This document shows, in pieces, positions 1 through 32,498 of a DNA stretch of 32,498 nucleotides (the first letter of the stretch is position 1; every line of letters begins with the position of its first letter). The stretch covers positions 1 to 32,498 of the forward strand of contig JAAYTG010000020.1 of NCBI GenBank assembly GCA_012518075.1. The letters are read 5' to 3'. Position numbers and translations under genes: made by a program. The DNA is from Clostridiales bacterium. Its GTDB lineage: Bacteria; Bacillota; Clostridia; Caldicoprobacterales; UBA3941. The notes under the pieces were generated by a model. It worked only from the letters and a program-made list of their open reading frames with translations, was not told where the DNA came from and searched no databases.

Positions 1-17
1 AAGGAGGTAGCCATCAT

Positions 18-1502
18 ATGGAATCACACAAATTAACTATACATGAGATTAAAGATCTGATAGATAATGGGAAACTTTCCATAGAAGAATTGGTAAAAGG
101 GGTTATCCAAAGGATTGGCAAGACCGAAGCTCAGATAAAGGCCTTTAATACCTTGGAGACTGAAAAGATCGTAGAAGAAGCTAGGGCTATAGATGATTTC
201 ATTTCTGAAGGTAAACCATTATCCAATCTAGCAGGAATACCCTTAGGAGTTCAAGATAATATCTCTACTCTTGGTATTAGGACTAGTTGTTCGTCCAGGA
301 TTATAGAGACCTTTATCCCTCCCTATGATGCCTCTGTTATTGGAAGGTTAAAGGAACACCACGCCATAATATTGGGCAAATTAAATATGGACGAATTTGG
401 AATAGGAGCTTCCACTGAAACTTCAGCTTTTGGACCAACAAGAAACCCTTGGAACTTACATAGGGTGGCAGGAGGAGCAGCAGGAGGAGCAGCGGCAGCT
501 GTTGCTGCGGATCAAGCTTTCTATGCCCTGGCATCAGATGCAGCAGGATGCTTAAGGCAACCTGCCGCTTTTTGTGGTGTAGTAGGATTGAAACCTACAT
601 ATGGCTTAGTATCACGATATGGACTTATAGCCAGTGCCCCATCCTTAGAACAGATAGGTTGTATTACCAAGGATGTAACTGATTGTGCCTATGTGTTGGA
701 GGAAATAGCATTCCATGATAAAAAAGATCCTACTTCTCCTAAGGCTTGTAGGTCTAAGTATACAAAGGGTATCATCGATGATATAAGAGGCCTGAAGATA
801 GGTATACCCAAAGAAATTTTTGATGAAAGCTGGGATCCGGATGTTCGTGATTCTATAAATGTAGCATTGGATATGTTTAAGCAATTGGGCGCTGACCTGG
901 TGGACATAACTTTACCCCACAGCAAATATGCAGCAGCAGCCCATTTTATCCTAATGACTTGTGAGGCTAGTAGCAATTTAGCACGCTACGATGGCATAAA
1001 GTATGGAACAAGGATAGGGGACGGTCATAGTTTGGAATCACTTTATATAAAAACAAGGTCACTGGGGTTTGGACAAGAAGTCAAAAGAAGAGTTATGCTG
1101 GGCAATCTTTTTCTAAATGCCAAGTATTACGATTCTTATTATAAAAAGGCCCTTAAAGTCAAAAGCCTATTAAGGAAGGATTTTAATGAGGCCTATAAAA
1201 AGTGCCATATTATATTAACCCCTACCACTCCTATATCTGCCTATAATTTTACTAGTGAGATAGATCAAGCTATGGAAACAAATCAGTCTCAGCGCTATAC
1301 TCTATTGGCAAATATGGCCGGTATTCCTGCTATAACTATCCCATGTGGCCTTAGCAATGACGGTTTGCCCATTGGGCTACAGTTGATGGCAGATCTATTT
1401 AATGAAAAAACTCTGATTAGGACGGCCTTTACCTTTGAGCACAATACCGACTATCATCTAAAAAAGCCCATGCAATTGGAGGTGGCCCAAAATGAGTTAT
1501 GA
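18..1502 (+). CDS. gatA: GatA-family amidotransferase subunit A, catalytic triad missing
   Basis: Full-length (494 aa) amidase-signature protein, clearly the A subunit of the Asp-tRNA(Asn)/Glu-tRNA(Gln) amidotransferase by length, by the C-terminal MAGIPAITIPCG / GLPIGLQLM blocks and by adjacency to gatB. In the family GatA hydrolyses glutamine and passes ammonia to GatB, using a Lys79-cisSer154-Ser178 triad (S. aureus numbering). Here the same positions read Gln79 (GVQDNI instead of the usual IKDNI), Ala154 (GGAAGGAA instead of GGSSGGSA) and Cys178 (ASDAAGCLRQPA instead of GSDTGGSIRQPA). The segment usually written NDxxT before NLAG also lacks its Asp (QSQRYT). The reading frame is intact and the rest of the fold is conserved, so this looks like a maintained pseudoenzyme rather than a decayed gene. 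The start is ATG with AAGGAGGT at 1-8. It overlaps gatB by 11 nt. GatA assignment is firm; loss of glutaminase activity is inference. Confidence 0.93.
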   Translation: MESHKLTIHEIKDLIDNGKLSIEELVKGVIQRIGKTEAQIKAFNTLETEKIVEEARAIDDFISEGKPLSNLAGIPLGVQDNISTLGIRTSCSSRIIETFIPPYDASVIGRLKEHHAIILGKLNMDEFGIGASTETSAFGPTRNPWNLHRVAGGAAGGAAAAVAADQAFYALASDAAGCLRQPAAFCGVVGLKPTYGLVSRYGLIASAPSLEQIGCITKDVTDCAYVLEEIAFHDKKDPTSPKACRSKYTKGIIDDIRGLKIGIPKEIFDESWDPDVRDSINVALDMFKQLGADLVDITLPHSKYAAAAHFILMTCEASSNLARYDGIKYGTRIGDGHSLESLYIKTRSLGFGQEVKRRVMLGNLFLNAKYYDSYYKKALKVKSLLRKDFNEAYKKCHIILTPTTPISAYNFTSEIDQAMETNQSQRYTLLANMAGIPAITIPCGLSNDGLPIGLQLMADLFNEKTLIRTAFTFEHNTDYHLKKPMQLEVAQNEL

Positions 1503-2946
1503 AACCGTGGTAGGGTTAGAGATTCATGTAGAACTAAAGACAAGATCTAAGATGTTTTGTGCTTGTACAACGGCCTTTGGAGGGCAGGCTAATAGTCAAT
1601 GTTGCCCTATATGTCTTGGCATACCGGGAGCCCTTGGGGTAATAAATGAAAAAGCTATTGAACTGGCCATTAAAACAGGTTTGGCCCTCAATTGTCATAT
1701 AAGTGAATATAATACCATGGATAGAAAGAATTATTTCTATCCGGACCTGCCAAAAGCCTATCAGAATACTCAACAATATCATCCTATATGCAGGAATGGC
1801 TACTTAGATGTGGATATAAATGGCAACAAGAAGCGAATTGGTATTACTAGAATCCACCTAGAAGAAGATGCTGGAAAATTGATACATGATAGTGAAAATT
1901 CATTATCTCTTATAGATTACAATAGAGCAGGGGTTCCTCTAATTGAGATTGTTACTGAGCCCCATATTGAGTCTGGGGAGGAAGCTGTAGCCTTTCTTGA
2001 AGAGCTACGTCGCATACTACTTTACCTGGATGTATCGGACTGTAAGATGCAGGAAGGATCCCTAAGATGTGATGTAAACCTATCTATCAGGCCACCAGGA
2101 CAGATTGAATTAGGGACTAGGACTGAGATGAAAAACCTTAATTCCTTTAGAGCAGTCCATAGGGCTATAAAGTATGAGGCTAAAAGGCAGTACCTTGCAG
2201 TTGAATCTGGAGAACATATACTGCAAGAGACCCGAAAATGGGACGATTTGAAGGGTGAAAGCATAGCCATGAGGGAGAAACAGGATGCCGATGATTATAG
2301 ATATTTTCAGGAGCCGGACCATATGCCGTTTATAGTAGATGACAACTTGCTGGATAAGATTAAGGCAAACATGCCGGAGCTTCCAAGACAGAAGAGGGAT
2401 AGGTTTGTATCAGAATACGGGCTTCCTTACTATGATGCCAATATACTTACGGCATCAAAAGCTATGGCTGACTTTTTTGAGATATGCCTAGAGCTATATG
2501 ATAAGAATAAAGGAACTAAATCTGCTAAGACCATAAGCAACTGGTTTATGGGAGACCTTATGAGGGTGATGAAGGAGCTAGGCGTGGAAATTGATGGGCT
2601 GAGACTTTCTCCTTCAGGACTGGTTCAGCTGTTGAAGCTGGTGGATGAGGGGATTATAAGCGGCTCAATAGCCAAGGAAGTATTTGATGATATGTGCAAA
2701 AGTGGGGAGGATCCTACTGAAATAGTTAAGAGGAAGGGGCTTAAACAGATATCCGATGTAGATGAGCTGAGAGGTATTGTAAGAGAAGTGATAGAGGAGA
2801 ACTCAAATTCCCTGGAGGATTACAAGGCTGGGAAAAAGAAGGCCTTTGGCTATCTAGTAGGTCAAACAATGAAGAAGACTAGGGGAAAGGCGAATCCTCA
2901 ATTGGTAAATAAGCTTCTCAAGGAAGAGATTACAAATCAACTATAG
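1492..2946 (+). CDS. gatB: Asp/Glu-tRNA amidotransferase subunit B
   Basis: 484 aa, the usual GatB length. GatB phosphorylates the side chain of Asp or Glu on misacylated tRNA and then amidates it with ammonia arriving from GatA, giving Asn-tRNA(Asn) or Gln-tRNA(Gln). Visible hallmarks are ETVVGLEIHVEL at the N terminus, the zinc-site cysteines CAC...CPIC (about residues 23-41), DRKNYFYPDLPKAYQ, GITRIHLEEDAGKL, DYNRAGVPLIEIVTEP, DDYRYFQEPD and the C-terminal YqeY-like tail ending TRGKANPQLV. Nothing looks degenerate, in contrast to the GatA encoded just upstream. The ATG lies inside the end of gatA and has its own GGAGGTGG (1478-1485), so the two are translationally coupled. The start agrees with the family N terminus. 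Confidence 0.97.
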   Translation: MSYETVVGLEIHVELKTRSKMFCACTTAFGGQANSQCCPICLGIPGALGVINEKAIELAIKTGLALNCHISEYNTMDRKNYFYPDLPKAYQNTQQYHPICRNGYLDVDINGNKKRIGITRIHLEEDAGKLIHDSENSLSLIDYNRAGVPLIEIVTEPHIESGEEAVAFLEELRRILLYLDVSDCKMQEGSLRCDVNLSIRPPGQIELGTRTEMKNLNSFRAVHRAIKYEAKRQYLAVESGEHILQETRKWDDLKGESIAMREKQDADDYRYFQEPDHMPFIVDDNLLDKIKANMPELPRQKRDRFVSEYGLPYYDANILTASKAMADFFEICLELYDKNKGTKSAKTISNWFMGDLMRVMKELGVEIDGLRLSPSGLVQLLKLVDEGIISGSIAKEVFDDMCKSGEDPTEIVKRKGLKQISDVDELRGIVREVIEENSNSLEDYKAGKKKAFGYLVGQTMKKTRGKANPQLVNKLLKEEITNQL

Positions 2947-3023
2947 GAGATTATGGACATTAGTGTTAAATATATCCCATACCAAGCTCCAATAGAAGTT
3001 AGTTAAAGTTTTTTATGACTGTA

Positions 3024-3038
3024 TCACTATTATAGTGA
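3024..3038. repeat. hyphenated palindrome TCACTAT-T-ATAGTGA
   Basis: A perfect 7-bp inverted repeat around one central base, lying about 80 bp after gatB and about 200 bp before the yicC promoter. Its size and symmetry resemble a dimeric regulator half-site pair, but no flanking promoter elements are clear. Confidence 0.5.
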
Positions 3039-3217
3039 CGGCGGGAAATAATCCATTGATAATAGAAAAGGGAAAAACTCGACTGTTGTTTGGAGAGCTT
3101 ATGAATTATATAAGGCTTTAAACTATGGAGTAAATTAATGAAGATTTAATAATTATAGTAAATATAGGATTATTCAGCCAGATGGGCAATTAGACTGATT
3201 CTTTTAGGAAAGACAAG

Positions 3218-3246
3218 TTTTAAACATTAAATATTTATGCTATAAT
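3218..3246 (+). promoter_or_regulatory. extended -10 promoter for the yicC-remA-gmk operon
   Basis: A perfect TATAAT at 3241-3246 is preceded by TGC, giving an extended -10 (TGnTATAAT). The -35 position (about 3218-3223, TTTTAA) is poor, which fits an extended -10 promoter. Transcription would begin near 3253, about 60 nt before the yicC start codon. Confidence 0.65.
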
Positions 3247-3312
3247 ACAAGAAAAGTCTTGTAGAATGGGTAAAGCAGGGAATACTGTTTAATGGTGGAG
3301 AGGAAGGAAGAC

Positions 3313-4191
3313 ATGGCAACGAGTATGACAGGATTTGGAAGAGCAAAGGTCGAACGGCAGGGTCTAGAGTTTGTCGTAGAAGTAAAGACCTTAAATCATA
3401 GATATTTAGATATTAATATGAGACTTCCAAAGCTTATAAGCTTTTTAGAAGAAGATGTGAGGAATTTAGTTCAGGACAGTTTGGATAGAGGCAGGGTAGA
3501 GATTTATATATCAACTTCCTCACAAACTAGTGATAGGATGGAAGTACAAATAAATAAGCCACTGGTAGAATCCTATGTGTCCTGCTTTGAAGATTTATCC
3601 AATAATTATGGGATAAAATCAGATATTTCTTTGTCCACCCTAGTGGGCATTCAGGATTTATTTATCCTTGTTGAGAAGGAACAGGATGAAGATCTAATAA
3701 AAGAAATTGTTTTAGATGCCTTGAGCAAGGCTGTGGACAAAGTTAAAGATATGCGGGCTAGGGAAGGGCAGAAGTTGGGAAAAGACATTATAATGCGTGG
3801 ACGTTTGATTGGAAATATGCTAAAATCTGTAGAGTCCAGATCGCCTTTAGTGGTGGAAGAATACAGATCAAAGCTAAAAAATAGGATTACAGAACTGGTT
3901 CAAACTACCGAGTTAGATGAAAACAGGTTCAACGCAGAGGTAATATTTTTTGCCGATAGGTCTAATATCACGGAGGAAATTGTTAGATTAAAAAGTCATT
4001 TAACACAATTGGAGGAGATATTGGAAAATGAAGGCTCTATAGGAAGAAAGTTAGATTTCTTGGTGCAGGAGATGAACAGGGAAGCCAACACAATAGGGGC
4101 AAAGGCTAACGACCTTATCATAACTAACCTAGTTGTAGACATCAAGAGCGAAATAGAAAAAATAAGAGAACAGGTTCAAAACATTGAGTGA
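3313..4191 (+). CDS. yicC: YicC/YloC family endoribonuclease
   Basis: 292 aa protein of the YicC/YloC family, members of which are reported endoribonucleases acting on RNA. The N-terminal MTGFGRA signature, [17 protein letters not shown] (about residues 22-38) and the C-terminal [21 protein letters not shown] block are typical. I place the start at ATG 3313, giving [11 protein letters not shown] with GAGAGGAAGG 6-7 nt upstream; an in-frame ATG at 3292 would add seven residues, but it has no ribosome site and the family begins close to SMTGFGR. It heads the yicC-remA-gmk-rpoZ-coaBC-priA cluster conserved in Firmicutes. The physiological RNA target cannot be told from the sequence. Confidence 0.93.
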
Positions 4192-4205
4192 AAGGCGGTA
4201 ACAGC

Positions 4206-4478
4206 ATGAATATAAAATTGATAAACATAGGATTTGGAAACATAGTTTCAGCTAATCGACTGGTAGCCATTGTAAGTCCCGAATCGGCACCAATCAAAAG
4301 AATTATACAAGACGCTAGAGATAGAGGTATGTTAATAGATGCAACATATGGAAGAAGAACCCGTGCAGTAATAATTACCGATAGTGATCATATAATACTA
4401 TCCGCCGTGCAGCCTGAAACTGTGGCCCATAGATTGAATGTAAAGGATAATCAAATATTAACTCTAGAAGAGGATTAA
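4206..4478 (+). CDS. remA: RemA-family DNA-binding regulator (DUF370)
   Basis: 90 aa, matching RemA (extracellular matrix regulator A), a small DNA-binding protein that in B. subtilis activates biofilm matrix and osmoprotection genes. Diagnostic segments are [26 protein letters not shown] at the N terminus (about residues 6-31) and [15 protein letters not shown] in the middle. The start is ATG 4206 with AAAGGCGG at 4192-4199; an earlier in-frame ATG at 4188 overlaps yicC and lacks a ribosome site. The stop overlaps an ATG of the next frame (TAATG), so remA and gmk are coupled. In Clostridia the targets of this protein are not defined, so the regulatory role is by family only. Confidence 0.93.
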
Positions 4479-4492
4479 TGGGGGAACAAAAC

Positions 4493-5110
4493 ATGGGAAA
4501 AAGAGGGTTATTAATTGTAATATCAGGACCCTCTGGTGCGGGAAAGGGAACAGTATGTCAGGAATATTTAAAGAATCATCCTGAAACGTTACTGTCAGTT
4601 TCTATGACCACCCGTTCGCCGCGAAGAGGGGAAAAGGATGGGGTAAATTATTTCTTTACAGATGTACCTGCCTTTGAGCGATTGATCAAAAAAGGAGGTT
4701 TTTTGGAGTACGCAAAGGTTTATGATAACTATTACGGTACTCCAAAGAGCTTTGTAGAAGAAAATTTAATGGCAGGTCGAGATCTTATATTAGAGATAGA
4801 TATACAAGGCGCTTTGAAGGTAAAAGAACAATACGCTGAAGGTGTTTTTATCTTTATCATGCCCCCTACCATGGAGGAATTGAAAAGAAGAATCCAAGGT
4901 CGGGGAACCGAAACCCAGGAAGAGCTGTTGAAACGCTTCGAAAGTTCTTTTCAGGAAGTTAATTATATAAGCCATTATAACTATTTAGTCATAAATGATA
5001 ATGTAGAAGAGACGGCAAAAAGGATAGAGGCTATTGTCATAGCCGAGAAATGCAGGGTGGAACGAAATAAAGATTTTTATAATCAGGTTACAGGGAGGTA
5101 TAGAAAATGA
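4493..5110 (+). CDS. gmk: guanylate kinase
   Basis: About 205 aa, the usual size. It phosphorylates GMP to GDP with ATP and is essential for guanine nucleotide and (p)ppGpp balance. The P-loop GPSGAGKGTV sits near residue 10, followed by the GMP-binding TTRSPRRGEKDGVNYFF and EYAKVYDNYYGTP, and DLILEIDIQGALKVK. Two starts are possible: ATG 4478, overlapping the remA stop, or ATG 4493, which has GGGGGA about 8 nt upstream. I prefer 4493 because MGKRGLLIVISGPSG fits the family. The 3' end overlaps rpoZ by 4 nt. Confidence 0.95.
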   Translation: MGKRGLLIVISGPSGAGKGTVCQEYLKNHPETLLSVSMTTRSPRRGEKDGVNYFFTDVPAFERLIKKGGFLEYAKVYDNYYGTPKSFVEENLMAGRDLILEIDIQGALKVKEQYAEGVFIFIMPPTMEELKRRIQGRGTETQEELLKRFESSFQEVNYISHYNYLVINDNVEETAKRIEAIVIAEKCRVERNKDFYNQVTGRYRK

Positions 5111-5316
5111 TGATTTATCCATCCTTAGATGGGTTAATGAAAAGAACAGATAGCCGATATAATTTGGTAGTTCAGGTAGCCAAGAGAGCTAGACAGCTTG
5201 TGGATGGGGAGAAACCCTTTGTATCCGCTGATTCTGATAAACCGGTTACCATAGCTATCCACGAGGTAGATCAAGGCAAGATACATTATAGAAAAACTAA
5301 AGAAGGTATTAAATAA
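5107..5316 (+). CDS. rpoZ: RNA polymerase omega subunit
   Basis: 69 aa omega subunit, which clamps the beta-prime chain and helps RNA polymerase assembly. The YPSLDGLMKRTDSRYNLVVQ segment and VAKRARQL match the conserved helical core, and the IAIHEVDQGKI tail is typical of Firmicutes. The start is the first of two ATG codons with GGGAGGT at 5093-5099. It sits between gmk and coaBC with overlaps at both ends (4 nt with gmk, TAATG with coaBC), as in B. subtilis. Confidence 0.95.
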   Translation: MMIYPSLDGLMKRTDSRYNLVVQVAKRARQLVDGEKPFVSADSDKPVTIAIHEVDQGKIHYRKTKEGIK

Positions 5317-6515
5317 TGACTAGTAATTTTGAAAATAAAAACATTTTAATAGGAATATCAGGAGGGATTGCAGCCTATAAAATAGCTGATTTGACTAGTC
5401 GCTTAATTAAACTTGGGGCAAATATAAAAGTTGTAATGACCGACAACGCTACTAAATTTATCCATCCCCTAACCTTTGAGAGCCTTTCGGGTAATCAAGT
5501 GTACCATGACACCTTTCAAAGAACGGACCGGTGGGATATAGAGCATATAGCCCTAGCCAAATGGGCAGATCTCTTCCTAATCGCTCCAGCAACTGCAAAT
5601 GTTATTGGAAAGGCTGCTGGAGGCATAGCAGATGATCTATTGTCCACTACTATATTAGCTACTGAAGCCAAGACTATATTTGCTCCTGCCATGAACACTG
5701 TTATGTATCAAAAACCAGTTGTGCAAGACAATATCAATAAATTAAAAGGAATGGGCTATATTTTTATATCCCCTGGAAAGGGGAGGTTGGCCTGTGGTGA
5801 TTGGGGAGAGGGGAAACTGGCAGACCTAGACACCGTTATCCATTATATGGAAAACCAACTCTGTCCTGACAGGGATATGGAGGGTCTAAGAGTCCTGGTT
5901 ACTGCTGGGCCCACTTATGAGCCTATTGATCCAGTAAGATTCATTAGTAACCGTTCTTCAGGCAAAATGGGCTATGCTATTGCAGAGGAATGTATACAGA
6001 GGGGGGCTAAAGTGGATCTAGTAACGGGCCCGACCAATCTGTCTCCTCCTGCTGGAGCCTGTATATATAATATCAAGACAGCAGAAGAGATGTATGAGAC
6101 CGTACTAGAACTATATGAAAAGGCTAATCTTGTATTCAAGACTGCGGCAGTGGCAGACTATCGTGTTAAAGAAGTAGCATCAAACAAGATTAAAAAAGGT
6201 CAAGGGCCCATGACCTTAGAGTTGGTGCGTAACCCAGATATACTGCTGGAATTAGGTCAAAGGAAGGTAGAACAAATTCTCGTGGGTTTTGCTGCCGAAA
6301 CTGAGGAATTAGAGGAAAATGCTTTAACTAAGCTGCAGGATAAGAATCTTGATTTTATAGTAGGCAACGATGTGAGTACCGGTGAATCGGGTTTTCAAAG
6401 CGATAGCAATCAAGGCATTCTTTACTCTAGAGATGGGGGTTCAACCCATATTCCACTAATGAATAAAAGAGAATTTGCCCATAGGATAATCCATGAGATA
6501 ATTAAGCAGCTTTGA
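5316..6515 (+). CDS. coaBC: bifunctional phosphopantothenoylcysteine synthetase/decarboxylase
   Basis: 399 aa fused enzyme for two CoA steps: CTP-dependent joining of cysteine to 4'-phosphopantothenate (C-terminal CoaB) and FMN-dependent decarboxylation of the product (N-terminal CoaC). In CoaC the catalytic His77 (IEHIAL), the FMN-binding APATANVIGKAAGGIADD, the PAMN clamp motif and Cys160 (LACGDWGEG) are present. CoaB starts near residue 190 with VLVTAGPTYEPIDPVRFISN and has the catalytic KIKK lysine. Full length, no missing residues. Start overlaps the rpoZ stop. Confidence 0.96.
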   Translation: MTSNFENKNILIGISGGIAAYKIADLTSRLIKLGANIKVVMTDNATKFIHPLTFESLSGNQVYHDTFQRTDRWDIEHIALAKWADLFLIAPATANVIGKAAGGIADDLLSTTILATEAKTIFAPAMNTVMYQKPVVQDNINKLKGMGYIFISPGKGRLACGDWGEGKLADLDTVIHYMENQLCPDRDMEGLRVLVTAGPTYEPIDPVRFISNRSSGKMGYAIAEECIQRGAKVDLVTGPTNLSPPAGACIYNIKTAEEMYETVLELYEKANLVFKTAAVADYRVKEVASNKIKKGQGPMTLELVRNPDILLELGQRKVEQILVGFAAETEELEENALTKLQDKNLDFIVGNDVSTGESGFQSDSNQGILYSRDGGSTHIPLMNKREFAHRIIHEIIKQL

Positions 6516-6555
6516 TATTGAATAAGTCAAAATTACAGGGAGGTTGGGGGCAGCC

Positions 6556-8817
6556 GTGTCAGAGAAGCTATATGCTGGAATTATTATAGATCAGGCTCAT
6601 CCAGCCTTGGATAAGATATATCACTATATAATACCTAAGAATCTTATGGGCGAGATCCGGTTAGGAATGAGGGTCTTGGTTCCATTTGGGACAGGAAACA
6701 AGACTATAGAAGGATATGTTATGAGCCTGGATAAGGAGACCCAAGTACCCTATAGCAGGCTTAAAGTCATTAAGAAGCTAATGGATACTTTTCCTCTTAT
6801 TTTGCCAGGATTGATACCCCTTATCTGGTGGATGAAAAAGGAATACCACTGCTTTACTATAGAAGCTATCAGATGTTTTTTGCCGCCCGGTTTACGGAGC
6901 AATATTGGTAGCAAGGTAGAAAAGATAGTTTTCTTAAATGTGGAAAAAGATATCAACAAGAAGATAGCTGCTGTTGAAGCCAGGTCCAGGTATATGGCAG
7001 AGATCCTGAGGATTCTGGACCAGGAAGATGGGATCCCCCTGGCTGAGCTGGCTGACATGGCAGGAGGAGCACCTCTTTCCAGTTTTAAGAATCTTGAAAA
7101 AAGGGGCTGGATCCTTCTTAGTGAGCAGAAGGTCTACCGTAATCCTTGGGAACAACCTATCTCACTTGTTGAATCGAACATAGAGCTCACTAGTGAGCAA
7201 AAGATGGCCATCCATACCATTGGTCAAGGTATATCCAGGTCCCAAGGGAATTTTCTTCTTCATGGTGTAACGGGCAGTGGGAAGACCGAGGTTTATATGC
7301 ATTTGGTGGGAAAAACTCTTAGGAAACAGAAGCGAGCTATTATACTAGTTCCTGAAATATCCTTAACACCTCAAACAGTTGAGCATTTTAAAAGAAGATT
7401 TGGAGAAGAAGTGGCTATCCTCCATAGTAGACTCTCTTTAGGGGAAAGGTTTGATGAGTGGAGAAGGATTTATAATAGTGAAGCTAATATCGTAGTAGGT
7501 GCCAGATCAGCTATCTTTGCCCCTATAAAGAATCTGGGTCTGGTAATAATAGACGAAGCCCACGAGGACAGCTATAAATCTGAATCCAGTCCCCGCTATA
7601 ATACAATTGACCTGGCCGTCCAAAGATGTAAAGAACAGAAGGCTGTTTTGGTATTGGGTAGCGCTACACCTTCGTTAAATGATTTTTATTTAAGTGAGCA
7701 GAGACAATATACTAGGATATCCATGAATTATAGGATAGATAAGAAGCCACTACCGAAAGTGGAAGTGGTGGATATGCGGCTTGAGATTAAAAAAGGCAAT
7801 CGTAGCATCTTTAGCAAAAGACTATATGATGGACTTAGAGAAGTTTTATTTAATAGAGATCAAGCCATAATCCTACTCAATAGAAGGGGCTATGCTCAAT
7901 TTGTATCCTGCAGATCTTGTGGCTATGTAGTCAAGTGTAATAACTGCGACATATCTCTGACCTATCACTCTAAAAACAGAATTCTAAAATGCCATTATTG
8001 TGGCAATACTAAGCCCTACCCACGGGTATGTCCAGAATGTGAAAGCCTCTATATAAAGAACTTTGGGATTGGAACTCAGCGGGTGGAGCAAGAAATTAAT
8101 AAGCTTATACCATCAGCAAGAATTGTGAGGATGGATATGGATACTACCTCCACTAAAGGATCCCATCAAAAGATATTGGCTGCCTTTAGACGAAAGGAGT
8201 ATGACATTCTACTGGGTACTCAGATGGTGGCTAAAGGCCTTGATTTTCCTGATGTGACCCTGGTAGGTGTTATAGCTGCAGATACCTCTTTGAACCTTCC
8301 TGATTATCGTAGTAGTGAAAAAACATTCCAGCTTATAACCCAAGTAGCTGGCCGTGCAGGAAGGGGACAAAAGGAAGGAAGGGTTATAGTTCAGACTTAT
8401 CAACCTGAGCATTACGCTATACAATATGCATCCGGGCATGATTATAAAGGCTTTTATGATGAAGAGATCCAAATAAGGGAACAATTTATGTATCCACCAT
8501 TTTGCCATATTATTAGAATTCTGATAACTGGAGAAAATGAACGAGCTATCATAGATACGGCTATAGGGATAGAAAAGTGGCTAAGGCATAATTCAAATAT
8601 AGATGCAATAATAAAAGCTGGATTAATCGAACTAGGCACTTATCCAGCACCCCTGGAAAGGATAAAGAATAAGTATAGATGGCATGTTTTAATCCGTATC
8701 AGGAATGAAGGAATATTTAGGGAAAGATATCATGAAGCTGTGGATCAATGTTTAAAAGAATTCCAAAATATTTCTCACACCATAATGGTTGATTTCTATC
8801 CAAATAGTTTATTATAA
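6556..8817 (+). CDS. priA: primosomal replication restart helicase PriA
   Basis: About 753 aa superfamily 2 helicase that reloads the replisome at collapsed forks. Visible: N-terminal DNA-binding domain, Walker A GVTGSGKTEVYM (about residues 235-246), DEAH box IIDEAHEDSYK, and the eight-cysteine zinc region (CRSCG...CNNC...CHYCG...CPEC) inserted in helicase lobe 2, followed by GTQMVAKGLDFPDV and AGRAGRG. I use GTG 6556 (MSEKLYAGIIID); an in-frame TTG at 6544 sits directly against the GGGAGG and is too close for a ribosome site. It is the last gene of the yicC operon as judged by the 300-bp gap that follows. Confidence 0.95.
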   Translation: MSEKLYAGIIIDQAHPALDKIYHYIIPKNLMGEIRLGMRVLVPFGTGNKTIEGYVMSLDKETQVPYSRLKVIKKLMDTFPLILPGLIPLIWWMKKEYHCFTIEAIRCFLPPGLRSNIGSKVEKIVFLNVEKDINKKIAAVEARSRYMAEILRILDQEDGIPLAELADMAGGAPLSSFKNLEKRGWILLSEQKVYRNPWEQPISLVESNIELTSEQKMAIHTIGQGISRSQGNFLLHGVTGSGKTEVYMHLVGKTLRKQKRAIILVPEISLTPQTVEHFKRRFGEEVAILHSRLSLGERFDEWRRIYNSEANIVVGARSAIFAPIKNLGLVIIDEAHEDSYKSESSPRYNTIDLAVQRCKEQKAVLVLGSATPSLNDFYLSEQRQYTRISMNYRIDKKPLPKVEVVDMRLEIKKGNRSIFSKRLYDGLREVLFNRDQAIILLNRRGYAQFVSCRSCGYVVKCNNCDISLTYHSKNRILKCHYCGNTKPYPRVCPECESLYIKNFGIGTQRVEQEINKLIPSARIVRMDMDTTSTKGSHQKILAAFRRKEYDILLGTQMVAKGLDFPDVTLVGVIAADTSLNLPDYRSSEKTFQLITQVAGRAGRGQKEGRVIVQTYQPEHYAIQYASGHDYKGFYDEEIQIREQFMYPPFCHIIRILITGENERAIIDTAIGIEKWLRHNSNIDAIIKAGLIELGTYPAPLERIKNKYRWHVLIRIRNEGIFRERYHEAVDQCLKEFQNISHTIMVDFYPNSLL

Positions 8818-9140
8818 ATATATAAGCTATTGTGTTAGCTTTGTGCTATTGTACTTGTTGTCCATAAAGGGACAGATTTCCAAAGGGACCATGGAATGAA
8901 TTAGCATATGCAATCATAAGTATTGGGTAGCTAGTTCAAATAGTAGTTTCTGTAGGAATGCAATGTTTTATTGCTGGGTGAAGGTCTTCACTGATTTGGT
9001 TAAGAAAACTTGGCTTATGGAATGTGGAAAAGTCTTAGTTTTATCCAAATAATGATGGAGTGAAGGCTCAATAGACAGTATAACTATATGATCAACTAAC
9101 ACAAAAAGTTGATTTATTTAAGCAAGAAGGGAGTCTAGAA
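8818..9140. other. 323-bp gap between priA and def
   Basis: No gene seen. It starts with a weak 6-bp hairpin (AAGCTA/TAGCTT, 8824-8841) that lacks a clear T-tract and is at best a poor terminator. A 7-bp inverted repeat lies at 9091-9113, just before the def ribosome site. I find no strong -35/-10 pair; TATAAC at 9080-9085 is a possible -10. Confidence 0.6.
9091..9113. repeat. inverted repeat in the def leader
   Basis: ATCAACT (9091-9097) and AGTTGAT (9107-9113) are perfect complements around a 9-nt A-rich loop, ending about 10 nt before the def ribosome site. It could be an operator or a leader hairpin. Confidence 0.45.
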
Positions 9141-9605
9141 GTGGCATTAAGGGAAATTAAACATTATGAAAGAGATAAAGTATTAAGAAAAATATCTCGA
9201 CCAGTCGAAAAAATAAACGAAAGAACCTTGACCCTCTTAGACGATATGGCCGAAACAATGTACGATGCTGATGGGGTAGGGTTGGCAGCTCCTCAGGTGG
9301 GTGTATTGAGGCGGATTGTTGTTATTGATGTTGGAGAAGGGATTATTGAGCTCATTAATCCTGAGATTAAGGATCAGGAGGGCGAACAAGTTGCCATGGA
9401 AGGCTGTTTGAGCATACCAGGTTTAATTGGGCAAGTAAAGCGGCCTGCCAGGATTGTTGTGAGAGCCCTCAATAGACATGGAGAAAAAATAGAGATCGAA
9501 GGTAATGAAGTGCTAGCACGGGCATTATGTCATGAGCTAGATCATCTTGACGGTGTATTATACATCGATAAGGTAGAACCGGGAACCTTGGAAAAAGTTG
9601 AATAG
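9141..9605 (+). CDS. def: peptide deformylase
   Basis: 154 aa metalloenzyme that removes the formyl group from the N-terminal Met of new proteins. All three signature motifs are present: [10 protein letters not shown] (residues 45-54), EGCLSIP with metal ligand Cys89, and HELDHLDG with His131, Glu132 and His135. Start is GTG 9141 with AAGAAGGGAG upstream; MALREI fits the family. It opens the second operon, and its partner fmt, which puts the formyl group on, follows 43 nt later. Confidence 0.96.
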
Positions 9606-9648
9606 GTATCAGTTTTATATTTTTACAAAGAATAGAGGGTGAGCGACA

Positions 9649-10596
9649 TTGAGGATTGTATTCATGGGAACACCTGATTTTTCCCTACCTTGTTTAGAAG
9701 TAATTCAATCGGAAGGATACCAATTGATAGGTGTGGTTACCCAGCCTGATAGGCCTAGGGGTAGAGGAAAGTATATGACACCTTCTCCTGTAAAGGAGTG
9801 GGCTTTAGATAAAGGAATTCAGGTTTATCAACCTATGAAAGCTAGAGATGAAGAATTTATAAACCAGCTTCAAGAATTGGCACCAGACCTTATTGTTACG
9901 GCTGCTTATGGACAGATTCTTCCAAGAAGAATTCTGGATATCCCTCCCCTTGGCTGCATAAACGTTCATGCTTCCCTTTTACCAAAATATCGAGGCGCTT
10001 CTCCTATCCAGCAGGCTATAATGGATGGTGAGGACAAAACGGGAATAAGCATAATGTATATGGACGTAGGTATGGATACTGGAGATATTATACTTCAACA
10101 GGAGATAGCTATTCATCCGGAGGAAAACTGTGGAAGTCTGCACGATCGATTAGCCCAGTTAGGAGGCCTAGCCTTAAAGGAAAGCTTAAAACTTTTTCAA
10201 GAAGGAAGGCCACAAGGAAGGCCACAAAATCATGAAGAGGCTACCTATTGTCAAAAAATTGATAAATCCATGGGTAAGATTGATTGGAATATGGATATAG
10301 ATAGGATAAAAAACCATGTAAGGGGCCTAACACCATGGCCAGGGGCCTATACCTACCTTAATGGTATGCGATTAAAGGTTTGGGAAATAGGAGAGAAGAA
10401 ATATTTCAATCAGCCAAATACTTCTCCGGGTACAGTTGTCCATGCCGATGAAAAACATGGATTGGTGATAACTGGTTCAAATGGAATTATTAGGCTATCT
10501 AAAGTTCAAGCTCCAGGAAAGCGGGTTATGGAAGACGCGGAGTTTTTAAGGGGCAATAAGGTGGAAACCAATTCCATTTTGCGGGATAGTAATTGA
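9649..10596 (+). CDS. fmt: methionyl-tRNA formyltransferase
   Basis: 315 aa enzyme that formylates initiator Met-tRNA using 10-formyl-tetrahydrofolate. The catalytic Asn105 and His107 (INVHASLLPKYRGASPIQ) and Asp146 (MDTGDI) are in place, and the C-terminal OB-like tRNA-binding domain follows from about residue 205. TTG start 9649 has GAGGGTGAG about 6 nt upstream and gives MRIVFMGTPDF, as expected. A 12-nt tandem duplication (10204-10227) repeats GRPQ twice in the linker between the domains, without disturbing the frame. Confidence 0.96.
   Translation: MRIVFMGTPDFSLPCLEVIQSEGYQLIGVVTQPDRPRGRGKYMTPSPVKEWALDKGIQVYQPMKARDEEFINQLQELAPDLIVTAAYGQILPRRILDIPPLGCINVHASLLPKYRGASPIQQAIMDGEDKTGISIMYMDVGMDTGDIILQQEIAIHPEENCGSLHDRLAQLGGLALKESLKLFQEGRPQGRPQNHEEATYCQKIDKSMGKIDWNMDIDRIKNHVRGLTPWPGAYTYLNGMRLKVWEIGEKKYFNQPNTSPGTVVHADEKHGLVITGSNGIIRLSKVQAPGKRVMEDAEFLRGNKVETNSILRDSN
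10204..10227 (+). repeat. 12-nt in-frame tandem repeat inside fmt
   Basis: GGAAGGCCACAA occurs twice back to back, encoding GRPQGRPQ in the interdomain linker of Fmt. Looks like a recent slippage duplication. Confidence 0.7.
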
Positions 10597-10624
10597 AATA
10601 TCTATATGAAAGGTGGTTGATACT

Positions 10625-11320
10625 ATGCCCTATCTTTTTTATGATACATCTAGTCTAGTCATATTATTACCGGCTCTTATTCTCTCATTTTATGCACAGT
10701 ATAAGGTGCAGAATACCTATAGTAGGTTTTTAAAAGTAGGAAACTATGGAGGATACACAGGTGCGGAAGTAGCAAGGAGAATACTAGATTCTCAAGGCCT
10801 TGAAGATATATCTGTAAATAGAGTAGGCGGCTATCTATCGGATCATTATGATCCAAGAAGAAAGGTTATAAGACTTTCTGAACAGGTCTATAATGGTAGA
10901 TCTATTGCTTCCATAGGTGTGGCCGCTCATGAAGCAGGACATGCAATACAGCATGCCAGGGGTTATACACCTCTTAGCATAAGAAATGCTATAGTGCCCA
11001 TTGCTAGCTTTGCCTCTCAGGCAGCCTTTATATTCATATTTCTAGGCCTATTCTTAGGCGCTGGTACCATGTTAGTGGATGTTGGTATACTTCTCTTTGC
11101 TGCAGTAGTAGCTTTTCAACTCATCACTCTACCTGTAGAGTTTAATGCTAGTAGCCGTGCTGTAGAGCTGCTTAGCGGCCAAGGCTTTGTGACGGGAAGT
11201 GAAGAGACAAGTGTAAGAAAAGTCCTCAACGCAGCAGCCTTGACTTATGTAGCAGCAGCTGCATCGGCAATTGCTCAATTGCTCAGATTATTAATGTTAA
11301 GGGGCCGAAGAAGAGATTGA
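10625..11320 (+). CDS. YugP-like membrane zinc metallopeptidase
   Basis: 231 aa integral membrane protein of the Zn_peptidase_2/YugP family. The first segment (about residues 9-25) is a membrane helix; the zinc motif HEAGH with His102, Glu103 and His106 follows, then LPVEFNASSRA, which probably supplies the third ligand, and two hydrophobic segments between (about residues 120-180). Its substrate is unknown. ATG 10625 has AAAGGTGG about 8 nt upstream; an in-frame GTG at 10613 is part of that ribosome site. It lies between fmt and rsmB, where B. subtilis has no gene, and is followed by a short terminator-like hairpin. Confidence 0.88.
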   Translation: MPYLFYDTSSLVILLPALILSFYAQYKVQNTYSRFLKVGNYGGYTGAEVARRILDSQGLEDISVNRVGGYLSDHYDPRRKVIRLSEQVYNGRSIASIGVAAHEAGHAIQHARGYTPLSIRNAIVPIASFASQAAFIFIFLGLFLGAGTMLVDVGILLFAAVVAFQLITLPVEFNASSRAVELLSGQGFVTGSEETSVRKVLNAAALTYVAAAASAIAQLLRLLMLRGRRRD

Positions 11321-11323
11321 TTA

Positions 11324-11346
11324 AAGGGGCTTTTTAGCCCTTTTTT
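11324..11346 (+). terminator. short hairpin with T-tract before rsmB
   Basis: AAAGGGGC and GCCCTTT can pair with one bulged G around TTTTTA, followed by six T. The T-tract ends only 4 nt before the rsmB ribosome site, so it more likely attenuates than stops the operon. Confidence 0.6.
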
Positions 11347-11360
11347 AGATGGAGGAAACT

Positions 11361-12707
11361 ATGGATAAAGCTCGACAGATAGCTCTTATTATTTTGAAGG
11401 AAGTAAATGAGGATGGCACGTATGCCAATATAAGCTTAAAGGAACATCTAGGACAATCAAAGCTGGACCATCGGGATGCAGCCTTTATTACCCAGTTGGT
11501 GTACGGTACCTTGGAAAACCAGGCAGCTATAGACCAAACATTAGGAAAATTTGCTAATACAAAAAGGCTAAGCCCTTGGGTGGAAAATATTCTAAGACTA
11601 GGTTGCTATCAGATAATTTACTTAGATAGGGTGCCGGATTCAGCTGCTTGCAACGAATCAGTTAAGCTATGCCAAAGGTATGGTTTCAAAGGATTAAAGG
11701 GATTTGTCAACGGGGTTTTAAGAAATATTTCCCGCAATAAGGGAAAACTAGATACTTTAAAGGCTTCAGATCCTACAGATGCAAAATCATTATCTGATAT
11801 GTATGGATTTCCCCTATGGCTAGTTGAGATGTGGATTAAAGAGTACGGGATTGAGTCAACTAGAGGGATAGTTAAAAGCTCTATAGACCCAGATTGGGTT
11901 ACCATCAGAATAAATAGAAGAAAGACTAGATCTGAAGAGTTAGCAAAAAAATTAAAAGACCAGGGTGTAGAAGTCAAACCAGGTCACTATTTTGATAATG
12001 CTTTAAGGGTGAAGGGTATTGGTAACATTGAGACCAATCCCCTGTACCAAGAAGGTCTATTCACCGTTCAAGGTGAGAGCTCAATGCTGGTATGCCAGAT
12101 CCTTAGTCCTAATCCAAAGGAACAAGTGTTGGATGCTTGTAGTGCACCGGGAGGCAAGGCTATCTATATAGCTGAACTTATGGATATGGATGGCAGAATA
12201 GATGCCTTTGATATCCATAGTCATAGGGTAGAACTCATAAGTAAGAGCAAACAAAGGATGGGAGCTTCTATAGTCCATAGCAAGATACAGGATGCAACCG
12301 TGTTTAACTCCAAATATGAGGAAAAAATGGACAGGATTTTGCTGGATGTACCATGCTCGGGGTGGGGTGTACTACACAAAAAACCTGATATAAGACTTAG
12401 GATAAGGAAAGAGGATTTAGATTCCCTATACCAACTTCAATGGGACATACTGAGTAATTGTAGCCTATATCTAAAACCAGGAGGTAGTTTGGTATATAGT
12501 ACCTGCACTATTAATCCTTGGGAGAATGAGAAGATGATTGAAAAGTTCTTGAAAAAATATCCCAAATTTACTTTGGAAAGCTTCCAGGAAGATTTGCCGG
12601 ACGCACTAAAAGATTCGGTGATCCAGGATGGAATGATACAACTGATTCCCGGCCGTGAAGGGATAGATGGATTTTTTATTGCAAAACTGAGGAGGGCTGG
12701 ATTATGA
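11361..12707 (+). CDS. rsmB: 16S rRNA m5C967 methyltransferase
   Basis: About 448 aa. Uses SAM to methylate a cytosine of 16S rRNA (C967 in E. coli). An N-terminal NusB-like RNA-binding domain (about residues 1-140) precedes the Rossmann methyltransferase domain with the SAM motif LDACSAPGGK and the two working cysteines: Cys332 in DVPCSG and Cys382 in STCT. ATG 11361 is chosen because GGAGG lies 5 nt upstream; the in-frame ATG at 11349 would overlap that site. The stop overlaps the rlmN start (ATGA). Confidence 0.95.
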   Translation: MDKARQIALIILKEVNEDGTYANISLKEHLGQSKLDHRDAAFITQLVYGTLENQAAIDQTLGKFANTKRLSPWVENILRLGCYQIIYLDRVPDSAACNESVKLCQRYGFKGLKGFVNGVLRNISRNKGKLDTLKASDPTDAKSLSDMYGFPLWLVEMWIKEYGIESTRGIVKSSIDPDWVTIRINRRKTRSEELAKKLKDQGVEVKPGHYFDNALRVKGIGNIETNPLYQEGLFTVQGESSMLVCQILSPNPKEQVLDACSAPGGKAIYIAELMDMDGRIDAFDIHSHRVELISKSKQRMGASIVHSKIQDATVFNSKYEEKMDRILLDVPCSGWGVLHKKPDIRLRIRKEDLDSLYQLQWDILSNCSLYLKPGGSLVYSTCTINPWENEKMIEKFLKKYPKFTLESFQEDLPDALKDSVIQDGMIQLIPGREGIDGFFIAKLRRAGL

Positions 12708-13762
12708 CGCATGTAAAGGAAGATATACTAGGTCTAATGCCAAATGAGATTATAAAAGAGCTTGCAGATATGGGAGAACAGCCCTTTAGAGGGAAACAGG
12801 TTGTAAACTGGCTCTATAAAGGGATTAATAGTTTTGGCGCTATGACAAACCTCCCCAAATCCACTAGGCAAAAACTAGAAAGCAAATATAAAATAGGCAG
12901 TTTAAAACAGATTGATAGGCAAAAATCTGAGAAGGGGGATACCATAAAATATTTGTATTTACTTGCCGATAATAATATAATAGAATGTGTTGTAATGAAA
13001 TATGCATATGGAAATACTTTATGTTTGTCAACTCAGGTAGGATGCAGGATGGGATGTAGCTTTTGTGCTTCCACAAAGGAGGGTTTGGTACGAAATCTAG
13101 AAGTAGGAGAGATGGTGGCTCAGCTTCTAATAGCAAATTCTGATATTGGACGAGCTGAAGACAGAGGAATCCGCAATATTGTCCTTATGGGGAGTGGTGA
13201 ACCATTAGATAATTACCAAAATGTAATAAAATTTATGCGTTTGGTCCACCATCCTGATGTCTTTAACATAAGCTATAGAAATATAACTCTTTCTACTTGT
13301 GGATTGGTACCTAAGATGAAAGAATTGTCACAGGAGGATATTCCCATTACCCTATCCATATCTCTTCATGCACCTAATGATGAGATAAGACGAAAGATTA
13401 TGCCAGTAGCTTCGGCCTATAGTGTTGACGAGATAGTCCAAGCAGGAAAATACTATTTTGAGAAAACTGGAAGAAGAGTAACCTTTGAATACTCTCTTAT
13501 ACATAGATTAAATGATAGTGAGGAAAATGCCAGGGAGTTGGCTTATAGGCTAAAAGATTTTTCATGCCATGTTAATGTCATCCCAATAAATGAAATTGAG
13601 GGGACACCTTATAGACGAAGTAGTGAATACAGAATTGAATCTTTTATTAATACATTGAAGTCTCTAGGCTTACAGGTTACAAGACGTAGAGAATTAGGGC
13701 AGGATATAGGCGGCGCCTGTGGTCAATTAAAAAGAGGATACTTAGATAATGTAGAAATATAA
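12704..13762 (+). CDS. rlmN: dual-specificity 23S rRNA/tRNA m2A methyltransferase
   Basis: 352 aa radical-SAM enzyme that methylates C2 of adenine A2503 in 23S rRNA and A37 in some tRNAs. The 4Fe-4S motif CxxxCxxC is at Cys114, Cys118 and Cys121; the two mechanistic cysteines are Cys107 (TLCLSTQVGC) and Cys339 (IGGACGQL). The SAM-contact motif reads GSGEPLDNY. Presence of both mechanistic cysteines supports RlmN rather than an inactive relative; Cfr is unlikely given the gene context. Start overlaps rsmB by 4 nt. Confidence 0.95.
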   Translation: MTHVKEDILGLMPNEIIKELADMGEQPFRGKQVVNWLYKGINSFGAMTNLPKSTRQKLESKYKIGSLKQIDRQKSEKGDTIKYLYLLADNNIIECVVMKYAYGNTLCLSTQVGCRMGCSFCASTKEGLVRNLEVGEMVAQLLIANSDIGRAEDRGIRNIVLMGSGEPLDNYQNVIKFMRLVHHPDVFNISYRNITLSTCGLVPKMKELSQEDIPITLSISLHAPNDEIRRKIMPVASAYSVDEIVQAGKYYFEKTGRRVTFEYSLIHRLNDSEENARELAYRLKDFSCHVNVIPINEIEGTPYRRSSEYRIESFINTLKSLGLQVTRRRELGQDIGGACGQLKRGYLDNVEI

Positions 13763-13805
13763 GCAAGGTAAATGGGGCAGAAGAATAAAAGATGAGGTGA
13801 GGTAT

Positions 13806-14564
13806 ATGATGTTAGAATATGGTGGTTGTAGCCATAGAGGAAAGATTCGCAAATCCAATGAAGATTATTACTATATTCCCGTAAAGAATAAAATAGACAA
13901 ACTAGCTATAGTAGCTGACGGTATGGGTGGGCATAAAAGCGGAGAACTAGCGAGTCATATGGCTGTTGATTCCATATTGGAGTTTTTAAAAAGTCATAAG
14001 GATAGTGATGAATATACCAATAATCCTGTAGTGCTTATAGAAGGATCCATGGAGGCTTCCAACAGTAGAATATTTAGCTATGCTGAGGCCAATGAAGAGT
14101 GTAAAGGCATGGGGACCACCCTAGTTATGGCTTACTTCCACGAAGGCAAGGCCTATTTAGGACATGTAGGAGATAGTAGGGCTTATTTAATCAGAGGAGG
14201 CAAAGTCAGGCAGTTAACCAAGGATCATTCATTAGTACAGGAATTACTAGATAATGGTACTATTACTATAGAAGAAGTCGAGAACCACCCTCAAAAAAAC
14301 ATCATTACTAGAGCCCTTGGAACTGATGAGAAAATAGAGACTGATTGCAATCAGATAGCCCTTGAAGCTAATGATATTATTCTTCTGTGCAGCGATGGAT
14401 TAATTCTTCATGTAGATTTACAGCAGAATATAGAATTGCTTGAATCTCATAATTCAATGCAAGAGCTTGCTTCCACCTTAGTCCAAAAGGCTTTGGACAA
14501 GGGTGGCCTGGACAACATAACTGTTGTTGCTATAAAATATTACGGCATGGTGAAAGAGGGGTGA
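13806..14564 (+). CDS. prpC: PP2C-type Ser/Thr phosphatase
   Basis: 252 aa metal-dependent phosphatase that reverses phosphorylation by the PASTA kinase encoded next. Metal and phosphate motifs are intact: SNED near residue 18, VADGMGGH, GDSRAYLIRGG, CSDGL and DNITVVAI at the C terminus. No membrane segment, so cytosolic. GAGGTGAGG precedes two adjacent ATG codons (13806, 13809); the first is used here, and either is possible. An in-frame GTG at 13797 is part of the ribosome site. Confidence 0.94.
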   Translation: MMLEYGGCSHRGKIRKSNEDYYYIPVKNKIDKLAIVADGMGGHKSGELASHMAVDSILEFLKSHKDSDEYTNNPVVLIEGSMEASNSRIFSYAEANEECKGMGTTLVMAYFHEGKAYLGHVGDSRAYLIRGGKVRQLTKDHSLVQELLDNGTITIEEVENHPQKNIITRALGTDEKIETDCNQIALEANDIILLCSDGLILHVDLQQNIELLESHNSMQELASTLVQKALDKGGLDNITVVAIKYYGMVKEG

Positions 14565-14569
14565 TGCCG

Positions 14570-16495
14570 TTGCTAGGTAAAATTCTTGGTGGTAGATACG
14601 AACTAATAGAAAAAGTAGGAGCAGGTGGTATGGCTATTGTGTATAAAGCCAGGTGTCACCTTTTAAATAGATATGTGGCGGTAAAAGTCCTTAGGCCTGA
14701 GTTAGTGGAGGATGAGAATTTTGTACAGCGATTTAAAAGAGAGTCTCAAGCCGCAGCAAGCTTGTCACATCATAATATTGTAAATGTATATGATGTTGGA
14801 CAAGAAGATGATATTTACTATATAGTGATGGAATATATATGTGGGAAAACCCTCAAGCAATTTGTTAGGGAAAAGGGGAAGCTGGAATCTGAAGAAGCCA
14901 TTAGAATAGCCTTGCAGATAGGGAATGCCCTTGAACATGCCCACAAGAATGGCATTATTCACAGGGACATTAAGCCTCAAAACATTCTAATAGGCGATGA
15001 TTATACAATAAAGGTGGCGGACTTTGGAATAGCAAGGGCTGTAACCTCGTCCACCATTACCCTGGCAGGATCAAATGTGGTAGGATCAGTCCATTATTTT
15101 TCACCTGAGCAAGCCAGGGGGGGATATATAGATGCAAAATCCGATCTTTATTCTCTGGGAATAGTTTTGTATGAGATGGTAACCGGAACACTGCCATTTG
15201 AGGGGGATACAGCGGTTTCCATAGCTATAAAGCATATTCAAGAAAATGTCAAGCCCCCTGAAGAGGTTAACCCTGAAATCTATAAAAGCCTTCAGGCAAT
15301 CATCCGAAAGGCAATTGAAAAACAACCTGAAAGGCGATATCAAAGTGCTAGGGAAATGAATAAAGATCTAAAGAGAGCTTTAGAGGAACCCAATGGTGAT
15401 TTTGTAAAAAATAACTATGATAGCGATGCACCGACTCAAATATTAAAACCTATAATCCTTGAAAATGAGCAAGGGGGTGAGGGAGATCCCAAGCCTGATT
15501 CGGAGTCCAATAAGTCGAAGAGGAAGCCCTGGATTAAAGCTATCCTTATAGGTATTTCCTTTATTCTAATAATGGCATTGGCTTTTTTCATAGGTACTCG
15601 CATTTATAAGAACAATTTTGTATCTCAGGAAATTGAGATGCCTGATATTAGGAATAAGTCATTTGATGATGCTCAAAGAATCTTAGAGGAGAATAATCTA
15701 TATATAAAAGTAGAAGGGGAAACTTATAATGATGAGATCAAGGAAGGATATATTGTTTCTCAGCATCCTGAGGAAGGGACAAAGGTAAAACCTGAGTATA
15801 CGGTCCGGGTTGTACTAAGCTTAGGATCAGAAACCGTTACAGTACCTGATCTTTTCAAAAACACTAAAAGAGAAGCTGAAATAATTCTTGAAAACCTAGG
15901 TTTAACAATAGGACAACATGAGTACAAAAATAGTGAGTACCCTAGTGATACCGTTATCGAACAATCTATACAACCTAATACACAAGTTGTTAAAGAAACA
16001 GAGATTTCCTTGATGATAAGCCTGGGGCCCGAAGAAAAAGTAGCCACAGTGGGCAATTATTTGGGACAGAAGCTAGATGTTGCAAAGCAGATGATCGACG
16101 GAGATAAGTTAAAACTAGGCAATATTGACCAGAGATATAGTGATACATCCAGCAAGGATACAGTAATAGAACAGAGCTTGAAACCTGGTGAAGTAGTTTC
16201 GGAATTTAGGGTGATTGACCTGGTAGTAAGTCTAGGCGCACAGCCTACTTATCCTAAGGAAATTAGTATTGATATGTCTAGTATAACCGATAGGGAGACT
16301 GTGAATATAGTTGTTAGAAAGACTCAAAACGGAAAGACAATGGAAGTTTATAATAGGTTTCATGCTGTAAACGATGAAGAGTTAACCATTAGATTGGAAG
16401 GTACAGGAGTAGCTGAATATGAAATTTATCTAGATGGTGAGCTTTCCTATAAGACCAATATAGACTTTACCAAAAAAGGGGATGAGGCTGGTTAA
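14570..16495 (+). CDS. prkC: PASTA-domain Ser/Thr protein kinase
   Basis: About 641 aa membrane kinase. Residues 1-270 form a Hanks-type kinase with GAGGMA, VAVK, HRDIKPQNIL, DFGIA and SPEQA; a single membrane helix lies near 324-343; three extracellular PASTA repeats follow (about 353-420, 422-488, 490-557), and a beta-rich tail ends the protein. The family senses muropeptides and controls cell wall growth and spore germination. The third PASTA repeat lacks the usual VPxL opening (VATVGNYLG). I chose TTG 14570, giving MLGKILGGRYELIEKVG as in orthologues, with GAGGGG 8 nt upstream; in-frame GTG 14561 and ATG 14564 overlap the prpC stop and sit against the ribosome site. Confidence 0.94.
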   Translation: MLGKILGGRYELIEKVGAGGMAIVYKARCHLLNRYVAVKVLRPELVEDENFVQRFKRESQAAASLSHHNIVNVYDVGQEDDIYYIVMEYICGKTLKQFVREKGKLESEEAIRIALQIGNALEHAHKNGIIHRDIKPQNILIGDDYTIKVADFGIARAVTSSTITLAGSNVVGSVHYFSPEQARGGYIDAKSDLYSLGIVLYEMVTGTLPFEGDTAVSIAIKHIQENVKPPEEVNPEIYKSLQAIIRKAIEKQPERRYQSAREMNKDLKRALEEPNGDFVKNNYDSDAPTQILKPIILENEQGGEGDPKPDSESNKSKRKPWIKAILIGISFILIMALAFFIGTRIYKNNFVSQEIEMPDIRNKSFDDAQRILEENNLYIKVEGETYNDEIKEGYIVSQHPEEGTKVKPEYTVRVVLSLGSETVTVPDLFKNTKREAEIILENLGLTIGQHEYKNSEYPSDTVIEQSIQPNTQVVKETEISLMISLGPEEKVATVGNYLGQKLDVAKQMIDGDKLKLGNIDQRYSDTSSKDTVIEQSLKPGEVVSEFRVIDLVVSLGAQPTYPKEISIDMSSITDRETVNIVVRKTQNGKTMEVYNRFHAVNDEELTIRLEGTGVAEYEIYLDGELSYKTNIDFTKKGDEAG

Positions 16496-17364
16496 TGAAA
16501 CAAGGAATTATTACTAAGGGTGTTGGTGGATTCTATGATGTTATAGTCGGACAGGATATCATTCGCTGCAGGGCAAGAGGTATATTTAGAAAGGATAATA
16601 TTGTGCCAATGGTAGGTGATAAGGTAAAGATATCTCTCAAGGATAAGGCAATCATGGAAATACTTCCTCGAAGAAATCAGTTACTACGACCTACTGTAGC
16701 CAATATTGATGTATTAGGTGTAGTGCTGACACCTACTCATCCTGCTCCCGATTTCTATCTGGCAGATAAGTTAATGATAAATGCAGAGAATGACGGAATT
16801 AAAGTGATACTTTTAATAAATAAGATAGACTTAACTGATGATAATGGCCTAAATAGTATCCTTAATACCTATAAATCCACAAACTATCCAATTATACAGC
16901 TGTCATGCAAAAAAAAATCAGGATTTGAAAGGCTTCATGAGCATATAAAAAACAATGTTGTGACCCTGGCTGGTCAATCAGGTGTTGGAAAAACCTCCAT
17001 CATTAATGTACTCTACCCAGAAAAGGAATTAGAAACTGGGCAATTAAGCGATAAAATCAGCAGAGGAAGACATACGACTAGGCATACCAGATTATTAGTA
17101 CTCCCACAAGGGGGAATGCTAGTAGATACTCCGGGTTTTAGCACTATGAATATGAGTGAATTAATGCCTGAGGACCTGCCGTACCTGTATCCGGATTTTT
17201 CGGACCATATTTATGGGTGTAGATTTAATGGTTGTATGCATGATAAAGAGCCTGGATGTATGGTTAAGGAGGCTGTATCTAGTGGATTTATATCCCAGGA
17301 AAGATATAAGAGATATATAAGAATACTAAATGAACTAAAGGAGTTTAGGAGGAACATATGGTAA
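16495..17364 (+). CDS. rsgA: ribosome small-subunit maturation GTPase RsgA
   Basis: 289 aa circularly permuted GTPase that checks late 30S assembly. An N-terminal OB fold (about 1-65) is followed by permuted GTPase motifs in the order G4 NKID, G1 GQSGVGKT, G3 DTPG, then a C-terminal zinc site YGCRFNGCMHDKEPGC. The start codon overlaps the prkC stop (TAATG) and the 3' end overlaps rpe by 7 nt. Called cpgA/yloQ in B. subtilis, where PrkC phosphorylates it, which agrees with its position next to prkC. Confidence 0.95.
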   Translation: MKQGIITKGVGGFYDVIVGQDIIRCRARGIFRKDNIVPMVGDKVKISLKDKAIMEILPRRNQLLRPTVANIDVLGVVLTPTHPAPDFYLADKLMINAENDGIKVILLINKIDLTDDNGLNSILNTYKSTNYPIIQLSCKKKSGFERLHEHIKNNVVTLAGQSGVGKTSIINVLYPEKELETGQLSDKISRGRHTTRHTRLLVLPQGGMLVDTPGFSTMNMSELMPEDLPYLYPDFSDHIYGCRFNGCMHDKEPGCMVKEAVSSGFISQERYKRYIRILNELKEFRRNIW

Positions 17365-18020
17365 TAAAAATTGCACCCTCGATACTCTCGGCCGATTTTT
17401 CAAGGCTAGGTGAAGAGGTGGAGATGTTGGATAAGGGAGGAGCCGATTATATACATATAGATATAATGGATGGACATTATGTCCCAAACCTAACCTTTGG
17501 ACCTATTGTTGTAAAGGCACTAAGAGACAGGACACAACTCCCCTTTGATGTACATCTTATGATGACTAACCCTATGGATTATATAGATGATTTTGTCCAT
17601 GCAGGGTCTGATATAATAACGGTACACGCTGAAGTATTGCCACATTTGCATAGGGCTATAGAGCAAATCAAACAAAAGGGAGTTAAAGCCGCTGTTTCGC
17701 TGAATCCATCCACTCCCCTCAGTGTACTTGACTATGTCCTGGAAGATCTGGACATGGTTTTATTGATGACTGTTAATCCTGGATATGGTGGACAGCAGTT
17801 TATTCCTGCCATGATGAATAAAATAAGAAAATTAAGAAGCAAGGCAGATTCTATGAATCTAAACCTAGATATACAGGTGGATGGGGGTATATCCTTGGAT
17901 AATATTAAGGAAGTAAGCCAAGCTGGTGCCAACATTTTTGTAGCGGGTTCAGCAGTATTTAACGCGCAGAATCCCAAGGAAATGATCAATCAAATGAGGA
18001 AAGAAGCAAGTGGATCATGA
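17358..18020 (+). CDS. rpe: ribulose-phosphate 3-epimerase
   Basis: 220 aa TIM-barrel enzyme interconverting ribulose-5-phosphate and xylulose-5-phosphate in the pentose phosphate pathway. Motifs IAPSILSADF, HIDIMDGHYVPNLTFG, FDVHLMM, VNPGYGGQ and the phosphate-binding VDGGI and GSAVF are all present, so it should be active. Its ATG has TTTAGGAGG directly upstream inside the rsgA end. Overlaps thiN by 4 nt (ATGA). Confidence 0.96.
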   Translation: MVIKIAPSILSADFSRLGEEVEMLDKGGADYIHIDIMDGHYVPNLTFGPIVVKALRDRTQLPFDVHLMMTNPMDYIDDFVHAGSDIITVHAEVLPHLHRAIEQIKQKGVKAAVSLNPSTPLSVLDYVLEDLDMVLLMTVNPGYGGQQFIPAMMNKIRKLRSKADSMNLNLDIQVDGGISLDNIKEVSQAGANIFVAGSAVFNAQNPKEMINQMRKEASGS

Positions 18021-18652
18021 AGGTAGTTATTATATCAGGAGGGGACCTGGGAGATGTTGACTACATAGAGGAACACTTGCCGGAGTGGGATTTGATTATA
18101 TGCGCTGACGGAGGGGCCAGGCATCTAGAAAAATTGAATCTTAGACCGAATATTTTGGTGGGTGACTTTGATTCCATTTCTCCCACACTATTGCAAAAGT
18201 ATAAAGAGATGGATATTACCGTAGAGCCATATCCTAGGGAGAAAGATTGGACAGACACCCAGATTGCGGTGGATTTGGCCATTGATAAAGGCGCTGATTG
18301 GGTTTATATAATTGGCGGTTTAGGTAGCAGATGGGATCATTCTTATGCTAATATAATGCTGCTCTACCGTTTGGCTAAAAAAGGGGTCAGGGCAAAAATT
18401 CTTCACATTAACAATACCATTGAGATTGCAAATGACATACTGGAGATAAGAGGCCAGGTGGGGCAAACCCTATCTCTATTACCCTTCTCCCAGGATGTCA
18501 TTGTTGAGTCTAGCCAAGGCTTAGCATATCCTTTAGATAATTTGACACTAGCATTGGATTTTCCTTTAGGTATCAGTAATATACTTAAGAAAGAGAAAGC
18601 TATAGTAAAAATTAGTCAGGGTTGGTTACTCGGGGTTTTAACTAATGAATAA
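18017..18652 (+). CDS. thiN: thiamine pyrophosphokinase
   Basis: 211 aa enzyme that makes thiamine diphosphate from thiamine and ATP. The family motifs ICADGGARHL, ILVGDFDSI (Mg/ATP site), EKDWTDTQIAVD and GGLGSRWDH are intact. It ends the translationally coupled chain; about 65 nt separate it from the next small ORF. Orthologue of B. subtilis yloS. Confidence 0.95.
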   Translation: MKVVIISGGDLGDVDYIEEHLPEWDLIICADGGARHLEKLNLRPNILVGDFDSISPTLLQKYKEMDITVEPYPREKDWTDTQIAVDLAIDKGADWVYIIGGLGSRWDHSYANIMLLYRLAKKGVRAKILHINNTIEIANDILEIRGQVGQTLSLLPFSQDVIVESSQGLAYPLDNLTLALDFPLGISNILKKEKAIVKISQGWLLGVLTNE

Positions 18653-18718
18653 AGACACATTAGTTAGCAGTAGTGCATAGATTAAAGTATACGCTACTAT
18701 ATGGGGATGTGAAATAAT

Positions 18719-18892
18719 ATGAAGCGGTATTGTCGTAAGAAAACCCCATTAACTGATATATTTATCGGTATTATTCTCGTTGGAGGGGGAATCCTATTAG
18801 TTCTATTTTATATTCCTATATGGGCTTGGATGACCTTGTTTGGCCTATTTTTGGTGGGGTTGGGAGTTCTCATTCTGTTAGGGCGGAGGTGA
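18719..18892 (+). CDS. 57-aa two-helix membrane peptide upstream of spoVM
   Basis: I do not recognise the family. The 57-codon frame encodes a basic N terminus (MKRYCRKKTP) and two hydrophobic helices (about residues 13-31 and 37-54) separated by YIPIW, ending in GRR, so a small hairpin-like membrane protein is likely. ATG 18719 has GGGGAT about 10 nt upstream. Its TGA stop (18890-18892) lies inside the GGAGGTGA ribosome site of spoVM, so the two are probably co-translated. CATAGATT at 18676-18683 resembles a SigE -10 element, but no matching -35 is clear. A sporulation role is inferred from context only. Confidence 0.7.
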   Translation: MKRYCRKKTPLTDIFIGIILVGGGILLVLFYIPIWAWMTLFGLFLVGLGVLILLGRR

Positions 18893-18896
18893 CCCT

Positions 18897-18968
18897 ATGA
18901 GAATTTATGTTATAAAACTACCGGGTTTTCTAGGAAAGCTGGTTAGGAAACTCAGAAGGGGAAGATAG
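18897..18968 (+). CDS. spoVM: stage V sporulation peptide SpoVM
   Basis: A 23-codon gene whose product, MRIYVIKLPGFLGKLVRK then a basic tail, matches SpoVM, the amphipathic peptide that recognises the convex forespore membrane and anchors the spore coat basement layer protein SpoIVA. The residue critical for curvature sensing, Pro9, is present, as are IKLP and FLG. B. subtilis SpoVM has 26 residues; this one lacks the last three or so. Position between thiN and rpmB is the same as in B. subtilis. GGAGGTGA ends 4 nt before the ATG. Small enough to be missed by gene callers. Confidence 0.9.
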   Translation: MRIYVIKLPGFLGKLVRKLRRGR

Positions 18969-18978
18969 CAAAACAAAA

Positions 18979-19005
18979 AAACGTGCGGGTATGCACGTTT
19001 TTCTA
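18979..19005. terminator. bidirectional terminator between spoVM and rpmB
   Basis: Perfect 8-bp stem AAACGTGC/GCACGTTT around GGGTAT (18979-19000), with T-tract on the plus side and a long A-run (18974-18981) that gives a T-tract on the minus side. It closes spoVM on plus and rpmB on minus. Confidence 0.9.
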
Positions 19006-19020
19006 TATACCTTGCCAGAA

Positions 19021-19212
19021 TTAAAGAGCCCTTCTTACCTTCCCTGATCGGATGCACTTTGTGCATACCTTAATAGTTTTATGGCTTCCATCAATTATAG
19101 CCTTTACCTTCTTTAGGTTAGGCTGCCAAAATCTATTTGACTTTCTATTTGAGTGACTAACATTGTGTCCGGATAATTTTCCTTTTTGGCATATGTCGCA
19201 AACCTTGGCCAT
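19021..19212 (-). CDS. rpmB: 50S ribosomal protein L28
   Basis: 63 aa L28 of the zinc-ribbon type: cysteines 5 and 8 (CDIC) and 50 and 53 (CTKC), with GHNVSHSNRKSNRFWQPNL typical of the family. The start is the internal ATG 19212, giving MAKVCDIC, with GGAGGTG about 7 nt upstream; the ten residues before it in the open frame are read through the ribosome site. Transcribed against its neighbours, as in B. subtilis. Zinc-dependent form, so a zinc-free paralogue may exist elsewhere. Confidence 0.96.
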   Translation of the reverse strand: MAKVCDICQKGKLSGHNVSHSNRKSNRFWQPNLKKVKAIIDGSHKTIKVCTKCIRSGKVRRAL

Positions 19213-19285
19213 TGCTAACACCTCCTTCAAAAACGATGGCATAAAAAGTCAGTGCTATTTATACGCACAGAATAAAAACATTAAT

Positions 19286-19314
19286 ATTGTATCATTAAGA
19301 AAGGAATTTGACAA
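19286..19314 (-). promoter_or_regulatory. vegetative promoter of rpmB
   Basis: On the minus strand TTGTCA (19314-19309) and TACAAT (19291-19286) are separated by exactly 17 nt, a good sigma-A promoter. Leader before the rpmB start is about 65-70 nt. Confidence 0.85.
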
Positions 19315-19336
19315 GAAACAAAATATAATTTTCCTG

Positions 19337-19390
19337 TTGCATGATAAATAGTTATATTATAGAATAGTAATAAAAGACTTAAGGTTGACA
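19337..19390 (+). promoter_or_regulatory. promoter region of asp23-fakA
   Basis: Two candidates. TTGCAT (19337-19342) and TAGAAT (19360-19365) are 17 nt apart. Alternatively, a perfect TTGACA at 19385-19390 has its best -10 (TAGGAT, 19410-19415) 19 nt downstream. Which one is used cannot be decided from sequence. Confidence 0.5.
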
Positions 19391-19402
19391 GGGTTTATTA
19401 TT

Positions 19403-19437
19403 TGATTTGTAGGATTGTTCAAATCATATGATGATTT
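19403..19437 (+). promoter_or_regulatory. two overlapping, mutually exclusive hairpins before asp23
   Basis: TGATTTG/CAAATCA (19403-19409 with 19420-19426, 10-nt loop) and AAATCAT/ATGATTT (19421-19427 with 19431-19437, 3-nt loop) are both perfect 7-bp inverted repeats and share 19421-19426, so only one can form. They may also be operator half-sites. Confidence 0.45.
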
Positions 19438-19472
19438 TATGAGTGTAATGGAGTGGGAGAGGAGGAAGATTA

Positions 19473-19823
19473 GTGAGTGCTAGAAAAACTAATTCCTTAG
19501 GAGATATGGTTATAGCTGATGAGGTAATAGCTACTTTAGCCGGTGTATCTGCTATCGAATGCTATGGAATTGTAGGGATGGCATCAAAACGGGCTACTGA
19601 TGGGATAGTTGAGTTACTGGGTAGAGAGAACCTATCAAAAGGTGTTAAAGTTTACACCCAGGGAGAAGATATAATTATAGATCTTTTTGTTATTGTGGAA
19701 TATGGCATTTCTATTGCTGCAGTAGCAGAGAATATAATAGATACGGTCAAATATAAGGTTGAAAACTTTACCGGAATGAATGTAAATAAAGTTAATGTAG
19801 CGGTAGAGGGTGTCAGGGTATAA
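19473..19823 (+). CDS. Asp23/Gls24 family envelope protein
   Basis: 116 aa, YloU-like member of the Asp23/Gls24 family. The family core is visible as GDMVIADEVIATLAGVSAIECYGIVGM and the later VNKVNVAVEGVRV. In Staphylococcus Asp23 sits at the membrane and is alkaline-shock induced; the exact role here is unknown. GTG start 19473 with GAGAGGAGGAAG upstream. The consistent pairing of this gene with fakA suggests a shared function in envelope lipid supply. Confidence 0.93.
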   Translation: MSARKTNSLGDMVIADEVIATLAGVSAIECYGIVGMASKRATDGIVELLGRENLSKGVKVYTQGEDIIIDLFVIVEYGISIAAVAENIIDTVKYKVENFTGMNVNKVNVAVEGVRV

Positions 19824-19850
19824 GTTTCTGTCACCGAAGGAGGTAGCGCA

Positions 19851-21467
19851 TTGAATAGAGAATACATAGATGGAATAAAATTAAGGGAAATGTTTTTGGC
19901 AGCTGCACAATCTATAGAAGCAAACAAGCAAGCTATAAACGCCTTAAATGTTTTTCCTGTTCCTGACGGCGACACGGGAACTAATATGTCCCTGACCATA
20001 ATGGCCGCCATAAAGGAAATCCAAAGCACCAAAGGGAACACCGTTTCTGAGGTGGCGGGCGCAGCATCAAAGGGCGCCCTTAAAGGTGCTAGGGGCAACT
20101 CTGGAGTCATTTTGTCCCAGCTCTTTAGAGGCTTTGCCAAAGGGTTGCAAAACTTAGATAAGATGTCTACACGGGAATGTGCAGAAGCCTTGCATGAAGG
20201 GGCAAAGACAGCTTATAAAGCGGTTATGAAGCCTGTGGAAGGAACCATGCTCACAGTTGCTAGGGTTACTGGAGAAGAAGCACTAAAATTAAGCAAGAGA
20301 TTTAAAGACTTTGATTCATTTAGCATGGAAGTTATTAGAGTTGCTAAGGAAACCTTGGATAAGACACCTGACATGCTCCCCCCGCTTAAGGAAGCAGGGG
20401 TTGTGGATTCAGGAGGAATGGGTGTTTTGTATATTTTAATAGGAGCAGCCCAAGCGTTGAAGGGAACTTTTGATATTGATTCCTTACCCCTCATAGAAGA
20501 AACGCCTATTGATGTGGATTCCGTTGATATTGGTATGGTGCAAGATATTAAATATGTCTATTGTACAGAGTTTTTAATTAAAAATCTATTTCCCTATGTA
20601 GAAGAAAGGGATATAGATAAGCTAAAGGATAGGTTGAGTAATCTGGGTGATTCCATCGTGGTTGTTGGAGACACCGACCTTATAAAAGTTCATGTCCATA
20701 CCAATATGCCCGGCAAGGCTTTGCAATTGGCTCTCAGGTTTGGGGAACTATCTAGTATTAAGATAGATAATATGAGGGAACAGCATCGTCATGTAATCCA
20801 TACTAGTAAGAAAAAGTTTGGGGTTGTGTCTGTAGCCATGGGAGATGGTATAAGCTCCATATTCAAAGATCTCTCCGTCGATCATGTAATTGAGGGAGGA
20901 CAAACTATGAATCCTAGTATAGAGGATATATTGAACTCAGTGGAGCGGGCCAATGCAGAGAACGTATTTGTGTTGCCCAATAATAGTAATATAATTCTAT
21001 CTGCTAAACAGGCACAGGGAATTAGCAGTAGCAATATTATAGTGATACCAAGCAAGACTATTCCTCAGGGTCTGGCTGCTATACTGGCCTTCAATCCAGA
21101 ATCTGAGCTTGATGCTAATATCAGCAATATGACGGAAGCTATGGAGTATGTCAGCTCTGGACAGGTAACCTATGCTGTTAGAGATTCGGAATACAATGGA
21201 ATTTCTATTAAAAAGGATGACATCATTGGTCTTGTAGACGGCGAAATAGCTGTAGCTGATAAGGATGTTGCCAAAACCACTATATCCTTACTGGAAAAAA
21301 TGTTGGATGAAGATAGTGAAATTATCACCTTATTGTATGGTGAGGATGTAGAGTCAGAGCAGGCCGAGGAAATTGCTTCATATATAGAGGATAGCTACCC
21401 TGATTTGGATATAGAGATGCATTATGGAGGTCAGCCATTATACTATTATATTATATCTGTGGAATAA
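19851..21467 (+). CDS. fakA: fatty acid kinase FakA (DAK2/DhaL domain)
   Basis: 538 aa YloV/FakA protein. The N-terminal DhaL-type ATP-binding domain has FPVPDGDTGTNMS (about residues 35-47) with the Mg-binding aspartates, and GARGNSGVILSQ further on; a middle domain and a C-terminal DegV-like region follow. FakA phosphorylates fatty acids bound to FakB (DegV) proteins so that exogenous chains can enter phospholipid synthesis. No fakB is in the window. TTG start with AAGGAGGT about 7 nt upstream. Co-transcribed with the Asp23-like gene, and closed by a strong terminator. Confidence 0.93.
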   Translation: MNREYIDGIKLREMFLAAAQSIEANKQAINALNVFPVPDGDTGTNMSLTIMAAIKEIQSTKGNTVSEVAGAASKGALKGARGNSGVILSQLFRGFAKGLQNLDKMSTRECAEALHEGAKTAYKAVMKPVEGTMLTVARVTGEEALKLSKRFKDFDSFSMEVIRVAKETLDKTPDMLPPLKEAGVVDSGGMGVLYILIGAAQALKGTFDIDSLPLIEETPIDVDSVDIGMVQDIKYVYCTEFLIKNLFPYVEERDIDKLKDRLSNLGDSIVVVGDTDLIKVHVHTNMPGKALQLALRFGELSSIKIDNMREQHRHVIHTSKKKFGVVSVAMGDGISSIFKDLSVDHVIEGGQTMNPSIEDILNSVERANAENVFVLPNNSNIILSAKQAQGISSSNIIVIPSKTIPQGLAAILAFNPESELDANISNMTEAMEYVSSGQVTYAVRDSEYNGISIKKDDIIGLVDGEIAVADKDVAKTTISLLEKMLDEDSEIITLLYGEDVESEQAEEIASYIEDSYPDLDIEMHYGGQPLYYYIISVE

Positions 21468-21511
21468 AGTGCTTATAGACATATGTTGATACTTTATATA
21501 CAGACGCAAAT

Positions 21512-21539
21512 AAAGCTGGGATTTGATTCCAGCTTTTTT
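21512..21539 (+). terminator. rho-independent terminator after fakA
   Basis: AAAGCTGGGA pairs with TTCCAGCTTT (one G-T pair) around a 5-nt loop, followed by a run of T. Confidence 0.88.
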
Positions 21540-21563
21540 GCATATTCCTATCCTCTTATGCAA
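21538..21563. repeat. inverted repeat upstream of recG
   Basis: TTGCATA (21538-21544) and TATGCAA (21557-21563) are perfect complements with a 12-nt loop, starting in the T-tract of the fakA terminator. May be an operator; no clear promoter for recG was found beside it. Confidence 0.4.
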
Positions 21564-21586
21564 GAATAAGCTTAGTAGGTGATTAT

Positions 21587-23647
21587 ATGGATATAGTAAA
21601 AGAGTCAGTCCAAACCATAAAAGGAATAGGACCCAAAAAAGCGAGACTGTTGGGTAAGGTTGGAGTCTATACTTTACAAGATGCTATAGATTATTTCCCC
21701 AGGGACTATGAGATCCACCCGGGGGTCACTGACATAGTAGATATAAGAAAAGGTGAATTTGTTTCTCTATCTGTTAAGTTTCAAGGAAGACCCCAAGTTT
21801 TAAGAAAACATAAAAACATGTCAATACTAAGATGGACAGCTAAGGACGATACCGGGTCAATAGTTTGTGTTTGGTTCAATCAGCCCTATAGGGCTAATCA
21901 ATACAAAGTTGGAGTTCCATATTATATATATGGGAAGGCAGAATTTAGCTACGGAGGGATACAGATTCATAATCCATTGGTGAAAGAGTATGTGCGGGAG
22001 ATACATAATCAGTGTCAAATTATTCCTGTATATTCACTGGTGGAAGGTTTAACTCAAAAGGATTTCAAAAATCTTATTGGACAGGCTTTGAATAGGACTG
22101 AGAAGGGTATAGAAGATGAATTGCCCAGTATAGTAAGGGAAAGATTTAAGTTAGCTGATAAGGGTTATTCACTGTACAATATACATTTTCCAAAGCATCA
22201 GCAAGCCCTGGAATGGTCCAGGAGGAGATTGGTATTCGAGGAATTATTTTCTATACAGATGGCTCTATATGCTATCAAGGAAAAATTTGGGACAGATAAT
22301 CAAGGATTAATATTCCAGTGGGATAACAAAAAAATGGACAAATTTATAAAAGACTTACCCTTTGCCTTAACAGGAGCTCAGAAAAGAGTGGTAGGAGAAA
22401 TACTTGAAGACCTAAGAAAAGAAACTCCTATGAATCGCCTTGTATATGGTGACGTGGGCTCAGGGAAAACTATAGTAGCCGCTATAGCTTTGTATGCTGC
22501 TGTCATGGCTGGATATCAAGGAGTATTGATGGCTCCTACGGAGATCTTAGCTAGGCAGCATTACGAAACACTAAAAACCTTACTTGAAGGATGCGGAATT
22601 CACATTTCTCTTTTAATTGGTGGAATGGATAATAAGACCAAGGATCAGATCAAGGACAATCTATCTCAAGGGGTAGTAGATGTAATTATAGCTACCCATG
22701 CTGTATTACAAGAGGATGTGCAGTTTAATAATTTGGGCCTGGTAATTACTGATGAACAGCATAGATTTGGAGTAAGGCAAAGAGCTACTATTGCTCAAAA
22801 AGGTAATAATGATCCTCATATGCTGGTAATGTCGGCAACTCCAATACCTAGGACATTAGCTTTAATATTTTATGGCGACTTAGATATCTCCTTGATCGAT
22901 GAATTACCTCCTGGTAGAAAGCCCGTAAAGACATATCATGTTCCGGCGTCTATGAGAAACAGGATATATGGATTTATCCGTAAACAGACTATGCTGGGAT
23001 ACCAAACATATATGGTATGTCCTTCGATAGAGGAATCTGATAAGATTGCTGTTCAATCGGCAGTTGAGTTATACGATGAACTTAGCAGCGGGCCCTTGAA
23101 GGGCTTAAGGTTAGGATTACTTCATGGAAAGATGAATCCAGTGGAAAAGTCTTGTGTCATGAAGAAATTTGAAGAGGGTGATATTGATGTATTGATATCC
23201 ACCACTGTCATTGAGGTAGGAGTAAACGTTGCAAATGCCAATTTGATGATAATCGAAAATGCAGATAGATTTGGATTGGGGCAGCTACATCAGCTCAGAG
23301 GAAGAGTAGGGCGTAGCAATAGCCAAGCATATTGCATACTGATAGCTGACACCAAGAGTAGTAAGGCCAAAGAGAGAATGGATATTATGGTCAGGAGTAA
23401 TAATGGATTTGAGATATCACAAAAGGATCTGGAGCTTAGAGGCCCCGGTGAATTTTTAGGAGTTAGGCAGCATGGATTGCCAGAATTTAAAATAGCCAAC
23501 CTCATTAGAGATATGGATATCTTAAAAGAAGTCCAAACTGCTGCACAGTGGATTTTGGAGCTAAGGGATACTGGATTGAAGAATAGTATACTAGAAAAGG
23601 CTTATAATAAATTTAGTCACAAATTGGAGGAAATAACTCTAAACTGA
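21587..23647 (+). CDS. recG: ATP-dependent DNA helicase RecG
   Basis: 686 aa superfamily 2 helicase that regresses stalled forks and migrates Holliday junctions. The N-terminal wedge (OB) domain covers about residues 60-150; Walker A GDVGSGKTIVA, DEQHRFGVRQRA (the DExH box reads DEQH), SATPIPRTLAL and QLRGRVGRS follow in order. ATG 21587 with TAGGTGAT upstream gives the normal MDIVKESVQTIKGIGPKKA start with a helix-hairpin-helix-like element. Complete. Confidence 0.96.
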   Translation: MDIVKESVQTIKGIGPKKARLLGKVGVYTLQDAIDYFPRDYEIHPGVTDIVDIRKGEFVSLSVKFQGRPQVLRKHKNMSILRWTAKDDTGSIVCVWFNQPYRANQYKVGVPYYIYGKAEFSYGGIQIHNPLVKEYVREIHNQCQIIPVYSLVEGLTQKDFKNLIGQALNRTEKGIEDELPSIVRERFKLADKGYSLYNIHFPKHQQALEWSRRRLVFEELFSIQMALYAIKEKFGTDNQGLIFQWDNKKMDKFIKDLPFALTGAQKRVVGEILEDLRKETPMNRLVYGDVGSGKTIVAAIALYAAVMAGYQGVLMAPTEILARQHYETLKTLLEGCGIHISLLIGGMDNKTKDQIKDNLSQGVVDVIIATHAVLQEDVQFNNLGLVITDEQHRFGVRQRATIAQKGNNDPHMLVMSATPIPRTLALIFYGDLDISLIDELPPGRKPVKTYHVPASMRNRIYGFIRKQTMLGYQTYMVCPSIEESDKIAVQSAVELYDELSSGPLKGLRLGLLHGKMNPVEKSCVMKKFEEGDIDVLISTTVIEVGVNVANANLMIIENADRFGLGQLHQLRGRVGRSNSQAYCILIADTKSSKAKERMDIMVRSNNGFEISQKDLELRGPGEFLGVRQHGLPEFKIANLIRDMDILKEVQTAAQWILELRDTGLKNSILEKAYNKFSHKLEEITLN

Positions 23648-23732
23648 TTGATAATAAATACTAAAATTACCAGTGTAAAAAACAGAATTCTGGACAAATT
23701 AATACTACATCCGACAATAGGAGGTGAAGACA

Positions 23733-23933
23733 TTGCCTAATACAAATGAAAAACTAATTCCTCAAGCCAGACAGGCTATGGAAAATATGAAGTATGAAAT
23801 TGCGAATGAATTAGGTGTGAATTTAAAGCAGGGATATAACGGGGATTTGACTTCAAGAGAAGCAGGTCATGTTGGCGGTGAAATGGTAAAAAGAATGATT
23901 GCGCAGGCTCAGAGACAAATGAGTGGTCAGTAA
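23733..23933 (+). CDS. alpha/beta-type small acid-soluble spore protein
   Basis: 66 aa SASP that coats spore DNA and protects it from UV and heat. MKYEIANELGVNL contains the expected GPR protease cleavage region (E-I-A), and LTSREAGHVGGEMVKRMI matches the second conserved DNA-contact block. TTG 23733 with AGGAGGTGA 5 nt upstream is the likely start; the in-frame GTG at 23724 is part of that ribosome site. AATACTA at 23701-23707 resembles a SigG -10 element, but I see no matching -35. Own terminator follows. Confidence 0.93.
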   Translation: MPNTNEKLIPQARQAMENMKYEIANELGVNLKQGYNGDLTSREAGHVGGEMVKRMIAQAQRQMSGQ

Positions 23934-23947
23934 TAAACTATGATAAA

Positions 23948-23991
23948 ATTAAAAGGAACGGGTTTTAATGGATCCGTTCCTTTTAATTATC
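23948..23991 (+). terminator. terminator after the SASP gene
   Basis: Perfect 14-bp stem (23948-23961 with 23974-23987) and a 12-nt loop; the T-rich run TTTTAATTAT is partly within the stem. Confidence 0.85.
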
Positions 23992-24059
23992 TTGGAAAAC
24001 ACAGTTCTTGTCATAAAATAGGACCATTTATCTATATTGCCTTTGTTATAGATTTGTAC

Positions 24060-24088
24060 TTGTCCACATCTTTTATATATGTTAAAAT
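24060..24088 (+). promoter_or_regulatory. promoter of rsmD-coaD
   Basis: TTGTCC (24060-24065), a 17-nt spacer and TAAAAT (24083-24088) preceded by TGT, an extended -10. Predicted leader is about 75-80 nt. Confidence 0.75.
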
Positions 24089-24171
24089 TAAACCAACTAT
24101 AAGGGAATATCCCTAGCATGGCACATTAATTCAATTGTTACATAAGGACAAACTTTCTAGGAGGAAGGCTA

Positions 24172-24723
24172 TTGCGCATTATTGCTGGACGATCAAAGGG
24201 GAGACGTATAGAGCCTGTAAAGGGTAGCAAGACAAGACCCACCTCTGATAAGATTAAAGAATCCATATTTAGCATAATTCAGGGGAGTATGCTAAATAGT
24301 GTCATATTGGATTTGTTCGCAGGCACTGGGAACTTAGGTTTGGAGGCATTGAGCCGAGGGGCTTGCAAAGCGGTTTTTGTCGATAAAGATCAAAATGCTA
24401 TAAAAACCATTATAAAGAATTGTCAGGCACTTGGCTACCAGGAGCAATCAGAGGTTTTTAGGAATGACGCCGCAAGAGCATTGACGAGGCTATCTAAACG
24501 TGATATCCTCTTTGATATAATATTTATGGATCCACCGTATGGCAAGGGCTATGAAGAACTATTGTTAACTTTAATAAGTGATAATAATATTTTACATACT
24601 GATGGTGTTATTATAGTAGAGCATGATGTAAGAACACTATTGCCTGACAGAGTAGCTCATTTGTATCGCAGTGATTTGCGCAAATATGGTGGAACCGGTG
24701 TAAGCTTTTACAGGAAGGAATGA
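24172..24723 (+). CDS. rsmD: 16S rRNA m2G966 methyltransferase
   Basis: 183 aa SAM-dependent enzyme methylating N2 of G966 in 16S r[30 protein letters not shown], the SAM motif [18 protein letters not shown] and the catalytic MDPPY are all visible. TTG start 24172 with AGGAGGA upstream. The usual rsmD-coaD pairing is present, with a 7-nt gap. Confidence 0.95.
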
Positions 24724-24730
24724 CACACTT

Positions 24731-25219
24731 ATGAAAATAGGCATATATCCGGGAAGTTTTGATCCGATAACTAATGGCCATTTGGATATAATTAGGCGAT
24801 CATCAAAGCTATTTGACAAGGTCATTGTGGCTGTGGTAAAGAATTATAGTAAAAAACCTCTGTTTTCCATTGAAGAGAGGGAGGATTTAATTCACAGATC
24901 CACCAGGGACTTATCCAATGTAGAAGTGGATAGCTTTGAAGGATTACTAATGGATTATATTCATGAGAAGAATGCTAAAGTGATAATAAAAGGACTAAGA
25001 GCTATATCGGATTTTGAGTATGAGTTTCAAATGGCACTAATGAATAGAAAGCTAGACTCCGATGTGGAAACTATATTTCTTATGACCAGTTCTGAATACT
25101 CTTTCCTAAGCTCTAGTCTGGTAAAGGAAGTTGCTACTTTAGGTGGCTGTATAACCGGGCTGGTACCGGACAATGTACTACCAGATATTTATCGAAAATT
25201 AAACAAAAATACTAAATGA
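24731..25219 (+). CDS. coaD: phosphopantetheine adenylyltransferase
   Basis: 162 aa nucleotidyltransferase for the penultimate CoA step (4'-phosphopantetheine plus ATP to dephospho-CoA). Motifs: [14 protein letters not shown] with catalytic His17, [12 protein letters not shown], and the C-terminal [12 protein letters not shown] (ISSSxVKE type). Complete. ATG 24731 has GGAAGGAA about 8-10 nt upstream. Together with coaBC earlier in the window it covers three of the five CoA steps. Confidence 0.96.
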
Positions 25220-25242
25220 AAGATAGGGTGGGGGGATTATCC

Positions 25243-25689
25243 TTGAATATCCTTAGCTTGTTAGATATTTTAGAGGAAGAGTTGGAGAAAGGCATCAGCA
25301 TGCCTCTGGGGAATAGAGTGCTAGTAAACCGGGACAAGTGTATGGAGGTCATAAACGATATTAGGCTAAGTATGCCGGAAGAGATTAAGCAAGCTAAATG
25401 GCTTAAGATGGAAAGACAAAAGATTTTAATTGAAGCCCAAAAGGAATCAGAAACAATCATAAAAGAAGCCGAAACAAGAATTCAATCTTTAGTAGAAGAA
25501 AATGAAATTACCCAAAGAGCCTATCAACAGGCTCGTGAAATTATGGAAAGTTGTCAAAATAATGCTAGGGAGATTCGCCTAGGCTCTAGAGAGTATGCTA
25601 ACAATCTACTAGAAGAGGTTGAAAATTTTCTTATAGAACAGGTAGAGGTCCTTAGAAGGAACAGGCAAGAACTTAAAGATATGAAATAA
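25243..25689 (+). CDS. coiled-coil protein downstream of coaD
   Basis: About 148 aa. No signal peptide or membrane segment. From about residue 45 on it is a long charged helix rich in Glu, Gln and Lys (KMERQKILIEAQKESETII onward to the C terminus), so a coiled coil is very likely. Such proteins are often auto-annotated as ATP synthase subunit B/E-like or vacuolar ATPase subunit H-like, but nothing here supports a role in an ATPase. The start is probably TTG 25243, with GGTGGGGGGA 7 nt upstream; an ATG at 25216 overlaps the coaD stop but has no ribosome site. Function unknown. Confidence 0.75.
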   Translation: MNILSLLDILEEELEKGISMPLGNRVLVNRDKCMEVINDIRLSMPEEIKQAKWLKMERQKILIEAQKESETIIKEAETRIQSLVEENEITQRAYQQAREIMESCQNNAREIRLGSREYANNLLEEVENFLIEQVEVLRRNRQELKDMK

Positions 25690-25714
25690 AATCGGTCCAA
25701 TTTGGCCGATTTTT
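25689..25714. terminator. bidirectional terminator between the coiled-coil gene and ylbJ
   Basis: AAATCGG and CCGATTT (7 bp), with an inner CCA/TGG pairing, followed by T-tracts on both strands. Sits between convergent genes. Confidence 0.85.
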
Positions 25715-25725
25715 CTTTCACTTAA

Positions 25726-26928
25726 TTAATCTCTAACTCTTATTGCTTTAATTAGCAAGATTAAAAAATATATGGCTAGGAGGCTGAAAAAAGCTGATGT
25801 TAATAGCTTTAAAGAAGCTATAAAGGTGTTGTACATAGTGGGATTTATAATATAATTGGGTCCACTAAAGGCTGGTATTGAGTCCACAGGTGAGAAGAGG
25901 ATAAATATATGTGTTAATATGGCTGAAAGGATGCCGTGAAGGAATTTAGTAAAAAAGTATAGGCCTATGGAAAGATCTGTATTGGCTAAAAGGCTGATAG
26001 CTTGACTGTGAATGGACAGGCCGCCCCAACCAATTATAAAGGAAGTGGCTATTATTTTACTCTCCATATCCAGCATGGTATCACTTAGTAGTCTACAGCC
26101 AGTTGTTATTTCTAGAAGGCCTGCGCCTAGGGCTTTTATTGTTCTAGATCCTTCACTAAAGACAAAAGTCCAATTGTTTCTTGTTTCATTTACAATATTG
26201 AAGTTTCCATTTACTATAATTAAATTGATTATCACTGAAAACAAAATAATAAATCCCCCTATTAGCAACTGGGCCTGCATGGAACTTCTAACGGAGTCTC
26301 CCAGTATTGTGCCCAAGGATTTTCTGCTTTTACCTTTACTGTCAAGTAGTTGGTTAATAGCCGATCTCATATTGGGTTTGAGGGAGTATGTTATTTTGTA
26401 TTTTTTTTCCCTGCCATAGAAGCGGAACAATAGACCCAAAATAAGGGCAGCCAAATAGTGGCATATAGCGATTATCTTTCCAGCTTGAGGACTGTTTAGC
26501 ATTCCAATACCAACAGCACCAATCATAAACAGTGGGCCAGAGGTATTACAGAAGGCTAACATTCTTTGCCCTTCTGCTCTTGTTATGTCGCCCTCTTCAT
26601 ATAAGGATGCAATAAGCTTAGCGCCCATGGGATATCCAGAGCTGGTGCTCATTATCCATACGAAGGAGCTATGGCCAGGACAATTGAATAAGGGTCTCAT
26701 TAGAGGGGTTAGAAGGTTGGAGAAAAAATCTGCAAGGCCTGACTGAACCATAATTTCTGTAACTATAAAGAAAGGAAGTAGAGCAGGCAGCACGACCTTT
26801 AGCCATGTGTCCAAACCTTTTATAGCAGCCTGAAGGGAATGTTCAGGGAAAAAGATAATAAGTATAATAATTAAAAGGGATGAAAAGGCAAGTATTAACC
26901 TTTGAAACTTCTTATGTTTTAAAGGCAA
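25726..26928 (-). CDS. ylbJ: sporulation integral membrane protein YlbJ
   Basis: 400 aa, about eight membrane helices with nucleoside-recognition (Gate) type repeats; WIMSTSSGYPMGAKLIASLYEEG and MLAFCNTSGPLFMIGAVGIGM are typical. YlbJ is needed for spore formation in B. subtilis and is expressed there in the mother cell under SigE. The transported or recognised molecule is unknown. TTG start at 26928 with GAGGGGAGA about 7 nt upstream. Divergent from ylbK with only 62 nt between the two start codons. Confidence 0.92.
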   Translation of the reverse strand: MPLKHKKFQRLILAFSSLLIIILIIFFPEHSLQAAIKGLDTWLKVVLPALLPFFIVTEIMVQSGLADFFSNLLTPLMRPLFNCPGHSSFVWIMSTSSGYPMGAKLIASLYEEGDITRAEGQRMLAFCNTSGPLFMIGAVGIGMLNSPQAGKIIAICHYLAALILGLLFRFYGREKKYKITYSLKPNMRSAINQLLDSKGKSRKSLGTILGDSVRSSMQAQLLIGGFIILFSVIINLIIVNGNFNIVNETRNNWTFVFSEGSRTIKALGAGLLEITTGCRLLSDTMLDMESKIIATSFIIGWGGLSIHSQAISLLANTDLSIGLYFFTKFLHGILSAILTHIFILFSPVDSIPAFSGPNYIINPTMYNTFIASLKLLTSAFFSLLAIYFLILLIKAIRVRD

Positions 26929-26990
26929 GCTAAATTCTCCCCTCTATGAAAATTAGTGCTATTATATTATATTTGAGGAGAGAGCTAAAT
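26929..26990. promoter_or_regulatory. 62-bp divergent promoter region of ylbJ and ylbK
   Basis: Contains the ribosome sites of both genes and the AT run TATTATATTATATT, which offers -10-like hexamers in both directions. No clear -35 or SigE element; ylbJ promoter elements must extend into ylbK. Confidence 0.4.
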
Positions 26991-27794
26991 ATGAGGAAAA
27001 GGCCGATAATCGGATTAGCTTTGGGAGCAGGGGCCTCTAGAGGATTAGCCCACATAGGGGTATTGCAAGCTCTAGAGGAGCATGGTATTATTCCGGATTT
27101 AATAGCGGGTAGCAGCATCGGTGCCATAGTGGGCGCATTATATGCTGCTGGAATTCCCTCTAATATGATGGAAGGAATAGCTGAAAATTTAGATATGAGG
27201 ACATATTATGACGTGAGCATACCGCGTCTAGGCTTTATAAAAGGTGATAAAGTGGAGGAGCTTATTCGGATCCTTACTCAAGGCAAGACCTTTGATCAGC
27301 TTAATATCCCTTTAAGTGTGACAGCTGTTGATTTAAAAAGTAATCAATCTGTGATTATGAACCAAGGAGAGGTCTACAAAGCAGTTCGAGCTAGTATTTC
27401 AATACCGGGTATCTTTGTACCGGTATTTGAGGGAAATAAGGTTTTAGTAGATGGGGGATTGCTTGAGAGGTTGCCGACTAGGGTAGCGCGAGAGATGGGG
27501 GCTGACATAGTAATTGGTGTAGATGTGGGATTCCGTGGTCAACATGGGGATCCATCCAATATTTTAGGAATAATACTCCAATCTTTTGAAGTGATAGAGT
27601 TAGCATTGGTGGATAGCATTTTTCACGAAGATGATGTCTACATATACCCTGAGCTTGGGGATATAAACCCGTTAAACTTTGATAAGGTTACCCAATGTGT
27701 TGCAGAGGGAAAAAGAGTGACTCTCGAGGCAATTGATGATATAAAGAAAAAGATTAAGGGGTTTGAGGCTAGATCATCAGAACACCTTGGGTAA
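26991..27794 (+). CDS. ylbK: patatin-like phospholipase YlbK
   Basis: About 267 aa patatin/RssA-type serine hydrolase. Oxyanion loop GAGASRG, nucleophile Ser42 in GSSIG and catalytic Asp154 in DGG give an intact Ser-Asp dyad. The substrate is unknown; the family acts on lipid acyl esters. ATG 26991 (MRKRPIIGLALGAGASRG) with GAGGAGAGAG upstream is preferred over the ATG at 26946, which would add 15 residues without a ribosome site. The B. subtilis order ylbJ-ylbK-ylbL-ylbM is kept here except that the PDZ protease gene ylbL is absent and strands are rearranged. The last 26 nt overlap tmcAL on the other strand. Confidence 0.9.
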   Translation: MRKRPIIGLALGAGASRGLAHIGVLQALEEHGIIPDLIAGSSIGAIVGALYAAGIPSNMMEGIAENLDMRTYYDVSIPRLGFIKGDKVEELIRILTQGKTFDQLNIPLSVTAVDLKSNQSVIMNQGEVYKAVRASISIPGIFVPVFEGNKVLVDGGLLERLPTRVAREMGADIVIGVDVGFRGQHGDPSNILGIILQSFEVIELALVDSIFHEDDVYIYPELGDINPLNFDKVTQCVAEGKRVTLEAIDDIKKKIKGFEARSSEHLG

Positions 27795-29031
27795 ATTCCT
27801 GTCCACCCAATCTTTGTTCGGGATTTGGAAAGCCCAGGGCGTATAGGTTACTAGCCAGAATATCCAATTCAAACATCGAATTTATGTCTTTGGTTTTATG
27901 ACGATAATAGTGGGCAGGTTTAGTAATAATAGGCAGCTTGGATGTTTTTTTAAGATTTTTTAGAATATCAGTGGCTTTAGAATTGAATCCAAGGATACGA
28001 AGATAGCTGGGACCACACCTTCTTTGGAATCTAGCTACATCATTAGTTTTTATTCTCAAAAGGCCATGGATTAAAACTCTTTGAAGCCTTGTATAGGTAT
28101 AGCGCTTAGTTTTGCATTTTGAGAGGAACTCCTCTATGGAAGTGCACTCAAGAGCATATCTTTTTATACGGTTTTCAAGGCCTTCCTCTACATCCATCCA
28201 GCTAGCTATTTCCTCAGGGCTGGCCTGTCTTATTATTCCAAACAAGAGCTGTTCAAAGGACTTAAGGGATATAGGACCCCGTCCTTGGTTAATGGAAGCT
28301 TTCAATATTTTCAGGGAAATATCCGGAAGAGCAGAAGCTATGGATTCCCAGCTTTTACCTGACAATATTGCATTACGTATAGATGTAGCGCTAGAAAACT
28401 CACCTTCCATATTGGCAGCATTATAGGATGAGCCTAGTCTAGGGATTAAAACTGGTTGTATGGTGCTTTTTAGCTTTTTAATGGTCTTTAGATATTCTAA
28501 TGCCAAAATAGAATTAGAACCAGTCAGAATTAAGTCAATAAGATCGGAGGACAAGCTACCATCTTGTAGATTGCTATTATACTGCTGTATGGCTTTTAAA
28601 CGAGCAAGTGGGAAGGAAAGGCCTTTATCTAGATTTAGTTTGAGAAGCTCCCTAAAAGCTAAGGGTTCTTCTGCTAAAATCATTGCTATCTTGTCTAGGT
28701 CCTTTATATTATGGTATTCGCTACCAAATGACATATGGGTTACTATGCCTGCTTGGTCTAATATCTTAACAGCTGCGGTGGCAAATAATTCTGCTGTCTG
28801 GCATGCATAGAGGGTGGGGATTTCCAAAACCACATCGATACCGTTTTCTAAAGCCATTTGTGTACGGGCCCACTTATCGATTATAGCGGGTTCACCACGC
28901 TGTGTAAAATTTCCTGACATAACTGCAATGGTATAATCAGGCTGGAGCAATTGGACAGATTTTTTTAGGTGATAGAGATGACCCTTATGAAAAGGATTGT
29001 ATTCAGCGACTATACCCAATACCTTTGGCAA
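27769..29031 (-). CDS. tmcAL: tRNA(Met) cytidine acetate ligase TmcAL (YlbM)
   Basis: About 420 aa. TmcAL makes N4-acetylcytidine at the wobble position of elongator tRNA(Met) from acetate and ATP through acetyl-adenylate. The N-terminal nucleotidyltransferase fold shows GIVAEYNPFHKGH (His15, His18) and VMSGNFTQRGEPAI. Length and C terminus are normal. TTG at 29031 is preferred because GAAGGA ends 9 nt before it; the ATG at 29040, three codons upstream, directly abuts that ribosome site. Its neighbours pta and ackA (divergent) make and use acetate. Confidence 0.92.
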   Translation of the reverse strand: MPKVLGIVAEYNPFHKGHLYHLKKSVQLLQPDYTIAVMSGNFTQRGEPAIIDKWARTQMALENGIDVVLEIPTLYACQTAELFATAAVKILDQAGIVTHMSFGSEYHNIKDLDKIAMILAEEPLAFRELLKLNLDKGLSFPLARLKAIQQYNSNLQDGSLSSDLIDLILTGSNSILALEYLKTIKKLKSTIQPVLIPRLGSSYNAANMEGEFSSATSIRNAILSGKSWESIASALPDISLKILKASINQGRGPISLKSFEQLLFGIIRQASPEEIASWMDVEEGLENRIKRYALECTSIEEFLSKCKTKRYTYTRLQRVLIHGLLRIKTNDVARFQRRCGPSYLRILGFNSKATDILKNLKKTSKLPIITKPAHYYRHKTKDINSMFELDILASNLYALGFPNPEQRLGGQEFTQGVLMI

Positions 29032-29072
29032 TTTTATCATTCCTTCAAAAATAATGATAATAGGATATAATA

Positions 29073-29101
29073 ATTATATAGACCAGAGGCTACTATTTCA
29101 A
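29073..29101 (-). promoter_or_regulatory. vegetative promoter of tmcAL
   Basis: Reading minus: TTGAAA (29101-29096), 17-nt spacer, TATAAT (29078-29073). Strong sigma-A promoter with a leader of about 25-35 nt. Confidence 0.85.
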
Positions 29102-29218
29102 GAAAGAAAAAAATATATTTAAATTACAAAAAATAAAGGATTCTGACGATAAATGTAGAATAATTATTTGGTTAGGTAACTTTGTTATATTTTAAACAAA
29201 AATTTTATTAATATAAGG

Positions 29219-29325
29219 TCTTGTGCTAATAAAAGGTTATATATTGTATAAACTAATGGTCTATTGATACAAAAGCTTGCTAACACCCAATAGCCATCAT
29301 GAGTACATGAACAACTAGCACAAGA
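29219..29325 (+). ncRNA. candidate multi-branched leader RNA upstream of pta
   Basis: A perfect 10-bp closing stem, TCTTGTGCTA (29219-29228) with TAGCACAAGA (29316-29325), encloses three smaller hairpins: TTATA/TATAA (29237-29251), GGTCTATTG/CAATAGCC with one bulge (29258-29295) and TCATG/CATGA with a 4-nt loop (29297-29310). It ends 13 nt before the pta ribosome site. I do not recognise a known riboswitch consensus, and no terminator or anti-ribosome-site pairing is evident, so this is only a structural candidate. Confidence 0.4.
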
Positions 29326-29351
29326 GACTAATTGATGAGAGGAGTTTTTTT

Positions 29352-30344
29352 ATGGGTGTAATGAACAACATTATTGAAAAGGCAAAATCTTGCAAAAAAA
29401 CTATCGTCCTTCCTGAAAGTACCGATCTTAGGATGCTAGAAGCTAGCCAAAAGATTGTGAGTAAGGGGATAGCTAATATAATTCTTTTAGGAGATGAAAA
29501 GGCTATAAAGGAAAAGGCTGGTAGTATTGATTTAAGCGGGGTTACTATTATTGATCCTCTAAAGTTTGATAAGGCTGATAGCTATGCTGATGAGCTGGTA
29601 GAGCTTCGTAAGCATAGGGGGATGACCAAGGAAAAAGCAGAGGAGACTATAAAGGATCCCCTTTATTTTGGCTGCATGATGGTCAAGCTAGGGGATGCTG
29701 ATGGAATGGTTGCTGGTGCCGTTAGCAGTACGCCGGACGTATGGAGGCCAGTACTTCAGATAATAAAGACCCGTCCTGGAATCTCTGTAGCTTCAAGCTG
29801 CTTTCTGATGGAGGTACCGGATTGCGACTATGGCGAGAATGGAGTATTCATATATGCTGATTGTGGTCTGAACCCTGATCCTACGGCGGAGCAGCTAGCC
29901 TCAATAGCTATCAGTGCCGCAGAGACCGCCAGAATACTAGCTGATATGGAACCTAGGGTGGCTATGCTATCTTTCTCTACAAAAGGTAGTGCTAGTCATG
30001 AATCAGTAGATAAGGTAGTAGAAGCAACTAGGATAGCCAAGGAAATGGCACCTGACCTATTAATAGATGGGGAGCTACAAGTGGATGCTGCTTTGGATTC
30101 TAAGATTGGGCAGCAAAAATCTCCCGGAAGTCCCGTTGCAGGCAAAGCCAACGTGCTTATCTTCCCTGATCTAGGGGCTGGAAATATAGCCTATAAACTT
30201 ACCGAGAGGCTGGCCAAGGCTATGGCTTTAGGGCCATTGAGTCAGGGACTTGCTAAACCTGTAAATGATTTATCCAGAGGTTGCAGTTCAGACGATATTG
30301 TTAATGTTGTAGCTATTACAGCTCTAGAGGCACAAAATAATTAA
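29352..30344 (+). CDS. pta: phosphate acetyltransferase
   Basis: 330 aa short-form Pta (no N-terminal regulatory domain). Converts acetyl-CoA and phosphate to acetyl phosphate and CoA. Family blocks visible: VLPESTDLRMLEAS, MMVKLGDADGMVAGAV, LQIIKTRPGISVASS, MLSFSTKGSA, SPVAGKANVLIFPDLGAGN and NDLSRGCSSDDI. ATG 29352 with GAGAGGAG 7 nt upstream. Forms an operon with ackA 12 nt downstream, giving ATP from acetyl-CoA by substrate-level phosphorylation, the usual fermentative route in anaerobes. Confidence 0.96.
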   Translation: MGVMNNIIEKAKSCKKTIVLPESTDLRMLEASQKIVSKGIANIILLGDEKAIKEKAGSIDLSGVTIIDPLKFDKADSYADELVELRKHRGMTKEKAEETIKDPLYFGCMMVKLGDADGMVAGAVSSTPDVWRPVLQIIKTRPGISVASSCFLMEVPDCDYGENGVFIYADCGLNPDPTAEQLASIAISAAETARILADMEPRVAMLSFSTKGSASHESVDKVVEATRIAKEMAPDLLIDGELQVDAALDSKIGQQKSPGSPVAGKANVLIFPDLGAGNIAYKLTERLAKAMALGPLSQGLAKPVNDLSRGCSSDDIVNVVAITALEAQNN

Positions 30345-30356
30345 GGGGGCTTTGTT

Positions 30357-31559
30357 ATGAAGGTACTTGTTGTAAATGCTGGGAGTTCATCTTTGAAGTA
30401 TCAGCTTATAAATATGAATGGAGAAAGTGTGCTGGCCAAAGGAAATGTAGAGAGAATTGGAATGCCTGAGCCATTATTAAAGCACACTGTCCAAGATAAA
30501 GAAACTGTAGAGATTCATGGAGACTTTAAGGATCATGTAGCTGCCTTAAAGAAGGTTATAGAAACTTTAGTGGATGAAAAACTTGGTGTGATTGGCAGTA
30601 TGGATGAGATTTCTGCCGTTGGTCATAGGGTAGTTCATGGAGGAGAGCGGTTTTCTAGCTCAGTAATCATTGATGACGAGGTTATGGAGGCGATAGAAGC
30701 CAATATAGAGCTAGCTCCTCTTCATAATCCTGCTAATATTATGGGGATACAGGCTTGTAGAAATATAATGCCCAACACCCCCATGGTAGCGGTTTTTGAT
30801 ACTGCCTTCCATCAGACCATGCCCCAGAAAGCTTTTATGTATGCTGTTCCCTATAGTGTATACGAGGATTTGGGTGTTAGACGATATGGATTCCATGGGA
30901 CTTCTCACAAATATGTATCTCTGAAAGCAGCTGCTATGTTGGGAAAACCAGTAGAATCCCTAAAGATAATTACTTGCCATTTGGGTAATGGATCCAGTAT
31001 TGCGGCAGTTGACTGTGGCAAATCCATAGATACAAGTATGGGCTTTACACCTCTAGAAGGTCTACCTATGGGAACTAGAAGTGGAAGCATAGATCCTGCT
31101 ATCCTTAGTTATCTTATGGATAAAGAGAATTTAACCTGTGAAGAGGTAAATAGGATTCTCAATAAGGATTCTGGTATGCTGGGATTGTCCGGGCTTAGCA
31201 GTGACTTTAGGGACCTGCACAATGCTGCTGCAGAAGGAAATAAACGTGCTCAGCTTGCCTTGGATGTCTTTAACTATGAAGTAAAAAAGTATATTGCTGC
31301 TTATGCTGCTGCTATGGGTGGAGTAGATTGTATTGTATTCACCGCAGGAATAGGCGAAAACACACCCCGAGTTAGAGAGAAATCTTGCTCAGGTCTCGAG
31401 TTTATGGGCATCAAGATAGACGATGAGAAAAACCAAAAGGTGTTGGGCAGACTGAATACAGAAGGCGAAATAAGTACTGATGATTCCAGTGTCAAGGTAT
31501 TAGTGGTACCAACAAACGAAGAACTAATGATTGCTAGGGAAACCCTAGAGCTCATATAG
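30357..31559 (+). CDS. ackA: acetate kinase
   Basis: 400 aa, complete. Transfers phosphate from acetyl phosphate to ADP, yielding acetate and ATP. Catalytic and binding motifs are in place: Asn7 in [19 protein letters not shown] (Arg), [11 protein letters not shown] (Asp), [13 protein letters not shown] (His), GTRSGSIDP (Arg) and PTNEEL (Glu). Ribosome site AAGGGGGC just upstream of the ATG. Acetate it forms could also serve the neighbouring TmcAL (inference). Confidence 0.97.
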
Positions 31560-31581
31560 TAAATTTTTATAACATCAATGC

Positions 31582-31610
31582 TTGACAAAATTAGAGTCAA
31601 TCTATATAAT
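31582..31610 (+). promoter_or_regulatory. perfect consensus promoter of the DUF177-rpmF operon
   Basis: TTGACA (31582-31587), exactly 17 nt, TATAAT (31605-31610). Identical to the sigma-A consensus at all 12 positions; predicted start near 31617, about 31 nt before the ATG. Confidence 0.95.
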
Positions 31611-31647
31611 GAATCCGTCTGGCTATGAAATGATGGAGTGAGAGATA

Positions 31648-32169
31648 ATGGTTATTGATATTTCGGACATCTTAATGGAAGTGGGTTCATCTAAGCAATT
31701 CGATGGTAATGTTATTATAAAAGATATTACTTATCAGGGAGATAAGATCCACTTTGACTCACCCTTTTATGTGAAAGGAAATGTGACAAATGTTGGCCAG
31801 CTACTTGTTATGAATGCTCATTTGGAGGGCATAGCAGCCTTGAAATGTGGCAAATGCACGGAATCTTATGATTATTCAGTTGACTATGATATAAAGGTAA
31901 ATTTTAAATCCACAACTGATGAAGAGGATCCGGATATCTATGTCTATACCAACAATCGCATTGATTTATATGATATTGTAATTCGCGAATTTCTCCATAG
32001 ATTGCCTATTCTAAGGCGATGTTCTCAGGAGTGCAAAGGTCTCTGTCCCTATTGTGGCACCAACCTAAACAATAAGGAGTGCCAGTGTTCGGATCAGGAC
32101 CATGAACCTATAGATAGTAGATTTTCAGTTTTAAGAGATTTTTTTGTTGATAGGGATAGGGAGGTGTAA
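31648..32169 (+). CDS. DUF177/YceD-family protein
   Basis: 173 aa member of the YceD (DUF177) family, almost always placed just upstream of rpmF and linked to 23S rRNA accumulation in bacteria and plants. An N-terminal part rich in beta strands leads to CGKC (residues 67-70) and a cysteine cluster at about 125-147 (CSQEC, CPYC, ECQC), which probably binds zinc. ATG 31648 has GATGGAGTGAG upstream. Five nt separate it from rpmF, so the two are co-expressed from the strong promoter at 31582. Confidence 0.92.
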
Positions 32170-32174
32170 TAGCC

Positions 32175-32354
32175 ATGGCAGTGCCAAAGAGAAAAACATC
32201 TAAAGCAAGAAGAGATAAGCGCAGGGCTAATTGGAAGGTTAGTATGCCTGGAATGGCAGAATGCCCACAATGCGGGACTATGAGGCTTTCTCATAGAGTA
32301 TGTAAAGAATGCGGATTTTATAATAAAAGACAAGTGATTTCAACTGAAGATTAA
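32175..32354 (+). CDS. rpmF: 50S ribosomal protein L32
   Basis: 59 aa L32. [20 protein letters not shown] is the standard N terminus; Cys30, Cys33, Cys43 and Cys46 (CPQC...CKEC) make it the zinc-ribbon form. GAGGTG about 8 nt upstream of ATG 32175. In Firmicutes fapR/plsX or fatty acid genes often follow, just beyond this window. Confidence 0.96.
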
Positions 32355-32360
32355 AGTATG

Positions 32361-32395
32361 AAAACCTACCTTGCTATAAGCGGGGTAGGTTTTTT
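32361..32395 (+). terminator. terminator after rpmF
   Basis: AAAACCTACC (32361-32370) pairs with GGTAGGTTTT (32384-32393) across a 13-nt loop, with T-tract to 32395. Confidence 0.9.
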
Positions 32396-32459
32396 CTTTG
32401 CGTCCATGATGGATATATTGAATCTTTCATGAATAAAAACAAGGATAGAACAGATTTGA

Positions 32460-32498
32460 ATACTTATATTAAATTATTAAATCTTGTTAAATAAGTAT
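32460..32498. repeat. inverted repeat at the right edge
   Basis: ATACTTAT (32460-32467) and ATAAGTAT (32491-32498) are perfect complements 23 nt apart in an AT-rich region. Likely part of the regulatory region of the next gene, which is outside the window. Confidence 0.4.

Follow-up and report, generated by a model that had tools for sequence, protein, structure and literature searches.

A conserved gene for a small two-helix membrane protein directly upstream of spoVM in a Clostridiales bacterium and its relatives

The window, a 32,498-nucleotide stretch of a Clostridiales bacterium (contig JAAYTG010000020.1), carries between thiN and spoVM an open reading frame of 57 codons, ORF57, which starts with ATG at 18719 and ends with a TGA stop at 18890–18892. 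The features of the locus, in window coordinates, are the following:

16495–17364: rsgA, named by sequence and synteny
17358–18020: rpe
18017–18652, + strand: thiN, thiamine diphosphokinase, the upstream neighbour (TIGR01378, 167 bits)
18654–18684, + strand: putative sigma-K-type promoter of ORF57, GACACAT, 13 nt, TGCATAGATTA (CAC-N17-CATAGATTA), from motif comparison with dpaA-like genes and spoIVA of relatives and from the sigma-K promoters described in PMC3789822
18703–18712, + strand: ribosome-site-like (Shine-Dalgarno-like) sequence GGGGATGTGA of ORF57, with similar strings in some relatives
18719–18892, + strand: gene for a 57-aa two-helix membrane protein (ORF57, "the hairpin"), from frame, homologues, selection and model
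18749–18811, + strand: predicted helix 1 of ORF57, residues 11–31 (AlphaFold2 on alignment A4)
18818–18886, + strand: predicted helix 2 of ORF57, residues 34–56, with W35 at its start (AlphaFold2 on A4)
18885–18892, + strand: ribosome site of spoVM, GGAGGTGA, which overlaps the end of the ORF57 reading frame, stop codon included
18897–18968, + strand: spoVM, 23 aa
18973–19006, no strand assigned: DNA hairpin between the convergent spoVM and rpmB, returned by the terminator scan on the - strand only
19021–19212, - strand: rpmB (ribosomal protein L28), the convergent neighbour, named by sequence and synteny

An earlier note on this DNA had described the frame as an unannotated membrane peptide with a ribosome site, a basic head and two hydrophobic segments, whose stop codon lies in the spoVM ribosome site. 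All of this was recovered: GGGGATGTGA precedes the frame, its N-terminal head is basic (MKRYCRKK), two helices are predicted in it, and the final codons CGG AGG TGA are themselves the spoVM ribosome site, with the spoVM ATG following four bases past the stop. The overlap of stop and ribosome site is common to all five same-family loci. No terminator-like site was found by the terminator scan between thiN and ORF57, so that transcript read-through from thiN is possible.

In textbooks the spore coat is anchored by SpoVM, an amphipathic peptide of about 26 residues lying on the membrane. The peptide encoded after ORF57, MRIYVIKLPGFLGKLVRKLRRGR, scored 21.1 bits against Pfam PF08183 (SpoV; cut-off 20.6) and 29.2 bits against NCBIfam NF033436, which is below the cut-off of 31; the latter family exceeded its cut-off in just 21 of 398 genomes of the phylum. 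The gene was called spoVM on three grounds, namely the Pfam match, the conserved neighbourhood of rpmB and a K-L-P that is invariant among related peptides. SpoVM has been reported as not found in several clostridia, Thermoanaerobacter among them, according to PMC3533761.

Of 60 relatives, 25 have a homologue of ORF57 at the corresponding locus (61 genomes searched, its own included, with a check of neighbouring genes). These comprised 24 of the 29 other genomes of the same family and order and 1 of 31 other genomes of the class, where the gene adjoins rpmB (G036, locus L022). The homologues lie behind rsgA, rpe or thiN and mostly before rpmB where the stretch extends that far; rpmB was not detected in the fetched stretches of L006, L011, L024 and L028, of which L024 stops within the hairpin gene. 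In seven further stretches (L002, L003, L004, L013, L018, L023 and L025), thiN was undetected by tblastn and the hairpin gene was kept; rpe was likewise undetected in L002. Identity to the ORF57 protein was 63–70% within the family and 31–50% within the order. In the six pairs from four aligned copies, dN/dS ranged from 0.17 to 0.36, differences at second codon positions numbered 1 to 10 versus 8 to 27 at third positions, and second positions held 6–19% of all differences. Judged by these substitutions, purifying selection acts on the ORF57 protein.

Alignment of 22 sequences left M1, G24, P33, W35, G42 and G49 invariant; in an alignment of 37 (A4), G24, P33 and G49 were still invariant and G42 almost so. 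As A4 was built from matches of these same searches, its reach as a profile is fitted to that set. ORF57 matched no Pfam or NCBIfam family over its cut-off, and when the 37 members were scanned against both, any family reached at E<=0.01 was reached by two of them at most. A Foldseek search of the PDB found no match to ORF57 at E<=10, which carries little weight for a 57-residue hairpin. A chance open frame was conceivable, given that ORF57 is short and that 77 open reading frames of at least 20 aa overlap the 7-kb stretch, but it is refuted by the homologues at the locus, the invariant columns and the dN/dS values, and its probability is practically nil. The earlier note would have been contradicted by a lack of conservation in relatives, which did not occur: the frame is kept in the gaps before spoVM of relatives, and homologues lie at the locus in 24 of the 29 other genomes of family and order. 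By this comparison, ORF57 is a real, conserved, protein-coding gene of a family without a name.

AlphaFold2 applied to A4 returned a two-helix hairpin with a mean pLDDT of 84 (77–84 over the five models) and a pTM of 0.39, in which the conserved P33 is located in the predicted turn and W35 begins helix 2. The basic N-terminus, on which the transmembrane direction is based, suggests that both ends of ORF57 face the mother-cell cytosol; the basic head and the short C-terminus would thus be cytosolic and the conserved P-x-W turn would lie on the far side of the membrane.

Among the 31 near genomes, 17 carried both the hairpin and SpoVM, 9 the hairpin without detectable SpoVM, 5 neither, and none SpoVM alone (the hairpin of G020 was counted from a 36-aa stretch at a contig break). 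All 17 with SpoVM (profile match, E<=3e-6) have the hairpin upstream. The nine assemblies with the hairpin and without SpoVM (G008, G011, G013, G014, G016, G017, G021, G025 and G036) gave no SpoVM profile match better than E=0.2 anywhere; 13 of the 17 genes that the profile finds had gone into its making, so that a very divergent SpoVM could escape it, and most searched assemblies are fragmented, which bears on absence. Genomes G005, G010, G023, G024 and G027 gave no clear match to either. With 9 of 31 genomes keeping the hairpin without SpoVM and none showing the reverse, the hairpin is not simply a SpoVM accessory.

At six of the SpoVM-less loci (L013, L014, L016, L018, L023 and L025), a terminator-like stem starts 5–19 nt after the beginning of the hairpin stop codon, and in L015 and L017 the distance measured likewise is 46 and 38 nt; L022 has neither a near terminator-like stem nor a spoVM-like remnant. 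By eye, a possible decayed spoVM start follows the hairpin gene in L017 (MRIIYFYIK-stop) and, in another frame, in L015 (ARIIV). Two genomes of one genus, G025 and G026, differ exactly in the presence of SpoVM. Outside the near set, G311, G441 and G208, from two other genera, look the same on inspection: they have the hairpin, and among the matches listed none to SpoVM anywhere in these genomes is better than E=0.7. The absence of SpoVM required four changes on the Rpe tree and five on the SpoIVA tree, of which well-supported branches force only one and two, respectively. Repeated loss of SpoVM is therefore likely on these trees, not proven.

Across the phylum, A4 matched 79 of 398 genomes at E<=1e-5 (own included), a few of them by chance; the likely chance matches, in long frames, are those of G140, G121, G085 and G254. 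For 54 of the 79, one of the SpoVM matches listed begins 10–170 nt further downstream, on the same strand as the hairpin. Inspection by eye covered 21 of the remaining 25 (all but G140, G085, G254 and G224) and revealed a SpoVM-like peptide just downstream in 13, a divergent one in 4 and none in 3; the match of G121 resembles the tail of some unrelated protein. The pairing count used 84 SpoVM matches among those listed, 62 at E<=1.5e-3 plus weaker ones chosen for a SpoVM-like look or nearness to an A4 match, with other weak ones omitted. Of note, the pair is inverted as a whole relative to rpe and rsgA in two loci of one genus (L032 and L034), which probably reflects one event. Where both genes are present, the hairpin-spoVM pair behaves as a unit.

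Some genomes have SpoVM-like genes of other kinds. In four genomes of family f106, genus g140 (L037, L040, L041 and L042), a divergent peptide resembling SpoVM, extended at its N-terminus (e.g. ...EPKIYYIRIPDFIKKFLSSFTKSKK), is encoded 39–45 nt behind the hairpin gene. In L198–L205 and L212–L214 (families f70, f46 and f73), spoVM-like genes of 20–22 codons lie behind other genes, without the hairpin. Two-helix frames weakly similar to the family occur directly upstream of SpoVM in G230 (L196, 793–942, + strand, 50 aa) and G435 (L195, 387–557, - strand, 57 aa). The former aligned with A4 in hhalign at P=8e-4 and a probability of 24.5%, scores of a kind that membrane helices weaken. Both frames are possible distant members of the ORF57 family or analogues; small membrane neighbours of SpoVM do occur beyond the clear family.

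These distributions bear on two explanations in which the hairpin would serve SpoVM only. If it served solely to chaperone or protect SpoVM in the membrane, it would be expected where it is found, adjacent to SpoVM in most genomes with both and upstream of it in all 17 near genomes that have SpoVM. This explanation is nonetheless unlikely, because the hairpin is retained in nine near genomes without detectable SpoVM and because a hairpin match precedes just 38 of the 62 SpoVM matches at E<=1.5e-3 and is missing from the other 24. The 11 best-scoring SpoVM matches are all among those 24, and within 160 nt upstream they have either a thiN-like frame of 214–239 aa (six) or no frame of at least 35 aa (five). 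Alternatively, ORF57 could be mainly a leader frame that sets spoVM translation by coupling, its own product mattering little. The location of the stop codon within the ribosome site of spoVM, seen at all five same-family loci, and the 4-base gap in the window fit such a leader, which we nevertheless consider very improbable in view of the purifying selection on the protein, the glycine and proline columns conserved over 37 members, the hairpin genes kept where no spoVM follows, and hairpin-spoVM gaps that reach 170 nt elsewhere.

SpoIVA was found, by eye, in 76 of the 79 genomes with an A4 match versus 335 of 398 overall (Fisher p=0.0005), so the hairpin is rare in genomes without SpoIVA. The three exceptions are the window's own genome (G000), G363 and G140, the last with its A4 match in a 191-aa frame and probably due to chance. 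SpoIVA was not matched in the window's own assembly, which has 217 contigs and 93% completeness; a dpaA-like gene is present there, and the missing SpoIVA is perhaps an assembly gap. Among the near genomes, SpoIVA was present in 29 of 31 by one count and in 28 of the 30 besides the window's own by another, with a full match in each of the nine without SpoVM, where it measures 492–494 aa. Over its last 30 columns, mean identity was 0.87 within these nine, 0.96 within 11 with SpoVM, and 0.91 between the two groups. The C-terminus of SpoIVA is where SpoVM of B. subtilis acts, and its near constancy in length and C-terminus without SpoVM is as if a partner still docked there. In one reading, the hairpin would anchor the SpoIVA basement layer as an integral membrane protein, sharing the task of SpoVM and replacing it in lineages that lost it; we put this forward tentatively, with a low probability.

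To characterize the promoter, EM was run on 26 upstream regions of the hairpin gene (own and 25 others). It returned GTCACyT, 12–13 nt, G(C/A)ATAtAA, located 31–58 nt before the start in 24 of the 26; L022 and L028 had no good site. On 20 spoIVA upstream regions it returned TCATAtT, 14 nt, (A/C)ATATAyAT, with a TCATA-type site in 20/20 when one site per sequence was forced. The dpaA-like genes of the same genomes mostly have, by eye, TGCAC(T/C) words at comparable distance. The pattern CAC-N15..18-(C/A)ATAnnnT was present in 20 of the 26 near hairpin loci and 17 of the 21 dpaA-like genes, as against 1 of the 20 spoIVA regions; in 300 mononucleotide shuffles of the 26 near regions, matches averaged 0.5 and never exceeded 4. 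Of 30 phylum loci, which include several from one genus, 15 had the same pattern and 15 did not (shuffles: mean 0.7, maximum 3). Sigma-E patterns (CATA) were found in 3 of the 26 near loci and in 0 to 2 of the 30 phylum loci, with a pattern that is strict, as it recovers just 10 of the 20 spoIVA promoters.

The 26 near loci exclude L026, L027, L029 and L030, which had no supporting neighbour gene or hairpin match (in L029, a weak hairpin match only). The dpaA controls are TIGR02853 matches that all fall under the family cut-off (none over it in 25 genomes), and TIGR02853 also weakly matches all 14 control genomes; 23 matches with E from 2e-85 to 6e-57 were taken as dpaA-like, and 21 entered the pattern count after removal of L147, whose upstream region is cut by the contig end, and L152, whose start was not located. 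In the spoIVA promoters of the order (L121–L140), a conserved ACTTGTCATA-type element, with TGTCATA in 20/20, overlaps the -35 region; its complement contains GACAAG, which we take to resemble the SpoIIID core.

Sigma-E was the first promoter class scored for ORF57, and the EM result and the pattern count with spoIVA and dpaA-like controls favoured sigma-K instead. A sigma-K promoter was described for dpaA in C. difficile by Saujet et al. (PMC3789822), and the window shows the AC of the -35 element and the CATAnnnTA of the -10 element taken as marks of the sigma-K regulon, as GACACAT ... TGCATAGATTA. On the strength of this motif, which is also kept in eight of the nine SpoVM-less loci (all but L022), late mother-cell expression of ORF57 is probable.

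Taken as a late mother-cell sporulation gene, ORF57 would encode a hairpin located most likely in the outer forespore membrane. We infer a message shared with spoVM, so that where SpoVM is present the two would be made together from the sigma-K-type promoter; the hairpin would then work at the interface between the outer forespore membrane and the SpoIVA-based coat and help to hold or finish the coat, perhaps also the cortex, late in spore formation. We give a probability of about 0.5 to the reading in which ORF57 is made late in the mother cell, sits as a hairpin in the outer forespore membrane and acts at the coat-membrane interface. SpoVM would be similar to ORF57 as a small sporulation product of the same locus and may share the outer forespore membrane with it. 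The two differ in that ORF57 is a predicted integral hairpin with two helices, whereas SpoVM is an amphipathic peptide on the membrane surface.

In the main rival explanation, the task of ORF57 in the mother cell has to do with neither SpoVM nor the coat but, for example, with the cortex or, holin-like, with late lysis, its place beside spoVM merely supplying a late promoter. The nine of 31 near genomes that keep the hairpin without detectable SpoVM are in line with this, as are the retention of the sigma-K-type promoter at eight of their nine loci and the small size, basic character and two predicted helices of ORF57. Adjacency to SpoVM in 54 of the 79 matches and the joint inversion in one genus argue for a shared task instead, and the sole Pfam holin match, Phage_holin_3_6, had E=5.7 and 7.5 bits against a cut-off of 28.4. 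We regard an independent function as possible but doubtful, and the late coat role is favoured. As to the proposal of the earlier note that the peptide could be a partner of SpoVM, the link holds insofar as a membrane protein gene overlaps the spoVM ribosome site; against a strict partnership stand the 9 near and 3 phylum genomes with the hairpin and no SpoVM, the SpoVM matches without a hairpin, and the sigma-K-like promoter of ORF57 as against the sigma-E control reported for spoVM in C. difficile (PMC5607322).

The closest described counterpart is CD25622 of C. difficile, a protein of 50 aa and unknown function whose gene lies directly upstream of spoVM and is cotranscribed with it (Ribis et al. 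2017, PMC5607322). Compared by description, it is similar to ORF57 in being small (50 vs 57 aa) and in the position of its gene, and C. difficile spoVM lies near rpmB, as in the window. That report calls CD25622 unique to Peptostreptococcaceae, whereas the ORF57 family occurs in many families of the phylum; it also places spoVM under sigma-E, in contrast to the sigma-K-type motif of ORF57. An insertion in CD25622 that is polar on spoVM had essentially the heat-resistance defect of a spoVM mutant, and the authors concluded that CD25622 has little impact on sporulation; SpoVM itself was largely dispensable, and the coat was detached in about 20% of sporulating cells of the spoVM and CD25622-spoVM mutants (PMC5607322). 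In mainly open-access literature, we found no report on CD25622 beyond this one and, among the titles and abstract beginnings of the matches listed, none of another such spoVM neighbour.

Two mother-cell proteins located in the outer forespore membrane, SpoVQ of C. difficile and SsdC of B. subtilis, are described as connecting the formation of coat and cortex (PMC8265636). The description of SpoVQ as bitopic, with a single transmembrane domain at its N-terminus, sets it apart from the 57-aa, two-helix ORF57. These precedents for the membrane location, together with the coat detachment in C. difficile, favour the late role in holding or finishing the coat.

We rate ORF57 as a new family of a known kind, the small membrane proteins with which the mother cell assembles the spore; it is linked to spoVM but also occurs apart from it. 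CD25622, regarded until now as restricted to one family, could be part of a broader group, and the hairpin gene provides a handle for finding divergent SpoVM genes. Encoded with SpoVM and kept where SpoVM seems gone, the hairpin is a candidate for a further holder of the coat to the outer forespore membrane, and its retention even where SpoVM is undetectable suggests that a probable contributor to the assembly of the outer spore layers has so far been missed.
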